This document shows, piece by piece, positions 1-64,000 of a stretch of 64,000 nt of DNA. The stretch is from positions 372,001 to 436,000 of the forward strand of contig NZ_JAJIRO010000002.1 of the NCBI RefSeq assembly GCF_025717535.1, given 5' to 3'. A program made the translations under genes and the position numbers. Source of the DNA: Paucibacter sp. Y2R2-4 (GTDB taxonomy: Bacteria; Pseudomonadota; Gammaproteobacteria; Burkholderiales; Burkholderiaceae_C). The notes beneath the pieces were generated by a model that ran no database searches, was not told the DNA's origin, and saw only the letters and a list, made by a program, of their open reading frames with translations. Position 1 is the first letter of the stretch. Every line of letters begins with the position of its first letter.

Positions 1-41
1 TTGCATGCCCTGCGTACGGGGTTTGAGTTCAGTCTTCAGCA

Positions 42-713
42 TCATTTTCTTGAGCCCTTGCGCAGGGCTTGTTCGGCTTCAATCATGGCTTGACCAAAAG
101 TGACCAAGCGCTTCAAGGTGCGCTCATAAGCGCCCGGCCCCCGCACCACGCCGGGCAGCAAGCCTTCCATATCCTTGGCCGACATCCAATAGTCATGGGC
201 CAGAGCAATCAAGGCAAAGGCCAGTTGATGCAACTCAGCGTCTGCGCTGGCCTGTGCTTCTGCGACGCCACAGCGTTGGCCCAACATCGTGACCAAGGCG
301 AAATGCTGGGGCGCAATGTGCTCGCCGCAGATGTCGCCCCAATCCGGGCTGGGCGAAATCATTTCGTGACAGAAGATCCGCGTGCTCTCGGCCAGGCCGG
401 AATCGGCATCGAAGAGTGGCCGCAAAAAAGCAGCGTAGAAACTCTGCAACCAGGTTTGCAATGGCATGGCCGCATCAGGCTCAGGCATGCTGGCCATCAC
501 TTGGGCGACCGGCTGCACCAGGACCTCCCGGTACAGGCCGCGCTTGTCGCCGAAGTAGTAGGCAATCAAGGCGATATTGGCCTCGGCGGCGCGAGCGATC
601 TCGCGGGTGCTGGCTTTGTCAAAACCCTTGTCGGCAAAGATGCGCCGCGCCTCACGCAAGAGGCGCTCGCGCCGGCCACTCAGTTCTTCGGACAATGCTT
701 TGGATTTGGACAT
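42..713 (-). CDS. TetR/AcrR family repressor, CecR-like (DUF1956 C-terminus)
   Basis: Predicted ligand-responsive DNA-binding repressor of 223 residues. The N-terminal 60 residues form a TetR helix-turn-helix, with ARRIFADKGFDKASTREIA followed by IALIAYYFGDKRGLYREV, the usual recognition helix and YYF-x-K signature. The rest is a helical ligand/dimer domain resembling CecR (YbiH). I chose the ATG at 713 (MSKSKALSEEL) because the longer reading to 740 would run into a long palindrome at 722-763 that is the likely operator. The gene is divergent from the DUF1801 gene at 892. Autoregulation is inferred from the palindrome, which sits directly in front of the start. The ligand is unknown. Confidence 0.85.
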   Translation of the reverse strand: MSKSKALSEELSGRRERLLREARRIFADKGFDKASTREIARAAEANIALIAYYFGDKRGLYREVLVQPVAQVMASMPEPDAAMPLQTWLQSFYAAFLRPLFDADSGLAESTRIFCHEMISPSPDWGDICGEHIAPQHFALVTMLGQRCGVAEAQASADAELHQLAFALIALAHDYWMSAKDMEGLLPGVVRGPGAYERTLKRLVTFGQAMIEAEQALRKGSRK

Positions 714-721
714 GGCGCGAT

Positions 722-763
722 GATAGAAAGAATTAATCAATCGATTGATTAATTCTCTCTATC
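722..763. promoter_or_regulatory. 42-bp near-perfect palindrome, probable TetR operator
   Basis: The two 21-base arms (722-742 and 743-763) are reverse complements at 20 of 21 positions, the only mismatch being 728/757. The central 28 bases (729-756), with core AATCAATCGATTGATT, are perfectly self-complementary. It lies 9 bases before the TetR-family start and 128 bases before the divergent DUF1801 gene. Length, symmetry and placement fit a repressor operator, possibly bound by two dimers. Binding is inferred, not shown. Confidence 0.7.
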
Positions 764-891
764 GAATCGAGCGACAGCAAAGCGTGACCTGTTTCACCCC
801 CAGGCCCTGAGCAGAAAACCCTGTGCTTTGAGCGCCCGGAGCCACAGATTTGTGAAAAACTAAGCGCACCAAGCCCAGTACCCAAGAGTCC

Positions 892-1362
892 ATGCCCAGC
901 CCCAAATCACCCGCTGCTGTTCAGCAAGTTACTCAGGCCCGACCGAAAAAGGCACCCGAGTCCGATGCGGGCGTGGCCCCTGCCGTCTTGATCAACAGGC
1001 GCATTGCCGAGTTGCAGGACTGGCGAGGCGAGTTACTGGCTCAGCTGCGCGCCATCATCACCAGCGCGAATGAAGGCGTTGTCGAAGAATGGAAATGGAA
1101 CATCCCGGTCTGGTCTTGCAGCGGCATCCTTTGCACCGGTGAGACCTACAAAAAAGCGGTCAAGCTCACTTTCGCCAAAGGCGCTTCGCTGGAGGACCCC
1201 GAGCAACTGTTCAATGCCAGCCTAGACGGCAACACCCGCCGCGCGATTGACTTCACCGAAGGCTGCGCGATCAAGGAGGCTGCGCTTAAAGCCTTGGTAC
1301 TTTCAGCGATCCGTTGGAACCAAAGCTTGGCCGAAAGCAAGCCGCGCAGCCGCGGCCCTTAA
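892..1362 (+). CDS. DUF1801 domain protein
   Basis: A 156-residue soluble protein with the DUF1801 (YdhG-like) fold. After a Lys/Pro/Ala-rich leader of about 35 residues come RIAELQDWRGELLAQLRAII, then EEWKWNIPVWS and GILCTGETYKKAVKLTFAKG, which match the family's E-x-K-W-x-x-P-x-W and K-x-x-V-x-L-x-F pattern. The family's biochemical role is not established. It is divergent from the TetR-family gene and shares the palindrome-bearing intergenic region, so it may be a target of that repressor. The ATG at 892 is the first in frame, with no strong ribosome binding site. The function is left open. Confidence 0.75.
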   Translation: MPSPKSPAAVQQVTQARPKKAPESDAGVAPAVLINRRIAELQDWRGELLAQLRAIITSANEGVVEEWKWNIPVWSCSGILCTGETYKKAVKLTFAKGASLEDPEQLFNASLDGNTRRAIDFTEGCAIKEAALKALVLSAIRWNQSLAESKPRSRGP

Positions 1363-1399
1363 ACACTCTTTCCAAGGGAACTGAGGTCCAGCGGAAGGC

Positions 1400-2437
1400 T
1401 CAGAATAGCTCCATAGCGCTGAGTTGAGCCTGCTCGCTCATCTTGCCGGCCGACACCAACTCGGCATGGCTGTGGACCTGGTTGCGACCCGAGTCTTTGG
1501 CGTGATAGACCGCCTTGTCGGCGCGCTCAAAAGCGCCGGCCGGTGAATCACCAATGCGCACCTGCGTGAATCCGATACTGACGGTAATCCGCCCCACTTG
1601 CGGAAAGGCGTAGTGCTCGGTGTTGTAGCGCAAGCGCTCGAAAGCTTGCACCGCATCGACCTCGTCTTCGCAACGCATCAAGACCACGAACTCCTCGCCG
1701 CCGAAACGGTAGAGCAAGTCATGAAAGCGGAAGCTGCTGCGCATCAGCCGCGACAAGAGCAAGAGCACTTCATCGCCGATCAAATGGCCGAAGCGGTCAT
1801 TGACCGATTTGAAGTGGTCGATGTCGACCACGCCCAAAAAATAACGCGGGCTGGGGCCCTCGTGGCGGCGCCCATCATCGGTCTCAGAGAGTATGGCTCG
1901 CGCCGGCAACTCGCTGACAGCCTTCAAAAAGCTCTCTTCAAAGGTCTTGCGATTCAAGAGCCCGGTGAGGGTGTCGCGTTCGCTGTAGTCCAGCAAGCCT
2001 TGGAAGTTGTGATAAATCCGCAGCACGCTGGTCACCATGCGCTGGGCGGTGCTCTTCATGCGCTCGGTCGACTCCACCTCCAAGACGCCGACGACTTCGC
2101 GGTCGGTGGCAATGGGGAAGAGGCTGATGAAGTTGGCGCCTGACTCCATTTGCACCACCGTGCGGCTGTGCATGCAGTCGAGTCTTTGCGGGTGGTCTTG
2201 CGCCAAAGGCAGACGCGCCGGGTCGGCCCACAAAGGGTCGGCCGTGGCAACGGCATCTTCGGCATTCAAGCGCGCGCGGGTCAGCCAGCGTTCCTGGCCG
2301 GCCTCTCCGACACAGCGGAAGATGGCAACCGAGACGGGCTCCAACAAATCACGCAAGGCCGAGACCAGGGTCACATCCATGACATCCCGGTCACGGAAGC
2401 CTGTTAACTCGGCAAGATGATCAACGACTTCGGACAT
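1400..2437 (-). CDS. GGEEF diguanylate cyclase with N-terminal GAF-like sensor
   Basis: Predicted to make cyclic di-GMP from two GTP. The 345-residue protein has a GAF-like N-terminal half (about 10-150) with no membrane segment, then a GGEEF domain from about 160 (DTLTGLLNRKTFEE, VVDIDHFKSVNDRFGH, and the active-site loop YRFGGEEF). A canonical product-inhibition I-site, RFHD, sits five residues before GGEEF, so the enzyme should be active and feedback-inhibited. There is no EAL domain. It begins 89 bases downstream of chpA on the same strand and could be transcribed with the pilus chemosensory operon, suggesting a role in surface behaviour. That link is inference. Confidence 0.9.
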   Translation of the reverse strand: MSEVVDHLAELTGFRDRDVMDVTLVSALRDLLEPVSVAIFRCVGEAGQERWLTRARLNAEDAVATADPLWADPARLPLAQDHPQRLDCMHSRTVVQMESGANFISLFPIATDREVVGVLEVESTERMKSTAQRMVTSVLRIYHNFQGLLDYSERDTLTGLLNRKTFEESFLKAVSELPARAILSETDDGRRHEGPSPRYFLGVVDIDHFKSVNDRFGHLIGDEVLLLLSRLMRSSFRFHDLLYRFGGEEFVVLMRCEDEVDAVQAFERLRYNTEHYAFPQVGRITVSIGFTQVRIGDSPAGAFERADKAVYHAKDSGRNQVHSHAELVSAGKMSEQAQLSAMELF

Positions 2438-2526
2438 TGATTCTGATCGCCCCCTTGTCGGAGGTCTGATCGCTGTTGTGGCTGGTTTCTGATGGTGATC
2501 AGAAGCCCCAACGCCCCCTCACCTCC

Positions 2527-5500
2527 TCACGGCCGCAGGACTTCAGCGGCAATTTGTGCCGAAGTGTAGCCAGCAATCAATGACAAAAGTTGTTCCTCAT
2601 CGTAGGGCTTGCCCAAGTAATGGTTGACCCCTAGCTGTTCGGCGTAATCGCGATGTTTTTGCGCAATACGCGAGGTGATCATGATCACCGGCAAGCCAGC
2701 CAAGCGTGCATCTGCCCGCATATTGCGAACCAAATCGAAGCCATCCATGCGCGGCATTTCGATGTCGGACAAAACCAGATCCGGCAATTCCTCGCCCGCC
2801 AACTGCTCCATGGCGTCCAAACCGTCTTTGGCCAATTGAACGCGATAGCCTTCGCGTTCCAACAAGCGCTGGGTCACGCGGCGCACCGTCAGCGAGTCGT
2901 CGACCACCAGCACCAGCGGCGCCAGTGTTTCTTCAGCGTCTTGCGCGGACTGCAAGGCTTGCGCCTGCGATTGAGCAGCCAGGCTGAGTTCACGCAATTG
3001 CGCTTGCGCAGCCGCACCGTACCAGCTGGCCAAGGCCACCGGGTTGTAGATCAAGGCCACTTCGCCCGAGGCCAGCAGGCTGATACCAGCAAGACCTGGC
3101 ACCCGGCTGAGCTGCGGCCCCAAATTCTTGACCACCACTTCCTGGTTGCCCAAGACTTCATCGACATGCAAGGCCATGCGCTGATGCGCCGTACGCACCA
3201 AGACGACCGAAGCATGCTTGCCATGCGCATGACCGCGGCCGGTCTGGCCCAAGAGGCCACCCAGCCAGTAGAAGGGCAAAGCCTCTCCGGCATAGTCCAG
3301 GCTGCCGCCGGCATAAGCGGCTTCCACCTGATCCAGCGGCACCCGTTGCACCGAATCCATCAGACTGGCCGGCACCGCCACCGATTGCTCGCCACAGCGC
3401 AGCAAGACCACCTGGGTGAGCGCCGTGGTCAAGGGCAGGCGCAAGGCGAACTGGGTACCCTGGCCGGCTGCGGAACTGGTTTCAATCGAGCCGCCCAAGG
3501 TGCTGACCTCGGCCCGCACCACGTCCATGCCGACCCCGCGCCCTGACAACTCGGTCACCTGAGCTGCCGTGGAAAAGCCGGGAGTAAAGATCAGTTGCAT
3601 CAGCGCTGCATCGGAGATCGGCGTGTGGGCCTCAATCTCGGGCTTGATCAAGCCAAGTTGCAGACCGCGCTCGCGAATACGCGCCAGATTCAGGCCAGCG
3701 CCGTCGTCGCTGAAGTTCAGCAAAACCTCATTGCCCTCTTGACGCACTTGCACGCGGATCGTTCCGACGGCATCTTTGCCTGCGGCCAGGCGCTGCTCGG
3801 GCGCCTCGATACCGTGGCTGACGCTGTTGCGCAGCAAGTGCTCAAAAGCGCCTGACATGCGTTCCAAGACGCTGCGGTCCAGCTCGGTTTGGCTGCCCAC
3901 CAGCTCCAACTTGGCTTGACGACCGGCATCGCGCGCCGCCTGGCGAACGACACGATGCAAACGCTCGGCCAGGCTTTCAAACTCCACCATGCGGGTGCGC
4001 AACAAGTCATCTTGCAGCTCGCGCGTCAGGCGCGACTGCGCGGCCAGCTCGTCTTCCCCTAACTGCACATTACGCTGCAAACTGCGCTGCACGGTGGCCA
4101 CGTCACCGACCGACTCGGCCAGCATGCGGGTCAATTCCTGGAAGCGGGTATAGCGGTCAAACTCCAAGGGATCGAAGTCGGCAGAACGCGCCTGATTCGC
4201 CTTGAACTGTTGCTCTTGCTGCGCGCCCATCTGGGCCTCGGCCTGCAACTCCAGCTCACGCAGCTGCGCCCGCAGGCGGTCCAAGTTATCGTCCAGATCA
4301 AGCAGCGAGCCCTTCATCTGAGCCAGCTCAGACTCCAGGCGCGAACGCCGGATGCTGACCTCGCCGGCCTGGGCGGCCATACGCTCCAACAAGCTGGCAC
4401 GCACCCGCACCAAGGCCTGCAGACCCGAGGGCATGGTGTCGGCGTTGCCGTCCAGAGGCGGCTCAGCGAAACGCGCCCAATCGATTTGCGGACCCGAGGC
4501 TTCGGCAGGCGCCGCAAATACCTGTGGCATCTCCAATGGCGCATCGGCTTCGATGGCGGCAGGAATCTCTGTGGCTTCACTTGCAAGCGTCGCCAGAACG
4601 GGTTCCTCATGGAGCGGCAAGGCCTCCGAGACGGGCTCATCCACGGCCAGAAGGTCTGGCGCTGGCGGCAGCTCCTGCACTTCAACCGCTTCCTGCACCT
4701 CAGGAACTTCCAGCAGCTCTGGCAACTCGTGCACAAGAGGCGCGGTGGTGGCAACTTCGGCCACAAGCTCGGCCACAAGCTCAGGCACAGGTTCGATGGC
4801 CACAGCCGGGGCCGAAACTGCAGCGCTCTGAGGCGGTGCGTTCAGCAATTGATCGAGGCTGGCTTCCAGCGCATCGGCGCCGACCTGCAAGGCCTGCAAG
4901 TCGCCCACGCTCGGCGTCCCTGCCATGGCGCGCTCGATGGCGGACTCCAAGGCATGCGCCTGTTCTCCCAAGCGCATCGCACCGGTCAAACGAGCGCCGC
5001 CCTTGAAGGTATGCAAGGCGCGCATGCAGGCGTCGCCATGGCGCTGATCGGACGCCGCGCCCAACCAGGCACGCAAAGCCCCATGCAGATCACGCAAGAG
5101 ATCGCGCGCTTCTTCTTCAAAGATCGGCAACAAGACCGGGTCGATCTCATCCGGCAGCCCGGGCTCCACCTCATCAGCATCGGCAGACAGCAGCACGGCG
5201 GAAGCGGGCTCCACCGCTGCGGCGTCACGCTCCCGCTCTGAGAAAGACCTGGGCTCATCAAAGCCACCCAGCCCATCATCCAAGGCGCCGAACTGGCTGC
5301 TGGGGTTGAGATCAGGCGTGTAGGCCTGCAAGCTGGCCAAGGTGGCGGGGTTGAGCGACTTCAAGAAGCCGGCTGCAAATTGATGCAGCAGATGGCGTAC
5401 CTCGTCGGCCGCCAGCACAAAGAGCTGGGCATCGGCTTCGCTGTAACGGCCGGCGCGCTGGGCACGACCCAAAGCATGTTCCAGCGCCCGGTTCAAGGTG

Positions 5501-8500
5501 GACAGGTCTTCGAAGCGCACCGCGGCGGCGCTGCCGGCCAAGGCGTGGGCCAGGGCCTCGCAGCTGGCGGGCACCGGCCGATTCAACTCAAGCGCCCACT
5601 CGGCCAGCTGTGTCGCCAAACGGCGCGACAACTCGTCGGCTTCGTTCAAGAAAATATTGAACAGCTCCAGCTTGACCGGCAAAGGGCCGATCATCTTGAA
5701 CTGCTCATCGATGGTCTCGTCGATCGTTTCGTCCAGCAGCTCTTCGTGCAGCGCAGGTTCCAGCGCTTGCAAGTCCACAGACTCCGGATGCAGCTGAGGC
5801 CGGTGCAACTCGATGATGGTGGCCGAAGGCAGCGCCGGTGTCTGCGGCTCCGCGGATAGCTCGGGCAGTTCGGGCAACTCGGTCAGCGCGGGCAAGTCGG
5901 CCGCCTCGGTCTCGGCCTCCGTCAAGGCAAGGCTCGTCGCCTCAGCCTCGGGCTCGGCGGCCTCGATGACTTCACCCAAATCCAAGCGCAGCTCGAACTC
6001 TGGCAACTCAAAGTCGGCCACCGGGGCCGACACGGGCTCGGCCGGCAGCAGCGGCAACTCCAGATCGAAGCCCAGGTCTTCCTCAGCCTGATCCAAGGGA
6101 ACAATCTCAGGAGGCGAAGCCTCCATCTCCAGGGGCTCGGCGTGTGCAGGCAGGTCCAAGTCCTCAACGAGTTCAGGCAGTTCTTCGACCGCCGGCGCAT
6201 CCATGGGCGCCTCAGCAGGGCCCATATCGTCCAGATGCAAGAGCTCCAGGGTCGGCGGCACAGCCTCGGCCGGTTCTGAAGAATCATGCAATTCGCCGGA
6301 GAACACGGTGGGCGGCAGATCAATCGTGGTGGCTGGCCATTCAATCGGCAATGCCGTACCCGCCAATCTGAGCGCATCGGCACTGCGGCGCAGCGGGTCT
6401 GGTACATGCACGCCCGGCTGACGTCCTGCAATTTGCTCGCACCAATCGCCCAGATAAATCAGAGCTTCGGCACTGAAAGCCAGCAGCGATGGATCGGCCT
6501 GCGGGGCCGCTTCACCCAGGCGCGCATTGAAGAGCTGCTCGCAAGCCCAGGCCCCCTCGCCAAAGGCATCAAAACCCACCATGCGGGCACTGCCTTTGAG
6601 CGTGTGGAAGGCGCGACGCAACACCGTCATCTGCTCTTTGTCTTGCGCATTCATGCGCAGAGCAGCGAGCGCGCGGCTGGCGGTCGCCAAGACTTCGCCG
6701 GCCTCCTCCAGGAAAATCTCCTGCATTTCCGGATCGGTCGCCGAAGCCATTTGCGGCACCAAGGAGGGTTTGGGCGCAGGCACTTCAAGCGGCGGCGGTA
6801 GCGGCGCAGCAACTGGCGCTGGGACTTGGTCGATTTCTGGAAGGGGCAAGGCTGCTTGCACTGAGGGCAGCTCCAGCACCGGCAGGTCCAACTCATCCAT
6901 GGGCTGAAGGAGCTGCGGCGGCTCGGCAAGTCCCGAAGGCATGGCCGGCGGCGCCGTGTGGGCAGCGACCACGGCCGGGTCCAGCGGTGGCAACTGAGTC
7001 GCATCACTGCGCCGGCCCATCACCGGATTGAGCCGGCCGCTGGCCTCATCAAACACAAACATGCGTTTGGCGAGCTGAGGCTGCACGCTCAGCATATCGA
7101 TCAAGAAGCCCAGGGCGCCCAGATTGTTGGCCAGCCGGTCGAACAATTCGCGTGCGCCACCACGGGCCACATCGACCTCGGTATTGGCCAGCTCGTCCAC
7201 CTCATCACGCATGCGCAGGCAGGCCAAGGCCGCCTGATCCAAGCCCAGCACGGTCAGCACGCCACGCATGGCCGAGAGCTGCGCCGGCACCGGAATCAAG
7301 CGCTCGCGCTGACCGGGGTCGCGGAAATACTCATCCGCCTGACGCTCCACCTCGGACAGATTGCTGCGCAGTTCCTGCACCACGCTGCCCAGGGTTTGTC
7401 GATCAGAGACCCGGCGGTACAGATCCTCCATCCAGGCTTCGAGCGGCTCGGGCGCTTCGCCATGTTGAACCGCTTCGATGCGTCCCGCCAGGCGCCGCAC
7501 CCGCTCGGCCTGTTCGGGCTGATCAAAGGCTGCGTCATCCAGGGCGGCATCCACATACAGCAAGCTGGTCGCCACTTCCATGGCCAGGGCCGGGGCCGGC
7601 GCGGCGCCGGAACGCAAGGTCGCCACTACCGCGCGCTGCAAGGCCTCGGCCAAGACTTCGCCCGAGGGGAAGAGCTTTTGCAAGGACTCGGCCAGCGCCA
7701 CGAACTGCTCATTCAAAGCGCCAATACGAGCGCTATCGCCTTCGGCCGCGCTGCTCCAAGACTCTTTGGCGGAGCTGACGCGGCGACGCGCCTGGCTCAC
7801 CCAAGCCGGGTCGATGCGACCCAGGGTCTCGTCTTCATAATCACCTGGCTCGACGGTACCGGCCTCTGCCAGACCGTAGGCAGCCAAGGCCGCTTGCAAT
7901 CGCAAGGCCGCCTGACCGGCCGCCGGCGCACGGCTTTGCGCGCAGAAAAACAGCAAGTCATGAGCCAAGCGATCGTTAACGCCGGCATCGCCTTGCGCCA
8001 CCGCGCGCAGCTGCGACAAGAGGCGAGAGCCCAAACGCTTGACGAAGCTGTCCACCGTCAACAGCCCCAGGGCCTGAGACTCAAACACAGCACTGGCCAA
8101 CTGCCAAAGCGTGCGGCTGTTCGGCCCATTCAAACCGGCCGCCAAAGAGGCACACAAATCACTCAGGCTGCGGGCATGCGCGGCGCTGGGCTCGCGCATG
8201 GCCTTCAGCAGCGTGGCCTCAAACGGCCCACGCACCACCGCGTGCGCCATGGCCTGAGCCTGCGCATCGGGCGGCAGCGTGCGCCAACTCCAGGGCTGTT
8301 CCCACAAATCAGCCGGGTGAATGCGCTCGGCGCCGTTGAGGGTTTGCAGTTCGCGGTAAGTCGGGAACAGGCTCAAGGGTGAAGCCTTGTTGCCGGCCAA
8401 CATGCGCGCAATCAGCGACAACAGGGCGAAGTCGGCCCGCTCAATCGTCTCAACCCGCTTCAGGTCGATCTCTTGCGGGTTTTGCGCCAAGTAAGCCACG

Positions 8501-8778
8501 GCTTGCTCGGCCGCACCCAGCACCCGCGCACCGGCTGGCAGGCCGACCAAGGACAAGACACCGGCCACCTGATGCAGTTGGGCCGCAGCGGCTTGCATGG
8601 CGGGGCTGCCCGACACATCGCTGCCCAAAGCGGCCGCGACTGTCGTGCGAGTATCGCCATCGCGCAGCAAGCGGCGCATTGATTTGTGCACCGACTCCAG
8701 CGAGCGGCGCAATTCTTCCTGCACCCAGGCCAGCGGACTGAGGTCGGGCGGAAACTCTGAATCGCGCGAGAAATCCAT
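2527..8778 (-). CDS. chpA: ChpA/PilL hybrid CheA-type histidine kinase of the type IV pilus chemosensory system
   Basis: A giant CheA-like kinase of 2083 residues that should take signals from PilJ through PilI and phosphorylate PilG and PilH. Phosphotransfer domains carry His at 69 (LHQVAGVLSLVGL), 725 (HTLKGSARMVGF), 1078 (HALAGSAAAVRF) and 1256 (HTFKGGARL). A further one near 502 has Ser in the His position (LSAMRGVLTVLGL). Then come a CheA ATPase (HLLRNSVSHGIE near 1650; DDGAGL; GRGVGMDVV), a CheW-like domain and a C-terminal receiver with Asp2005 (VLSDIEMPRMDGFD). Pro/Glu-rich linkers separate the modules. I prefer the ATG at 8778, preceded by GGGGAC, over a GTG at 8790 whose GAGG is too close. 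It follows pilJ by 15 bases. Confidence 0.93.
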   Translation of the reverse strand: MDFSRDSEFPPDLSPLAWVQEELRRSLESVHKSMRRLLRDGDTRTTVAAALGSDVSGSPAMQAAAAQLHQVAGVLSLVGLPAGARVLGAAEQAVAYLAQNPQEIDLKRVETIERADFALLSLIARMLAGNKASPLSLFPTYRELQTLNGAERIHPADLWEQPWSWRTLPPDAQAQAMAHAVVRGPFEATLLKAMREPSAAHARSLSDLCASLAAGLNGPNSRTLWQLASAVFESQALGLLTVDSFVKRLGSRLLSQLRAVAQGDAGVNDRLAHDLLFFCAQSRAPAAGQAALRLQAALAAYGLAEAGTVEPGDYEDETLGRIDPAWVSQARRRVSSAKESWSSAAEGDSARIGALNEQFVALAESLQKLFPSGEVLAEALQRAVVATLRSGAAPAPALAMEVATSLLYVDAALDDAAFDQPEQAERVRRLAGRIEAVQHGEAPEPLEAWMEDLYRRVSDRQTLGSVVQELRSNLSEVERQADEYFRDPGQRERLIPVPAQLSAMRGVLTVLGLDQAALACLRMRDEVDELANTEVDVARGGARELFDRLANNLGALGFLIDMLSVQPQLAKRMFVFDEASGRLNPVMGRRSDATQLPPLDPAVVAAHTAPPAMPSGLAEPPQLLQPMDELDLPVLELPSVQAALPLPEIDQVPAPVAAPLPPPLEVPAPKPSLVPQMASATDPEMQEIFLEEAGEVLATASRALAALRMNAQDKEQMTVLRRAFHTLKGSARMVGFDAFGEGAWACEQLFNARLGEAAPQADPSLLAFSAEALIYLGDWCEQIAGRQPGVHVPDPLRRSADALRLAGTALPIEWPATTIDLPPTVFSGELHDSSEPAEAVPPTLELLHLDDMGPAEAPMDAPAVEELPELVEDLDLPAHAEPLEMEASPPEIVPLDQAEEDLGFDLELPLLPAEPVSAPVADFELPEFELRLDLGEVIEAAEPEAEATSLALTEAETEAADLPALTELPELPELSAEPQTPALPSATIIELHRPQLHPESVDLQALEPALHEELLDETIDETIDEQFKMIGPLPVKLELFNIFLNEADELSRRLATQLAEWALELNRPVPASCEALAHALAGSAAAVRFEDLSTLNRALEHALGRAQRAGRYSEADAQLFVLAADEVRHLLHQFAAGFLKSLNPATLASLQAYTPDLNPSSQFGALDDGLGGFDEPRSFSERERDAAAVEPASAVLLSADADEVEPGLPDEIDPVLLPIFEEEARDLLRDLHGALRAWLGAASDQRHGDACMRALHTFKGGARLTGAMRLGEQAHALESAIERAMAGTPSVGDLQALQVGADALEASLDQLLNAPPQSAAVSAPAVAIEPVPELVAELVAEVATTAPLVHELPELLEVPEVQEAVEVQELPPAPDLLAVDEPVSEALPLHEEPVLATLASEATEIPAAIEADAPLEMPQVFAAPAEASGPQIDWARFAEPPLDGNADTMPSGLQALVRVRASLLERMAAQAGEVSIRRSRLESELAQMKGSLLDLDDNLDRLRAQLRELELQAEAQMGAQQEQQFKANQARSADFDPLEFDRYTRFQELTRMLAESVGDVATVQRSLQRNVQLGEDELAAQSRLTRELQDDLLRTRMVEFESLAERLHRVVRQAARDAGRQAKLELVGSQTELDRSVLERMSGAFEHLLRNSVSHGIEAPEQRLAAGKDAVGTIRVQVRQEGNEVLLNFSDDGAGLNLARIRERGLQLGLIKPEIEAHTPISDAALMQLIFTPGFSTAAQVTELSGRGVGMDVVRAEVSTLGGSIETSSAAGQGTQFALRLPLTTALTQVVLLRCGEQSVAVPASLMDSVQRVPLDQVEAAYAGGSLDYAGEALPFYWLGGLLGQTGRGHAHGKHASVVLVRTAHQRMALHVDEVLGNQEVVVKNLGPQLSRVPGLAGISLLASGEVALIYNPVALASWYGAAAQAQLRELSLAAQSQAQALQSAQDAEETLAPLVLVVDDSLTVRRVTQRLLEREGYRVQLAKDGLDAMEQLAGEELPDLVLSDIEMPRMDGFDLVRNMRADARLAGLPVIMITSRIAQKHRDYAEQLGVNHYLGKPYDEEQLLSLIAGYTSAQIAAEVLRP

Positions 8779-8793
8779 GCCGGTCCCCACGCC

Positions 8794-11088
8794 TCAATTC
8801 ACCTTGAACCGTGCCACCGATGCCTTCAAGGCATCGGCCGAGCGCGACAACTCATGCACCATTTGGGCGGTGGAGCGTGTGCCCTCGCTGGTCTGCTCGG
8901 TCACGGCAAAAATGTGCTGAATATTCGAAGCCACTTCATTGGCGGACCGGGCTTCGCTGAGCGCCTGGCCGGAAATCTGCGCGATCAACTCATCCAGACG
9001 ACGCGACACCGAGTCGATCTCTTCCAGCGCACGGCCGGCCGCATCGGACAAGCGCGTGCCCTGCACCACGCCCAGAGTCGAGCGCTCCATGGCGGCCACC
9101 GCATCGTGGGTGTCGGTCTGAATGGTCTTCACCAGCGCCGCAATGCGTCGCGTCGCATCGCCCGAGCGTTCCGCCAGGCGCTGCACTTCCTCAGCCACCA
9201 CCGAGAAGCCCCGTCCGGCCTCGCCGGCCGAAGCCGCTTGAATGGCGGCGTTCAGCGCCAGCACATTGGTTTGTTCGGTAATGTCAGAGATCAACTCGGT
9301 GATCTCGCCGATTTCTTGCGAAGACTCGCCCAGGCGCTTGATGCGTTTGGAGGTCTCTTGGATGTGCTCGCGGATGGAGTTCATGCCGCTGATATTGTTC
9401 TGCATGGCCTGCAGGCCCGACTCGGCCGCTTCGCGAGATTGGCGCGCCACCGTGGCCGTGGCCTGGGCTTGATTCGACACCTCATTGATGCGGCCAGCCA
9501 TCAAGAGCACGGCCTCGCCGGTAGAGCGGATCTCATGCAACTGCTCTTTAGACGCCGCCAGCAGATCGGTGGAGGTCTGATCCACCTGACCGGTGGTGTC
9601 GGTCACCCGTGCTGCGGTGTTTTGCACCTGGCTGACCAGATTGCGCAGTTCTTCCACGGTGTAATTCACCGAGTCGGCAATGGCGCCGGTGATGTCTTCG
9701 GTCACCGTCGCCTGTTGCGTCAAGTCGCCTTCAGCGACCGATTGCAACTCATTCATCAAACGCAAAATCGCGGCCTGGTTGGCGTCATTGACGCGTTTGG
9801 CTTCGCGCTCCTGCGCCTCAGCCTCGGCTTTTTGCGCCTCAGCCATCTGCGCGCGTTGCGCTTGGTCGGCCACATAAAAGCGCAGAAAGCCCAGCGCACC
9901 GACCACCAGGGCGGCCAGCGAGGCCAACATCAAGGCAATCAGCCAGACGCTGACGCCACCGGCTTTTTCCAACTCCAAAGCGACTTGTTCCAGCCCTTTG
10001 CGCAGCGCTTCGCTGTCGGCCAAGATGCTGGTCTGCGCTTCACGCGCCGAGACCAGGCCTTGCAAATTACCCAAGATAGAACTGGCCTGGCTGCGCGTTT
10101 GTTCGTATTGCTTAAGCAAAGTGGTCAAACGGGTGCGCATCTGCGCATCTTTGGCCGCGCTCAGCTTCAGTTCCGAGCTGCCATTGAGCAGCGCTTCGGT
10201 AATCAGCTTGAAAGAGTTCAAATCCTTGCCGAGCAGGAAGACAGCCTCGGGGCTCACGCCCTCTTGCGTCAAGAATTCGTTGGCGCTCTTGCCAATGCGC
10301 TGGGTCAACATCACCAACTGGCCCGCAGCGGAGATTTCGGCGGCCGAAGCCCCCTGCTGCAAAGCCTCGGCGGCCACGGCATCGGCACTTTCCAACAGAT
10401 CCGACGACTGGCGGTTGATGGCCCGCAAGGACAGGCCCACCTCGGTCAAGACTTTTTCCTGGGACTGCACCAACTGGCCGTTCTTCTCGGCGCGCTGCAC
10501 CAACGGCAATACGGCCTCCAAGCTCGGCTGCACCGCTGCTGGCGCAATCACCAAATCACTACCGCCACTGCGCAGACTGCCGACCACCGCGCTGAGCGTG
10601 CTGACGCTTTCACGCAATTCGGCAAAAGCAACGGGGTTGCCCACCAACGCAGCCGAAACCGACTTGGCCATGCGCTGCGACTGCATCAAGGCCTGACCGG
10701 TGGCACGCACCTGAGCCGCATTGCGGGAGCCGCCGAGCAAGCTCAAGCTCACCGTGGCCGCGGTTCCGAGCAAGCCCAGCGCCACCAAGAGCGTCAAAAC
10801 GGCCTGGCGGCGGCCGCTCTTATTCGGTGTGTGCAAAGGACGAGGCTCAGACACCGTGGAGGTGGTGCTGGCAAAGGTTGCGGTGGTTTCGCCAAATTCG
10901 GTGCTGACGACTTCGGTCGGCAGCGCTTCAGAAATGATGGACGCCTCGCCGGGGCGGCTGCTGGTCGACGCCTGACCTTGGGTTGAAAGCGGCGCCAGAT
11001 CGCTTGCACCGCCCGGCGACCGAGGCGCCTCACGCGAGGCGTCGGTATCGGTCTTGCCCAGGTTCTTGATCTTGTCCAGGAAGCTCAT
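8794..11088 (-). CDS. pilJ: PilJ, methyl-accepting chemotaxis protein of type IV pili
   Basis: Inner-membrane chemoreceptor of 764 residues feeding ChpA. A cytoplasmic leader of about 80 residues precedes the first membrane segment (AVLTLLVALGLLGTAATVSL). Two PilJ-type periplasmic four-helix modules follow (repeated AQVRATGQALMQSQRMAKSV and GQLVMLTQRIGKSANEFL patterns), then a second membrane segment (VWLIALMLASLAALVVGALG), a HAMP-like linker and an MCP signalling hairpin with the conserved tip (ERSGDATRRIAALVKTIQ region and AGRGFSVVAEEVQRLAERS). The ATG at 11088 (MSFLDKIKNLGKT) has GAGGGTG directly upstream and is preferred over the in-frame start at 11121. It is fourth in the pilG-pilH-pilI-pilJ-chpA operon. 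Confidence 0.93.
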   Translation of the reverse strand: MSFLDKIKNLGKTDTDASREAPRSPGGASDLAPLSTQGQASTSSRPGEASIISEALPTEVVSTEFGETTATFASTTSTVSEPRPLHTPNKSGRRQAVLTLLVALGLLGTAATVSLSLLGGSRNAAQVRATGQALMQSQRMAKSVSAALVGNPVAFAELRESVSTLSAVVGSLRSGGSDLVIAPAAVQPSLEAVLPLVQRAEKNGQLVQSQEKVLTEVGLSLRAINRQSSDLLESADAVAAEALQQGASAAEISAAGQLVMLTQRIGKSANEFLTQEGVSPEAVFLLGKDLNSFKLITEALLNGSSELKLSAAKDAQMRTRLTTLLKQYEQTRSQASSILGNLQGLVSAREAQTSILADSEALRKGLEQVALELEKAGGVSVWLIALMLASLAALVVGALGFLRFYVADQAQRAQMAEAQKAEAEAQEREAKRVNDANQAAILRLMNELQSVAEGDLTQQATVTEDITGAIADSVNYTVEELRNLVSQVQNTAARVTDTTGQVDQTSTDLLAASKEQLHEIRSTGEAVLLMAGRINEVSNQAQATATVARQSREAAESGLQAMQNNISGMNSIREHIQETSKRIKRLGESSQEIGEITELISDITEQTNVLALNAAIQAASAGEAGRGFSVVAEEVQRLAERSGDATRRIAALVKTIQTDTHDAVAAMERSTLGVVQGTRLSDAAGRALEEIDSVSRRLDELIAQISGQALSEARSANEVASNIQHIFAVTEQTSEGTRSTAQMVHELSRSADALKASVARFKVN

Positions 11089-11151
11089 CTCACCCTCGTG
11101 ATGTCGTGTGTTTGCCAGCACTCGGCCAGCCTAGTTCTTGCTAACTCCGAA

Positions 11152-11706
11152 TCAAACCACAACCTGCAAGAACTGTTCATGCTTTGAAAGGGCATCCAAA
11201 TGCAGTTGTTGCCACGATCGACCTTCGCTATCCCGCATCCGTGGGCCTGCAAAACGTGGCCGCGCGCCCGGCAGCAGCTCATGCGGCAGCGGTGCTTCGG
11301 CTTGCAACTGCTCGTCCGCGCGCAGACCAACTAGGCGATCAACCAGCAGGGCGCAATTGATATTCAGATCGGGATTCAAAGACACCAAGCGGGTTTGCGC
11401 CGCATCGCTGCGCAACTCAAGGCGCGGACTGCTCTCTCGCAGGCCCAGAAACACCGCCAGATCAATCACGGTGAACAGCCCGCCGCGCAGATTGGCCACC
11501 CCGGCCAACCAAGCTTGCGAGTAAGGCACTGGCTTCAAAGCCACCGGCGTAAAAATCTCGGCGGCCTCTTTCAAGGACAGCAAGAGACCATAACCGGCGC
11601 ATTCGACGGCCAGCCAATTGGCGACTTGGGTCTGCTGCTCGCGCGCCGCTTGCATGCGCTGCGCCAGACGTTGTTGAAGTTCTCGCAGGGCTTGCTTATT
11701 GCTCAT
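11152..11706 (-). CDS. pilI: PilI, CheW-like adaptor
   Basis: A 184-residue soluble adaptor that should link PilJ to ChpA. A basic, Gln-rich N-terminal helix (about 1-30) is followed by a CheW domain containing GYGLLLSLKEAAEIFTPVAL, WLAGVANLRGGLFTVIDLAV and a late strand with DLNINCALLVDRLVGL. The order and the G-x-x-N-L-R-G motif are typical of CheW/PilI. It starts 27 bases after pilH and is followed after 63 bases by pilJ. No clear ribosome binding site is seen before the ATG at 11706, so translation may depend on pilH. Confidence 0.9.
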   Translation of the reverse strand: MSNKQALRELQQRLAQRMQAAREQQTQVANWLAVECAGYGLLLSLKEAAEIFTPVALKPVPYSQAWLAGVANLRGGLFTVIDLAVFLGLRESSPRLELRSDAAQTRLVSLNPDLNINCALLVDRLVGLRADEQLQAEAPLPHELLPGARPRFAGPRMRDSEGRSWQQLHLDALSKHEQFLQVVV

Positions 11707-11733
11707 GGCGCAGATGTGAAGGAGAAGTCTGGC

Positions 11734-12099
11734 TCAGCCCAGCGCCTTGATCTTGGCCAAAAGCTCTTCGGCCTTGACCGGTTTGACCACATAGTCGCGC
11801 GCGCCTTGGCGCATGCCCCAGACCTTGTCGGTCTCTTGGTTCTTGCTGGTGCACATGATCACCGGCACGGCGGCAAAGCGCTCGTCGCGGGTGATGGTGC
11901 GCGTCAGCTGGAAGCCGTTTTGACCCGGCATCACCACATCCATCAAGATCAGGTCGGGCGTTTCTTCGGCCAGGCGCTTCATCGCCTCTTCGCCGTTCTC
12001 GGCGGTGCGCACCGAGTAGCCGCGCTTGATCAAAAGATCGCTCAGCACATGCAACTCAGTCTTGGAATCATCAACCAGCAGGATTTTGTGAATAGGCAT
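11734..12099 (-). CDS. pilH: PilH, single-domain response regulator
   Basis: A stand-alone CheY-like receiver of 121 residues. The acid pocket is in ILLVDDSK, the phospho-acceptor is Asp54 (LILMDVVMPGQNGF), the conserved Thr/Ser lies in VIMCTSK and the Lys in YVVKPVKAEELL. In the Pseudomonas Pil-Chp system PilH counteracts PilG by affecting retraction and phosphate flow; the same role is assumed here from family and position. GAGGA lies about 7 bases before the ATG. It is the second gene of the operon. Confidence 0.92.
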   Translation of the reverse strand: MPIHKILLVDDSKTELHVLSDLLIKRGYSVRTAENGEEAMKRLAEETPDLILMDVVMPGQNGFQLTRTITRDERFAAVPVIMCTSKNQETDKVWGMRQGARDYVVKPVKAEELLAKIKALG

Positions 12100-12191
12100 C
12101 GCGATTCCTCAGGCAGCGCCAATGGCTGCAGCGGCAAAACTGTCGGCAAGGAGGGAAAGTACGGCGGGCGCAAAGCCCCAGGCGGCGCGCA

Positions 12192-12596
12192 TCAGGCCTC
12201 GCGCCGGTGCATTTGCACCGTCTGCAGCAATTGATCCTTGGTGAAAGGCTTGGTGAGGTAGTCTTGAGAGCCCACCATGCGGCCACGCGCCTTGTCGAAC
12301 AGCCCGTCCTTGCTGGACAGCATCACCACCGGCACGCCAGCAAAGATGGGGTTGCGCTTGATGATGGCGCAGGTTTGATAGCCATCTAGGCGCGGCATCA
12401 AGATGTCGCAAAACACCAGGTCGGGCTGGAATTCGCTCAGCTTGGCTAGCGCATCAAAGCCGTCCTCGGCGAGCACCACATCGTGGCCGCCCTGCTTCAG
12501 GAAAATTTCAGCGCTGCGGCGAATCGTGTTGCTGTCATCAATGACCAACACTTTGGCGGCATATGCGCGGCTGCCTTCAGGAACTTGCAGGTCCAA
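12192..12596 (-). CDS. pilG: PilG, single-domain response regulator
   Basis: First gene of the pilus chemosensory operon: a 134-residue CheY-like receiver with KVLVIDDSNTIRRSAEI, phospho-acceptor Asp64 (LVFCDILMPRLDGYQ), VVMLSSKDG and YLTKPFTKDQLL. In the homologous system PilG promotes pilus extension and cAMP output. The start at 12596 is a TTG codon. It is supported by a strong GAGGAG eight bases upstream and by the length of the N-terminus before the receiver. A 92-base gap separates it from pilH, the longest spacing in the operon. Confidence 0.9.
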   Translation of the reverse strand: MDLQVPEGSRAYAAKVLVIDDSNTIRRSAEIFLKQGGHDVVLAEDGFDALAKLSEFQPDLVFCDILMPRLDGYQTCAIIKRNPIFAGVPVVMLSSKDGLFDKARGRMVGSQDYLTKPFTKDQLLQTVQMHRREA

Positions 12597-12698
12597 GCTT
12601 GTCTCTCCTCAAAGCCAACAAGGCACTCAAGCACCCCGGCTGCCGCAGTATGCCCGTCGGCCGAGCGCTTGATCAGAAGAACAAGCCCCGAGATCGCA

Positions 12699-12893
12699 TC
12701 AAATTGCAACCATCTCGAAGTCGTCCTTGCGGGCGCCGCACTCGGGGCAAGTCCAGTTCATATCAACGGCGGCCCAGGGCGTACCGGGCGGAATTCCGTG
12801 CTCCGGATCCCCCGCGGCCTCGTCGTAAATCCAGCCACAAATCAGGCACATCCAGGTACTTGGGTTGCTCACGATGGGGTTCTTTTTGCTCAC
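12699..12893 (-). CDS. Rubredoxin
   Basis: Small electron-transfer protein of about 64 residues holding one iron in a Cys4 site. The pairs are MCLICGWIYDEAAGDPEHG and NWTCPECGARKDDFEMV, with the usual aromatic residues between them. I start it at the GTG at 12893, since a GTG at 12872 would also give a complete rubredoxin and no ATG exists upstream of the domain. The long ATG-initiated reading frame that includes it runs across the opposite thiD gene and is unlikely. It is 102 bases upstream of pilG on the same strand and divergent from thiD, an arrangement known from other Burkholderiales. Confidence 0.88.
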   Translation of the reverse strand: MSKKNPIVSNPSTWMCLICGWIYDEAAGDPEHGIPPGTPWAAVDMNWTCPECGARKDDFEMVAI

Positions 12894-13040
12894 TACAATG
12901 CAAAGATTGTAGCCACGCCGGCAAGTCCGCCGTGGCGGGTGAATCGGCAAGGACGCAACAGCGAATCCGTTCGCTTTGCACGTTTTGCACGATTCTCCCG
13001 CCCTCGGATCCGGTGCGGTCTTGCCGCCTGCGGCCAGCCC

Positions 13041-13068
13041 ATTGCAGTCATCATTGCAGTCATTGCAG
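13041..13068. repeat. Short direct repeats of ATTGCAG upstream of the thiD-like gene
   Basis: The heptamer ATTGCAG occurs three times within 28 bases, at starts 13041, 13053 and 13062, twice followed by TCA. It lies 46-73 bases before the kinase start, in the region shared with the divergent rubredoxin. It could be a regulator site or simple slippage; no family is recognised. Confidence 0.35.
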
Positions 13069-13113
13069 CAGCTAATCATTACTGCAGAACCCGACCGATC
13101 GCGCCGCAAACCT

Positions 13114-14088
13114 ATGAGCAAAACACCCTCCCCCACAGCAAGCGCTGTTGACCCGACCCTGCCGCCCGAAGGCCAGGAGGAGGCCCAGGCACCGGCTTGT
13201 GTGATGAGCTTCAACGCCAGCGAGGCCAGCGGTGCCAGCGGCTTGGCCTGCGATGTCGCAACGATTGCCGCCATGGGCGCACACTGCCTGCCGGTGGTGA
13301 CGGCCATCGTCATGCGCGACACCGCCGAAGCCTTCGAGCACCACACCCTGGACGCCGACACCATCGCCGAACAAGCGCGCTTGATTCTTGAAGATGTGCC
13401 CATCACCGCCTGGAAAGTCGGCTTTCTCGGCAGCCCCGAAGGCGTCAGCGCTGTGGCCGAGGTTTTGAGCGACTACCCCGATGTGCCGCTGGTGGCCTAT
13501 TTGCCGAATGTGTCTTGGCTGGATGAAGAGCAGCAGCAAAGCTATCTGGATGCCTTCCGCGAGCTGGTGCTGCCGCAAACCCATGTGCTGGTGGGCAACC
13601 ACAAAACCTTGACCGATTTCTTGCTGCCCGACTGGGACGCCGACCGCCCCGCTTCGCCGCGTGAGCTGGCCGTGGCCGCCGGCCAGCATGGCGCCGCCCA
13701 TGTGCTGGTGACCGGCATCGGCTTGGCCAATCAGTTTGTCGACAATGTGTTGGCCAATCCGCAAGGCCCCATCACCGGCGAGAAGTTCGAGCGCTTTGAG
13801 GTCAACTTCATTGGCGCGGGCGACACCTTGTCGGCCTCTCTGGCCGCCCTGCTCTCGGTGGGCGCCGAAATCCACTCGGCCGTCGGCGAAGCCCTGTCCT
13901 TCCTGGACCAAGCGCTGGACGCGGGCTTTCGCCCCGGCATGGGCAATGCCGTCCCCGACCGTTTCTTCTGGGCCTTGCCGCCCGAAGAAGGTGACGAGAT
14001 CGAGGCCATGCCTGGCGTACCTGTTGAAGCGCCCAGCCTCAGCGTCGAGGACACAACGCCCACGCGCCCGCCTCGCCGCATGCATTGA
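13114..14088 (+). CDS. ThiD-like hydroxymethylpyrimidine/phosphomethylpyrimidine kinase, divergent
   Basis: A 324-residue ribokinase-fold protein of the ThiD family, which phosphorylates the pyrimidine precursor of thiamine. Supporting motifs are LACDVATIAAMGAHCLPVVT (the ThiD QADxxTFxxxGVxGxxVxT region), KVGFLGSPEGVSAVAEVL and C-terminal GAGDTLSASLAALL. It departs from classical ThiD in three places. The N-terminal SGGAGIQAD loop reads ASEASGASGLACD, the DPVM motif is replaced by LPNVSW, and GTGC is GAGD. Its substrate may therefore differ. The ATG at 13114 removes an unlikely 46-residue extension. It lies 60 bases before hemL. The name ThiD is tentative. Confidence 0.75.
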   Translation: MSKTPSPTASAVDPTLPPEGQEEAQAPACVMSFNASEASGASGLACDVATIAAMGAHCLPVVTAIVMRDTAEAFEHHTLDADTIAEQARLILEDVPITAWKVGFLGSPEGVSAVAEVLSDYPDVPLVAYLPNVSWLDEEQQQSYLDAFRELVLPQTHVLVGNHKTLTDFLLPDWDADRPASPRELAVAAGQHGAAHVLVTGIGLANQFVDNVLANPQGPITGEKFERFEVNFIGAGDTLSASLAALLSVGAEIHSAVGEALSFLDQALDAGFRPGMGNAVPDRFFWALPPEEGDEIEAMPGVPVEAPSLSVEDTTPTRPPRRMH

Positions 14089-14117
14089 TTGATCGACGGA
14101 TTGATTGATTGATTGAT
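14084..14117. repeat. ATTG/TTGA tetranucleotide repeat between thiD-like gene and hemL
   Basis: A short microsatellite: ATTGATTGATCGA followed by GGATTGATTGATTGATTGATC. It spans the stop codon of the upstream gene and ends 31 bases before the hemL start. Slippage here could alter leader length without touching either reading frame. Confidence 0.6.
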
Positions 14118-14148
14118 CTTTTCTATTCAGACACCCTCTGCAGTTTCC

Positions 14149-15435
14149 ATGTCTCAAAACCAAGTCTTGTTCGAACGCGCCCAAAAGGTCATCCCTGGCG
14201 GCGTGAACTCCCCAGTGCGCGCCTTCCGTGCGGTGGGCGGCACGCCGCGCTTTATCAAGCGTGGCGACGGCGCTTATATCTATGACGCCGACGGCCAGCG
14301 CTATATCGACTACATCGGCTCCTGGGGCCCGATGATTCTGGGCCACGGCCACCCCGCCGTGCTGGAAGCCGTCACCCAGGCCGCGCAAGAAGGCTTCTCT
14401 TTTGGCGCGCCGACCGAGCGTGAGATCGAGCTGGCCGAAGAGATCTTGAAGCTGGTGCCCAGCATGGAGCAGGTGCGCCTGGTGTCTTCCGGCACCGAGG
14501 CGACCATGAGCGCCATCCGCCTGGCACGCGGTGCCACCGGTCGCAGCAAGTTCATCAAGTTCGAAGGCTGCTACCACGGCCACACCGACGCCTTGCTGGT
14601 CAAGGCAGGGTCAGGTCTTGCCACCTTCGGCCACCCGACCAGCGCCGGCGTGCCGGCCGAAGTGGCCCAGCACACCCTGGTGCTGGAGTTCAACCACCTG
14701 CCCCAGTTAGAAGAAGCCTTTGCCCTGCACGGCAAGGAGCTGGCCTGCGTGATCATCGAGCCGATCGCCGGCAATATGAATTTCGTGCGCACGCAAACGG
14801 CGTACATGAAGCGCCTGCGCGAGCTTTGCACCGAGCACGGCGCCTTGCTGGTGCTGGATGAGGTGATGACCGGCTTCCGCGTCGGTCTGCACAGCGCCCA
14901 AGGCCATTACGCCAGCCTGATCCCCGGCTTCAAGCCCGATATCAGCGTCTTCGGCAAGGTCATCGGCGGCGGCATGCCCCTGGCCGCCTTTGGCGCCAGC
15001 CGCGAGATCATGAAACATCTGGCCCCGTTGGGCGGCGTCTACCAGGCCGGCACCCTGAGCGGCAACCCGGTGGCCACCGCCTGCGGCCTGGCCACGCTGC
15101 GCGAGATCCAAAAGCCCGGTTTCTTTGAAGACCTGTCGGCCAAGACGCGCCGGCTGGTCGACGGCTTGGCGGCGGTCGCCAAAGAGAACGGCGTGCCCTT
15201 CAGCGTGGACTGCCAGGGCGGCATGTTCGGCTTCTTCCTGATGGACCAGCTGCCACAGGAATACCAGACCGTGATGACCACCGACAAGGAGCGCTTCAAC
15301 CGCTTCTTCCACGCCATGTTGGACGCCGGCGTTTACCTGGCCCCGGCGCTGTACGAAGCCGGCTTTGTCTCCGCCGCCCACAGCGAGGCCGACATCCAGG
15401 CCACGCTGGACGCCGCTCGCCACGCCCTGCGCTGA
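14149..15435 (+). CDS. hemL: Glutamate-1-semialdehyde 2,1-aminomutase
   Basis: PLP enzyme of the C5 heme pathway converting glutamate-1-semialdehyde to 5-aminolevulinate, 428 residues as usual. Seen are the N-terminal [33 protein letters not shown] (phosphate cup), [29 protein letters not shown] and the PLP-lysine segment [18 protein letters not shown]. The ATG at 14149 (MSQNQVLFE) matches the family N-terminus better than the in-frame start at 14113. It is followed 17 bases later by a HAD phosphatase gene. Confidence 0.97.
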
Positions 15436-15452
15436 TCTCAGCGACCCCAGTC

Positions 15453-16130
15453 ATGCCGCACACCGGCCGCCGCTTCACCGCGGCCATCTTCGATATGGAC
15501 GGTCTGCTGCTCGACTCCGAGCGGCCCATACGTGACGCCTGGCTGCGCCAAAGCGCAGCGGCCGGCATGCCGCTATCTCCCAGCGACTATCTGCTGACCG
15601 TGGGGCGCAACCGCGCCGACTGCCTGCAGATCCTGAGCGAAAAACTCGGCTCGCGCGCTAATGCCGAAGCCATGTATGAATCGGTGGATGCCGAAGTCGA
15701 GGCGCAATTCCAAGGCCGCGGTTTTGAATTGAAGCCAGGCGCCGAAGCCCTGCTGAGCCGGTTGACGGAGCAAGGCGTGCCACTGGCCCTGGCCTCGTCT
15801 ACCCGCCATGCCGAGGTGCAGAGGCGTTTGCGCTTGGCCGGCCTGCTCGACTTCTTCGGCAGCAAGGTTCACGGCGGCGATCAGGTGCAGCGCGGCAAGC
15901 CGCATCCCGACCTGTTCTTGCTGGCGGCCCAAAGCCTTGGCATGGCTCCTGCTAATGCCTTGGTATTTGAAGACAGCAGCTACGGCGCCCAAGGCGGCCT
16001 GAGTGCCGGTATGGGCGTGGTCTTGGTGCCCGATTTGAAGCAGCCCGATCCGGCCGTGGCCGAACGGTGCACCATCTTGCCTTCTTTGAACGACGTTTTG
16101 GAACGCTGCCCGCACTGGTTCAGCGCCTGA
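15453..16130 (+). CDS. HAD-superfamily hydrolase (beta-phosphoglucomutase/phosphatase type)
   Basis: A 225-residue haloacid-dehalogenase phosphatase. Motif I is AIFDMDGLLLDSE with the nucleophile Asp and acid/base Asp two residues on. A helical cap follows (about 20-85), then motif II LALASSTR, motif III Lys in RGKPHPDLF and motif IV VFEDSSYG. This subgroup acts on small phosphorylated sugars or similar; the substrate cannot be named from sequence. It lies between hemL and mpl on the same strand with short gaps (17 and 31 bases), so a shared transcript is likely. Confidence 0.9.
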   Translation: MPHTGRRFTAAIFDMDGLLLDSERPIRDAWLRQSAAAGMPLSPSDYLLTVGRNRADCLQILSEKLGSRANAEAMYESVDAEVEAQFQGRGFELKPGAEALLSRLTEQGVPLALASSTRHAEVQRRLRLAGLLDFFGSKVHGGDQVQRGKPHPDLFLLAAQSLGMAPANALVFEDSSYGAQGGLSAGMGVVLVPDLKQPDPAVAERCTILPSLNDVLERCPHWFSA

Positions 16131-16161
16131 GCCCCTACGCTTTTCCTTTTTCTTTCTCGCC

Positions 16162-17526
16162 ATGCACATTCACATCCTCGGCATCTGCGGCACTTTCATG
16201 GGCGGCTTGGCCGCTTTGGCGCGTGAGGCGGGCCACAAGGTCACCGGCTGCGACGCCAATGTCTACCCGCCGATGAGCGATCAGCTGGAGGCCTTAGGCA
16301 TTGAGTTGATCAGCGGCTTTGGGGCCGATCAGCTGAGCCTGAAACCCGATCTTTTTGTGATCGGCAATGTGGTCACCCGTGGCGAGAAGTTCCCGCTGAT
16401 GGAAGCCATTCTGGACGCAGGCCTGCCCTACACCAGCGGCCCGCAATTCTTGGCCGAGCATGTCTTGCAAGGCCGCCATGTGCTGGCCGTAGCCGGCACG
16501 CATGGCAAGACCAGCACGACTTCGATGTTGGCCTGGATCTTGGAACACGCCGGCTTGAAGCCCGGCTTCTTGGTCGGCGGCGTGCCGCAGAACTTCGGCG
16601 TCTCGGCACGACTGGGCGAAGGCTCTAGCTTCGTCATCGAAGCCGACGAATACGACACCGCCTTCTTCGACAAGCGCAGCAAGTTTGTGCACTACCGGCC
16701 GCGCACTGCGGTGCTGAACAACCTCGAGTTCGACCACGCCGACATCTTTGCCGACCTGGCCGCCATCGAGACCCAGTTCCACCATTTGGTGCGCACCGTG
16801 CCGGCCAGTGGCCGCATCGTCGTCAATGCGCGTGAAGAGGGGCTGCAGCGCGTGCTCAGCCGCGGCTGCTGGAGTGATGTGCAGCGCTTCGGTGCGCGCA
16901 AGGAAGAAAGCGGCACGCTGCGCGCCCGCGGCGAACCGCAGGCCTTTGATGTGCTGCGTGGCAGCCTCAAAGTCGCGCGAGTCGAGTGGTCGCTGTACGG
17001 CGAGCACAACCAGCTGAACGCCTTGGCCGCGATCGCCGCCGCCGAGCATGTGGGCGTCACGCCGGAGCAAAGCGCGGCCGCACTGGCTGAGTTCAAGAAT
17101 GTGCGCCGCCGCATGGAGTTGCGCGGGGAAGTCGCTGGCATCAAGGTCTACGACGACTTCGCTCACCACCCCACCGCCATCCGCACCACGGTGAACGGCC
17201 TGCGCCGCCGCATCGCACCGGCCGAGCGCATCCTGGCCATCTTCGAGCCCCGCTCCAACACCATGAAGCTGGGCGCTATGAAGGCGCAGCTGCCCTGGGC
17301 GCTGGAAGAGGCTGACCTGAGTTTCTGCAATCAGCTGGGTCTGGACTGGGATGCCAAGGAGGCCCTGGCGCCGCTGGGCGCTCAAGCCCATGTAGGCGCG
17401 GATGTGGATGCGTTGGTGGCGGCGGTGGTCAAGCTCGCCAAGCCGGGCGACCATCTGCTGTGCATGAGCAATGGCGGCTTCGGCGGCATCCACGACAAGC
17501 TGCTGGCCGCCTTGGCCAAGCGCTGA
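16162..17526 (+). CDS. mpl: UDP-N-acetylmuramate:L-alanyl-gamma-D-glutamyl-meso-diaminopimelate ligase
   Basis: Murein-recycling ligase that joins recovered tripeptide to UDP-MurNAc. The 454-residue protein has a MurC-like N-terminal domain (HIHILGICGTFMGGLAALAR), the ATP loop VAGTHGKTSTTSMLAWIL near 113-130, the central FVIEADEYDTAFFDKRSKF typical of Mpl rather than MurC, and the C-terminal VYDDFAHHPTAI and IFEPRSNTMKLG. It is complete. It converges on the zntB-like gene, with an 11-bp hairpin between the two. Confidence 0.96.
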   Translation: MHIHILGICGTFMGGLAALAREAGHKVTGCDANVYPPMSDQLEALGIELISGFGADQLSLKPDLFVIGNVVTRGEKFPLMEAILDAGLPYTSGPQFLAEHVLQGRHVLAVAGTHGKTSTTSMLAWILEHAGLKPGFLVGGVPQNFGVSARLGEGSSFVIEADEYDTAFFDKRSKFVHYRPRTAVLNNLEFDHADIFADLAAIETQFHHLVRTVPASGRIVVNAREEGLQRVLSRGCWSDVQRFGARKEESGTLRARGEPQAFDVLRGSLKVARVEWSLYGEHNQLNALAAIAAAEHVGVTPEQSAAALAEFKNVRRRMELRGEVAGIKVYDDFAHHPTAIRTTVNGLRRRIAPAERILAIFEPRSNTMKLGAMKAQLPWALEEADLSFCNQLGLDWDAKEALAPLGAQAHVGADVDALVAAVVKLAKPGDHLLCMSNGGFGGIHDKLLAALAKR

Positions 17527-17540
17527 AATTCGGCGTTAGC

Positions 17541-17567
17541 GAGCAAGCTCGCTCGCCGAGCTTGCTC
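17541..17567. terminator. Hairpin between convergent mpl and zntB-like genes
   Basis: Perfect 11-bp inverted repeat GAGCAAGCTCG / CGAGCTTGCTC with a 5-base loop, lying 15 bases after the mpl stop and 3 bases beyond the end of the opposing gene. It has no T-run on either strand, so it is a weak or Rho-assisted terminator at best. Confidence 0.45.
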
Positions 17568-17570
17568 CAG

Positions 17571-18575
17571 CTAGTCCCGTTTCCGAAAGGCCAGCCAAGC
17601 CGCCACGGCGGTGAAGCAGAGCACGATCGCCGCAATGATGGCAAAGCCATGTGGATGGTCAGACAGCGGAATGCCGCCCACATTCATGCCAAACATGCCG
17701 GCCATGATGTTGATGGGCAGCGCCAGCACGGTCACCACCGTCAAGGTGAAAACGCTGCGGTTGGTCTGTTCGCCCACCTGAGCGGCCATTTCTTCTTGCA
17801 AGAGTTTGATGCGCTCTTGCAGCGCGGATAGATCCCGAATCACCAGCGAGAACTCCTCGGTCGCTTGGCGCAATTCGTCCAGATCATGCACAGCCACCCA
17901 GGGCGGCGGTTGCCGCAGCAAGCGGAACAAAGCGCCAGGCTCTGGCGCTAACAGTCTTTGCAAGCGCACCAGCACCCGGCGAAGCTGGCCCAGTTCACCG
18001 CGTTTCTTTTGCAAACGCCCGCCCAGCAAACCGTCTTCGATCTGATCCACCTGCAGCGTCGCCTCGCGCACGATGCGCACCAGCACATCGCCCTGGTCAT
18101 TCATCAAATGGTTCAGCAACTCAACGCTAGAGCCAAAGCAGGCGCCGTCTTTGACCGCTTGGCGCAGCCGATCGATGGAACGCAAAGGATGCGCGCGGGC
18201 GCTGACCAGCACCCGCTCGCTCACATTGACCCACAAGGTGGCAATCTCTGAGGGGTCAAAGGTGAACTCAAAGGCCACATCGTTGACGACGGCGATCAGG
18301 TTGTCGGACGCATCCTCAATGCGGGTGGAGCGCGAGCCCTCACGCAAGGCTTCAAAGAACTCCGGCGGCAGGCTCAAGTTCGCCTGCATCCACTTTTCAG
18401 CGGTGGTGTCGGTGAGATTGAAGTGCAGCCAAAGAAACTCTGGCCCAGTCGCTTCAGCGTTCTGGGCGAGCCACGCCATCGCCTCGGTCAAGCCGATCGC
18501 GCGGCCCTTTTGGCCCGGGGCCAGCACAAAGCCACAAATCAAGGCGTTGTCCGCCGCACCAAACACATAGTTCAT
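17571..18575 (-). CDS. ZntB/CorA-family metal transporter
   Basis: Inner-membrane divalent-metal channel of 334 residues. The long cytoplasmic N-terminal domain (about 1-270) contains WLHFNLTDTTAEKWM and the CorA-type helical funnel. Two C-terminal membrane helices follow: VFTLTVVTVLALPINIMAGM ending in the signature GMN (GMFGMNVGG), then FAIIAAIVLCFTAVAAWLAF. The short acidic/neutral loop (GGIPLSDHPHG) is closer to ZntB zinc transporters than to the CorA magnesium signature. GGGAGGG lies just before the ATG at 18575. It is transcribed alone. Confidence 0.88.
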   Translation of the reverse strand: MNYVFGAADNALICGFVLAPGQKGRAIGLTEAMAWLAQNAEATGPEFLWLHFNLTDTTAEKWMQANLSLPPEFFEALREGSRSTRIEDASDNLIAVVNDVAFEFTFDPSEIATLWVNVSERVLVSARAHPLRSIDRLRQAVKDGACFGSSVELLNHLMNDQGDVLVRIVREATLQVDQIEDGLLGGRLQKKRGELGQLRRVLVRLQRLLAPEPGALFRLLRQPPPWVAVHDLDELRQATEEFSLVIRDLSALQERIKLLQEEMAAQVGEQTNRSVFTLTVVTVLALPINIMAGMFGMNVGGIPLSDHPHGFAIIAAIVLCFTAVAAWLAFRKRD

Positions 18576-19138
18576 CGGAACCCTCCCCTACACACACCCC
18601 GCCCTGGCCTTCACGGACGCACGCACCGCAACTTTTCCGGAACCGGGGCGATTGTGATTCAGGAACAAGACAAGCTCTGCGACGGCTGATGAATATTCAC
18701 AGCTATGGCGCCCCTCAGCCCAGCCTTTTTACGACCGGCATACCGCGCAAAGTGAGGTTGTTGCCAAGTTGCCAAGAATTGCAGCCAGCTCAGAACAAAG
18801 CTTAGAAGGTGGACAGGTGCCGAGCGTCGCCGGGGGCATGATTCCGCTCCTGTCCCCCGCCGCTGCCTTTCAGGCATCGGCTCCTCCTTTACCTCGCGGA
18901 ACCACACCCCCGACGCCATTCGGCAGTTCCCGCGATTTGCGCCTGCGACGACTGAGCACGGACGTGCTGGATCAGGGCGCATGGGGGCTCTGTGGCGCGA
19001 GGTAAAGGAGGAGTCCCGGGCGTAGCCTGGGGCGGGGGACAGGAGCGACACAGAGCCCCCAAGTGGCCTGATCACCGCCAGCCTGAATGACGGCAGTACT
19101 CAAGCGCTTTTTAAATCAACACCCATGTGCCGGGTTAA
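18576..19138. other. Gene-poor intergenic region
   Basis: Between the divergent zntB-like start and the downstream end of the metalloprotease I find no convincing gene. The longest open frame (minus strand, 18659-19075) has a basic, low-similarity composition and crosses an inverted repeat, so it is not called. The region holds the nested repeat structure at 18846-19061 and presumably the zntB promoter. Confidence 0.6.
18846..19061. repeat. Nested inverted-repeat element
   Basis: Two related arms lie head to head. GCTCCTGTCCCCCGCC (18846-18861) and CTCCTCCTTTACCTCGCG (18881-18898) are matched in reverse complement by 19031-19046 and 18996-19013. The middles of the arms differ (19 and 17 bases), but each can form a small hairpin. 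The right arm is also enclosed by a perfect 13-bp inverted repeat, TGGGGGCTCTGTG at 18982-18994 and its complement at 19049-19061. It resembles a dispersed non-coding repeat or the two halves of a MITE-like element. No transposase is present. Confidence 0.7.
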
Positions 19139-19175
19139 GAAAAAAAGGCCGGCACCTTTCGGCACCGGCCTTCAT
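19139..19175 (-). terminator. Predicted Rho-independent terminator of the metalloprotease gene
   Basis: Read on the minus strand, an AAGGCCGG / CCGGCCTT stem (19145-19152 and 19165-19172) with a 12-base loop containing an inner CC/GG pair is followed by a run of U from the A tract at 19139-19146. It lies 21 bases beyond the stop codon. Confidence 0.65.
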
Positions 19176-19195
19176 TCAAGCAAAGCGCTGAGGCT

Positions 19196-21970
19196 TTAGC
19201 TGCGCTGCATATTCGCCTTCAGCACGGCGCTCAGCATGTCCAGGCTTTCGGCGAGGTGAGCGCGGGTTTCGACGCTCAGGCCGCCCTTGGCTGAAGCACT
19301 GCGCAGATCCGACTGCAGTTGCACTGCATGGAAGCGCACCATGGCGTAGGCATCGGCCAACAAGCCTGGGCCATTGCCGCGGGTCAGCACGCCTTGCAAA
19401 CGCTTCAGATGCTCGCGCTGCAGATTGCGGCGCATCGCGTCGATCTCTCCGCCAGTCTTGAGCTCGCTCCACACCGCGTTGTTCAGCGTGCCATAGACCT
19501 CAGACAACGACACCAATCCCTTGCGATCCTTCTCGCTGACATAGGCCGGCATGTCGATCAAACGACGTGCGGTGTTGCCCGACATCAAACGATCCAGCAC
19601 CGTGGTTTGCACCGCAGACACAGCGGCCGGAATCGACAGCTGGCCGCCGCGATCCCACTCGTTGTAGTCCAGCGTTTGCGAGGCCAGGAACTCGGGGCGG
19701 AAGCGGAAGGAGTTGGCCGACAAGAGACCGGTCGAGATGAACTTCAGAGCTTCGCGCTGACGTGCAGGATCGACGGCTTTGAAAGCCGGACGGTTGGTGG
19801 TGCCTGGGATGTCACGCACCGCGTGCATGCCGCCCACATACTTGCCCGCCAACTCGGCCGAACGCACCAGCTGACGGAAGCTCTCCACGATGGAGCGACG
19901 CTGACGCAGCGGATCGGTACCCGGCTCGGGCTTGCGGTCTTGCGCACGGGCCCAGACCTCTTGGCTCAAAGCCAGACGGCGCTTGAAGTAGGCCAGTGGG
20001 TCGTCGCCCAAATCGAAGCGGTTGCTGTCCGGGTCGAAGCCATCGTAAGTGCCGCCCACGCCAGCGTCGATATCGTCGGCATAAGCCAGCTGCGGCTCGG
20101 TGCTGCGCGCAGCAATCTTGGCCAATTCGGCCGCTTCGGTTTCAGGTGCCAGCGGCTTGTAGGCGTACTCGATCGCCCAGTAGTCATACGCACCCAGCAC
20201 GGTGTTGGTGTAGCTGCCTTGCGGCTCGCCCTTCAGCGCCAGGTTGTAGGCGTTGTAGTCCATCACCGAATTGGAGATGCCGTACTTCTCGGTGTAGGTC
20301 TTGTCGGCCAACTGCTTTTGCGTGACCGAGGTCGAGGCTTTGAAGTTGTGCTTCAAGCCCAGGGTGTGACCCACTTCGTGCGCGATCACGTCCTTGATGA
20401 CGGCCTGCACGAAGGCTTCGGCCTCAGGGCTGTCGGGCTCGATATCGCCGCGGCCTTCCAGCACGTCCAAGGCAAAGCCCATTTCGGAGGCGGCCTCGTG
20501 GGCGTAATTGCAGTAAGCGGCACCGTCATGGCTGTGGCGATTCAAGGGCGACAAGTTGCCTTGCGGCAGCGAGGCCGATTGAGCGCTGAGCGAGCCCAAG
20601 TCATTGACGATCATGCGGCGCGAACCACGTGCGAACACATCGCTCATGCCGATGTCGGCGTCGAGGATTTCACCGGTGCGCGGGTCGCTATGGCTGGGGC
20701 CAATGGCGAAGCCCACATCGGAGCCGACAAACCAGCGGATCGAGGCGTGACCCGAATCCATATTGTCCCAATCGGCATCGTCCGGCTGCTGCTTGGCCAC
20801 CACGGCGTTCTTGAAGCCGATCTTCTCGAAGGCCTTGTTCCACTCCAGAATGCCAGCCGCCACCGAGGCGCGGTACTTCTCGGGAATGTTCTTGTCCATC
20901 CAGTAGGTGATGGGCTTGAGCGGCTCGCTCAACTCAGCGGCCGGGTCTTGCTTCTCCAGGCGCCAGCGCTTGAGCAAATGCACGCGCACATTGGCCTTTT
21001 GGTCATCGCTGTAGTCCGAATAGGACTCCATGAAGTGACCCAAACGTGGGTCCAGCTTGCGGGTGGCCATCGGCAGGTCCGGCAGGGCCTGGAAGTTGTA
21101 GACAAAGCTGAAGAACATGCTGCGTGCATCCGGCAGCACTTGCGGCGGCGTGGGCACGGCCACCGGTGGGGGCACCAGCGGCGGCGCGGGGATGCGCGGC
21201 GTGGCGAAGTGCACGCGGGCGGTCAGGGTGCTGAGCTTGTCGTCGGCGCGGGCCGCTTCAAACGAAGAGTTGGCGCGGTCTGGCGCGTAAGGCAGGCGAT
21301 AGACCGCCTCCAGTCGCGTGGACAGGCCGGGGATGTCGTTCAAGAACATGCTGGCATCGACCAGCACCGACTTGCGCTCGGGATGCTCGGCGCTGGCCAC
21401 CGGGCCGGCTGCCAACAAGCTGGGCGAGAAGGCCTGCTCCACCGCGCGCTTGCCACCACCTTCGCCGCGGAAAGCGGTGTTCAAAGCGACCAGCTGAATC
21501 TGGTTGCCGACGCGGCGCCATTCGACCATTTGGTCCGCCACCATCTGGCTGGCGTAGAGGCCGCGCTCGCCGACCGAGCTGGCGATATTGACGGTGAACA
21601 AGAAGGGCTTGCCAATCATGGCCTTGGGCACTTCCAGCCAGACCTTTTCGTCCTTGCGCCAGATCGGGAACAAGCCCGCTTGCACCTTGGCGTCCTTGCT
21701 GACATCAGCAAAAGGCTTGGGCGCGCTTGGGTCGGCCGGGGGCTTAGGCGCGGCGGCCGAGGCGGCATTGGCCGGAGCCGATGCGGCGGCAGTGGCCGCG
21801 GGTTTGGCAGCGGCCGCATTGGCGGGGGCTGTGGTGCTGGCCGCGGCTGCGGCCGGAGCGGCACCTTCGGGCGTCGTCGTCGCACAAGCGCTCAACAGAG
21901 ACACGGCGGCGGCCACGGCCGACAAACTCAGGCGGCGTTGGCCGGCCGGGGAAACAAAGGTCAAACTCAT
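19196..21970 (-). CDS. Zinc-dependent metalloprotease lipoprotein (DUF5117/DUF5118 type)
   Basis: A large exported metalloprotease of 924 residues. The N-terminus is a lipoprotein signal with lipobox LSAC (Cys29), followed by an Ala/Pro-rich tether to about residue 90. DUF5117-like beta-rich sequence (about 100-400) leads to the catalytic HEVGHTLGLKH, giving zinc ligands His531, His535 and His541 with Glu532 as base, and a Met-turn candidate in SVMDYNAYN. The C-terminal part (about 650-924) is helical. It is probably anchored in the outer membrane or periplasm and acts on unknown proteins. It is a single gene with its own terminator. Confidence 0.9.
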   Translation of the reverse strand: MSLTFVSPAGQRRLSLSAVAAAVSLLSACATTTPEGAAPAAAAASTTAPANAAAAKPAATAAASAPANAASAAAPKPPADPSAPKPFADVSKDAKVQAGLFPIWRKDEKVWLEVPKAMIGKPFLFTVNIASSVGERGLYASQMVADQMVEWRRVGNQIQLVALNTAFRGEGGGKRAVEQAFSPSLLAAGPVASAEHPERKSVLVDASMFLNDIPGLSTRLEAVYRLPYAPDRANSSFEAARADDKLSTLTARVHFATPRIPAPPLVPPPVAVPTPPQVLPDARSMFFSFVYNFQALPDLPMATRKLDPRLGHFMESYSDYSDDQKANVRVHLLKRWRLEKQDPAAELSEPLKPITYWMDKNIPEKYRASVAAGILEWNKAFEKIGFKNAVVAKQQPDDADWDNMDSGHASIRWFVGSDVGFAIGPSHSDPRTGEILDADIGMSDVFARGSRRMIVNDLGSLSAQSASLPQGNLSPLNRHSHDGAAYCNYAHEAASEMGFALDVLEGRGDIEPDSPEAEAFVQAVIKDVIAHEVGHTLGLKHNFKASTSVTQKQLADKTYTEKYGISNSVMDYNAYNLALKGEPQGSYTNTVLGAYDYWAIEYAYKPLAPETEAAELAKIAARSTEPQLAYADDIDAGVGGTYDGFDPDSNRFDLGDDPLAYFKRRLALSQEVWARAQDRKPEPGTDPLRQRRSIVESFRQLVRSAELAGKYVGGMHAVRDIPGTTNRPAFKAVDPARQREALKFISTGLLSANSFRFRPEFLASQTLDYNEWDRGGQLSIPAAVSAVQTTVLDRLMSGNTARRLIDMPAYVSEKDRKGLVSLSEVYGTLNNAVWSELKTGGEIDAMRRNLQREHLKRLQGVLTRGNGPGLLADAYAMVRFHAVQLQSDLRSASAKGGLSVETRAHLAESLDMLSAVLKANMQRS

Positions 21971-22224
21971 TCAGACCATCCTGGGGCTATTGAACGGATC
22001 GGATGAGCGAGCGCGGGTGGCGCGTCGCTCGAAAAAATGTCCGGTCGGCGGCACAGGGCGGGTGGCCCAGTCTGCCAACAGGACGAGCAAATCATAAAGT
22101 CGGCAACTGTGACCGCGCGCGCGAAACCCGTCAATGCGAAGAGCCGCGTTTCAGACCCTGAACCCCGTGATTCGTCGCAAGTCGTCACAGCAGCCAGGGT
22201 TAACACGGAGCTAGACTGCGGCTC

Positions 22225-22854
22225 ATGAGTTCCATTCAAGACAGCTGCACCACCCATCTGCTTTATCTGCACGGCTTCCGCTCTTCGCCGCGCTCCGCCA
22301 AGGCACTGCGCATGCGTGAATGGGTGGCGCAGCACCGCCGCGATCTGGTCTTTGCCTGCCCGCAACTGCCACCCTCCCCGGCCGAGGCCATGGACTTGTT
22401 GGAGACGCTCACTCGCGATTGGCCCCACGACACCAGCGCTTTGATGGGCAGCTCGCTGGGCGGCTTTTACGCCACCGTGCTGGCCGAGTGGCCGCGCTTC
22501 CAACAAAGCCGCGCGGTGTTACTGAACCCGGCCGTCGATCCGGCCCGCGACCTCGAGAAACACATCGGCGAGCAAAGCTGCTGGCAAGACCCGCAGGACC
22601 GGTTTTTCTTTAAGGCCGAGTTCATCGAACAACTGCGGCAGATTCGAGTCCCGAACAGCAGCGCCCCGCAGCGCCTGCTGGCCGTGGTGGCCAAGGGCGA
22701 TGAAGTGCTGGACTGGCGCGAAATGCACGCCCGCTACCAAGCCGGCCGCATCTCGCTGCTGGAAGGCAGCGACCATGGCTTGAGCGACTTTGAGGACTAT
22801 CTGGCCGATCTCTGCCAATTCCTGCGCTTGCCCGTCCCACACCCGCAGCCTTGA
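22225..22854 (+). CDS. YqiA/YcfP-family alpha/beta-hydrolase (esterase)
   Basis: A 209-residue soluble hydrolase. LLYLHGFRSSPRSAKA provides the oxyanion region, LMGSSLGGFYATVLAE carries the nucleophile Ser (G-S-S-L-G-G), LLAVVAKGDEVLDWREM the acid and GSDHGLSDF the His. The sequence pattern matches the UPF0227 esterases that cleave short acyl or thioester substrates in vitro; the cellular substrate is unknown. It is divergent from the metalloprotease gene and 153 bases upstream of the MaoC-Pta gene. Confidence 0.9.
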   Translation: MSSIQDSCTTHLLYLHGFRSSPRSAKALRMREWVAQHRRDLVFACPQLPPSPAEAMDLLETLTRDWPHDTSALMGSSLGGFYATVLAEWPRFQQSRAVLLNPAVDPARDLEKHIGEQSCWQDPQDRFFFKAEFIEQLRQIRVPNSSAPQRLLAVVAKGDEVLDWREMHARYQAGRISLLEGSDHGLSDFEDYLADLCQFLRLPVPHPQP

Positions 22855-23007
22855 TCTCGCTCAAAGCCAGCGCAGATGCGCGCGCGGCCAGCGCTTCTCG
22901 TCATGTGACTGACATGCATTGATCTCATGCTCCAAGGCATGGCGTCGCCCCCGGCTCTTGCTCGCGAGAGTCGGCCTGGCGCTTCATCCCACCTGGAGCC
23001 TGATCGC

Positions 23008-24408
23008 ATGAATGCACCCGATCTCTTGCGCAGCGACTGGATGCGCAACCGCACCTATGAGGAGTTAGCGCTGGGTCAAAGCGCACGCCTGGTACGCACC
23101 CTCCAGCCCACGGACATTCAAGCCTTTGCCTTGGTGTCGGGCGATGTGAACCCTGCCCACCTGGACGCCGAGTACGCCGAAGGCACGCGCTTTCACGGCG
23201 TGATTGCCCATGGCATGTGGGGCGCAGCGCTGATTTCCTCGGTGCTTGGCAATGAGTTCCCAGGGCCTGGCACCATCTATATGGAGCAAACCTTGCGCTT
23301 TGCGCGGCCGGTGCATGTGGGCGACACCTTGACCATTGTGCTGACGGTGATGGAGAAGCTCGACGACTCGGGCGTGGTCAAGCTCAGCTGCGAAGCCTGC
23401 AATCAAAAAGGCCAAACCGTCATCAGCGGCATGGCCACCGTGCTGGCGCCGCGCCACAAGATCGAGAGACCGCGCCCAGCGCTGCCGGTCATGCAGTTGT
23501 TCGACGCCGAAGCACGACTCGACGCATGGCTGAGCCAGATCAAATTGCCCGCGCCACTGCCCTGCGCCGTGGTCCACCCCTGCAATGCGGAAGCCCTGAG
23601 TGCAGCCTTGATGGCCCAGACGCGAGGCCTGATCGAGCCGCTGTTGCTCGGCCCCGAAACCCGCATTCGCGCCCTGGCCGACGAGCTAGGCCTGGACCTG
23701 CACGGCTGCCGCTTCATGCCCACGCCGCACAGCCATGCCGCCGCCGAACAGGCCTGCGCCATGGCGACTCAAGGCGAGCTGGCCCTGCTGATGCAAGGCA
23801 GCTTGTCCAGCGAAGAGCTGCTGCAAGCCTTGCAGGCCACACCCGCAAAGCCGAGTGGGCAGCGCTTGGCTCAGATCCAACGCTTTGACATCCCAACCTA
23901 TAGCAAGCCGCTTTTCATCGCCGATGTGGGCATCAATCTGCATCCCAACTTGGAAGCCAAGGCCGACATCCTGCGCCACGCCATCACCCTCGCCCATGCA
24001 ACCGGTTTGGCCCAGCCCAAGGTGGCGCTCTTGTCGGCAGTGGAAACCGTGTCCGAGCGCATCGCCTCGACCCTGGACGCCGCGGCCCTATGCAAGATGG
24101 CTCAGCGTGGGCAGATCGAAGGCGCGCTTTTGGACGGGCCCTTGGCCTTTGACAATGCCATCAACCCGGAAGCCGCCCGGCTGCACGGCATGAACTCAGC
24201 CGTGGCCGGTGATGCGGACATCTTGCTGGTGCCGGATTTGGAGTCCGGCAGTCTCTTGGGTAAATTGCTGGAGTACATGGCCGGCGCTGTCAGTTGCAGT
24301 GTGCTGTTAGGCGCGGCGCAGCCGGTGGCCATGAATGGGCGCAGCGACAGTGCTCAAGCACGGCTGGGCTCGCTCGCTTTGGCTGCGCTCGCGGCCAGCC
24401 ACGGCTAG
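23008..24408 (+). CDS. Bifunctional enoyl-CoA hydratase/phosphate acetyltransferase (MaoC-Pta fusion)
   Basis: A 466-residue fusion. Residues 15-145 are a MaoC-like R-hydratase hot-dog domain with the catalytic pair Asp46 and His51 in SGDVNPAHLDAEYAEG, then HGVIAHGMWGAALIS. Residues 165-466 are a phosphate acetyl/butyryltransferase domain (VALLSAVETVSERI, GALLDGPLAFDNAI, LVPDLESGSLLGKLLEY, GAVSCSVLLGAAQPV). The fusion is found in other proteobacteria and is usually tied to acyl-CoA/acyl-phosphate conversion. The start at 23008 is chosen for the domain boundary, with GGAG 12 bases before. Its stop shares CTAG with the opposing gene. Confidence 0.92.
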   Translation: MNAPDLLRSDWMRNRTYEELALGQSARLVRTLQPTDIQAFALVSGDVNPAHLDAEYAEGTRFHGVIAHGMWGAALISSVLGNEFPGPGTIYMEQTLRFARPVHVGDTLTIVLTVMEKLDDSGVVKLSCEACNQKGQTVISGMATVLAPRHKIERPRPALPVMQLFDAEARLDAWLSQIKLPAPLPCAVVHPCNAEALSAALMAQTRGLIEPLLLGPETRIRALADELGLDLHGCRFMPTPHSHAAAEQACAMATQGELALLMQGSLSSEELLQALQATPAKPSGQRLAQIQRFDIPTYSKPLFIADVGINLHPNLEAKADILRHAITLAHATGLAQPKVALLSAVETVSERIASTLDAAALCKMAQRGQIEGALLDGPLAFDNAINPEAARLHGMNSAVAGDADILLVPDLESGSLLGKLLEYMAGAVSCSVLLGAAQPVAMNGRSDSAQARLGSLALAALAASHG

Positions 24409-25346
24409 TCCAGGCGAATCACCTCATCGCCGGCCTCGGCCTGGCAGCTCTGGGCAAGCGCTGGCCCCCAGCCGCGGCGCACCAGCACCTGCTGCTGGGT
24501 GTGGCAGAACTCGATGCGCTGGGCACCTGGAATGGCGGTCTGAACAAAGGCTTCAATGGCGGCCGGCATGCTGACGCGATAGCGGCCGGCCTGCTGATCG
24601 GTGCCGGGGTGATCATCGTTATGCACCCAGGGAATCGCCGCCGCGGCGGCCCAAAGCAAGGGCTGAAAACCCAGATCAAAAGTGGCCGGCTGGTAGGCCT
24701 TCGCTTGCAACCAGCCCTGGGCCTGCGCTCGCAAATCCTGCGTCGCCTGCCCCGACCCTTCTATCGACCCAGCCAAGCCACCAAAAACACTGGCCAGCAA
24801 CTCCACCACCCACTGATTGCAGTTTTGATAGCGGGTGCTGAAAGCATAGGCATTGGCGCTGTAGTCGGGGGCCAGCAGGCTCAGCGCATGCCGGCGGTCC
24901 AGGGCCGCGCGCTCGATGTGCGCCGACTGCGGCTGCGGCAAAAGCAGCACCGACAGGAAAGCCACTTCTTTCGAATTGGCGCCCAAGAGGAAGCCGGACA
25001 AGCCCTGGTCATACAGGCGCGGCTGAGCCTGATCGCAGGCGTAATACAGCTGCCGCACCGACCAAGGCGTGTTCTCGCTCGCCTTCAGTGCAAAGCCGGC
25101 ATGCGAGTAGCGCATGCCAAAACGCCCGAGCTCGGTGCCAGCCCGGGCCACCAAGGCCACGCCATGGCCGCTACGATCGAGCTCGCTCTTGACCACCGCG
25201 GCAAATCTCAGCAATTTGTCTTGCTGACCCGCATCCAGCTGCGGCGGCTGCTCACAAAATCGCAGTCCGCCGGCCAAGGCTCCAGCGGAGCTTGCGCTCA
25301 ACAAGAGCGCAACACAGGCCCGCACCGGCTGTGAAATGCCCCTCAC
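24405..25346 (-). CDS. DUF2145 family exported protein
   Basis: A 313-residue protein with a signal peptide (about 1-26, VRACVALLLSASSAGALAGG). It matches the DUF2145 family through SGHGVALVARAGTELGRFGM, RYSHAGFALK, VRQLYYACDQ and YQNCNQWVVELLA. The conserved His and Cys-Asn-Gln residues resemble a papain-like/NlpC-type arrangement (YSHAGF and YQNCNQW), so a hydrolase role is possible but unproven. It starts with GTG directly after the stop of the preceding gene (no gap), so translation is probably coupled. The first Cys of the mature part is in RFCEQPP. Confidence 0.8.
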   Translation of the reverse strand: MRGISQPVRACVALLLSASSAGALAGGLRFCEQPPQLDAGQQDKLLRFAAVVKSELDRSGHGVALVARAGTELGRFGMRYSHAGFALKASENTPWSVRQLYYACDQAQPRLYDQGLSGFLLGANSKEVAFLSVLLLPQPQSAHIERAALDRRHALSLLAPDYSANAYAFSTRYQNCNQWVVELLASVFGGLAGSIEGSGQATQDLRAQAQGWLQAKAYQPATFDLGFQPLLWAAAAAIPWVHNDDHPGTDQQAGRYRVSMPAAIEAFVQTAIPGAQRIEFCHTQQQVLVRRGWGPALAQSCQAEAGDEVIRLD

Positions 25347-25847
25347 TCAGAGCACGAGGCTCTGGCTGTTCAGTTCGCGGTACCACTCGTCGGTCAAGAC
25401 CAGGAAGAAGGCTTGTTTGGTCTTGTGGTCGGCAAACTCCAGGCCGTAAGCGTGTTCGCGAGCGGTGACCATTTGGCCGGTGCTCAGCCCGGTCTTCTCA
25501 AAAGTCTTCTGCGGCAGCACCAAGAAAGCCAGTTCCTGCGCTTGTCCTTGCGACGCTGCAGCTTGCAACTGCAGGCGCACCATACCGGCCTGGTCGGGCA
25601 CGGCCGCCACATCGATGATGCGGTAGTCACCCGCCGAAGCGGTCTTTTCATTGCTGGACGAAGCGCTGGATTGCTGCGAAGACTTGGAGCCGCTGCTGGC
25701 GGCGCTGCTGGCACCCTCGGCAGCCGACGAAGCGGTGGAGCTGGCAGCACCCGCTGGATTGGCCGTTAGGGCCAACAAACTCAGGCACAGGCTGGCAGCA
25801 GCCGAATGAACGTTCATGGCGTTCAAATTGATACGAGACTTCATCAT
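25347..25847 (-). CDS. Exported Ser/Ala-rich protein of unknown function
   Basis: A 166-residue protein with a signal peptide (to about residue 34, ending NPAGAAS). A Ser/Ala-rich low-complexity stretch follows (about 35-70), then a compact domain (about 75-166) with YRIIDVAAVPDQAGMVRLQL, LAFLVLPQKTFEK and KQAFFLVLTDEWYREL. I do not recognise the family. The start is the first of two adjacent ATG codons at 25847, with AGAAGG seven bases before. The open frame extends far upstream, but that part overlaps the PPDK-like gene and is not supported. The DUF2145 gene follows without a gap. Confidence 0.7.
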   Translation of the reverse strand: MMKSRINLNAMNVHSAAASLCLSLLALTANPAGAASSTASSAAEGASSAASSGSKSSQQSSASSSNEKTASAGDYRIIDVAAVPDQAGMVRLQLQAAASQGQAQELAFLVLPQKTFEKTGLSTGQMVTAREHAYGLEFADHKTKQAFFLVLTDEWYRELNSQSLVL

Positions 25848-25914
25848 CGTCAGGCCTTCTTCATGGGTGGATTGAGCGGCGGCAATGGTAGCAAGCCGGC
25901 AAGACACCCAGGTT

Positions 25915-27570
25915 TCAAACCCGAAGAATCTCCGCTGTCTCGGTCTGTGCCGGCACCAGGTCTCGCCGCAACTGCGCCAACTCATCCAGCAGTCCGGGTG
26001 GGCAGCAGCGCTCGGTTTGCACCTGACCGGCATAGACACAGGCCTCGTTGCCATCCAAGCTGATCCAATCCCCTTCGCGCAGAAGGCGTTCGCCAAAACG
26101 AACCTCGTGCGCAGCTTCGTCCAATTGCATGCCCTCGCAGGCCAGCAGGCAGACCTTGCCCATCTGCCGTGCCACCACGGCGGCATGCGAGGTGCGGGCG
26201 CCGTTTTGGGTCAAGAGGCCCAAAGTGAGCGCCAAGGCGGCGCTGTCGGCGGTTTCAGCGTCACGCCGCAACAGCACAGCCGGCTGGCCGGCCGCCTGGG
26301 CCGCCAGCGCGCCGGCTTCGTCCAACACGATGCGTCCGGTCACCACCCCGCTGCTGGCCGCCTGCGCACGCGCCAGCGGCTGCAGCGCTTGGCCATCGGC
26401 GGCGAGTACGCGGCTGATCTGCAGGGCCTCGGCGTCCAGGCCCACACAGCGTTGCCGGGCGGTCGCTTGACCGATCACACCCTCGCGCCACAGGTCCAGC
26501 GCAATACGGGCCTGGGCTTGCGGGCTGCGTTTGCCGTCGCGCGTCTGCAGCAAATACAAACGTCCCTCCTGCACGGTGAACTCAAATTCCTGCATCTCGC
26601 CCATCTGGCGCTCCAGGCGCCCACAAGCTTGCTGCAGTTCCTCCCAGACCTGAGGCAAAACCTGCTGCAACTGTTCATGCCCCTGAGCGCTGCGACGCCC
26701 CGAGACCACGTCTTCGCCCTGTGCATTGAACAAGAAATCCACCCACAGGCCGGGCGCGCCGCTACGCGGGTCGCGGGTGAAGCCGACCCCTGCGCCCGAG
26801 CGCGCGCCGGCATTGCCGAACACCATGGCCTGCACGGTGACGGCCGTGCCAATGGCATCGGCAACACCATGAGCGGCACGGTAACTGCAAGCCTTGGCGG
26901 ACTGCCAAGACGCGAAAACAGCCGCAATCGCCTGTTGCAGCTGCGCCTGCGGCGACTGCGGAAAGGCGCTGCCGGCGGCTTCTTGGTAAAGCTGTAAAAA
27001 GCGCTGCGTCAGGCCGCGCAGCTCGGCAAAGTCGAGCTGGCGTTCATCGCGCCCCGCGCACAGGCGCTTCAACTCGTCCTCGAACAGTTCGGCGGGCAGG
27101 CCGCCCACCACCTCGGCAAAGCTGGCAATCAAACGGCGGTAGGCGTCCCAAGCCAGACGCGGATTGCCGGTCTGGCGAATCAGGCCCTGCACCGTGGCGT
27201 CGTTCAGGCCGATATTGAGCAGGGTTTCCATCATGCCGGGCATGGACACCGGCGCGCCGGATCGGACCGACAGCAGCAAAGGCCGGGCCGCATCGCCAAA
27301 ACGCAGCGCGCCACTGGCCGACTCCAAAGCTTGCAGCGCGCTCGCCCAGGTCTCGGGGCTCGCTGCCTCGCTGCGCTTCTCCGCATCCGCGCAGAACTGC
27401 GTGCCCAAGACAAAGGCCGGCGGCACCGGCAGGCCCATCTGCGCCATACGCAACAGATTGAAGGCCTTGAAGCCCAGGCGCTGCGGGCTGGCCTGGGCCA
27501 GCGCTGTTTGGCCGGCGCAGCCCAAGAGAAAGAGATCCGGCGGCAAGGCCGCTGTGCTGCTGGCCTTCAT
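25915..27570 (-). CDS. PPDK-like protein with ATP-grasp and phospho-His domains but no PEP/pyruvate barrel
   Basis: A 551-residue protein equal to the N-terminal two-thirds of pyruvate phosphate dikinase. The ATP-grasp part keeps SVRSGAPVSMPGMMETLLN, VFGNAGARSGAGVGFTRDP, FNAQGEDVVSGRR and EFEFTVQEGRLYLLQTRDGK. The swivelling domain keeps the phosphorylatable His462 in NGARTSHAAVVARQMGK. PPDK should then continue into an 8-stranded PEP/pyruvate barrel of about 350 residues; here the protein stops about 90 residues after the His. It can probably form phospho-His from ATP, but the acceptor is unknown. Its ATG overlaps the stop of the upstream gene (ATGA) and has GAGGTG inside that gene. Confidence 0.85.
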   Translation of the reverse strand: MKASSTAALPPDLFLLGCAGQTALAQASPQRLGFKAFNLLRMAQMGLPVPPAFVLGTQFCADAEKRSEAASPETWASALQALESASGALRFGDAARPLLLSVRSGAPVSMPGMMETLLNIGLNDATVQGLIRQTGNPRLAWDAYRRLIASFAEVVGGLPAELFEDELKRLCAGRDERQLDFAELRGLTQRFLQLYQEAAGSAFPQSPQAQLQQAIAAVFASWQSAKACSYRAAHGVADAIGTAVTVQAMVFGNAGARSGAGVGFTRDPRSGAPGLWVDFLFNAQGEDVVSGRRSAQGHEQLQQVLPQVWEELQQACGRLERQMGEMQEFEFTVQEGRLYLLQTRDGKRSPQAQARIALDLWREGVIGQATARQRCVGLDAEALQISRVLAADGQALQPLARAQAASSGVVTGRIVLDEAGALAAQAAGQPAVLLRRDAETADSAALALTLGLLTQNGARTSHAAVVARQMGKVCLLACEGMQLDEAAHEVRFGERLLREGDWISLDGNEACVYAGQVQTERCCPPGLLDELAQLRRDLVPAQTETAEILRV

Positions 27571-29522
27571 GCGCCCACCTCGGTCTTGCTGAACACCAGC
27601 TCGCGCATGGCATAGGCCGCATTGAGCAAGCGATCCGAAGCCTGCTCTAACTGATTGGCCAAGTCGTTGACCAACATCAGCGCGGCCGCGTTGGTCAGCT
27701 CAGCGGCCATGCAGCGCTTGGCCGCCCGCAGCAACTCGTCGCATTGGCGCTCGGCACGCAAGACCTGCCAGGTGGCGGCCACAAACTCATCATGCTCGGC
27801 AGCTTCGCTGGCCGCATTCAGGCCACGCGCCACGGCCACCGCCTTGACCTGCTCTTGCGTCGCATGCAGCACCGCTTGCGCCAGCTGCGACAGCAAATCG
27901 CGCAGCTCGCGGTTCCAGCCTTGGTGATGATGATCGGCAATCAAGCTCAGCAAGAAGGCGCATTCCTCCAGCGCGTCGGCGGCATCGTCCGCCGGTTGCA
28001 AAAGGTTCGCAAACGCGGCCCAGCGCGGCTGGCGACGCGCTCGCTCGCGGGCCTGCATGACCAAATGGTCAGCCTGGCGCTCCCAGGTCTTGGCGCGCTG
28101 AGCCAGCTTGGTGGCGGCGTCTTTGTCTTGCTCCCAGCCATGCGCCAGGGCCTGGCTGATGCCCTCGGCCAAGGTCTGGCAATAGGCGGCGTGCTCGGCC
28201 AAGAGGTCAAACTCGGGCGCACGCTGTTGCAACTGCCGCGCCAGCAGCAAGCGGGCTTCATCGGCCACCAGAGCGCTGGGCTGGTTTTGCAGCAAGGCGT
28301 GTGAAGCCAGGCGCAGCACCTCGATCAAAAAGACCTGCGCACCGCTCTCGCCCAAGACCTCGTCCAGGCGATCGCCAATGCGAAAGGCATCAGCCCCCAG
28401 GGCCTGCATGGCTTCGAACAACATGCGCTCGCCGCCCGCTTTCAGCCAAGCCATATGGCCCACTTCCAGCCGGGCCGCCTCGGCCAGCACCGCAATCGCC
28501 TCCCGCTTGCCAACAAAGTTCAGCAGACGCTTGCGGGCTCGGTTCCAGTCGATCAAGAAGACGATGCGCGAAGCCACGCCCTCCAACATCCACAAGAGCT
28601 GGGCTTCGTCCTCGGCCGCAAAGCGAGCGGTGCCCAACTGATAGGCCTCGCCTTGATTCAGCCCCGCCGAGACGCGCGCCTCCGGCACGGACCATTGCCC
28701 GCCATAAGCGGCCAGTTGCGCCTGGAAAAACTCGAAACGGGTTTTGTGCAGATCTGAATAGGTCAGGCTGATGCTCAAACCTTGCACCTGCAGCACCAGC
28801 ACATGCGCATCATTGGTGCCGATATCGTTTTGGATCAGCAAGCGCTCGCCGTCGCGGGTGGCGGCCGTGTCCAAACCGGGGTGGTCAAACTTCAAAGGCG
28901 CGGTGCGCTGCAGGCCGCGCATGAAAGCGGCCACACGGGGCCGATCGCCCTCCTCCAAGGCCCAGACATGGGCGCCCTCAATCAGCTCGCTGGCCAAGCT
29001 GGCGGCCAGCTGGTTGAGCTGTTTGTGCAGGTCCATCACCAAGAGGTGCAAGCTGTCGTCCGCAGCCTCGCCATGTTTGGCACGGTGGCCATGGCTCAGG
29101 CTGCGCAGCAAGGCAGGGCTGAGCAGTTCGTCTTGCACGGCCTCCAGGCTCGCGGTCCAGCGCGCCACTCGCTCGCGCGTGGCGCGGTCGATTTCGATTT
29201 GCAACAGGGGCCGAGCCATCAAGGCCAGGTCTTCGGCCAGTTGGGCGGCCAGGCGCGGCAGCTCGGGCAAGAGCACGTCTTCGCCCTCGCGGCTGGCCTG
29301 GGCCGGCATCTCGCGCAGCCAGGCGGCGTCCAGGCTGGCTGCGGCCATCTCGTGGCGCAAATCCGGCAAAGCCTCTTTAGGCGCCATGGCGTGGTTGGCG
29401 GCGGCTTGCAAGACCGTCAGGCACAGTTTCAATCGATCATTGGCCAGCAAGGCGGTTTTGACCCAGGCGGGCAAGAGCAGGCTGTGCTGACCCAGGGAAG
29501 CGACGGCGTCGGACTTTTGCAT
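27567..29522 (-). CDS. Large protein with PhoU/DUF47-like C-terminus, partner of the PPDK-like protein
   Basis: A 651-residue, mostly helical, soluble protein with no signal peptide. The last 220 residues (about 430-651) read like PhoU/DUF47 helical bundles, with QADHLVMQARERARR, DAADALEECAFLLSLIADH and ECDELL-type and NQLEQASDRLLNAAYAM segments. The first 200 residues are helical without a recognised match. A central part (about 225-340) looks beta-rich (ERLLIQNDIGTNDAHVLVLQ, LSISLTYSDLH, QLLWMLEGVASRIVFLIDW) and is unknown to me. It is translationally coupled to the PPDK-like gene. No strong ribosome binding site precedes the ATG. DUF47 proteins commonly partner phosphate transporters; none is nearby. 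Confidence 0.65.
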   Translation of the reverse strand: MQKSDAVASLGQHSLLLPAWVKTALLANDRLKLCLTVLQAAANHAMAPKEALPDLRHEMAAASLDAAWLREMPAQASREGEDVLLPELPRLAAQLAEDLALMARPLLQIEIDRATRERVARWTASLEAVQDELLSPALLRSLSHGHRAKHGEAADDSLHLLVMDLHKQLNQLAASLASELIEGAHVWALEEGDRPRVAAFMRGLQRTAPLKFDHPGLDTAATRDGERLLIQNDIGTNDAHVLVLQVQGLSISLTYSDLHKTRFEFFQAQLAAYGGQWSVPEARVSAGLNQGEAYQLGTARFAAEDEAQLLWMLEGVASRIVFLIDWNRARKRLLNFVGKREAIAVLAEAARLEVGHMAWLKAGGERMLFEAMQALGADAFRIGDRLDEVLGESGAQVFLIEVLRLASHALLQNQPSALVADEARLLLARQLQQRAPEFDLLAEHAAYCQTLAEGISQALAHGWEQDKDAATKLAQRAKTWERQADHLVMQARERARRQPRWAAFANLLQPADDAADALEECAFLLSLIADHHHQGWNRELRDLLSQLAQAVLHATQEQVKAVAVARGLNAASEAAEHDEFVAATWQVLRAERQCDELLRAAKRCMAAELTNAAALMLVNDLANQLEQASDRLLNAAYAMRELVFSKTEVGA

Positions 29523-29677
29523 GATGGTGGCCGGAACAAAACGGCTCGCAATAAAGGGCCTGGCCAGTATGTTCAGTGCCGCGTGACAAGGGCGTTACAG
29601 CCGCTTGAATACGGCCTTAGCAGACCCTCTGCATGCAAAGCCCTTGATCTGGCGCAAATCGCAAAGCGCCGGGCAAG

Positions 29678-29707
29678 AAAAAAGCCGGGCCCTCTGGATG
29701 AGGACCC
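29678..29707 (-). terminator. Rho-independent terminator of the prolyl oligopeptidase gene
   Basis: On the minus strand, GGGTCCTC-ATCCA-GAGGGCCC (29687-29707, 8 pairs including one G-U) is followed by GGC and six U (A tract at 29678-29683). It lies 47 bases past the stop of the peptidase gene. Confidence 0.75.
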
Positions 29708-29753
29708 TGCTTTGGCTAAAGGTCTAGACGCCTGAAGAAATCAGGCCAGCCCA

Positions 29754-31934
29754 TCAACGCTTGGGCGCAAACGCAGCATCACCAAACTGCCAGAGGAAGA
29801 AGCTCCACACATCGGCGGTTTCGTCCAGGCGCTGCGCCACGCTGGAGCCCATGCCGTGGCCGGCTTCAAAGTCCACGCGCAGAATCACCGGGCGGGTCTT
29901 ATAGCTGCCGGGGTTGGCGGTTTGCATGCGAGCGGCGAGTTTCGACGGGATCCAGGCTTCCACACGCGGGTCGTTCGCACCGGTGGTAACGATCACGGCC
30001 GGATAGTTCTGGCCGTCCTTGACGCGGTGATAAGGGCTGATCGCATACATGCTCTTGAAGTGCGCCGGGTTGGTGACCGTGCCGAACTCGGCAATATTCG
30101 GTGCGCCATTCAGCGTCAATTCCATGCGCAACATATCGGACAAGCCCACCGCGCTTTGCGCCGCGGCGAACAGCTCCGGCCGCTGCGTCACCGCGCCGCC
30201 GATGGTGATGCCGCCGGCACTGCCGCCGGTGCCGGCCAGGGTGGCGGGCGAGGTGTATTTGTTGGCGATCAACCATTCGGCGCAGGCGATGAAGTCCGAC
30301 ACCGTGTTTTGCTTGGTGGCGATATAGCCGCCACGATGCCATTCCTCACCCAGCTCGCCGCCGCCGCGCACATGACAAACCGCCTGCACGCCGCCGCGCT
30401 CCAACCAAGCCAAGCGGGTCGCGCCAAAACGCGGCTCTTGGGTGATGCCGTAAGCGCCATAAGCCGTCAGAACCGTGGGACGCTTGCCGTCCAAAGCCAC
30501 ACCCTTGGGCGCCAGGATGGACAGCGGCACCATCACACCGTCATGGCTCTTGACCATGACGCGGCGCGCGTCGACACCCGAAGCATCCACGGCCAAGGTC
30601 TTTTGAATGTCCAGCTTGCGGGCCGGGGCGTCCAGCTTGCCGCCGGCTTGCAGCAAGAGGCTTTGCGGCGCTTGGGTCCAGCCTTCCAGCAAGACCAGCA
30701 ACTCGCCGCCCTTCAGCGGCGTCACATTGCGCAAGGTGCCTTCAAACGGCAGGGCCACCGTGCCCACTTGAGCCGACTTGCCATGTGCGTGCGCCACGCG
30801 CCAGAGCTTGCTAACGCCCGCGTCCAAGGACTTCACATACACCGCATCTTCAGCGGGCATCAGCTCTTGCAGCACGCTCTCACCAGCGGCCATCGCGGTC
30901 TTGAAGGCCGGCTTGGCGGTCTTCAGGTCCAGGCTCAGCAGATCCCGGCGCGAGGCCTTCTTTTGGCTCAATGCATAGACGGTGCTGCCGGCCAAGGCGG
31001 CGCGAGTGATCTTGTCGCTGGACGAGATCACCTGACGCCACGCCGCTTGACCACCCAGCTTTTGCACCTGGTCCAGGCTGGCCACCCAGTAGGAGCGCTC
31101 CGCCGCGTCACCGTGCAAGACCTCGGCCAGCACCCAGGGCGAGCCCTTGCTGACATGCACATGGAAGAGGTCGGGCACCTCGAACTTGATCTTTTTATTG
31201 GCTTCCCAGCCGAACACCGCCACATCCTTGGCCGGGTCCTGGCCCAGGATGTGCAGGAACAGCGCGCTCTTGTTGTAGCGCTCCTCGACCGGGTGGCGGT
31301 TGTAGATAAAGCCGCTGCCATCGGGCAACCAGGCCATGCCGCCTTCGTTCAGGCCGGTGCGATCGATGGTGTCGGCCAGGAACTTGCCGGTGGCAGTGTC
31401 CAGCACCCGCAGCACGCTGTTCTCGGAGCCGCCCTTGGACAGGCCAATCGCCATCAATTTGCCGTCCGGCGAGACGCTGTTCCAGTCGACGGCATGCTTG
31501 CCGGGCTCACCCGGCAAGTTGTTCGGGTCCAGCAGCTCGCGCTCGGCGCCTTCCAGACCCTCGCGAATCCACAGGCTCGCCTGGTTCTGGCCGGGCTTGC
31601 GCTTGAAGTAAAACAAGCGGCCCGTCACCATTTCGTAGCCGCCGGTGCTTTCGCCCGCATCGGCCAGGGCGCCCAAGCGTGCGCGTAAGGCGGCCCGACC
31701 CGGCAATTCAGCCAGCACGCCGGCAGCGTAATCCGCCTGGGTGCGCATCCAAGCCTGCATCTCGGGGGACTTTTGATCCTCCATCCAGCGGTAGGGGTCG
31801 ACCACCGAGGTGCCGTGATACACATCGGTCACGGGCTTGACCGGTGTGGCGGGATAAGGGCTTTGCGCTTGTGCGGCAAACGAAGCGCAAAGGGCGGCAA
31901 CAAGGGCGGACTGGATGAGGATGCTGGGTTTCAT
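29754..31934 (-). CDS. Prolyl oligopeptidase family serine peptidase (S9A)
   Basis: A 726-residue exported endopeptidase that cleaves short peptides after proline. A signal peptide (about 1-23, ending AAQAQ) is followed by YPATPVKPVTDVYHG and VDPYRWMED typical of S9A, a seven-bladed propeller (about 80-440) and the alpha/beta-hydrolase domain. The nucleophile is Ser572 in GTGGSAGGITIGG, the acid lies in GANDPRVEAW and the His in FEAGHGMG. It probably acts in the periplasm or outside the cell. It is transcribed alone and ends in a clear terminator. Confidence 0.95.
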   Translation of the reverse strand: MKPSILIQSALVAALCASFAAQAQSPYPATPVKPVTDVYHGTSVVDPYRWMEDQKSPEMQAWMRTQADYAAGVLAELPGRAALRARLGALADAGESTGGYEMVTGRLFYFKRKPGQNQASLWIREGLEGAERELLDPNNLPGEPGKHAVDWNSVSPDGKLMAIGLSKGGSENSVLRVLDTATGKFLADTIDRTGLNEGGMAWLPDGSGFIYNRHPVEERYNKSALFLHILGQDPAKDVAVFGWEANKKIKFEVPDLFHVHVSKGSPWVLAEVLHGDAAERSYWVASLDQVQKLGGQAAWRQVISSSDKITRAALAGSTVYALSQKKASRRDLLSLDLKTAKPAFKTAMAAGESVLQELMPAEDAVYVKSLDAGVSKLWRVAHAHGKSAQVGTVALPFEGTLRNVTPLKGGELLVLLEGWTQAPQSLLLQAGGKLDAPARKLDIQKTLAVDASGVDARRVMVKSHDGVMVPLSILAPKGVALDGKRPTVLTAYGAYGITQEPRFGATRLAWLERGGVQAVCHVRGGGELGEEWHRGGYIATKQNTVSDFIACAEWLIANKYTSPATLAGTGGSAGGITIGGAVTQRPELFAAAQSAVGLSDMLRMELTLNGAPNIAEFGTVTNPAHFKSMYAISPYHRVKDGQNYPAVIVTTGANDPRVEAWIPSKLAARMQTANPGSYKTRPVILRVDFEAGHGMGSSVAQRLDETADVWSFFLWQFGDAAFAPKR

Positions 31935-32110
31935 TTTTGGCCTGTCGTTCAGAACTGACTTCCGCGGTAGCGGCGAATTCGAAGCGAAACAGTGTACGCA
32001 CGATGAAGGCTGGGTCTGAAAGTGATGTCCAGCGCTATCATCCGGCCGCCTCGCCGAGCCGACCCTGAAGCTGGGGCAGGCCCAGGCTGCGAAGCCGCCC
32101 GCTGAGAACC

Positions 32111-33820
32111 ATGCAAGTGACCGCGTCGAAGAAACCAGCGCCCATGAAGAACAAGCTCCACACTCGCATGCCCCAAGTGCTTTTGCGCAGCCTTGCCCTT
32201 TCGCTGACCCTGAGCCCTTTGGCCCAAGTTGAGGCCGCGAGCAGCACGCCAGACTTTCAGCTGAAGCCCAAGCGCATCGACCAAGTCTTCTCCGACTTCA
32301 CCTCGCAGAGCCCCGGTTGTGCCCTCGGAGTATTCAGTCGCGGCAAGATGCTTTACGCACGCGGCTACGGCCTGGCCGAGCTGAACCATGGCGTTCGCAT
32401 TCAGCCGAACACGGTGTTTGACATCGGTTCCACCTCCAAGCAGTTCACCGCGCTGGCCTTGCTGATGCTGGCCCGCGACGGCAAGCTGAGCTTGGACGAT
32501 GACGTCAGGCGCTACCTGCCGGAGTTGCCCGATCTGGGCGTGACGATCAGCTTGCAGCAACTGCTCTGGCACACGGCCGGGCTGCGCGACTACAACGAGC
32601 TGATGCTGTTGGCCGGCTATAAGGAAGAAGACGTCACCGAAGATGCGGACGCCCTGCGCCTTTTGATCGCCCAGCGCGGACTCAATTTCGCGCCCGGCAG
32701 CCGCTACAGCTACAGCAATAGCGGGTATTTTCTTGCCGCCATGGTGGCCCAGCGGGTGAGCGGGCAAAGTCTTGACGCGCTGCTGCAGCAACGCGTTTTC
32801 AAACCGCTTCGCATGGCGAGCACCCATGTCCGCACTGACCACACCCAAGTGGTGCCGCGTCGCGCCAGTGCCTATCGGCTGCAGCAAGACCGCTACGTGA
32901 TCAATATGGCGAACTGGAATCAGCCCGGCGACGGCGCGGTGCAGTCCACCGTGCAAGACCTGGCCCTGTGGGATGCCGAACTGGACCAGCCGACCGTACT
33001 CCCCCCCAATTTGCTGCGCACCTTGCAGACCCCGGGCCACTTGAGCAATGGCCAGACGCTGGGCTATGCCAACGGGCTGGAGCGCGACCACTACCGCGGT
33101 TTGACGCGGATTCAGCACGATGGTTCATGGGCGGGCTACCGGGCCGTCTATCTGAGATTCCCGGAGCAGCATCTCGGCCTGGCGCTGACCTGCAACAGCG
33201 CCGAAGCCGACCCCGTGGGTCTGGCGGAGCAGGTTGCTGATCTGGTGCTGGCGCGCCATTTGCAGCCCATGCCCCCTGCGCCGCCGAGCGTGGCTTTGTC
33301 GCCGGCCGCAGCCCAAGGCTTTGTGGGCCGCTACCTGGAAGATCAAGGCAGCGAAGTCTTGATGCTCACACTCGACGATAAGGGGCAACTGCAATGGAAC
33401 GCCGGTGACGCGATGCTCCCGCTGCAGGCCCTGAACGCTGAGCAGGTGCAAACAAGCAGCGGCCGAACGCAAATGACGCGCAGCGAAGAGGGATTGATGC
33501 TGCGCAGAGCGGGCATCGAGCGCCCTCTTGTGTTTCGTCGACTCGCCAACTACCTGCCAGACGAAGCCAGCTTGCAGAGCCTAGTGGGGCGCTACCAGAG
33601 CCCCGAGCTGCACACCCAATGGGAGCTAGTGCGCAAAGGTACCCAAGGTTTGATCCTGCGCTCGCGCGGTTTGGCTGACCCCGTTTTGCAGGCCCTCAGC
33701 CCGGACCTGTGGCAGGGCTTGAATTTCACGCTGCGCCTGGAGCGCGACGCGCAGGGCCGCTTGCAAGGCTTTGTCTATGACAGCGATCAGGTGCGCGGCG
33801 TGCGCTTCCAGCGCATGTGA
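32111..33820 (+). CDS. Serine hydrolase of the beta-lactamase/class C penicillin-binding fold
   Basis: A 569-residue exported protein. A signal peptide lies within the first 42 residues and would fit a start at either 32111 or the ATG at 32144 (MKNKLHTRM), neither with a strong ribosome binding site. The catalytic domain has FDIGSTSKQFTALALLML (Ser107-x-x-Lys110), the second-element YSNSGY near 200 and GYANG/IQHDGSWAGY near the third element. The C-terminal 200 residues form a beta-rich lipocalin-like domain common in these hydrolases (GRYLEDQGSEVLMLTLDDKG, GRYQSPELHTQWELV). It could be an esterase or D-aminopeptidase; a true beta-lactamase is less likely. Confidence 0.88.
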   Translation: MQVTASKKPAPMKNKLHTRMPQVLLRSLALSLTLSPLAQVEAASSTPDFQLKPKRIDQVFSDFTSQSPGCALGVFSRGKMLYARGYGLAELNHGVRIQPNTVFDIGSTSKQFTALALLMLARDGKLSLDDDVRRYLPELPDLGVTISLQQLLWHTAGLRDYNELMLLAGYKEEDVTEDADALRLLIAQRGLNFAPGSRYSYSNSGYFLAAMVAQRVSGQSLDALLQQRVFKPLRMASTHVRTDHTQVVPRRASAYRLQQDRYVINMANWNQPGDGAVQSTVQDLALWDAELDQPTVLPPNLLRTLQTPGHLSNGQTLGYANGLERDHYRGLTRIQHDGSWAGYRAVYLRFPEQHLGLALTCNSAEADPVGLAEQVADLVLARHLQPMPPAPPSVALSPAAAQGFVGRYLEDQGSEVLMLTLDDKGQLQWNAGDAMLPLQALNAEQVQTSSGRTQMTRSEEGLMLRRAGIERPLVFRRLANYLPDEASLQSLVGRYQSPELHTQWELVRKGTQGLILRSRGLADPVLQALSPDLWQGLNFTLRLERDAQGRLQGFVYDSDQVRGVRFQRM

Positions 33821-33858
33821 CAAGCCCCCGCCCGGCGATCAGCGACAATGCCGCTCAT

Positions 33859-35904
33859 ATGTTTGCACTGTTCGATGAAGCCGGAAAATTTCTCGCCGGC
33901 CGCGTGATGTCTGAAGCCGATAGCTCGATGCAGGTCGAGTTGGAGTCGGGGAAGCGCGTCAAGGTCAAGGCAGCCAATGTGCTGCTCAAATTTGATAAAC
34001 CCAGCCCGGCCGAATTGATCGCCGAGGGCCAGCGCTTGGCGCAAGAGATCGATCTCGATTTGGCCTGGGAGTTCGCACCCGAGGCTGAGTTCGGCTTTGC
34101 CGATCTGGCCCGCGAGTATTTCGACGCCAAGGCCAGCGTGGCTCACCAAGTCGCCGCCCTGTTCCGCTGCTTTGAGGCGCCGCATTACTTCCGCCGTGCC
34201 GGCAAGGGCCAGTTCAAAAAAGCCTCCGAGGAAGTGGTCAAGGCCGCCTTGCTGGGCCTGGAGCGCAAGCGCCTGCAAGCGCTGCAGATCGAAGAATGGG
34301 CGACCGAATTGGTGGCCGGCCGCTGCCCGACGCCGATTGCCGACCAGATCTACAAAATTCTGTTCAAGCCCGACAAAAATGGCCCCGAGTACAAGGCCGT
34401 GGTGCTGGCCACCCAGCGTTCGCACAAAGCGCCGCTGAACCTGCTGCAAGGTGCCGGCGCCATCACCAGCGCCTACCAGTTCCACTGGAAGCGCTTCCTG
34501 TTCGAGCATTTCCCCAAGGGCGTGGGCTTCCCGGCCCTGAGCGCGCCGGAAATCAAGGACGAGTTGCCGCTCTCCAGCGTCAGCGCCTTCTCAATCGACG
34601 ATTCGGCCACCACCGAAATCGACGATGCCTTGTCGGTGCAAGGCCTGGGCACGGGCGAGGTCATCTTCGGCATCCACATCGCAGCGCCTGGCCTGGCCTT
34701 CACGCCCGACTCAGCCATCGACAAGGTGGCGCGCGAGCGCCTGTCCACCGTCTATATGCCGGGCTGGAAGCTGACCATGCTGCCGGACGAGGTGGTGCAG
34801 GCCTACACCCTGATCGAAGGCCGCGCCTGCCCGGCCGTGTCTTTGTATGTGACGCTGGACGAAGCCACGCTGGCGGTGAAGCGCAGCGAGACCAAGTTGG
34901 AGCGCGTGCCCATCACCGCCAATCTGCGCCACGACAAGCTGGACGAGGTGATCACCACCGCCACGCTGACCGGCGAAGCGCCGGCCGACTACGCTTTTGC
35001 GACCGAACTGGCCTTTGCCTTCCGCCTGGCCAACAGCTTGAAGGCGCAGCGCGAGGTGGTGCGCGGCAAGCCGGAGAACTTCAACCGGCCGGATTACAAC
35101 TTCCGCCTCGACTCGAATGGCGAGCACGAGCCCAAGGGCGGCGAGATCGTCAGCATCAGCACCCGCCGCCGTGGCGCGCCGCTGGACTTGATCGTCGCCG
35201 AGGCCATGATTCTGGCCAACTCCACCTGGGGCGGCTGGCTGAACGATATGGGCCTGCCCGGCATCTACCGCAGCCAGGCCAGCATGGCGCCTGGCGTCAA
35301 GGTGCGCATGGGCACGCGCGCCCAGCCGCATGCCGGCCTGGGCGTGGCCCAGTACACCTGGTCGACCTCGCCCCTGCGCCGCTATGTGGACTTGGTGAAC
35401 CAGTGGCAGATCATTGCCTGCGTGCGCAATGGCCGCACTGCCGCCTTGGTGGCGCCCTTCAAGCCGAAGGACGCGAATCTGTTCTCCATCATCTCGGGCT
35501 TTGATGCGGCTTATGCCGCCTACAACGGCTTCCAAAACGGCATCGAGCGTTTCTGGACGCTGCGTTACTTGGCGCAGAACCAGATCACCGAGCTGACCGC
35601 CACCGTCATGAAAGACGGCCTGGTGCGCGCCGATGAGCTGCCCTTGGTCTTCAAGGCCCTGGGCTGCGAACCGCTCGCGCGCGGCGCCCATGTGCGGGTG
35701 CGCATCACCGGCACCGACGAGATGACGCTGGATGTGCACGCCACACTGATCGAGCGCCTGGATGAAGCCCTGCCAGCCGCGACCGACGAAGACTCAGGCG
35801 AAGATGAAGAGGAAGGCGCCGGCCCGCTGACCCTGGCGCTGGACATGGCGCCGCTGGAAGAAGAAGGCGCCTCGCCCAACAGCCCCGAGGCGACCCCGAC
35901 CTGA
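33859..35904 (+). CDS. RNB-domain exoribonuclease (RNase II family)
   Basis: A 681-residue 3'-5' exoribonuclease. The N-terminal part (about 1-250) is not a typical cold-shock pair. The RNB domain starts near 250 with the catalytic acid cluster FSIDDSATTEIDDALSV and continues with GIHIAAPGLAFTPDS, YMPGWKLTMLPDEVVQ, RRRGAPLDLIVAEAMILAN and YTWSTSPLRRYVDLVNQWQI. The acidic C-terminal tail follows a short S1-like end. The ATG at 33859 (MFALFDEAGKFLAGR) matches the family start; an in-frame GTG at 33817 overlaps the preceding stop. The next gene starts two bases after the stop. Confidence 0.92.
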   Translation: MFALFDEAGKFLAGRVMSEADSSMQVELESGKRVKVKAANVLLKFDKPSPAELIAEGQRLAQEIDLDLAWEFAPEAEFGFADLAREYFDAKASVAHQVAALFRCFEAPHYFRRAGKGQFKKASEEVVKAALLGLERKRLQALQIEEWATELVAGRCPTPIADQIYKILFKPDKNGPEYKAVVLATQRSHKAPLNLLQGAGAITSAYQFHWKRFLFEHFPKGVGFPALSAPEIKDELPLSSVSAFSIDDSATTEIDDALSVQGLGTGEVIFGIHIAAPGLAFTPDSAIDKVARERLSTVYMPGWKLTMLPDEVVQAYTLIEGRACPAVSLYVTLDEATLAVKRSETKLERVPITANLRHDKLDEVITTATLTGEAPADYAFATELAFAFRLANSLKAQREVVRGKPENFNRPDYNFRLDSNGEHEPKGGEIVSISTRRRGAPLDLIVAEAMILANSTWGGWLNDMGLPGIYRSQASMAPGVKVRMGTRAQPHAGLGVAQYTWSTSPLRRYVDLVNQWQIIACVRNGRTAALVAPFKPKDANLFSIISGFDAAYAAYNGFQNGIERFWTLRYLAQNQITELTATVMKDGLVRADELPLVFKALGCEPLARGAHVRVRITGTDEMTLDVHATLIERLDEALPAATDEDSGEDEEEGAGPLTLALDMAPLEEEGASPNSPEATPT

Positions 35905-35906
35905 CG

Positions 35907-36767
35907 ATGGCCGGCAAGCTCTCCACCCTCCAACTCGCATTGCTGATCTCGCTGGGCGTTCACGGCGCCCTGTTGAGCTTGCGTGTGGTGGACCCGGAGC
36001 GCTTCAACCGCATTTTTCAGGACACGCCGCTGGAGGTGGTGCTGGTCAACACCCGCTCGGACGAATCGCCCGCCAAGGCCCTGGCCTTGGCGCAGGCCAA
36101 TCTGGCCGGTGGCGGCGACCAAGAAAGCGGCCGCTCCACCTCACCCCTCCCGCCCTCCAAGCTGATGGAAGTGGGCGACGCCAGCGAGTCGCAACGCGCC
36201 CAAATCGCCCAGCTGCGCGAGCAAGAGCAGCAATTGTTGGCCCTGGTGCGGCGCGAGTTGGCCGCCATGCCCTCCCCCGACCCCAGGCGCGAGCGCGCTG
36301 AGGCGGCGTCTCAAGAACAGGTGGAGCGACGCCGCCAATTGGTGCAGTTGCTGGCCGAGATTGAAAAGCGCGTCAACGAAGAAAGCGCCAGGCCGCGCAA
36401 ACGCTATGTCAGCCCCGCCACCCGCGAGGTGGTCTACGCCCAGTATTACGACGCGCTGAGGCGCCGGGTCGAAGCGCGCGGCACCCGCGACTTCCCGGAG
36501 TACAAAGGCAAGAAGCTGTACGGCGAGCTGACGATGAATATCCACGTCAACCAGCGAGGCCGCGTCATCGAGACCGATATCGTCAGCTCCTCGGGCAATC
36601 CGGTGCTGGACCGCCGGGCCGAAGCCATCGTGCGCGCGGCCGGACCCTTCGGCACTTTCACCAACGCCATGCGCCAAGGTGCCGAGGTGCTGGTGATCAC
36701 CTCACGCTTCAGATTCACCCACGAGGATGGCCTGGAGACCAGCCTCACGCCCGCCGCCTCCCCATGA
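35907..36767 (+). CDS. TonB-family energy transducer
   Basis: A 286-residue inner-membrane protein with one N-terminal membrane anchor ([19 protein letters not shown]), a periplasmic Glu/Arg/Gln-rich coiled region (about 90-165) and a TonB C-terminal domain ([40 protein letters not shown]). It lacks the long Pro-Lys repeat of classical TonB, and no exbB/exbD is nearby, so it may be an accessory TonB-like protein rather than the main transducer. It starts two bases after the RNB gene and overlaps aroE by ATGA. Confidence 0.85.
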
Positions 36768-37627
36768 GCGAAACCCTCTCTGTACTTGATCGCTACGCCG
36801 TCGCCGGCAACCCGGTGGCGCACAGCCGCTCCCCCGAGATCCACGCCGCCTTTGCCGTGCAAACGGGGCAAAGCCTGATTTATGAGCGCCTGCTGTGCCC
36901 GCTGGACGCTTTTGTCGAGACCGTCCAGGCCTTTGCTGCGGCGGGCGGCCGTGGCTGCAATATCACCGTGCCTTTCAAATTTGAGGCCCATGCCCTGGCC
37001 GCACGGCTGAGCCCTCGCGCCCAGTTGGCCGGCGCGGTCAACACCTTGCGCTTTGACGCCGAGGACTGGTTCGGTGACAACACCGATGGCGCCGGCCTGC
37101 TGCGCGACATCGAACAGAACGCCCAGCGCCCGCTGGCCGGCCGCCGTGTGTTGCTTCTCGGCGCTGGCGGCGCCTCGGCGGGCGTCTTGGGCAGTTTGAT
37201 TGGGGCCAAGCCCGCAGAAGTGCAAGTGGCGAATCGCAGCGTGGACAAGGCCGAGTCGCTGATCACCGCGCACCAAGCCTTGGCCGACGAGATGGGCGTG
37301 AAGCTCAGCGCCGCCAGCCTGCAAGACTGCGGCCGTGGTTTTGACGTCTTGATCAACGGCACCAGTGCCAGCCTGGCTGGCGCCGCAGTGCCGGTCGGCC
37401 CTGAAGTGCTGGCGCCTGGCGCCCTGGTGGTGGACATGATGTATGGCCCCGCCGCCGCCCCGTTTTTGAACTGGGCGCGCAGCCATGGTGCCGAGACGCG
37501 CGACGGTTTGGGCATGTTGGTCGAACAAGCGGCCGAGGCTTTTGAGATTTGGCGCGGCCGCCGACCCGACACCGCGCCGGTCTTGCGCTCGCTTCGCCAA
37601 AGCGTGGACGAGAAGCCGGCCGCATGA
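36764..37627 (+). CDS. aroE: Shikimate dehydrogenase
   Basis: NADPH-dependent reduction of 3-dehydroshikimate to shikimate, the fourth step of the shikimate route. The 287-residue protein has the substrate loop [20 protein letters not shown], the catalytic Lys in [10 protein letters not shown], the Asp in [13 protein letters not shown] and the nucleotide loop [15 protein letters not shown], then [10 protein letters not shown]. It is complete. It overlaps both neighbours by four bases (ATGA), so tonB-like, aroE and mtgA are translationally coupled. The aroQ gene for the preceding step lies 2.1 kb downstream. Confidence 0.96.
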
Positions 37628-38385
37628 AGCTGCTCGGGCGTTTCTTGCTGCGCTTGCTGGCCTTGCTGCTGCTGGGCGTCTTGGCTTTGCAGCTCTACTT
37701 CGCAGGGCGCATTGCCTTGATGAATGTGCTGGCGCCGCAGTCCACCACCTTTCAGCGCTCGGAAGCCTGGCGCTTGGCTGTGGAACAGCAGCACATCGCC
37801 TGGAGCCAGCAATGGGTGGATGACGACGCCCTGTCCAAACACTTGAAACGTGCGGTCATCGCCAGCGAGGACGCCGGCTTTGTCGAACATGGCGGGGTCG
37901 AGTGGGAGGCGCTGGAGAAAGCCTGGAATCGCAACCAGCGCGAAGAAGCCAAGGCCGAGAAGCGCGTTGCCCAGGCCAGCCCGGCCGCCAAGGCCCGCGC
38001 GGCGGCGCGGCCGCCCAAGATCATCGGCGGCTCCACCATCACTCAACAACTGGCCAAAAACCTCTTCCTCAGTGGCGAGCGCAATCTGGCGCGCAAGGGG
38101 CAAGAGTTCGTCATCACCCTGCTGTTGGAAGCCATGCTCAGCAAGGCGCGCATCTTGGAGATCTACCTGAACAATGTCGAATGGGGCGAAGGCGTGTTTG
38201 GCGCTCAGGCCGCTGCGCGCCACTACTTCCGGGTGAATGCACAGCAGTTGTCTGCGGCGCAGGCTGCCCGGCTGGCCGTCATGCTGCCGGCGCCCAAGCG
38301 TTTTGAGAAACGCCCTTCCTCGCCCTATGTGCTTTCGCGCGCCGCTACCATCGAAGCCCGCATGCCAGCGGTTGAGCTGCCCTGA
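37624..38385 (+). CDS. mtgA: Monofunctional biosynthetic peptidoglycan transglycosylase
   Basis: Polymerises lipid II into glycan strands at the inner membrane. The 253-residue GT51 protein has one N-terminal anchor ([19 protein letters not shown]), the catalytic Glu in [17 protein letters not shown], the signature [20 protein letters not shown] and [20 protein letters not shown], with [13 protein letters not shown]. There is no transpeptidase domain. A Lys/Ala-rich insert (about 100-125) lies between the catalytic Glu and the GGSTITQQ motif. The start at 37624 overlaps the aroE stop (ATGA). Confidence 0.95.
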
Positions 38386-38393
38386 GCTTTTCC

Positions 38394-38996
38394 ATGCCCT
38401 CTGACAACACCATCACCGCCGAAATCGCCGCCACCGCCGCCCGTCTGGTCGTCGAAGAAGGGCTGGAATACGGCCCCGCCAAACAAAGAGCCCTGAAAAC
38501 CTTAGGCTTGCCGCGCAATGGCCGCGCGCCGCTGCCGAGCAACGACGAATTGGAAGAGGAAGTCCGCGACTATCTGGCCCTGTTCTGCGCCGACACCCAG
38601 CCGGCCGAATTGGCCGCGCTGCGCGAGTTGGCGGCCGTCTGGATGGAGCGGCTGGCCGAGTTTCGGCCGCATCTTTGCGGCGCGGTGTGGCGGGGCACGG
38701 CCACGCGCTTGTCCAATATCCACTTGCAGCTCTACTGCGATGACAGCAAATCGGCCGAAATTGCCTTGATCAACCAAGGCGTGGACTATGAAGTCGGCGC
38801 CACCAGCAATGCCCGAGGGCGCGAGATTGATGTGCTTTCGCTGTCCGCCCCCTGCCGGGCCTTGGGCGAACATGTCACCCTGCACCTGAGCATTTTGGAT
38901 TTTGACGACTTGCGCGGCGCCTTGAAGACCGACTCGCAAGGCCGCAGCGAACGCGGGGATCTGGCCGCCCTGCGCAAACTGATGGAGAACGCATGA
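38394..38996 (+). CDS. Conserved hypothetical protein
   Basis: A 200-residue soluble protein that I do not assign to a characterised family. It opens with a helical segment (ITAEIAATAARLVVEEGLEY, GPAKQRALKTLGLP), continues with an acidic helix pair (NDELEEEVRDYLALF) and has a mixed part near 95-175 (WRGTATRLSNIHLQLYCDDS, SLSAPCRALGEHVTLHLSIL) that resembles a small nucleotidyltransferase-like fold only loosely. It begins 8 bases after mtgA and overlaps the thioredoxin-like gene by ATGA, so it belongs to the same transcript. No signal peptide. Confidence 0.7.
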   Translation: MPSDNTITAEIAATAARLVVEEGLEYGPAKQRALKTLGLPRNGRAPLPSNDELEEEVRDYLALFCADTQPAELAALRELAAVWMERLAEFRPHLCGAVWRGTATRLSNIHLQLYCDDSKSAEIALINQGVDYEVGATSNARGREIDVLSLSAPCRALGEHVTLHLSILDFDDLRGALKTDSQGRSERGDLAALRKLMENA

Positions 38997-39532
38997 AGTC
39001 CGAGATCACCGCAAGTCCGCGGCGCAAGCTGCTATTGGCCGCCGCTGGCCTTGGCGCCGCCGGGCTGGGCGTGGGCGCCGCCTTGAAGCGCCAGCCCGAA
39101 GCGCTTTCAGCCCCGGCCCAGACCTTTTGGCTCAGCCGCTTCGACAAGCTCGACGGTGGCGAGTTGCTGACCAGCAGCTTGCGTGGCAAGCCTTTGCTGC
39201 TGAACTTCTGGGCCACCTGGTGCCCGCCCTGCGTCAAAGAACTGCCCGAAATCGCTCAGTTTCAGCGCGAATTCCAATCCAAGGGCTGGCAAGTCCTGGG
39301 TTTGGCGGTCGATGCGCCGAGCGCCGTGCGCGAGTTCTTGAAGAAAGTTCCGGTCGATTTAGCAATGGGTTTGGCCGGATTGACCGGCACGGACTTGAGC
39401 CGCAAACTCGGCAACAGCCAGGGAGGCCTGCCCTTCAGCGTGGCATTTGGCGCTTCCGGCGAGATTGTTTGGCGCAAATTGGGGGTCACCAGCTTGGCCG
39501 AATTGCAGCAAATGGCGGCCAAGCATTCTTGA
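38993..39532 (+). CDS. TlpA-family thiol-disulfide oxidoreductase
   Basis: A 179-residue periplasmic thioredoxin-like protein. The N-terminus SPRRKLLLAAAGLGAAGLG looks like a Tat-type signal or membrane anchor. The active site Cys77-Pro-Pro-Cys80 lies in LLLNFWATWCPPCVKELPEI, and the cis-Pro region is in GGLPFSVAFGASG. It should reduce disulfides in exported proteins, as TlpA/ResA do for cytochrome c maturation. Here it closes the run RNB-tonB-aroE-mtgA-unknown, overlapping the previous gene by four bases. Its partner is not evident. Confidence 0.9.
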   Translation: MKSEITASPRRKLLLAAAGLGAAGLGVGAALKRQPEALSAPAQTFWLSRFDKLDGGELLTSSLRGKPLLLNFWATWCPPCVKELPEIAQFQREFQSKGWQVLGLAVDAPSAVREFLKKVPVDLAMGLAGLTGTDLSRKLGNSQGGLPFSVAFGASGEIVWRKLGVTSLAELQQMAAKHS

Positions 39533-39710
39533 GGCGGCTTGACACCCCCCTAGTTTGGCAAGCGCATCTGCCGGCCGGGGTCAAGCGATTTATTTCTGGC
39601 GTCTTGCGTCGAAGTCCGCTTAAAACGCGTAAAGTTCGCCCTTTTCCGCTTCTAGTGTCTTCACTCTAACCGGCGCATCAAGCGCCAAGCAGGGTCACAC
39701 CGCGTCGCTG

Positions 39711-40154
39711 ATGCAGATTCTCGTTATCCATGGTCCCAACCTCAATATGCTCGGCACCCGCGAGCCGGGGGTGTATGGCTCGCAAACTTTGGCGCAGATC
39801 GATGCTGATCTCGCCGAAAAGGCAGCTAATGCGGGGATTGAACTAAAATCCTTCCAAAGCAACCATGAAGGCGCTTTGGTTGACCGCATTCAGGCCGCAG
39901 CAAGTGACGGCAGCCGGTTCATCATCATCAACCCGGCGGCTTACACCCACACCAGTGTGGCCATGCGCGATGCGCTAGCTGCAGTGGCCCTGCCTTTTGT
40001 CGAAGTTCATCTGTCCAATATCCACAAGCGCGAAGCATTTCGGCAGCACAGCTTTTTTTCCGCACTCGCCGATGGCGTGATTTGCGGGCTGGGCGCCCAG
40101 GGCTATCAACTGGCCCTGAGTTACGCGATTGAGAAGCTCCGCAGCCCCGTCTGA
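39711..40154 (+). CDS. aroQ: 3-dehydroquinate dehydratase, type II
   Basis: Third step of the shikimate pathway. The 147-residue protein is a typical dodecameric type II enzyme: [21 protein letters not shown] with the catalytic Tyr, [40 protein letters not shown] and [15 protein letters not shown]. It lies 83 bases upstream of accB, a conserved proteobacterial order. A 178-base gap precedes it and may hold the promoter. The start codon is the ATG at 39711, with no strong ribosome binding site. Confidence 0.96.
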
Positions 40155-40237
40155 ATCTTTCGATTTGAGCCGAGGCGTCGGTGGACGATGCCGTTTAGTC
40201 AACAAAACACAATAATCAATCTCGCTGGAGAAACCCT

Positions 40238-40699
40238 ATGGATCTGCGCAAGCTCAAGACCCTGATCGACCTGGTGTCCGAGTCGAACATCTCTGAACTT
40301 GAAATCACCGAAGCCGATGGCAAGGTGCGCATCGTCAAGTCGGACGGCTCAGTCGCCGTGCCCATGATGATGGCCGCGCCCGCCGCAGCGCCTGTGGCCG
40401 CAGCCCCAGTGGCCGCAGCCGCTGCCCCGGCGGCCGCAGCGCCCGTGGCCGCTCCGGTCGAAACCGGCCATATCGTCAAGTCGCCCATGGTCGGCACTTT
40501 CTATCGCGCCTCCGGCCCGAACGCCAAGCCTTTTGGCGAAGTCGGTCAACAGATCAAAGAAGGCGATCCGATCTGCATCATCGAAGCGATGAAGATCATG
40601 AACGAGATCGAGGCCGACAAGACCGGCACGATCACCAAGATCTTGTGCGAGAACGGCCAGCCGGTCGAGTTTGGTCAGCCCTTGTTCGTCATCGAATAA
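40238..40699 (+). CDS. accB: Acetyl-CoA carboxylase biotin carboxyl carrier protein
   Basis: Carries the biotin of acetyl-CoA carboxylase, the first step of fatty acid synthesis. The 153-residue protein has an N-terminal dimer segment ([20 protein letters not shown]), an Ala/Pro linker (about 46-72) and the biotinyl domain with Lys119 in [15 protein letters not shown] and the thumb [15 protein letters not shown] lies nine bases upstream of the ATG. accC follows after nine bases. Confidence 0.97.
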
Positions 40700-40708
40700 G
40701 GATCCGCG

Positions 40709-42058
40709 ATGTTCAAAAAGATTTTGATTGCCAACCGAGGCGAGATTGCGCTGCGCATTCAGCGCGCCTGCCGCGAGTTGGGCGTGAAGTCGGTGGTCGT
40801 TTACTCGGAAGCCGACCGGGACGCCAAGTACGTCAAGTTGGCCGATGAGGCAGTTTGCATTGGCCCCGCAGCCTCTTCGCAAAGCTACCTCAGCATGCCG
40901 GCCATCATCGCCACCGCCGAGGTGACCGATGCCGAAGCGATTCACCCCGGCTATGGCTTCCTGAGCGAGAACGCCGACTTTGCCGAGCGCGTCGAGCGCA
41001 GCGGCTTCACCTTCATTGGCCCAACGCCCGAATCCATCCGCATGATGGGTGACAAGGTGTCTGCCAAGCAGGCGATGATTCGCGCTGGCGTGCCCTGCGT
41101 GCCCGGCTCGGAAGGCGCTTTGCCCGATGACCCCAAGGAAATCGTCCGCATTGCCCGTTCGGTCGGCTACCCGGTCATCATCAAGGCCGCTGGCGGCGGC
41201 GGTGGCCGCGGCATGCGCGTGGTGCACACCGAGGCCGCCCTGGTCAATGCAGTGCAGATGACACGCACCGAAGCCGGTGCCGCCTTCGGCAACCCCGAGG
41301 TCTATATGGAGAAGTTCCTCGAGAACCCTCGCCATATTGAGATCCAGGTCTTGGCTGACACGCACAAGAGCGCCGTGTGGTTGGGCGAGCGTGACTGCTC
41401 CATGCAGCGTCGCCACCAAAAGATTCTGGAAGAAGCGCCGGCTCCCGGCATCCCGCGCCGCATCATCGAGAAAATCGGGGACCGCTGCGCTGCCGCTTGC
41501 CGCAAGATGAACTACCGCGGCGCCGGCACTTTCGAGTTCCTGTACGAGAACGGCGAGTTCTACTTCATCGAGATGAACACCCGCGTGCAGGTGGAGCATC
41601 CGGTCACCGAACTGGTGACGGGCATTGACATCGTGCAGATGCAGATCAAGGTGGCGGCCGGCGAGAAGTTGCCCTTCACCCAGCGCAATATCGTGATGCG
41701 TGGTCACTCGATCGAATGCCGCATCAATGCAGAAGACCCCTTCAAGTTCACACCATCGCCTGGCCGCATCACCATGTGGCACGCGCCCGGCGGCCCTGGC
41801 GTGCGGGTGGATTCGCATGTGTACACCAACTACACGGTGCCGCCGCACTATGACTCGATGATCGGCAAGATCATCGTGCACGGCGACACTCGCGAACAGG
41901 CTTTAGCGCGCATGCGCATCGCCTTGTCAGAGACCGTGGTGGAAGGCATCTTGACCAATATCCCGCTGCACCGCGAGTTGATGGTGGACGCCAAGTTTGT
42001 CGAGGGCGGCACCAACATCCATTACCTCGAGGGCTGGATGAGCCAGCACAAGCGATGA
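40709..42058 (+). CDS. accC: Acetyl-CoA carboxylase biotin carboxylase subunit
   Basis: ATP-dependent carboxylation of biotin on AccB. The 449-residue protein starts [20 protein letters not shown] and has the ATP-grasp glycine loop [53 protein letters not shown], the catalytic [16 protein letters not shown] and the C-terminal [20 protein letters not shown]. It is complete and overlaps prmA by ATGA. Confidence 0.98.
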
Positions 42059-42984
42059 GCGGCGAAGCACAAGATCCGAACCCAGCGACGCTGCACGAGT
42101 TGCTGCTGATTTGCGGCGAGGACGATGTTGAAGTCGTCAGCGACGCCTTGATGGAACTCGACGCTTTGGCGGTGTCGGTGGAAGACGCCGATGCCGACAC
42201 CGATGCCGAACAAGCCTTATTCGGCGAGCCCGGCATGCCAGCGCCCAAGGGCGGCTGGCAGCGCTCGGTCGTCAAGGCCTTGTTCCCGGATGAAGACCAA
42301 GCGACCGAGTGCGCGACCTTGATCCTCAGCCAGGACTGGGCTGCCGATGTTCATGTGCAAGCCATTCAAGCAGTGGCCGAGCAAGATTGGGTGCGCCTGA
42401 CCCAGTCGCAGTTTGCTCCGGTGGAAATCACGCCTGAGTTCTGGATTGTTCCGTCCTGGCATCAAGCGCCCGAACAAGCGAAGCAAGTGATGCGCTTGGA
42501 CCCGGGCCTGGCCTTCGGTACCGGCACCCACCCGACCACACGCATGTGCTTGCGCTGGATTGCCCAGCACGCCGCCTTGAGCCCCACATGGAGCCGCGTG
42601 CTGGACTACGGCTGCGGCTCTGGCATCTTGGCCATTGGCGCCGCCCTGCACGGCGCACAAAACATTGATGCGGTGGACATTGACCCGGCCGCCATCACGG
42701 CCAGCCAAGATAACGCCAAGGCTAATCAGGTCACGCTGAAGGCCGCCATGCCCGATGCGGCGCATGGCGAGTACCCCTTGGTGCTGGCCAATATTCTGGC
42801 AACGCCCTTGAAGCTACTGGCACCCTTGCTCGCAGCCCACTTGGCACCCGGCGCCCATCTGGTCTTGGCTGGCATTCTGGCGCGCCAAGCCGATGAGTTG
42901 AAGGAAGCCTATGCGCCTTGGCTGAAGCTCGAGGTCAGCGACGAAGAAGAAGGCTGGATCTTGATGACGGCGCAGCGCGCCTGA
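42055..42984 (+). CDS. prmA: Ribosomal protein L11 methyltransferase
   Basis: S-adenosylmethionine-dependent methylation of ribosomal protein L11. The 309-residue protein has an N-terminal substrate domain (about 1-110), a linker ending [35 protein letters not shown] and the AdoMet site [20 protein letters not shown], then [18 protein letters not shown] segment around 40-60 is unusually acidic ([10 protein letters not shown]). It overlaps the accC stop by four bases; accC-prmA coupling is common in beta- and gammaproteobacteria. Confidence 0.96.
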
Positions 42985-43056
42985 ATTCAAGCGTGACGCC
43001 TCAAGTCCACGGTCACTTCCGCAGGATATCGGGCAGACTCATGGCATGATTGCGCC

Positions 43057-44310
43057 ATGAGTCTCGCCACCCGTTGTACCGCTTGCGGCACCATCTTTCG
43101 GGTGGTGGAAGATCAGCTTCGCGTCTCCGAAGGCTGGGTTCGATGCGGCCGCTGCGCCGAAGTGTTCGATGCCCGCGAGCAGTTGTTCGACATCGACCGC
43201 GAAGCCCCTCCTCCATGGCCACCGCAAAGCGCAGCACCCATCGAAGCGCCGCACTCGCGATCTTTTAACGAGCCGCCCGCGGACGATTGGGCAGAGCCAG
43301 CACCGCACAGCAGGCAGTTCCGAGAGCAAGCGCCGGAATCGGAAGCTCAGCCTCCAACTTGGCCCAACAGCCAAGCGCCCGGCCACGCGAACAGCCGCTT
43401 CAATGAGCAGCAAGAAGACTCAAGGTTCAGCCAGCACCCAAGCACCACAGAGCATCACTTGGGCGCCGCCGAATCACGCGAGTTTGTAGCGGAAAGAACG
43501 GAAGCACGAACAGAGTCACGTCCAGAGGCTCGCCACGACTCACGCCTCGATTCGCAATTCGACGCCCGGCAAGAACCCCAGTGGGACGATTCGCCCAGCA
43601 ATCAGCCCGCAGTCGCACCAGCCCCGCGGGAGGACAGCAGGCGCGTCTCGCCACCAGCCATCGATCCCATCGACATGGGCGATGGGCCTGATGTATTGCT
43701 GAGTCCCAAGCTCCTTGATGCCAGCAAGAGCAAGCCCGCGACCGATGACAAGAAGTCCGCGTCAGCGGCTGAGTCGGCCACGAGCAGCCAGCCCGTGCCC
43801 GAGTTTCTGCGCAAACACTCGGACGCCAAATCGTCCAAGCAAGGGGCTGCCTTGAAGTGGGGCCTGGGACTGACCGCAGTCTTGCTCTTTGCAGCCCTAC
43901 TGCTTCAATTCGGCCTGCAATTTCGCGATGCTTTGGCAGCACAGCAAGCCCCCCTGCGCCCGGCACTGGAAGCCTTGTGCCAATTGAAGGGCTGCGAGCT
44001 GAAACCCTGGCACAACATTGAGGCCATCAGTGTTGAAACCAGTGCTTTGAATCAGGCCGGTGCTGGCAACCATTACAAACTACAGGTCGGCTTGCGCAAC
44101 AAGAGCAAGGCCGAGGTGGCCACCCCTTGGGTTGAACTGAGCCTGACCGATGCCTCCGGCAAACTACTGGCCAAACGCAGCCTGCGCCCCTCGGAACTGC
44201 ACAGCGACAAACCAGCCATGGCGCCGGGCTCGGAGCTGAACTTGCAGGCCTTGCTCTCCACCGGCCCCAGCAAAGTCAGCGGCTACAGCGTCGAGATCTT
44301 CTATCCCTGA
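43057..44310 (+). CDS. Zinc-ribbon and DUF3426 membrane protein
   Basis: A 417-residue protein. The N-terminal MJ0042-type zinc ribbon has TRCTACGTIFRVVEDQL and WVRCGRCAEVFDAREQLF (four Cys). A long hydrophilic middle (about 55-255) is rich in Ser, Arg, Glu and Gln with recurring S-R-F/S-R-E/S-R-L motifs. One membrane helix follows (WGLGLTAVLLFAALLLQFGL), then a periplasmic DUF3426 domain (about 300-417, CQLKGCELKPWHNIEAI, YKLQVGLRNKSKAEVATPW). The function is unknown. It follows prmA by 72 bases and the order is conserved in Burkholderiales. Confidence 0.85.
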   Translation: MSLATRCTACGTIFRVVEDQLRVSEGWVRCGRCAEVFDAREQLFDIDREAPPPWPPQSAAPIEAPHSRSFNEPPADDWAEPAPHSRQFREQAPESEAQPPTWPNSQAPGHANSRFNEQQEDSRFSQHPSTTEHHLGAAESREFVAERTEARTESRPEARHDSRLDSQFDARQEPQWDDSPSNQPAVAPAPREDSRRVSPPAIDPIDMGDGPDVLLSPKLLDASKSKPATDDKKSASAAESATSSQPVPEFLRKHSDAKSSKQGAALKWGLGLTAVLLFAALLLQFGLQFRDALAAQQAPLRPALEALCQLKGCELKPWHNIEAISVETSALNQAGAGNHYKLQVGLRNKSKAEVATPWVELSLTDASGKLLAKRSLRPSELHSDKPAMAPGSELNLQALLSTGPSKVSGYSVEIFYP

Positions 44311-44430
44311 TCGTTCACATGTGTAGCGCTTGCTCTGCGAGCAAGTAGCGGCAAGTTCTGAGCATGGCGCATGGCCCAGCCGGGCGCGTCAACTCGCAGC
44401 AAACACTCATTCCGATCCAATTCCAGGCGT

Positions 44431-44455
44431 AAAAAAACCCGGCCGAAGCCGGGTT
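44431..44455 (-). terminator. Rho-independent terminator of the histone H1-like gene
   Basis: On the minus strand AACCCGGC-TTCG-GCCGGGTT forms a perfect 8-bp stem with a stable UUCG tetraloop, followed by seven U including the stem end (A tract 44431-44437). It lies 54 bases after the stop of the H1-like gene. Confidence 0.9.
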
Positions 44456-44509
44456 GGATCACCGTAGAGCCGAGCGTCCAGAAGGGACTCAGCTCTTGGG
44501 TGCAGAAGC

Positions 44510-45145
44510 TCAGGGCTTGTTGCCTGTAGGGAAAGGCCAAGCAGCTTGGGGGCTCAGCGCGGTCTTGGCGGCAGGAGCAGCAGCAGCGGGCTTTGCAGCA
44601 GCCTTCTTGGGTGCAGCGGCCTTAGGCGCAGCAGCCTTCGGAGCAGCCTTGGTCGTCTTGACTGGCGGCTTGACTGGCGTTGCGTCCTTCTTGACGGCAG
44701 CAGGCTTCTTCGCAGGAGCAGCGGCCTTCTTCGCAGGAGCAGCAGCCTTCTTCGCAGGTGCAGCGGCCTTCTTCGCGGGTGCAGCGGCCTTCTTCGCGGG
44801 TGCAGCGGCCTTCTTAGCGGGAGCAGCAGCCTTCTTCGCAGGTGCAGCAGCCTTCTTCGCAGGTGCAGCGGCCTTCTTCGCAGGTGCAGCAGCCTTCTTC
44901 GCAGGTGCAGCAGCCTTCTTCGCAGGTGCAGCAGCCTTCTTAGCGGGAGCAGCAGCCTTCTTCGCAGGTGCAGCAGCCTTCTTCGCAGGAGCGGCAGCCT
45001 TCTTCGCAGGAGCAGCAGCCTTCTTCGCAGGTGCGGCAGCCTTCTTCGCAGGAGCAGCAGCCTTAGGAGCAGCGGCCTTCTTTGCGGGAGCGGCGGCCTT
45101 CGGTGCGGCGGCCTTCTTGGCCGGAGCCTTCTTTGCAGTTGCCAT
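44510..45145 (-). CDS. Histone H1-like Lys/Ala/Pro-rich DNA-binding protein
   Basis: A 211-residue, very basic protein made almost wholly of Ala, Lys and Pro, like the H1/HctB and AlgP-type C-terminal tails. After MATAKKAPAKK and a short irregular lead come 17 consecutive exact copies of the heptad AAAPAKK (residues 29-147), then a varied tail ending WPFPTGNKP. It should bind DNA non-specifically and help compact the nucleoid. AAGGAG lies nine bases before the ATG. It has its own strong terminator. The copy number is likely to vary between strains. Confidence 0.88.
   Translation of the reverse strand: MATAKKAPAKKAAAPKAAAPAKKAAAPKAAAPAKKAAAPAKKAAAPAKKAAAPAKKAAAPAKKAAAPAKKAAAPAKKAAAPAKKAAAPAKKAAAPAKKAAAPAKKAAAPAKKAAAPAKKAAAPAKKAAAPAKKAAAPAKKAAAPAKKPAAVKKDATPVKPPVKTTKAAPKAAAPKAAAPKKAAAKPAAAAPAAKTALSPQAAWPFPTGNKP
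44703..45059. repeat. 17 tandem 21-bp coding repeats
   Basis: The heptad repeats of the H1-like gene are encoded by 21-bp units, typically GCAGCCTTCTTCGCAGGTGC plus A on the plus strand, with silent differences such as GGTGCAGCGG, GGAGCAGCAG and TTAGCGGGAG. All copies keep the reading frame and the same amino acids. Coordinates are approximate to a few bases. Confidence 0.8.
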
Positions 45146-45454
45146 GTTTCAGTTCTCCTTGATCAAGTGGAAAGAGCACTGCCCACATACGGACGGGCCG
45201 CTGCAGCGCAGTTATTCATCGCCCAGATGTCGCTTAAAGGTTGGCGCCCCGGTGCGGTGAATTGGGTAGCCGGTGTTCGTTCGAGCCTACAAAGCTCACA
45301 AATTCAAACGTCGAACACTGGCAAATTTCTTCTATCGATTTGATCCTTCAAAAACTGGGACTGCTGGCTACTGCCGGCTCAGCCTGAACGCTTGCGAGCA
45401 TTCAGGCTTGACTGCGGCACGGGGCAAGCCGCAGGGCTTGCCTCGTGTCCACGG
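45146..45454. other. Intergenic region between the H1-like gene and nrdB
   Basis: No supported gene is present. The region carries the leader of the H1-like gene and the downstream end of nrdB, both on the minus strand. It contains an A/T-richer stretch (about 45300-45360) that may hold the H1-like promoter, and a GCTTGCGAGCATTCAGG-type repeat area near 45390, but no clear terminator. Confidence 0.5.
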
Positions 45455-46657
45455 TCAATCCCAGGACAATGCGCCACCGGATTGGTACTCGATGACGCGG
45501 GTTTCGAAGAAGTTGCGTTCCTTCTTCAGATCGATCATTTCGCTCATCCAAGGGAAGGGGTTTTCCTCGTTAGGGAACAACTCCTCCAGACCGATCTGGG
45601 TCGCTCGCCGATTGGCGATGTAACGCAGATAGCCCTTGAACATCGATGCGTTCAGACCCAACACGCCACGTGGCATGGTGTCTTCAGCATAGGCGTATTC
45701 CAACTCGACCGCTTTCATGAACAAAGCCTTGATTTCGGCCTTGAATTCAGCGGTCCACAAATGTGGGTTCTCCATCTTCAGCTGATTGATCAAATCAATG
45801 CCGAAGTTGCAGTGCATGGATTCGTCACGCAAGATGTACTGGTACTGCTCAGCCGCACCGGTCATCTTGTTCTGACGCCCCATGGCCAAGATCTGCGTGA
45901 AGCCCACGTAGAAGAACAAGCCTTCCATCAAGCAGGCAAACACGATCAAGCTCTTCAACAGCGTGCGGTCGTTCTCGACCGTGCCGGTGTTGAAGCTCGG
46001 ATCCATGATCGCGTTGATGAAGGGGATCAGGAACTCGTCTTTGTCGCGGATGGACTTGACTTCGTTATAGGCATTGAAGATCTCAGACTCATCCAGCCCC
46101 AAGGACTCAACGATGTACTGATAGGCGTGCGTGTGGATCGCCTCTTCAAAGGCCTGGCGCAACAAGAACTGGCGGCACTCGGGCGCTGTGATGTGGCGGT
46201 AAGTACCCAGCACGATGTTGTTGGCAGCCAGCGAGTCAGCCGTCACGAAGAAGCCGAGATTGCGCTTGATGATGCGGCGCTCGTCTTCGGACAGACCGTT
46301 CGGGTCCTTCCACAAGGCGATGTCGCGCGACATATTCACTTCCTGCGGCATCCAGTGGTTGGCGCAGGTGGCGAGGTACTTCTCCCAAGCCCATTTGTAT
46401 TTGAAGGGCACCAACTGATTGACGTCAGTCTGGCCATTGATGATGCGTTTGTCCGCCGCCTTGACGCGGTGGCCTGCAGGGGCACTCGGCGTTAGGGCTG
46501 CGGCCGCTTGATGCGATGAAAGCGCTGCGCTGCCAGCAGATGCAGCCATCGAAGAGACGTTAGGAACCGCATGGCCGGCCGAGCCGGATGCGGTGGAGGC
46601 CGCGAAATTTGCGGCTGCTTTTTCAGCGGGTTTCTGGTCTTCGTCCCAAACCAACAT
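45455..46657 (-). CDS. nrdB: Class Ia ribonucleotide reductase, small (beta) subunit
   Basis: Houses the di-iron tyrosyl radical that starts ribonucleotide reduction. The 400-residue protein keeps the metal ligands and radical Tyr in [16 protein letters not shown] (E-x-x-H and Tyr four residues on) and later [13 protein letters not shown] and [15 protein letters not shown]. The N-terminal 55 residues are Ala/Ser-rich and likely disordered. I start it at the ATG at 46657 ([10 protein letters not shown]), preceded by AGGAA, rather than at 46708. It lies 225 bases downstream of nrdA, with a terminator-like hairpin between them. Confidence 0.96.
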
Positions 46658-46835
46658 GGTGCTTTTCCTATCGAGTCGAATTATCAGAGTGTTGTGTTCA
46701 AACACCAAGGACTTCTTGACAAAAAGCCCTCTCGCGCGTTGCTGTGTCGCATCGCTTGCTCAAAACACCTAACTCTCAATCTATGCATACCAAACGCTCA
46801 GAACATCGATGAACACGAAGATCTCGAGCGCCATG

Positions 46836-46870
46836 AAAAATGCAGAGCCGAACACTGCCGACTCTGCATT
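46836..46870 (-). terminator. Terminator-like hairpin after nrdA
   Basis: On the minus strand AATGCAGAG and CTCTGCATT (46862-46870 and 46839-46847) pair over 9 bases with a partly paired 14-base loop, followed by a short U run (A tract 46836-46840). It lies 12 bases after the nrdA stop. It may attenuate read-through into nrdB or mark separate transcripts. Confidence 0.65.
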
Positions 46871-46882
46871 CAGTTTCAAAAA

Positions 46883-49807
<2,925 letters not shown>

Positions 49808-49932
49808 AAGAAACTTCCTCGTTGGGGCTCGGTGAAATTGGGGACCGTCAAAAAACGAGCGAATCAAGACCTAGGTCGCAACGCGCACGCCTCCTCGACG
49901 GCTCAGTACATATTTAGTTTTGGGGGCTGTGG

Positions 49933-49955
49933 CAGAGCCACTCGGAGTGGCTCTG
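49933..49955. promoter_or_regulatory. Perfect 10-bp hairpin in the nrdA upstream region
   Basis: CAGAGCCACT-CGG-AGTGGCTCTG, with a 3-base loop, about 125 bases before the nrdA start. There is no adjacent T-run, so it is not a standard terminator. It may be a leader RNA structure or a protein site. Confidence 0.5.
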
Positions 49956-50038
49956 AGGCTGAGGCCGGGCTCGCGCCGGACATCGGTCCAGGCTGGCAGG
50001 TACAGCGCTTTCAACAGAGACGAAGGATACCATGAAGC

Positions 50039-50085
50039 CCACTATATCTGGGGTCACATGGAGCCTCAAGCACTACAGATAGCGT
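50039..50085. promoter_or_regulatory. Two candidate NrdR boxes upstream of nrdA
   Basis: CCACTATATCTGGGGT (50039-50054) and GCACTACAGATAGCGT (50070-50085) each match 12 of 16 positions of the general NrdR box (ACAC-W-ATATAT-W-GTGT). Their starts are 31 bases apart, the spacing expected for paired NrdR sites on one face of DNA. They lie 230-280 bases before nrdA. Repression by NrdR is inferred. Confidence 0.55.
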
Positions 50086-50351
50086 ATCTATCCCGTTGAC
50101 TCCGGCAAGCATTCCGGCTAGCAACGCCCCGCAAATTGGCGCTTTGCGCGTCTTTTTAGTGTCATCAAACGCGCCTCGCCCCGCAGCCATCGGATGTGGA
50201 CTTGGCGAGGCCGCGCCAGCCTTGGCTTAGCGGCCGAAATCGCGCGCCAAACCGCGCCAAATCTCGCTTCCTGCTGACGGTAAAATACGCGGTCAAGGCT
50301 GCGAAAAAGAGCCGACATCTTTGCCGCCGACTCGCCCGCGAGCGCAGGAGC

Positions 50352-52061
<1,710 letters not shown>

Positions 52062-52077
52062 GGTGTGGGGCTCATCA

Positions 52078-53988
52078 TCATTGCGGATTGCCAGCGGGCG
52101 CGGGTACTACCGAGGCACTACCCGAGGCCTCAGCAAGCACAGGGCGCAGCTTCAAGCTGAATTCATTGCCTGGTCGCGCCAAGTTGGCGCTACGCCGGTA
52201 ACTGATCTCGGCACCATAGCGGGTGCACAACTCCCGGCAGATATAGAGTCCCAGCCCGGAACCGCGGCTGCGCGTCGAAAAGAAGGGCTCGAACAAATGC
52301 CGCTCCACCTCGGGAGGGATGGCCGGGCCTGCGTTGAACACGCTCAGATGCACCCAGCGCGGCTGCGCGCCCTCCCCCGGTTCGGCCTCGAGTTGCACCT
52401 GCACCGAAGCCGGCCCCGGCTCCGCATGACGCAGCGCGTTGTCCAAGAGATTGACCAAGACGCGGCGCAAATGCTCGGGGTCAAAGCTGACCAACAAACT
52501 CTGCAGCGGCAAAATGCAGCTGAGCGGATCGGACGGCCCCGGCGCCAACTGGTTGGTACGCGCCCAGTCCAGACAGGTCTCGCTGACCAAATGAGTGGCG
52601 TCCACCGGCACCGGCGGCGTCAGCACACCAGGCGCCACTTCCAACACATCGTCGACGATGCGTTTGAGCCTTTGCACATTCGAGGCCACCATGCGCGTCA
52701 ATTGCTGCGCGCGCGGCTCCATCACATCTTCGGAGAGCAAGGCATTGGCTTGATCGATGGCGGCCAAGGGGTTGCGAATCTCATGCGCGATGCCGGCCGA
52801 GACACGCCCCATGGCGGCCAGCTTTTCTTGTTGGCTTCGCGCCAGCAGCAGCCGGCTGTCCTCAACGAAGAGCACGCACAAGTCTTCGCCCGCTTGCGAC
52901 TCTTGCTTGCGAGTGAAGCGCATGCGCACCCTCAAGCTGCGCTGCAAGCCGCTGTCGAACTGCAAGATCAAGTCGTGCCCGCTCTCCGGCCAAGCGGCAG
53001 TGGCAAAGCCTTGCTCCACCGCTTGCACCAAAGGCCGCCAAGCTGCCACGCCACGCAGCTGAAACGGCGCCGTGCGCACCGGCTGCTGGTCGGCCAAAAG
53101 CCCACGCGCCGCTGGGTTGGCGGCACGCACATGACCACGCCGGTCCACCACCAGCACGCCTTCTTGCATTTCATCAATCACCAGACGGTTCAGCTGCGCT
53201 TGCTGGCGGGCTAACTCCATGCTGCCGCGGGCCGCCTCTTCTTCACGCGCCAAACGGCTGGCCAGCTCACTGGCCAAGAGGCTGATGACGAAAAAGCCGC
53301 TGCCCACCAGGCCGGCCTGCGTCAGGCGCAGGCCAACATCACGGCCCTCCAGCATGGCCCAAGCGGCCACACCCAACATCAGCAAGGCGGCCATGGCTGC
53401 GGTGGCCACCGCCATCAAGCGCGGCGACAAAACGCCCGCCATCAAGACCGGCATGACAAACAAGGCGCCGTAATTGACGCCCGCATCGCGGTCCAGCGCA
53501 TGCAAGAGCCCGAACACCGTCAAATCCACGCCGATGCTGAGCCACCACTGTGGGCTGGAGATGCGCGACAAAGTGCGCGCCGAGACGCCTCGCTGCAAGC
53601 GCGGCATCAACCACAAGGCCAGCGCCTGGCAGGCATAGGCGGCGCAAAGCAAGGTGGGCCCCAGCGAGGCCGAAGCGCCGAGCAAGGCAGTAATCAGCTG
53701 CGTAGCCACCAGGGCCAAGCCCAGAGCCGCCCGCGCCGCCAAGAAGGAGCGGTACAGCCGGTTGAAGGCATTGCCGCCCGGATCGGCCAAACGCCGGGGC
53801 TTGTGTCGGAAGAAAAACTGCGAGTCCTCAGCGGATGAAGCGTTATCTGCCTCTGCCGAAAGGCCGCCGACATCACCGTCTTCAGCCAGCTCAGCGCCCA
53901 AGGTTGACGGGCCGGCGTCCGCGCTCACGGCGTCGGCAGGCTCAGCCCGAACGCTGCCCCCAAACCAAGACCGCGCCGCCTCACTCAT
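52078..53988 (-). CDS. pilS: PilS, sensor histidine kinase
   Basis: Membrane kinase partner of PilR, 636 residues. After an acidic cytoplasmic leader (about 1-85) come about six membrane helices (about 90-265, including ALWLMPRL and AGLVGSGFFVISLLASELA), a PAS-like domain (LVIDEMQEGVLVVDRRGHVR), the HisKA box with His402 in VSAGIAHEIRNPLAAI and an ATPase domain (LLDNALRHAEPG and SRGSGLGLYICRELC). Homologous PilS senses pilin levels in the membrane. The first ATG overlaps the stop of the PP0621 gene (ATGA). Confidence 0.95.
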   Translation of the reverse strand: MSEAARSWFGGSVRAEPADAVSADAGPSTLGAELAEDGDVGGLSAEADNASSAEDSQFFFRHKPRRLADPGGNAFNRLYRSFLAARAALGLALVATQLITALLGASASLGPTLLCAAYACQALALWLMPRLQRGVSARTLSRISSPQWWLSIGVDLTVFGLLHALDRDAGVNYGALFVMPVLMAGVLSPRLMAVATAAMAALLMLGVAAWAMLEGRDVGLRLTQAGLVGSGFFVISLLASELASRLAREEEAARGSMELARQQAQLNRLVIDEMQEGVLVVDRRGHVRAANPAARGLLADQQPVRTAPFQLRGVAAWRPLVQAVEQGFATAAWPESGHDLILQFDSGLQRSLRVRMRFTRKQESQAGEDLCVLFVEDSRLLLARSQQEKLAAMGRVSAGIAHEIRNPLAAIDQANALLSEDVMEPRAQQLTRMVASNVQRLKRIVDDVLEVAPGVLTPPVPVDATHLVSETCLDWARTNQLAPGPSDPLSCILPLQSLLVSFDPEHLRRVLVNLLDNALRHAEPGPASVQVQLEAEPGEGAQPRWVHLSVFNAGPAIPPEVERHLFEPFFSTRSRGSGLGLYICRELCTRYGAEISYRRSANLARPGNEFSLKLRPVLAEASGSASVVPAPAGNPQ

Positions 53989-54281
53989 GACTTGCGGCGA
54001 CGCTCCGCCTCAGCCTCAGCCCGGGCCGCCACGACCAGCGGATGCGAATTCTCAAAAGCCTTGCGATGCGCCAGGCTACAAAAATCCCCCCCCAAGCCCG
54101 GCAAGGCGTCCTCACGCGGCAAGTGCACGCCGCAGTGCTCACAAACGGCCATGCGTTGCGGCGCAGGCTCAGCCTTGCCCTGCCCCTTGTTTTGACCTTT
54201 GTTGAGAGGCGACCGCGCACGCTTCACACCCAAGATGAAGAACACCAGCGCCAGCAAGACAATCAACAAGAGATACTTCAT
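53985..54281 (-). CDS. PP0621 family protein
   Basis: A 98-residue protein with one N-terminal membrane helix (LLLIVLLALVFFILGV), a basic linker and a small zinc-finger-like end with CEHCGVHLPREDALPG and DFCSLAHRKAFE (Cys-x2-Cys and Cys/His). This is the pattern of the PP0621 family, whose function is unknown. It lies immediately upstream of pilS, which it overlaps by four bases, an association also seen in other Burkholderiales. Confidence 0.85.
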   Translation of the reverse strand: MKYLLLIVLLALVFFILGVKRARSPLNKGQNKGQGKAEPAPQRMAVCEHCGVHLPREDALPGLGGDFCSLAHRKAFENSHPLVVAARAEAEAERRRKS

Positions 54282-54311
54282 GGATTCCCTAAATTGGGGT
54301 CAGGTTCAATT

Positions 54312-55202
54312 TCAAAGCGGGCGCTGCAAGACGACTTCCAGCACAAAGCGCGAGCCGGCATAGGACAAAAGCAGCAGCAAGGCACCAAAGTACAACCAAC
54401 GCGTCGCCCTGCGGCCACGCCAGCCGAACACTTGTCGGCCCGTCAACAAGCCTGCCAGCACCAACCAGCCCAAGACCGCCAGGAGGTTTTTGTGGTCCCA
54501 GCGCCATTGCGGCGTGAACCACCAACCCAGCAGCAGCGCCAGCGACAAGACCGCCACGCCGGCGCCGACGAATTGAAAGGTTAGACGTTCCAGACGCAAG
54601 AGCGGCATGCCTTTGCTGCCCATGCTGGCAAGACCGCCGCCTCCGCCCAAGCCGCCCAAACCACTCTGGCCGCTGCGCGAACGCAGCAATCGCTCGGCGC
54701 GACTCAGCATCACCGCATGCAGCACGGCCACGCCAAACAAGCCGTAAGACGCCAATCCCAAGACCCAGTGCAAAGGCGCCCAAGGCGAAGCGGCCAATGG
54801 ACGGCTCTCGCCCGGGAAGGCCCAAGCCACAGCCACCGAAATGGCCGCCAGCACCGCCAAGACACGCCGCGCAGCCGGCAAAGGCAAGAGCCGGCTCTCC
54901 ACCAGATAGACCGCCAGAATCAACCAAGCCGTCATAGACAAAGCGGGCGCAAAGCCAAAACGCGCACCCGCCTGGGCCAAACCCAGCCCCGAGATGTCCA
55001 CCAGCAAAGCCAGCAAATGCGCACCAAAAGCCAAGGGCAAAAAGCCCTCAAGCCGCTTGCGAGGCTGGTCCTCATCGGCCGCCTGGGGTGCAAATTCGGC
55101 CCGCATGGCGGTCGCCGCATAGCTGCCAATGGCCAGCAGACTGAAGACGCTCAGCAGCGTTTGGGCGGTCTCTGCAGTGACGAACGATAAAATCATCTTC
55201 AC
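54312..55202 (-). CDS. Inner-membrane protein of the CcsA/YpjD (cytochrome c assembly) family
   Basis: A 296-residue polytopic protein with about eight hydrophobic segments, among them LLSVFSLLAIGSYAATAM, LPLAFGAHLLALLVDISGL, SYGLFGVAVLHAVML, GAGVAVLSLALLLGWWF and NLLAVLGWLVLAGLL. The haem-handling signature is in HWVLGLASYGLFG and WDHKNLLAVLGW. A Gly-rich cytoplasmic loop lies near 190-205. In this position, divergent from ffh with a gap of only 44 bases, it corresponds to YpjD. A direct role in cytochrome c maturation is not established for this branch. Confidence 0.88.
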   Translation of the reverse strand: MKMILSFVTAETAQTLLSVFSLLAIGSYAATAMRAEFAPQAADEDQPRKRLEGFLPLAFGAHLLALLVDISGLGLAQAGARFGFAPALSMTAWLILAVYLVESRLLPLPAARRVLAVLAAISVAVAWAFPGESRPLAASPWAPLHWVLGLASYGLFGVAVLHAVMLSRAERLLRSRSGQSGLGGLGGGGGLASMGSKGMPLLRLERLTFQFVGAGVAVLSLALLLGWWFTPQWRWDHKNLLAVLGWLVLAGLLTGRQVFGWRGRRATRWLYFGALLLLLSYAGSRFVLEVVLQRPL

Positions 55203-55246
55203 AGTGTACTTTTGAGCGCCGCGTCAAAGCCGGCGCCCCTCCCCCG

Positions 55247-56632
55247 ATGGCTTCCAATCTGACCGACCGCCTGAGTCGCCTCGTGAAAACGATGCGCGGC
55301 CAAGCCCGCATCACCGAAAGCAATGTGCAGGAGATGCTCCGCGAGGTGCGCATGGCACTGCTGGAGGCCGACGTGGCCCTGCCGGTGGTGCGCGACTTCA
55401 TCGCTCGTGTCAAAGACAAGGCACTGGGCACCGAGGTCGTCGGCTCACTCAACCCCGGCCAAGTGCTGGTGTCGATTGTTCAAAAAGAACTCGCCGCCAC
55501 CATGGGCGAAGGCGTGTCAGACATCAATCTGGCCGCGCAGCCGCCCGCCGTGATCCTGATGGCCGGCCTGCAAGGCGCCGGTAAAACCACCACCACCGGC
55601 AAGCTGACCAAGCACCTGATCGAAAAGCGCAAGAAAAAGGTGCTGACGGTCTCGGCCGACGTTTACCGCCCGGCCGCTATTGAGCAGTTGAAGACGGTGA
55701 CCGGCCAAGCGGGCGGCGAATGGTTCCCGTCTGAGCCCAACCAGAAGCCGCGCGACATCGCGCTGGCCGCCATCGACTACGCCAAGAAGCATTACTTCGA
55801 TGTGCTGCTGGTCGACACGGCCGGCCGCCTGGCCATCGACGAAGCCTTGATGGCCGAGATTCGCGAGCTGCACGGCATCTTGAATCCGGTCGAAACCCTG
55901 TTCGTGGTCGATGCCATGCAGGGCCAGGACGCGATCAACACCGCCAAGGCGTTCAAGGAAGCGCTGCCACTGACCGGCGTGGTGCTGACCAAGTTGGACG
56001 GTGATTCGCGCGGCGGTGCAGCCCTGTCGGTGCGCCAAATCACCGGCGCGCCGATCAAGTTCGCCGGCGTGTCAGAGAAGATCGACGGCCTCGAGGTCTT
56101 TGATGCCGAGCGTCACGCCGGCCGTGTGCTAGGCATGGGTGACATCGTCGCCCTGGTGGAAGAAGTCACCAAGGGTGTGGACGTCGCGGCGGCTCAAAAG
56201 CTGGCCGAAAAACTCAAAACCGGCAGCGGCTTTGATCTGAACGACTTCCTCGCGCAGATTTCGCAGATGAAGAAGATGGGCGGGCTCTCCGGCCTGATGG
56301 ACAAGCTGCCCACGCAAATGACCGCCAAGGCCGGCCCGCAAGACATGGACCGGGCCGAGCGCGATATGAAGCGCATGGAAGGCATCTTGAATGCGATGAC
56401 CGCCAAGGAGCGCCGCCAGCCCAATCTGCTGATGGACGGCAAGAGCAAGGCCAGCCGCAAGCGCCGTATCGCCAGCGGCGCTGGCGTGCAGATTCAAGAC
56501 GTCAACCGCCTGCTGACTCAGTTCGATCAGATGCAAAGCATGATGAAGAAGATGAGCGGCGGCGGCATGATGAAGATGATGAAAAAGCTCGGCGGCATGA
56601 AGGGCATGAAAGGCATGATGCCGGGCATGTGA
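55247..56632 (+). CDS. ffh: Signal recognition particle GTPase Ffh
   Basis: Binds signal peptides and 4.5S RNA and delivers ribosomes to FtsY. The 461-residue protein has an N domain (about 1-90), a G domain with MAGLQGAGKTTTTGKLTKHL, SADVYRPAAIEQLK, VLLVDTAGRLAIDEALM, TKLDGDSRGGAALS and an M domain from about 300 ending in the Met/Gly/Lys-rich tail GGGMMKMMKKLGGMKG. It faces ftsY across a shared terminator, so both targeting GTPases lie together. Confidence 0.98.
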   Translation: MASNLTDRLSRLVKTMRGQARITESNVQEMLREVRMALLEADVALPVVRDFIARVKDKALGTEVVGSLNPGQVLVSIVQKELAATMGEGVSDINLAAQPPAVILMAGLQGAGKTTTTGKLTKHLIEKRKKKVLTVSADVYRPAAIEQLKTVTGQAGGEWFPSEPNQKPRDIALAAIDYAKKHYFDVLLVDTAGRLAIDEALMAEIRELHGILNPVETLFVVDAMQGQDAINTAKAFKEALPLTGVVLTKLDGDSRGGAALSVRQITGAPIKFAGVSEKIDGLEVFDAERHAGRVLGMGDIVALVEEVTKGVDVAAAQKLAEKLKTGSGFDLNDFLAQISQMKKMGGLSGLMDKLPTQMTAKAGPQDMDRAERDMKRMEGILNAMTAKERRQPNLLMDGKSKASRKRRIASGAGVQIQDVNRLLTQFDQMQSMMKKMSGGGMMKMMKKLGGMKGMKGMMPGM

Positions 56633-56651
56633 AGCGCCGAAGCCAGGCAAT

Positions 56652-56684
56652 AAAAAAGGGCATCCGCGCTGGATGCCCTTTTTT
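56652..56684. terminator. Bidirectional terminator between ffh and ftsY
   Basis: Perfect 14-bp inverted repeat AAAAAAGGGCATCC-GCGCT-GGATGCCCTTTTTT, 19 bases after the ffh stop and 18 bases beyond the ftsY stop. The T/A runs on both sides allow it to work in both directions. Confidence 0.95.
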
Positions 56685-56702
56685 GCTTTGCGGCTTGCCC
56701 GT

Positions 56703-57920
56703 TTATTCCAGCAAGGCCTGCGCAAACTCCCGCGCATTGAAGGTCTGCAAGTCTTCCAGCTTCTCACCCACGCCGATGAAGTAGACCGGAATGGCGCGCT
56801 CACGCGCAATCGCCGCCAGCACGCCACCCTTGGCGGTGCCGTCGAGCTTGGTGACGATCAGGCCGGTGAGTCCCAACGCATCATCAAAAGACTTGACCTG
56901 GCTGAGCGCGTTTTGGCCGGTGTTGCCATCCACCACCAGCAGCACCTCATGAGGTGCGCCCTCCTGGGCCTTACCGATGACGCGCTTGATCTTCTTCAGC
57001 TCTTCCATCAGGTGCAGTTGCGTCGGCAAACGCCCGGCGGTATCGGCCAGCACCACATCGCAACCGCGCGCACGGCCGGCGGAGACCGCATCAAAGGTCA
57101 CCGCCGAGGGGTCGCCGCCCTCTTGGCTGATGATCTGCACCTGGGTGCGGTCGGCCCACACCGCCAACTGCTCACGCGCTGCAGCACGGAAGGTGTCGGC
57201 CGCAGCCAGCAACACTTTTTGATCGGCCTCGGCCAGATGACGCGTCAGCTTGCCAATACTGGTGGTTTTGCCAGCGCCGTTGACGCCGACCACCATCATC
57301 ACCGTCGGGCTGTGTTGCCCCACGGTCAGCGCCTTCTCCAGCGGGCGCAACAAATCGGCCAAGGCCTCGACCAAGAGCCCGCGCACGGCCTTGGGCTCGG
57401 TCGCCCTGGCTTCCTTGACGCGCCGCTTCAAATCTTCAAGCAGGAACTCGGTCGCTTTGACGCCGGTGTCGGCCATCAACAAGGCTTCTTCCAGCTCCTC
57501 AAACAAAGCATCGTCAATCTGCGTGCCCGTGAAGACCTGGGCAATGCTGGAGCCGGTCTTGCGCAAGCCTTGGCGCAGCTTGTCCATCCAGCTGCGGCGT
57601 GGTTCTGGAGGAGTAGCGGCTACGACGGGCTCTACGACAGGCACAAGAGCAGGCGCCGCCATTGGAACTGGCGCCGGAGCGGACGCAGGCTCCGGCGTGA
57701 TCACTGGCGCAGGGCTCGGGCTTGCCGGCGCCTCAGCAGCGACAGGCGCAGCTGGAGTTGGGTTTGGAGCCGGAACTGAGGGCACCGCAAGCGGCAACTC
57801 CTTGATCACCTCGGGAGGCGAAGGTTCGGCAGCCTGCACGGGCAAGGGCGCGGGCACGGGCGCAGCGGTCGGAGCAGGCGCCGGCGCGGAACCAAACTTT
57901 TTCTTGAAAAAACTGAACAT
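56703..57920 (-). CDS. ftsY: Signal recognition particle receptor FtsY
   Basis: Membrane-associated GTPase that receives Ffh-ribosome complexes. The 405-residue protein has an N-terminal A region that is Pro/Ala-rich with a basic start (MFSFFKKKFG), then NG domains: GVNGAGKTTSIGKLTRHLAE, AADTFRAAAREQLAVWAD, VLADTAGRLPTQLHLMEEL, TKLDGTAKGGVLAAI and the ending GVGEKLEDLQTFNAREFAQA. The ATG at 57920 gives the expected N-terminus; the in-frame extension to 58007 has no family match. The ATG-proximal region overlaps no other gene. Confidence 0.97.
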   Translation of the reverse strand: MFSFFKKKFGSAPAPAPTAAPVPAPLPVQAAEPSPPEVIKELPLAVPSVPAPNPTPAAPVAAEAPASPSPAPVITPEPASAPAPVPMAAPALVPVVEPVVAATPPEPRRSWMDKLRQGLRKTGSSIAQVFTGTQIDDALFEELEEALLMADTGVKATEFLLEDLKRRVKEARATEPKAVRGLLVEALADLLRPLEKALTVGQHSPTVMMVVGVNGAGKTTSIGKLTRHLAEADQKVLLAAADTFRAAAREQLAVWADRTQVQIISQEGGDPSAVTFDAVSAGRARGCDVVLADTAGRLPTQLHLMEELKKIKRVIGKAQEGAPHEVLLVVDGNTGQNALSQVKSFDDALGLTGLIVTKLDGTAKGGVLAAIARERAIPVYFIGVGEKLEDLQTFNAREFAQALLE

Positions 57921-58178
57921 CAAATAGCCTGAGAGGGTGGCCCGCCAGCAGCGAGGTTTCGCCGTCTGAACATGGCACTTGATTTGCGATCTGAGTCCCG
58001 GCGACAAAAAAATCGGGCTTCAGATTCGGCACCAGCGCACGGTTTGTCAAGCCAAGAGCTCGAAACGCGACGCCACCGGGGTGTATCGTTTGGGCAGAAT
58101 CATAATCAAGCTGCTGAAACGCTCGATTCTTTGGGTGCACAAGGTGGCCCGGCTCAAAGTCCAGGAGGATCTCTTTTC

Positions 58179-59075
58179 ATGCGAATACTCAATGCCGAAG
58201 CCACGGCCGAGCTCCTGCCTTATGAACAACTGATCCCTGCGGTGGCCCAGGCCATGTTGGACCTGAGCGAGGGCTTGATCAACGCCAGCCCACGCTCGGT
58301 CTTGCCTCTGCCCGATGGCGGCAGTTACTTGGCCATGCCCTGCACCGATGAGCATTACGCGGTCACCAAATTGGTCGCCGTGACGCCGGCCAATCGCGAC
58401 CGCGGCCAGCCCACCATCCAAGGCCGGGTCTTGGTCAGCGAGGCCGCGACCGGAACGGCCCTGATCATTCTGGACGGCATGGTGGTCACGGCTCGCAGAA
58501 CCGCCGCCGTCACTTTGCTGGGCATAGAAACGCTGCTGAAAGGTCCGCCAGAGAGCGTGGTGCTGGTCGGCACCGGCGCCCAAGCCCTCAGCCACGCCCT
58601 GGCCATGGGTGAACGCTGGCCCGGCGTGCAATTGCGCTGCGTGGGCCGTGCGCGCCCGCAAAGCGAGGCCTTTGCCGCCAGTTTGAAAGCGCAAGGCTTG
58701 AACGCCCGCGTGTTGCCTTTGGATCAGGCGCTCGAAGGTGCCAGCGTTGCCCTGACAGCCACCACCTCTTTGACCGCCGTACTGCCGGAGCATTTGGACG
58801 CTGGCACCCTGGTCGTCGGTATCGGCAGCTTCACCCCGCAGATGGCTGAATTGCCGGCCGCGCTGGTACGCAGCCGGCAAGTGTGGGTGGATGACATTGA
58901 AGGCGCCAAGCATGAGGCCGGCGACCTCATTCAAGCCGGCATGGACTGGAGCCGCGTTCATGCACTGGCGCAAGCGCTAAGCAAGCCCGCTGCGGCGCAG
59001 ACGCCAGCCTTGTACAAGACCGTTGGCCACGCGGCTTGGGACCTCGCTGCGGTACGCACCGCGCTGGCCAAATAA
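58179..59075 (+). CDS. Ornithine cyclodeaminase/mu-crystallin family protein
   Basis: A 298-residue NAD(P)-dependent enzyme of the ornithine cyclodeaminase fold. Seen are the substrate-side VLPLPDGGSYLAMPC with the family Lys in VTKLVAVTP, GMVVTARRTAAVTLLGIETL, the nucleotide loop VVLVGTGAQALSHALAM and GIGSFTPQMAELP. Members include ornithine cyclodeaminase, alanine dehydrogenase and delta-1-pyrroline-2-carboxylate reductase. The sequence looks closest to the last group, but I do not assign a substrate. The ATG at 58179 has AGGAGGA in front. Confidence 0.9.
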   Translation: MRILNAEATAELLPYEQLIPAVAQAMLDLSEGLINASPRSVLPLPDGGSYLAMPCTDEHYAVTKLVAVTPANRDRGQPTIQGRVLVSEAATGTALIILDGMVVTARRTAAVTLLGIETLLKGPPESVVLVGTGAQALSHALAMGERWPGVQLRCVGRARPQSEAFAASLKAQGLNARVLPLDQALEGASVALTATTSLTAVLPEHLDAGTLVVGIGSFTPQMAELPAALVRSRQVWVDDIEGAKHEAGDLIQAGMDWSRVHALAQALSKPAAAQTPALYKTVGHAAWDLAAVRTALAK

Positions 59076-59092
59076 ACTTTTTTCAAAAACTC

Positions 59093-59122
59093 TTGCAAAG
59101 CTCAAAAACTCAGTGCTATAGT
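59093..59122 (+). promoter_or_regulatory. Sigma-70 promoter of the tRNA-Met gene
   Basis: TTGCAA (59093-59098), an 18-base spacer and TATAGT (59117-59122) with a TG one base before the -10 (extended -10 type). The expected start is about 59128-59130, a few bases before the tRNA at 59134. The spacer is A/T-rich. Confidence 0.75.
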
Positions 59123-59133
59123 AGCGGGCTTGA

Positions 59134-59210
<77 letters not shown>

Positions 59211-59216
59211 AATAAA

Positions 59217-59265
59217 CTGGATGCACCAAGCATCCAGAAAAAAGCCACCCTCGCGGTGGCTTTTT
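59217..59265 (+). terminator. Terminator of the tRNA-Met transcript
   Basis: Two hairpins follow the tRNA: CTGGATGC / GCATCCAG (59217-59237) and AAAAAAGCCACC-CTCGC-GGTGGCTTTTT (59238-59265), the latter a standard terminator stem with a T run. Confidence 0.85.
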
Positions 59266-59621
59266 GCTTTTCGGCTGCCGATCGCGGGACACAAGCCTAG
59301 TCAAGGCTATTCAAGGCTCAACAAGCAAGAAGACTCGCCCTTGGCCCTGTTGGCGCTTGCGCCCTCCGCCCCGCTTCAACTCAAGCTGCACCGCCGCATT
59401 TTTCTTGCCCTTCGCGACACTGCGCCAGTGTCCGCGCAATTCACGAGTTAGCAAGTCAAGCTGTCTTTGGGCCATGCTTGGCCGGGTGGCGACGACCGAT
59501 ATTCACCGATCGCATTTGAAGCTGCGTTTCCATTCCTTGGCTGCTGCGCTGCGCAAACCTAAGCTTGCCAGCACATCAGATCGGTTCCCCACACAAGGTC
59601 GAACCTCAAGGAGCACGCAGC
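59266..59621. other. Intergenic region after tRNA-Met
   Basis: About 350 bases without a convincing gene: open frames here lack a family match or ribosome binding site and overlap the next gene. It should contain the promoter of the Mop-domain gene. Confidence 0.55.
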
Positions 59622-59840
59622 ATGAGCATCACCGCCATCAATGTCCGCAACCAGTTTCGCGGCACCGTCAAAGAGATCATCGAAGGACCGGTGGTCTCGG
59701 AGGTGGACGTCATCACGCCCAGCGGCTTGCTGGTGACTTCGGTGATCACCACCCGCTCGGTGAAAGAGCTGGGCCTGGCTGTGGGGCGCGAGGTTGTGGC
59801 GCTGGTCAAGTCCACCGAAGTGTCGATCGCGACCCTGTAG
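59622..59840 (+). CDS. Mop-type molybdate-binding (TOBE) protein
   Basis: A 72-residue single TOBE/Mop domain protein of the type that binds molybdate or tungstate as an oligomer: SITAINVRNQFRGTVKEII, VVSEVDVITPSGLLVTSVIT, RSVKELGLAVGREVVALVKS and TEVSIATL. Such small molbindins act in storage or homeostasis of the oxyanion. The ATG at 59622 has AAGGAG about nine bases before. The alpha/beta-hydrolase gene starts 24 bases downstream and may share its transcript. No modABC genes are in the window. Confidence 0.92.
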   Translation: MSITAINVRNQFRGTVKEIIEGPVVSEVDVITPSGLLVTSVITTRSVKELGLAVGREVVALVKSTEVSIATL

Positions 59841-59864
59841 TCACGGACTGCGGAGCACTGCACC

Positions 59865-60467
59865 ATGGCCCTCTATTCACCCCCTCGCCTGCTCATCATT
59901 CCCGGCCTGCACGACAGCGGCGCGGCGCATTGGCAGACCTGGCTGCAACACCAGTTCCGTGATGCCCGCCGGGTGGTGCAACGCGATTTCAGCCAGCCCG
60001 ATTTGGAGCGCTGGTCCGCCAGAGTCAGCAACAGCCTGGAAGCAGCCTCAAGCCTCTCCAGCGGCACTGAATGGATTGCCGTAGCCCACAGCTTTGGCTG
60101 CTTGGCGCTCGCCCACCACCTGAGCCAGCACCCAGACTCACCCATCCGCCAAGCACTGTTTGTGGCACCCGCCGAACCCGACAAGTTCGGCCTGGCCGAA
60201 TTGCTGCCGCACCAGCGTTTGGGCATTCCCAGCACCCTGATCGCCAGCCAGAACGACCCCTGGATGAGCGCGGCCAACGCTTTGCGTTGGGCCAGCCGCT
60301 GGGGCGCGAGCTACACCAATCTGGGCCAGGTCGGCCATATCAACACCGAGTCGGGCTTTGGGCCCTTCCCCCTCGCCAAGCGCTGGGTGGAAGCCGCCCG
60401 AGCCCGCGCCGCGCGCGAACACCGCCCTCAGCACGCCAGTTTTCACGAATGGTCGTTTGCGATTTAG
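59865..60467 (+). CDS. RBBP9/YdeN-type alpha/beta-hydrolase
   Basis: A 200-residue soluble serine hydrolase. It begins PPRLLIIPGLHDSGAAHWQT and has VVQRDFSQPDLERWSARVS, the nucleophile Ser in IAVAHSFGCLALAHHL, the acid near STLIASQNDPWMS and the His in QVGHINTESGFGPFPLA. The pattern matches the RBBP9 family of small serine hydrolases; the substrate is unknown. It lies between the Mop gene (24-base gap) and the peroxiredoxin gene (51-base gap) on the same strand. Confidence 0.9.
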   Translation: MALYSPPRLLIIPGLHDSGAAHWQTWLQHQFRDARRVVQRDFSQPDLERWSARVSNSLEAASSLSSGTEWIAVAHSFGCLALAHHLSQHPDSPIRQALFVAPAEPDKFGLAELLPHQRLGIPSTLIASQNDPWMSAANALRWASRWGASYTNLGQVGHINTESGFGPFPLAKRWVEAARARAAREHRPQHASFHEWSFAI

Positions 60468-60518
60468 GCGCGACCACCCCTCCCAACTTTTCAACTTTCA
60501 CTCCAAAGGACTCACTCC

Positions 60519-61166
60519 ATGGCCAGCCTGCGCCTGGGCGATATCGCCCCTGACTTTGAACAAGACTCTTCCGAAGGACCGATCCGCTTTCATCAGTGGT
60601 TAGGCGATAGTTGGGGCGTCTTGTTCTCCCATCCTGCTGACTTCACTCCGGTATGCACCACAGAGCTGGGCAAGACCGCCAAGCTGGCCGATGAATTTGC
60701 CCATCGCGGGGTCAAGACGATTGCGCTCTCGGTCGACCCGGTGGACTCTCACCAACGCTGGATTGCCGATATCAACCATACGCAAGGCACCGATCTGCGC
60801 TTCCCCATCCTGGCGGACGCTGACCGCAAAGTGTCCGAGTTGTACGACCTGATCCACCCGAACGCGTCCACCACCGCCACGGTGCGCTCGCTGTTCATCA
60901 TCGATCCGGCCAAAAAGATTCGACTGATCATCACCTACCCGGCCAGCACGGGTCGCAATTTCGACGAGATCCTACGGGTGATCGATTCACTACAACTGAC
61001 CGACAAGCACTCAGTCGCCACACCGGCCAATTGGAAAGATGGCGACGATGTGGTGATCCTGCCCTCCATCCAAGACCCGGATGTTCTGAAGCAGAAATTC
61101 CCACAAGGCTGGGACGCGGTGCGCCCCTATCTGCGCTTCACCTCCCTCCCCAAGCAGCACAGCTGA
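60519..61166 (+). CDS. Peroxiredoxin, 1-Cys (Prx6) type
   Basis: Reduces peroxides through a Cys sulfenic acid. The 215-residue protein has the peroxidatic Cys46 in SHPADFTPVCTTELG, DSHQRWIADINHTQGTDLRF and the long C-terminal domain of the Prx6 group (RSLFIIDPAKKIRLII, GRNFDEILRVIDSLQLTD, KFPQGWDAVRPYLR). No second Cys is seen in the positions used by 2-Cys enzymes, so an external thiol is needed. It has no signal peptide. Confidence 0.95.
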   Translation: MASLRLGDIAPDFEQDSSEGPIRFHQWLGDSWGVLFSHPADFTPVCTTELGKTAKLADEFAHRGVKTIALSVDPVDSHQRWIADINHTQGTDLRFPILADADRKVSELYDLIHPNASTTATVRSLFIIDPAKKIRLIITYPASTGRNFDEILRVIDSLQLTDKHSVATPANWKDGDDVVILPSIQDPDVLKQKFPQGWDAVRPYLRFTSLPKQHS

Positions 61167-61202
61167 TCCGCAAGTCAAACAAGCTCAGAACCAAAGGCAG
61201 CC

Positions 61203-61748
61203 ATGCGCTTACTGGCCCACGATGCGGAAGACCCTTCGCTGCATCCGGCCCGCTGGCCCATGAGCGTGGAGCAAATCGAAGCCCTGCTCAGGCCCAAGGG
61301 CCTGCCGGTCGGGCATCTGGGGGTCTACCCTTCGCGGCGCGGCTGCCCCGCAGGCTTGCTGAATTCCGCCGATCAACAGCGACTGCATCGGCGCGCCGAG
61401 ATGCTGAAGCCCGAACGCCTGCATCACACGCGCAAGGATCTACCCTGCGCTCCGGCCAAAGAAAGCCGCAACAGCCGCGAACTCCTGCTGCTGATGGAAG
61501 GGCATGTGTTGCTGCTCTTCATGACCGAACGCTGGCCCTGGACGCTGCAACTCGACGCCGGCGACTGGGTTTGCGCAGATTCAGACCTGCTGCTGCGCAT
61601 CGACGCCATGGCCATGGTGCAAGGCTCAAGCCAAATCGACCTGCTGCGCTGGCGCATGCCTCTGCAGTCTGTAGAGCCGCTGCCGAGGGCCACTGTTCAC
61701 ACTCAATCGACGGCACGCGACTCGCGCCTGGCTGAAGCTTTGCTTTGA
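61203..61748 (+). CDS. Hypothetical protein, possibly a degenerate cupin
   Basis: A 181-residue soluble protein I do not recognise. The middle (about 90-155) alternates short strands, RELLLLMEGHVLLLFMTERW, PWTLQLDAGDWVCADSD and LLLRIDAMAMVQGS, and resembles a cupin barrel. The usual His-x-His-and-Glu metal ligands are not clear, so metal-dependent activity is doubtful. HHTRKDLPC just upstream is the only His-rich stretch. It follows the peroxiredoxin gene by 36 bases with a weak AAGG before the ATG, so it may share that transcript. Confidence 0.6.
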   Translation: MRLLAHDAEDPSLHPARWPMSVEQIEALLRPKGLPVGHLGVYPSRRGCPAGLLNSADQQRLHRRAEMLKPERLHHTRKDLPCAPAKESRNSRELLLLMEGHVLLLFMTERWPWTLQLDAGDWVCADSDLLLRIDAMAMVQGSSQIDLLRWRMPLQSVEPLPRATVHTQSTARDSRLAEALL

Positions 61749-61890
61749 ACACAGCCTCGACAAAGCCGCTTGGCACCGCGGCCTTGAAAGCTGGCGGTAT
61801 ATCGATATCGCTTTTTATTGGAGGACGAAACAGGCTGCGCTCAGGACAATGCGCGCGATCGAAGCGAATCCTGCGCCGCACGCCATTTCC

Positions 61891-62835
61891 ATGAACTTTC
61901 AACAACTCCGCTCCATCCGCGAAGCCCAGCGTCGCGGCTTCAATCTGACCGAAGTGGCCGCCGCTTTGCACACCTCGCAACCAGGTGTCAGCCGCCAAAT
62001 TCGGGAGCTGGAAGACGAGTTGGGCATTGAGATCTTCATGCGCGCCGGCAAGCGCCTGACCGGACTGACCCAACCCGGCGCCCATGTGATGCCCATCATT
62101 GAAAAGCTGCTCAACGAGGCCGAGAACCTGCGACGCGCCGGGGCGGACTTTGCACAAACCGGCTCAGGCAGCCTGCGCATCGCAGCCACCCACAGCCAGG
62201 CTCGCTACGCGCTGCCGCCGGTGGTGCGCGACTTTCGCAGCAGCCATCCCGATGTGGCCTTGAATCTGCACCAGGGCTCGCCGCAACAAGTGGCGCGCTT
62301 GCTACTGGACGGCGAAGCCGACGTCGGCATTGCGACCGAAGCGCTGGCCCAGTATCCGGAACTGATCGCCCTGCCCTGCTACCGCTGGACCCACTCGGTG
62401 ATCACGCCGGTAGACCACCCGCTGGCGCGCGAAGCCGCCGAGGGTCAGGTCTTGACGCTGCAACGCTTGGCCGAATTCCCCATCATCACGTATGAGCTGG
62501 GCTATACCGGTCGCTCGCACATCGACGACGCCTTCCGGGACGCCGGCCTGGGCCTGAATGTGGTGCTGGCCGCAATGGACGCGGACGTGATCAAAACCTA
62601 TGTGGACCTCGGCCTGGGCGTGGGCATCGTGGCCTCGATCGCCTATGACGAAGACCGGGACCGTCACCTCTCGGCCATCGATGCACGACATCTGTTTGCC
62701 GACAATATGACGCGACTGGCCGTGCGCAAAGACGCTTATCTGCGCGATTATGTCTACGCCTTCATCGAGACCTTTGCGGCGCCGCTGACTCGCGCAGCGG
62801 TGGACGAAGCCCGCGGCGGCAATACCCCGGATTGA
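61891..62835 (+). CDS. cysB: CysB-type LysR regulator
   Basis: Sulfur-metabolism regulator of the LysR family, 314 residues. It begins MNFQQLRSIREAQRRGFNLT, with the winged helix-turn-helix AAALHTSQPGVSRQIRELED and the wing FMRAGKRLTGLTQPG. The effector domain has IAATHSQARYALPPVVRDFR, LHQGSPQQVARLLLDGEADV and GLGVGIVASIAYDEDRDR, the last typical of CysB/Cbl. In proteobacteria CysB activates sulfate and alternative sulfur uptake in response to N-acetylserine. I start at 61891 because family members begin here; the in-frame ATG at 61849 adds 14 residues with no match. No cys structural genes are in the window. Confidence 0.93.
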   Translation: MNFQQLRSIREAQRRGFNLTEVAAALHTSQPGVSRQIRELEDELGIEIFMRAGKRLTGLTQPGAHVMPIIEKLLNEAENLRRAGADFAQTGSGSLRIAATHSQARYALPPVVRDFRSSHPDVALNLHQGSPQQVARLLLDGEADVGIATEALAQYPELIALPCYRWTHSVITPVDHPLAREAAEGQVLTLQRLAEFPIITYELGYTGRSHIDDAFRDAGLGLNVVLAAMDADVIKTYVDLGLGVGIVASIAYDEDRDRHLSAIDARHLFADNMTRLAVRKDAYLRDYVYAFIETFAAPLTRAAVDEARGGNTPD

Positions 62836-62912
62836 GTGGCTTCGCATCAGCGAGCCTTCTCCACCCTCCAAACTCGTTTTTCAGCCAAGCAAATTCGAAA
62901 TCCTCGCTTCAC

Positions 62913-62940
62913 CTGAACTAGGGCAATCCCTAAAGTTCAG
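62913..62940. promoter_or_regulatory. Hairpin upstream of the TonB-dependent receptor gene
   Basis: CTGAACTAGGG-CAAT-CCCTAAAGTTCAG: an 11-bp stem with a two-base bulge, 78 bases after the cysB stop and 89 bases before the receptor start. It could be the cysB terminator (no T run) or an operator for the receptor. Confidence 0.45.
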
Positions 62941-63028
62941 CGCTCAAGACGGCCCAAGCCACCCGCTTGCACAGCCGCGTGACGCCCTGGGGCACCCCTG
63001 GGGACGATAAAGCTAACGGAGGATTTAC

Positions 63029-64000
63029 ATGCAGTACACCGCGAACCGCCAGCGCTCCAAGCTGGCCCCCCTGGCATTGGCGCTCGCCTTTGCCTATGTC
63101 CCCTTGAGCGCACTGGCGCAAAACACGGGCAGCAACACCACAAACAGCGCTGCGGCGAAAGCCAGCGATCCATCGGCGCTGCCGCTGGTGCAAGTAACAG
63201 GCACACGCATCAGCCGTGCGCAGAGCGAGGGCCCGATTTCGATGACGGTCTTGAAGTCTGAGGACATCGCCCGTTTAGGCTTCAAAAGCGTCGGCGACGC
63301 ACTCAACGCGCTGACCGAAAACACTGGCTTCACACAGGGTGAAGATTTCGGCAACACCTTCACACCGGCCGCCAATGCCATCAGCCTGCGGGGCCTGGGC
63401 CCTAACCATACGCTGACGCTGATCAACGGCCGTCGCATTGCTGACTACCCGAGCGCCTATGACGGTGCGGTCAACTTCACCAACACCGCCAATATCCCCT
63501 CGGCCCTGATCGACCGGATTGAGATCCTCAACGGCGGCGCCTCGGCCATTTATGGCTCTGACGCGATTGCCGGCGTGGTCAACATCATCCTCAAGAAGCA
63601 TGTGGATGGCCTGACCTTGAACCTGAAGGCTGGCGGGACTCAACTCGGCGGCGGCGCCAATGCGCGCGCGCAAATCAGCGGAGGCTTTGACGCCGGGGCG
63701 CTGAGCGGCGTCTATGGCGTAGAGTTCAGCAAGCGCGACCCAATCTGGAGCTTGCAGCGCGAGTTCATGGCCGACACCACCCTCAAGGGCGCCAGCCCGG
63801 GCGTTGTGTTTGGCCGCAAGGACTCCAAGTCCAACAAATACATCACGCCTGATGCAGGCGCTTGTGAAGCGGCGGGCTCACTGTTCAATGGTTCCACCAA
63901 ACCCGTCACCGTCAAGAGCGGCCAGTACTGCGGCACGGGCCAGGCCTCGCCGACCTACTGGACCACCCAGACGGGCAATCAAAGCAATAACTTTGCCGGC
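63029..64000 (+). CDS. TonB-dependent outer-membrane receptor, N-terminal part (runs off window)
   Basis: The first 324 residues of a receptor cut by the window end, all in one open frame. A signal peptide (about 1-30, ending ALAQ) is followed by the TonB box area (LPLVQVTGTRISRA), then the plug domain: SVGDALNALTENTGF, AISLRGLGPNHTLTLINGRR, IDRIEILNGGASAIYGSDA and GVVNIILKKHVDGLT, then the first barrel strands. This is the type lacking an obvious siderophore signature, common for carbohydrate or peptide uptake in these bacteria. GGAGG lies six bases before the ATG. The substrate is unknown. Confidence 0.93.
   Translation, partial: MQYTANRQRSKLAPLALALAFAYVPLSALAQNTGSNTTNSAAAKASDPSALPLVQVTGTRISRAQSEGPISMTVLKSEDIARLGFKSVGDALNALTENTGFTQGEDFGNTFTPAANAISLRGLGPNHTLTLINGRRIADYPSAYDGAVNFTNTANIPSALIDRIEILNGGASAIYGSDAIAGVVNIILKKHVDGLTLNLKAGGTQLGGGANARAQISGGFDAGALSGVYGVEFSKRDPIWSLQREFMADTTLKGASPGVVFGRKDSKSNKYITPDAGACEAAGSLFNGSTKPVTVKSGQYCGTGQASPTYWTTQTGNQSNNFAG

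What the first reader, a model, noticed from the sequence alone, without database searches (positions are those of the whole stretch)
25915..29522. Coupled pair: PPDK-like phosphotransferase without a substrate barrel, plus a large PhoU/DUF47-like partner
The 551-residue protein keeps the ATP-grasp and phospho-His motifs of pyruvate phosphate dikinase almost unchanged (SVRSGAPVSMPGMM, FNAQGEDVVSGRR, TSHAAVVARQMGK) but ends where the PEP/pyruvate barrel should start. PPDK, PEP synthase and rifampicin phosphotransferase all carry a third substrate module, so here the phosphoryl acceptor must lie elsewhere. The most obvious candidate is the ATGA-coupled 651-residue partner, whose C-terminus looks PhoU/DUF47-like and whose first two-thirds I cannot place. 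No canonical PPDK barrel is encoded nearby. This could be an unrecognised phosphotransfer or phosphate-sensing system.
Basis: partly seen in the sequence, partly recalled or inferred. Interest (0 to 1): 0.75.

Follow-up and report, generated by a model that had tools for sequence, protein, structure and literature searches.

The report
Barrel-less PPDK kinase with PhoU-type partner
Two overlapping genes encode a pyruvate-phosphate-dikinase-like enzyme without its pyruvate domain and a large partner ending in a phosphate-regulator (PhoU) domain; in the genomes sampled they occur together, often near acetyl-phosphate genes and behind a low-oxygen-type promoter box, so they look like an undescribed phosphate-transfer module.

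Summary
The 551-aa protein holds PPDK's ATP-grasp and phospho-His domains and no PEP barrel. The 651-aa partner ends in a PhoU_div domain.

The pair is a unit. In 200 genomes of the window's family the partner occurs in 18 and this PPDK clade in the same 18. In 61 of 62 loci fetched with the partner, the PPDK gene follows directly; the 62nd contig ends there. These PPDKs form one clade, apart from canonical PPDKs and from a mycobacterial VadK-type barrel-less PPDK.

New here:
(i) The partner's most conserved part is its core, not the PhoU end.
(ii) The core's DSxH…LH helix resembles one in the small partner of VadK-type PPDKs, a domain fused to barrel-less PPDK in 6 of 8 Burkholderiales hits. 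Homology is suggestive only.
(iii) 41 of 62 loci (20 of them Bradyrhizobiaceae) hold acetate kinase, phosphotransacetylase, phosphoketolase or PFOR genes nearby.
(iv) FNR-like boxes (9 of 10 or better) lie upstream in 13 of 58 cases (0.5 expected); the window's own box is weak.

Best reading: a two-protein phosphotransferase linked to oxygen limitation, with His462 charged from ATP and the partner supplying or being the acceptor. The acceptor is unknown. Barrel-less PPDK kinases are in print (VadK, 2026); this pair is a new variant.

The parts
25915..27570 (-). Barrel-less PPDK-like kinase, 551 aa
   Evidence: ORF; PPDK_N + PEP-utilizers, no PF02896; model pLDDT 90.7, pTM 0.87
26386..27480 (-). 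ATP-grasp (PPDK_N) part, about residues 31-395; K35, R103, E330, Q342, R344 invariant
   Evidence: Pfam, alignment to solved PPDKs, 31 of 31 aligned members
26011..26385 (-). Swivel (phospho-His) domain, about residues 396-520
   Evidence: Pfam PEP-utilizers 429-509; alignment to solved PPDKs
26185..26187 (-). Codon of His462, expected phospho-histidine
   Evidence: TSHAAVVAR motif aligned to PPDK; T460, S461, H462 in 31 of 31; phosphorylation not tested
27567..27570 (-). ATGA overlap of the two genes
   Evidence: a gap of -4 in 30 of the 61 loci with both genes
27567..29522 (-). Partner protein, 651 aa
   Evidence: ORF; model pLDDT 87.6, pTM 0.61
28953..29522 (-). Partner residues 1-190, helical part with N28-x10-Q39
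   Evidence: model; invariant in 38 of 38 aligned partners
29013..29057 (-). DSLHLLVMDLHKQLN helix, residues 156-170, resembling the small partner of VadK-type PPDKs
28233..28952 (-). Partner core, residues 191-430, with KFxHPGLxT, QNDIGTxDAHV, YxDxH, DWNxARK
   Evidence: invariant columns
27570..28232 (-). PhoU_div domain, residues 431-651, ExxxD pairs 481/485, 591/595, 626/630
29644..29657 (.). FNR/Anr-like box (8 of 10), 122-135 nt upstream of the partner
   Evidence: weak in the window by itself, better in relatives
22927..24408 (+). MaoC-phosphotransacetylase fusion, recurrent neighbour
   Evidence: Pfam; homologue in 20 of 62 loci
22851..22864 (.). FNR-like box (9 of 10) before the MaoC-PTA gene

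Best explanation
The pair is a two-protein phosphotransferase derived from PPDK and linked to oxygen limitation. Step 1 (inferred from conserved residues and from VadK; not shown for this protein): the 551-aa protein binds ATP in its ATP-grasp part and charges His462 of its swivel domain; the PPDK-type site predicts ATP + Pi giving AMP + PPi and phospho-His. Step 2 (inferred): with no PEP barrel to dock on, the swivel docks on the N-terminal and core part of the 651-aa partner, whose DSxH...LH helix resembles the partner of other barrel-less PPDKs. Step 3 (inferred): the phosphoryl group passes to an acceptor held by, or part of, the invariant core (KFxHPGLxT, QNDIGTxDAHV, YxDxH, DWNxARK). Step 4 (inferred): the PhoU-like end, with its ExxxD metal-type motifs intact, adjusts the reaction to phosphate or metal state. 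Shown by computation: constant pairing, missing barrel, domain make-up, conserved residues, acetyl-phosphate neighbourhood, upstream boxes. The acceptor is not known.
For: Pairing: 61 of 62 loci; 18 genomes of 200 and the same 18; 20 of 20 regions read. ATP-grasp and His residues invariant in 31 of 31 aligned PPDKs. No barrel in the protein or free-standing in the genome. The partner core is more conserved than its PhoU end: 78 of 430 against 12 of 221 invariant columns. PhoU fold and ExxxD motifs. DSxH helix shared with the small partners of VadK-type PPDKs, a domain fused to barrel-less PPDK in 6 of 8 Burkholderiales hits. Acetyl-phosphate genes near 41 of 62 loci. FNR-like boxes in 13 of 58 upstream regions. 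VadK autophosphorylates without a barrel (PMC13400623, section 8).
Against: No experiment on this pair. The link between partner and small partner is weak by whole-profile methods (hhalign P 0.02-0.05 with probability 1-2%; single sequences give nothing), and with the full small-family model an unrelated ORF scores best, E 0.0072. The Azospirillum and Skermanella short PPDKs and one Rhodococcus copy show no such neighbour. In most of the 20 later regions (12 of 20) no AckA, PTA or XFP lies near. The window's own box is only 8 of 10, a level reached 38 times in the window.
Confidence: 0.45

Rival explanations
1. A regulatory kinase of the VadK kind: its phosphorylation state controls binding to other enzymes (acetate kinase, phosphotransacetylase, pyruvate enzymes), and the partner is a phosphate or metal sensor or scaffold rather than a catalytic acceptor.
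For: VadK is proposed to act by binding methylcitrate-cycle enzymes (PMC13400623, sections 16 and 17 and passages). PhoU domain in the partner. Recurrent metabolic neighbours.
Against: The enzyme-like invariant core of the partner is more than a scaffold needs; the pair is in another PPDK clade than the mycobacterial enzyme.
Confidence: 0.27
2. A PPDK in two pieces: the partner core is a replacement pyruvate/PEP site and the pair interconverts pyruvate and PEP.
For: The first half-reaction site is intact; PFOR and acetate genes nearby fit pyruvate metabolism; the window genome has PEP synthase but no canonical PPDK.
Against: G032, G200 and G335 carry the pair and a second PPDK match in an 887-985-aa frame. 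No sequence match of the partner to a PEP-binding domain.
Confidence: 0.1
3. The pair runs towards ATP: an acyl phosphate such as acetyl phosphate charges the histidine, and AMP + PPi become ATP + Pi.
For: Phosphoketolase-AckA-partner-PPDK gene order in Bradyrhizobium, MaoC-PTA or AckA elsewhere; PPDK chemistry is reversible (established knowledge); CYTH-CHAD genes near 5 of 62 loci.
Against: Context only; no acyl-phosphate site was identified.
Confidence: 0.08

Closest known systems
VadK (Rv1127c) with operon partner Rv1126c, mycobacteria (PMC13400623)
   Same: PPDK ATP-grasp and phospho-His domains without PEP barrel; an operon partner; the partner type shares an N-x10-Q and [DES]SxHx6H signature with the window partner (seen in the M. 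avium homologue, not in Rv1126c itself).
   Different: Separate clade; NF004531 score under the cut-off; the small partner is about 200 aa and has no PhoU match; the window partner is 651 aa with PhoU.
Pyruvate, phosphate dikinase (PPDK)
   Same: ATP-grasp and swivel, active-site residues.
   Different: No PEP/pyruvate barrel; TIGR01828 485.7 bits against a cut-off of 843.45.
HpeHI, CreHI, PpsAB two-component dikinases (PMC12167813)
   Same: Dikinase chemistry divided over two proteins, with a non-barrel acceptor module.
   Different: There the swivel sits on the acceptor subunit and the donor subunit is ATP-grasp alone; here ATP-grasp and swivel share one chain. Their ATP-grasp loop resembles PEP synthase rather than PPDK (paper, section 8).
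PhoU / DUF47 (PhoU_div) regulators
   Different: Fused behind a 430-residue conserved part; the coupled gene is a PPDK-like kinase.

Membership tests
Pyruvate, phosphate dikinase | ATP-grasp and phospho-His domains with active-site residues | tested here: met
Pyruvate, phosphate dikinase | C-terminal PEP/pyruvate barrel (PF02896) | tested here: not met
Pyruvate, phosphate dikinase | TIGR01828 equivalog cut-off | tested here: not met
   485.7 against 843.45 bits
VadK (NF004531, PRK05878) | NF004531 equivalog cut-off | tested here: not met
   408.3 against 456 bits; the M. avium homologue scores 867.6
VadK (NF004531, PRK05878) | Same clade as mycobacterial VadK-type PPDK | tested here: not met
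   The M. avium plasmid protein stood in for VadK; 36 pair proteins form a separate clade, 100/100
VadK (NF004531, PRK05878) | Autophosphorylation on the swivel histidine | not testable with these tools
   Shown for VadK in PMC13400623 section 8
VadK-type small partner (about 200 aa) | N-x10-Q and [DES]SxHx6H signature | tested here: met
VadK-type small partner (about 200 aa) | Homology over the domain by profile comparison | tested here: inconclusive
   hhalign P 0.03, 0.05, 0.02; hmmsearch E 0.09 at best for a partner
PhoU_div / DUF47 | PF01865 gathering score | tested here: met
   28.3 against 24.4 bits
PhoU_div / DUF47 | PhoU fold and ExxxD motifs | tested here: met
Two-component small-molecule dikinase (HpeHI type) | Swivel domain on the acceptor subunit, apart from the ATP-grasp | tested here: not met
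   Both are on the 551-aa chain; the partner has no PEP-utilizers hit

The most novel reading that the evidence does not exclude
Barrel-less PPDKs are a broad class of modular dikinases in which the PEP barrel is replaced, in trans or by fusion, by a partner domain with an N-x10-Q ... [DES]SxHx6H signature that receives the phosphoryl group. VadK with its partner, the fused Burkholderiales forms and the window pair would be members. The window lineage joins this domain to a PhoU module under FNR-type control, making an oxygen- and phosphate-responsive phosphotransfer system that acts on acetyl-phosphate metabolism.
Probability: 0.3. Interest if true: 0.85.

Novelty: new variant of a known kind. 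Interest (0 to 1): 0.62.

Why it matters
Barrel-less PPDKs are known to me from one experimental case, in a pathogen (VadK). This pair gives a second, separate and constantly paired lineage in environmental bacteria, where the question 'what receives the phosphate?' can be tested with two purified proteins. It also points to a partner signature that would apply to VadK-type enzymes, and it ties a PhoU-type domain to a phospho-His enzyme, to acetyl-phosphate genes and to a low-oxygen-type promoter box.

Tried and rejected
Free-standing barrel gene as a hidden third subunit: rejected for the own genome.

Chance neighbourhood: rejected by 18 and the same 18 of 200 genomes.

Pair as the organism's ordinary PPDK: unlikely, since G032, G200 and G335 also hold a PPDK match in an 887-985-aa frame.

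One partner family for all short PPDKs: rejected; the 203-aa protein before the Azospirillum PPDK is an NAD-binding protein. Eight small partners (M. avium, R. oxybenzonivorans, Paraburkholderia, Streptomyces, Novosphingobium, Methylibium, R. pyridinivorans, Diaphorobacter) align with one another.

Solved-structure search: the single partner sequence found nothing at E up to 1; the profile found 3l39, PhoU-like, at 0.00087, then designed and other proteins at 0.046 or worse.

A relaxed motif gave 119 hits in 203 loci, all in partners of either type. That pattern was drawn from both families, so I do not count it as a test; one search uses the small family alone, although its 15 columns were picked after the likeness had been seen.

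Description in print: searches listed no paper on this pair (titles and abstract starts seen, three papers opened in passages besides the two read in part). Subscription papers are mostly not held. PMC10551460 was a false lead (DUF475). PMC10888616 (passages) reports pta and ackA paralogues under PhaR control in Bradyrhizobium diazoefficiens, not the pair. PMC10734416 is not held.

Viral contigs: one contig (L149) carries the partner and the start of the PPDK, cut by the contig end; I read it as bacterial DNA (inference).
Full report

A CONSTANT PAIR. A scan of genome contigs with the partner gave 62 loci, in records labelled beta-, alpha- or gammaproteobacterial plus one acidobacterium. The short PPDK follows directly in 61 of 62; in the 62nd the contig ends 177 nt after the partner match. 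With start codons chosen by script, the gap is -4 in 30 of these 61 and lies between -17 and 137 in all. Since these loci were found through the partner, the reverse was tested on samples not chosen for it. In 200 genomes of the window's family the partner occurs in 18. PPDK matches of 755-879 bits occur in 18, the same ones; the next PPDK match scores 555 bits. Twenty regions were read (17 of those 18 genomes plus G032, G200, G335); all 20 have both genes side by side on one strand; some repeat loci of the first 62. In 398 genomes of the phylum four have the full-length partner and three match only its DUF47 end; the four best PPDK matches lie in the same four genomes (whose list of weaker matches is cut). 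The pair is sporadic: 13 of 141 genera in the family sample. It also lies on plasmids of Aquabacterium olei and Methylocella tundrae.

LINEAGE. In a tree of 66 PPDK N-terminal parts the 36 pair proteins form one clade (100/100). On the other side lie 15 PPDKs of barrel-bearing length (PF02896 tested only for L110), three 835-848-aa forms (L078 and L114 tested and without PF02896; L116 not tested), and 12 other short PPDKs, the M. avium one among them (first tree). Short PPDKs need at least three changes on starred branches outside the pair clade, so the barrel was lost or exchanged more than once. Partner and PPDK identities of 31 loci correlate at 0.977 over 465 pairs; common descent alone would give much of this.

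ANATOMY OF THE PARTNER. In 38 aligned partners (of 63 at hand) 78 of 430 columns of residues 1-430 are invariant, and 12 of 221 of the PhoU end. Invariant columns cluster at 151-190 (16 of 40), 191-270 (30 of 80) and 321-360 (13 of 40). They include N28, Q39, D156, S157, H159, D164, H166, K167, N170, K211, H214, N232, D233, D238, H240, Y255, D257, H259, D325, W326, N327, K331 and H356. This looks like a ligand or catalytic site (inference). The PhoU end keeps three ExxxD pairs in 38 of 38. On the PPDK side K35, R103, R138, R145, E330, Q342, R344, T460, S461 and H462 are invariant in 31 of 31 (of 62 at hand); position 328 is D in 30 and E in the window.

A SHARED PARTNER SIGNATURE. VadK (Rv1127c) is a barrel-less PPDK that autophosphorylates on His422, and its operon partner Rv1126c improves its solubility (PMC13400623; abstract, sections 8, 16, 17 and passages seen). 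On an M. avium plasmid the homologous PPDK is followed, with overlap, by a 201-aa protein. Relatives of that protein lie directly beside a PPDK-like gene in R. oxybenzonivorans, R. pyridinivorans, Streptomyces atratus, Paraburkholderia, Novosphingobium and Diaphorobacter; the Methylibium copy lies about 22 kb from that plasmid's PPDK-like gene. Two further short PPDKs of the family sample, in G890 and G781, have it adjacent, and so does an 855-aa-frame PPDK in G807. In 399 Burkholderiales genomes the small family occurs in 8. In 6 of the 8 it is the C-terminal part of a reading frame that begins as PPDK; for the two scanned, L126 and L130, Pfam gives PPDK_N + PEP-utilizers and no PF02896. Of the other two, L124 has the PPDK next door and L125/L199 has none in the 11 kb read. 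In R. opacus the domain is fused to a 793-aa PEP-utilizing enzyme about 7 kb from a short PPDK. The 17 small members aligned keep N-x10-Q and [DES]S-x-H-x6-H. The window partner has N28-x10-Q39 and D156-S157-x-H159-x6-H166, invariant in 38 of 38.

TEST OF THAT LIKENESS. A 15-column profile made from the 17 small members alone was scanned over 1,532,724 six-frame windows of the 62 loci. The 62 top windows (13.6-15.6) are the partner helix of the 62 loci; the 63rd (13.6) is another stretch of the L013 partner; the best window elsewhere scores 12.7. Counting the partners as one family of about 640 windows, the chance is of the order of 4 in 10,000; the columns were picked after the likeness had been seen. 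Against it: hhalign P is 0.03, 0.05 and 0.02 with probabilities of 1-2% and nothing with single sequences. With the C-terminal small-family model the best partner has E 0.09, although 24 of the 27 rows printed are partner frames; with the whole model an unrelated ORF is first, E 0.0072. I treat homology as suggestive. The Azospirillum and Skermanella short PPDKs and one Rhodococcus copy (L113) have no such neighbour within the 9-12 kb fetched.

CONTEXT. In the 62 loci (up to 6 kb each side) acetate kinase occurs in 27, MaoC-PTA in 20, phosphoketolase in 20, PhaC in 12, FabI in 11, CYTH-CHAD in 5 and PFOR in 1; 41 of 62 have AckA, PTA, XFP or PFOR, 20 of these being the Bradyrhizobiaceae loci (Pfam of examples). 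In the 20 later regions 8 have AckA, PTA or XFP and 12 do not. No random-region control was run for this. The window has MaoC-PTA about 1.5 kb beyond the PPDK gene.

UPSTREAM BOX. In 300 nt upstream of the partner in 58 non-Bradyrhizobium cases, a match of at least 9 of 10 to TTGAT-N4-ATCAA occurs in 13, four of them perfect. Expected: 0.53 from 2,386 tiled regions of the same loci, 0.47 from shuffles (largest 3 in 100). The 13 lie at -100 to -128 (eight), -231 (one) and, in four alphaproteobacterial records, -63 to -78. Caveats: cases are related and not independent, one is a known repeat without a hit, tiles are mostly coding, and three close Paucibacter/Roseateles relatives give three of the hits. 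The window's own box (29644-29657) is only 8 of 10, a level reached 38 times in the window against 11.6 in shuffles; MaoC-PTA has a 9-of-10 box at 22851-22864. The consensus as that of FNR/Anr/FixK is recalled; the genome holds 18 HTH_Crp_2 matches, 11 over the cut-off.

MECHANISM. See Best explanation. Shown: gene pair, domains, conserved residues, co-occurrence, context. Inferred: charging of His462 by ATP + Pi, docking on the partner, transfer to an acceptor in the core, tuning by the PhoU end, low-oxygen control. The genome also has a Kinase-PPPase (PF03618) gene beside its PEP-synthase-like gene, and T460 next to His462 is invariant, so the regulatory phosphorylation known for PPDK is possible here; not tested.

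COMPARISON. The pair is not a PPDK (barrel absent, cut-off not met), not VadK itself (cut-off not met, other clade), and not an HpeHI-type dikinase (swivel on the ATP-grasp chain; PMC12167813, abstract and sections 8-10 seen). It works like them as far as sequence can show. The searches listed no paper on this pair.

Noticed in passing
L078:4905-7436, L114:3938-6445, L116 (about 3920-6466): PPDK-like proteins of 835-848 aa whose last 320-335 residues are not the PEP barrel by Pfam (L078 and L114 tested, L116 not); L114 and L116 have the small DSxH partner directly before them.
   Followed up: partly
L120:3878-6259 (minus strand): A 793-aa R. opacus PEP-utilizing enzyme carries the small DSxH domain as its C-terminus, in a plasmid region with phosphotransferase, P450 and aldehyde dehydrogenase genes.
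   Followed up: partly
L077:4312-6647 and L115:2436-5590: Short PPDKs of Azospirillum and Skermanella form their own branch and lie near pyruvate kinase (in Skermanella also glyoxylate-pathway genes), with no DSxH neighbour.
   Followed up: partly
window 28713-28757 (partner residues 256-270): A second stretch of the partner (SDLHxxRFEFFQ) also scores on the small-partner helix profile in L013, L007 and L012; perhaps an internal repeat, perhaps chance.
   Followed up: no
L149:5001-7259: An IMG/VR contig carries the partner and the start of the PPDK; probably bacterial DNA filed as viral.
   Followed up: partly
L017, L018, L022, L031, L038: A CYTH(-CHAD) gene (triphosphate/polyphosphate type; Pfam checked for L018) lies near the pair in 5 of 62 loci.
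   Followed up: partly
window 25350-25811 (minus strand): A 154-aa protein directly after the PPDK gene has no Pfam match; the next gene is DUF2145.
   Followed up: no
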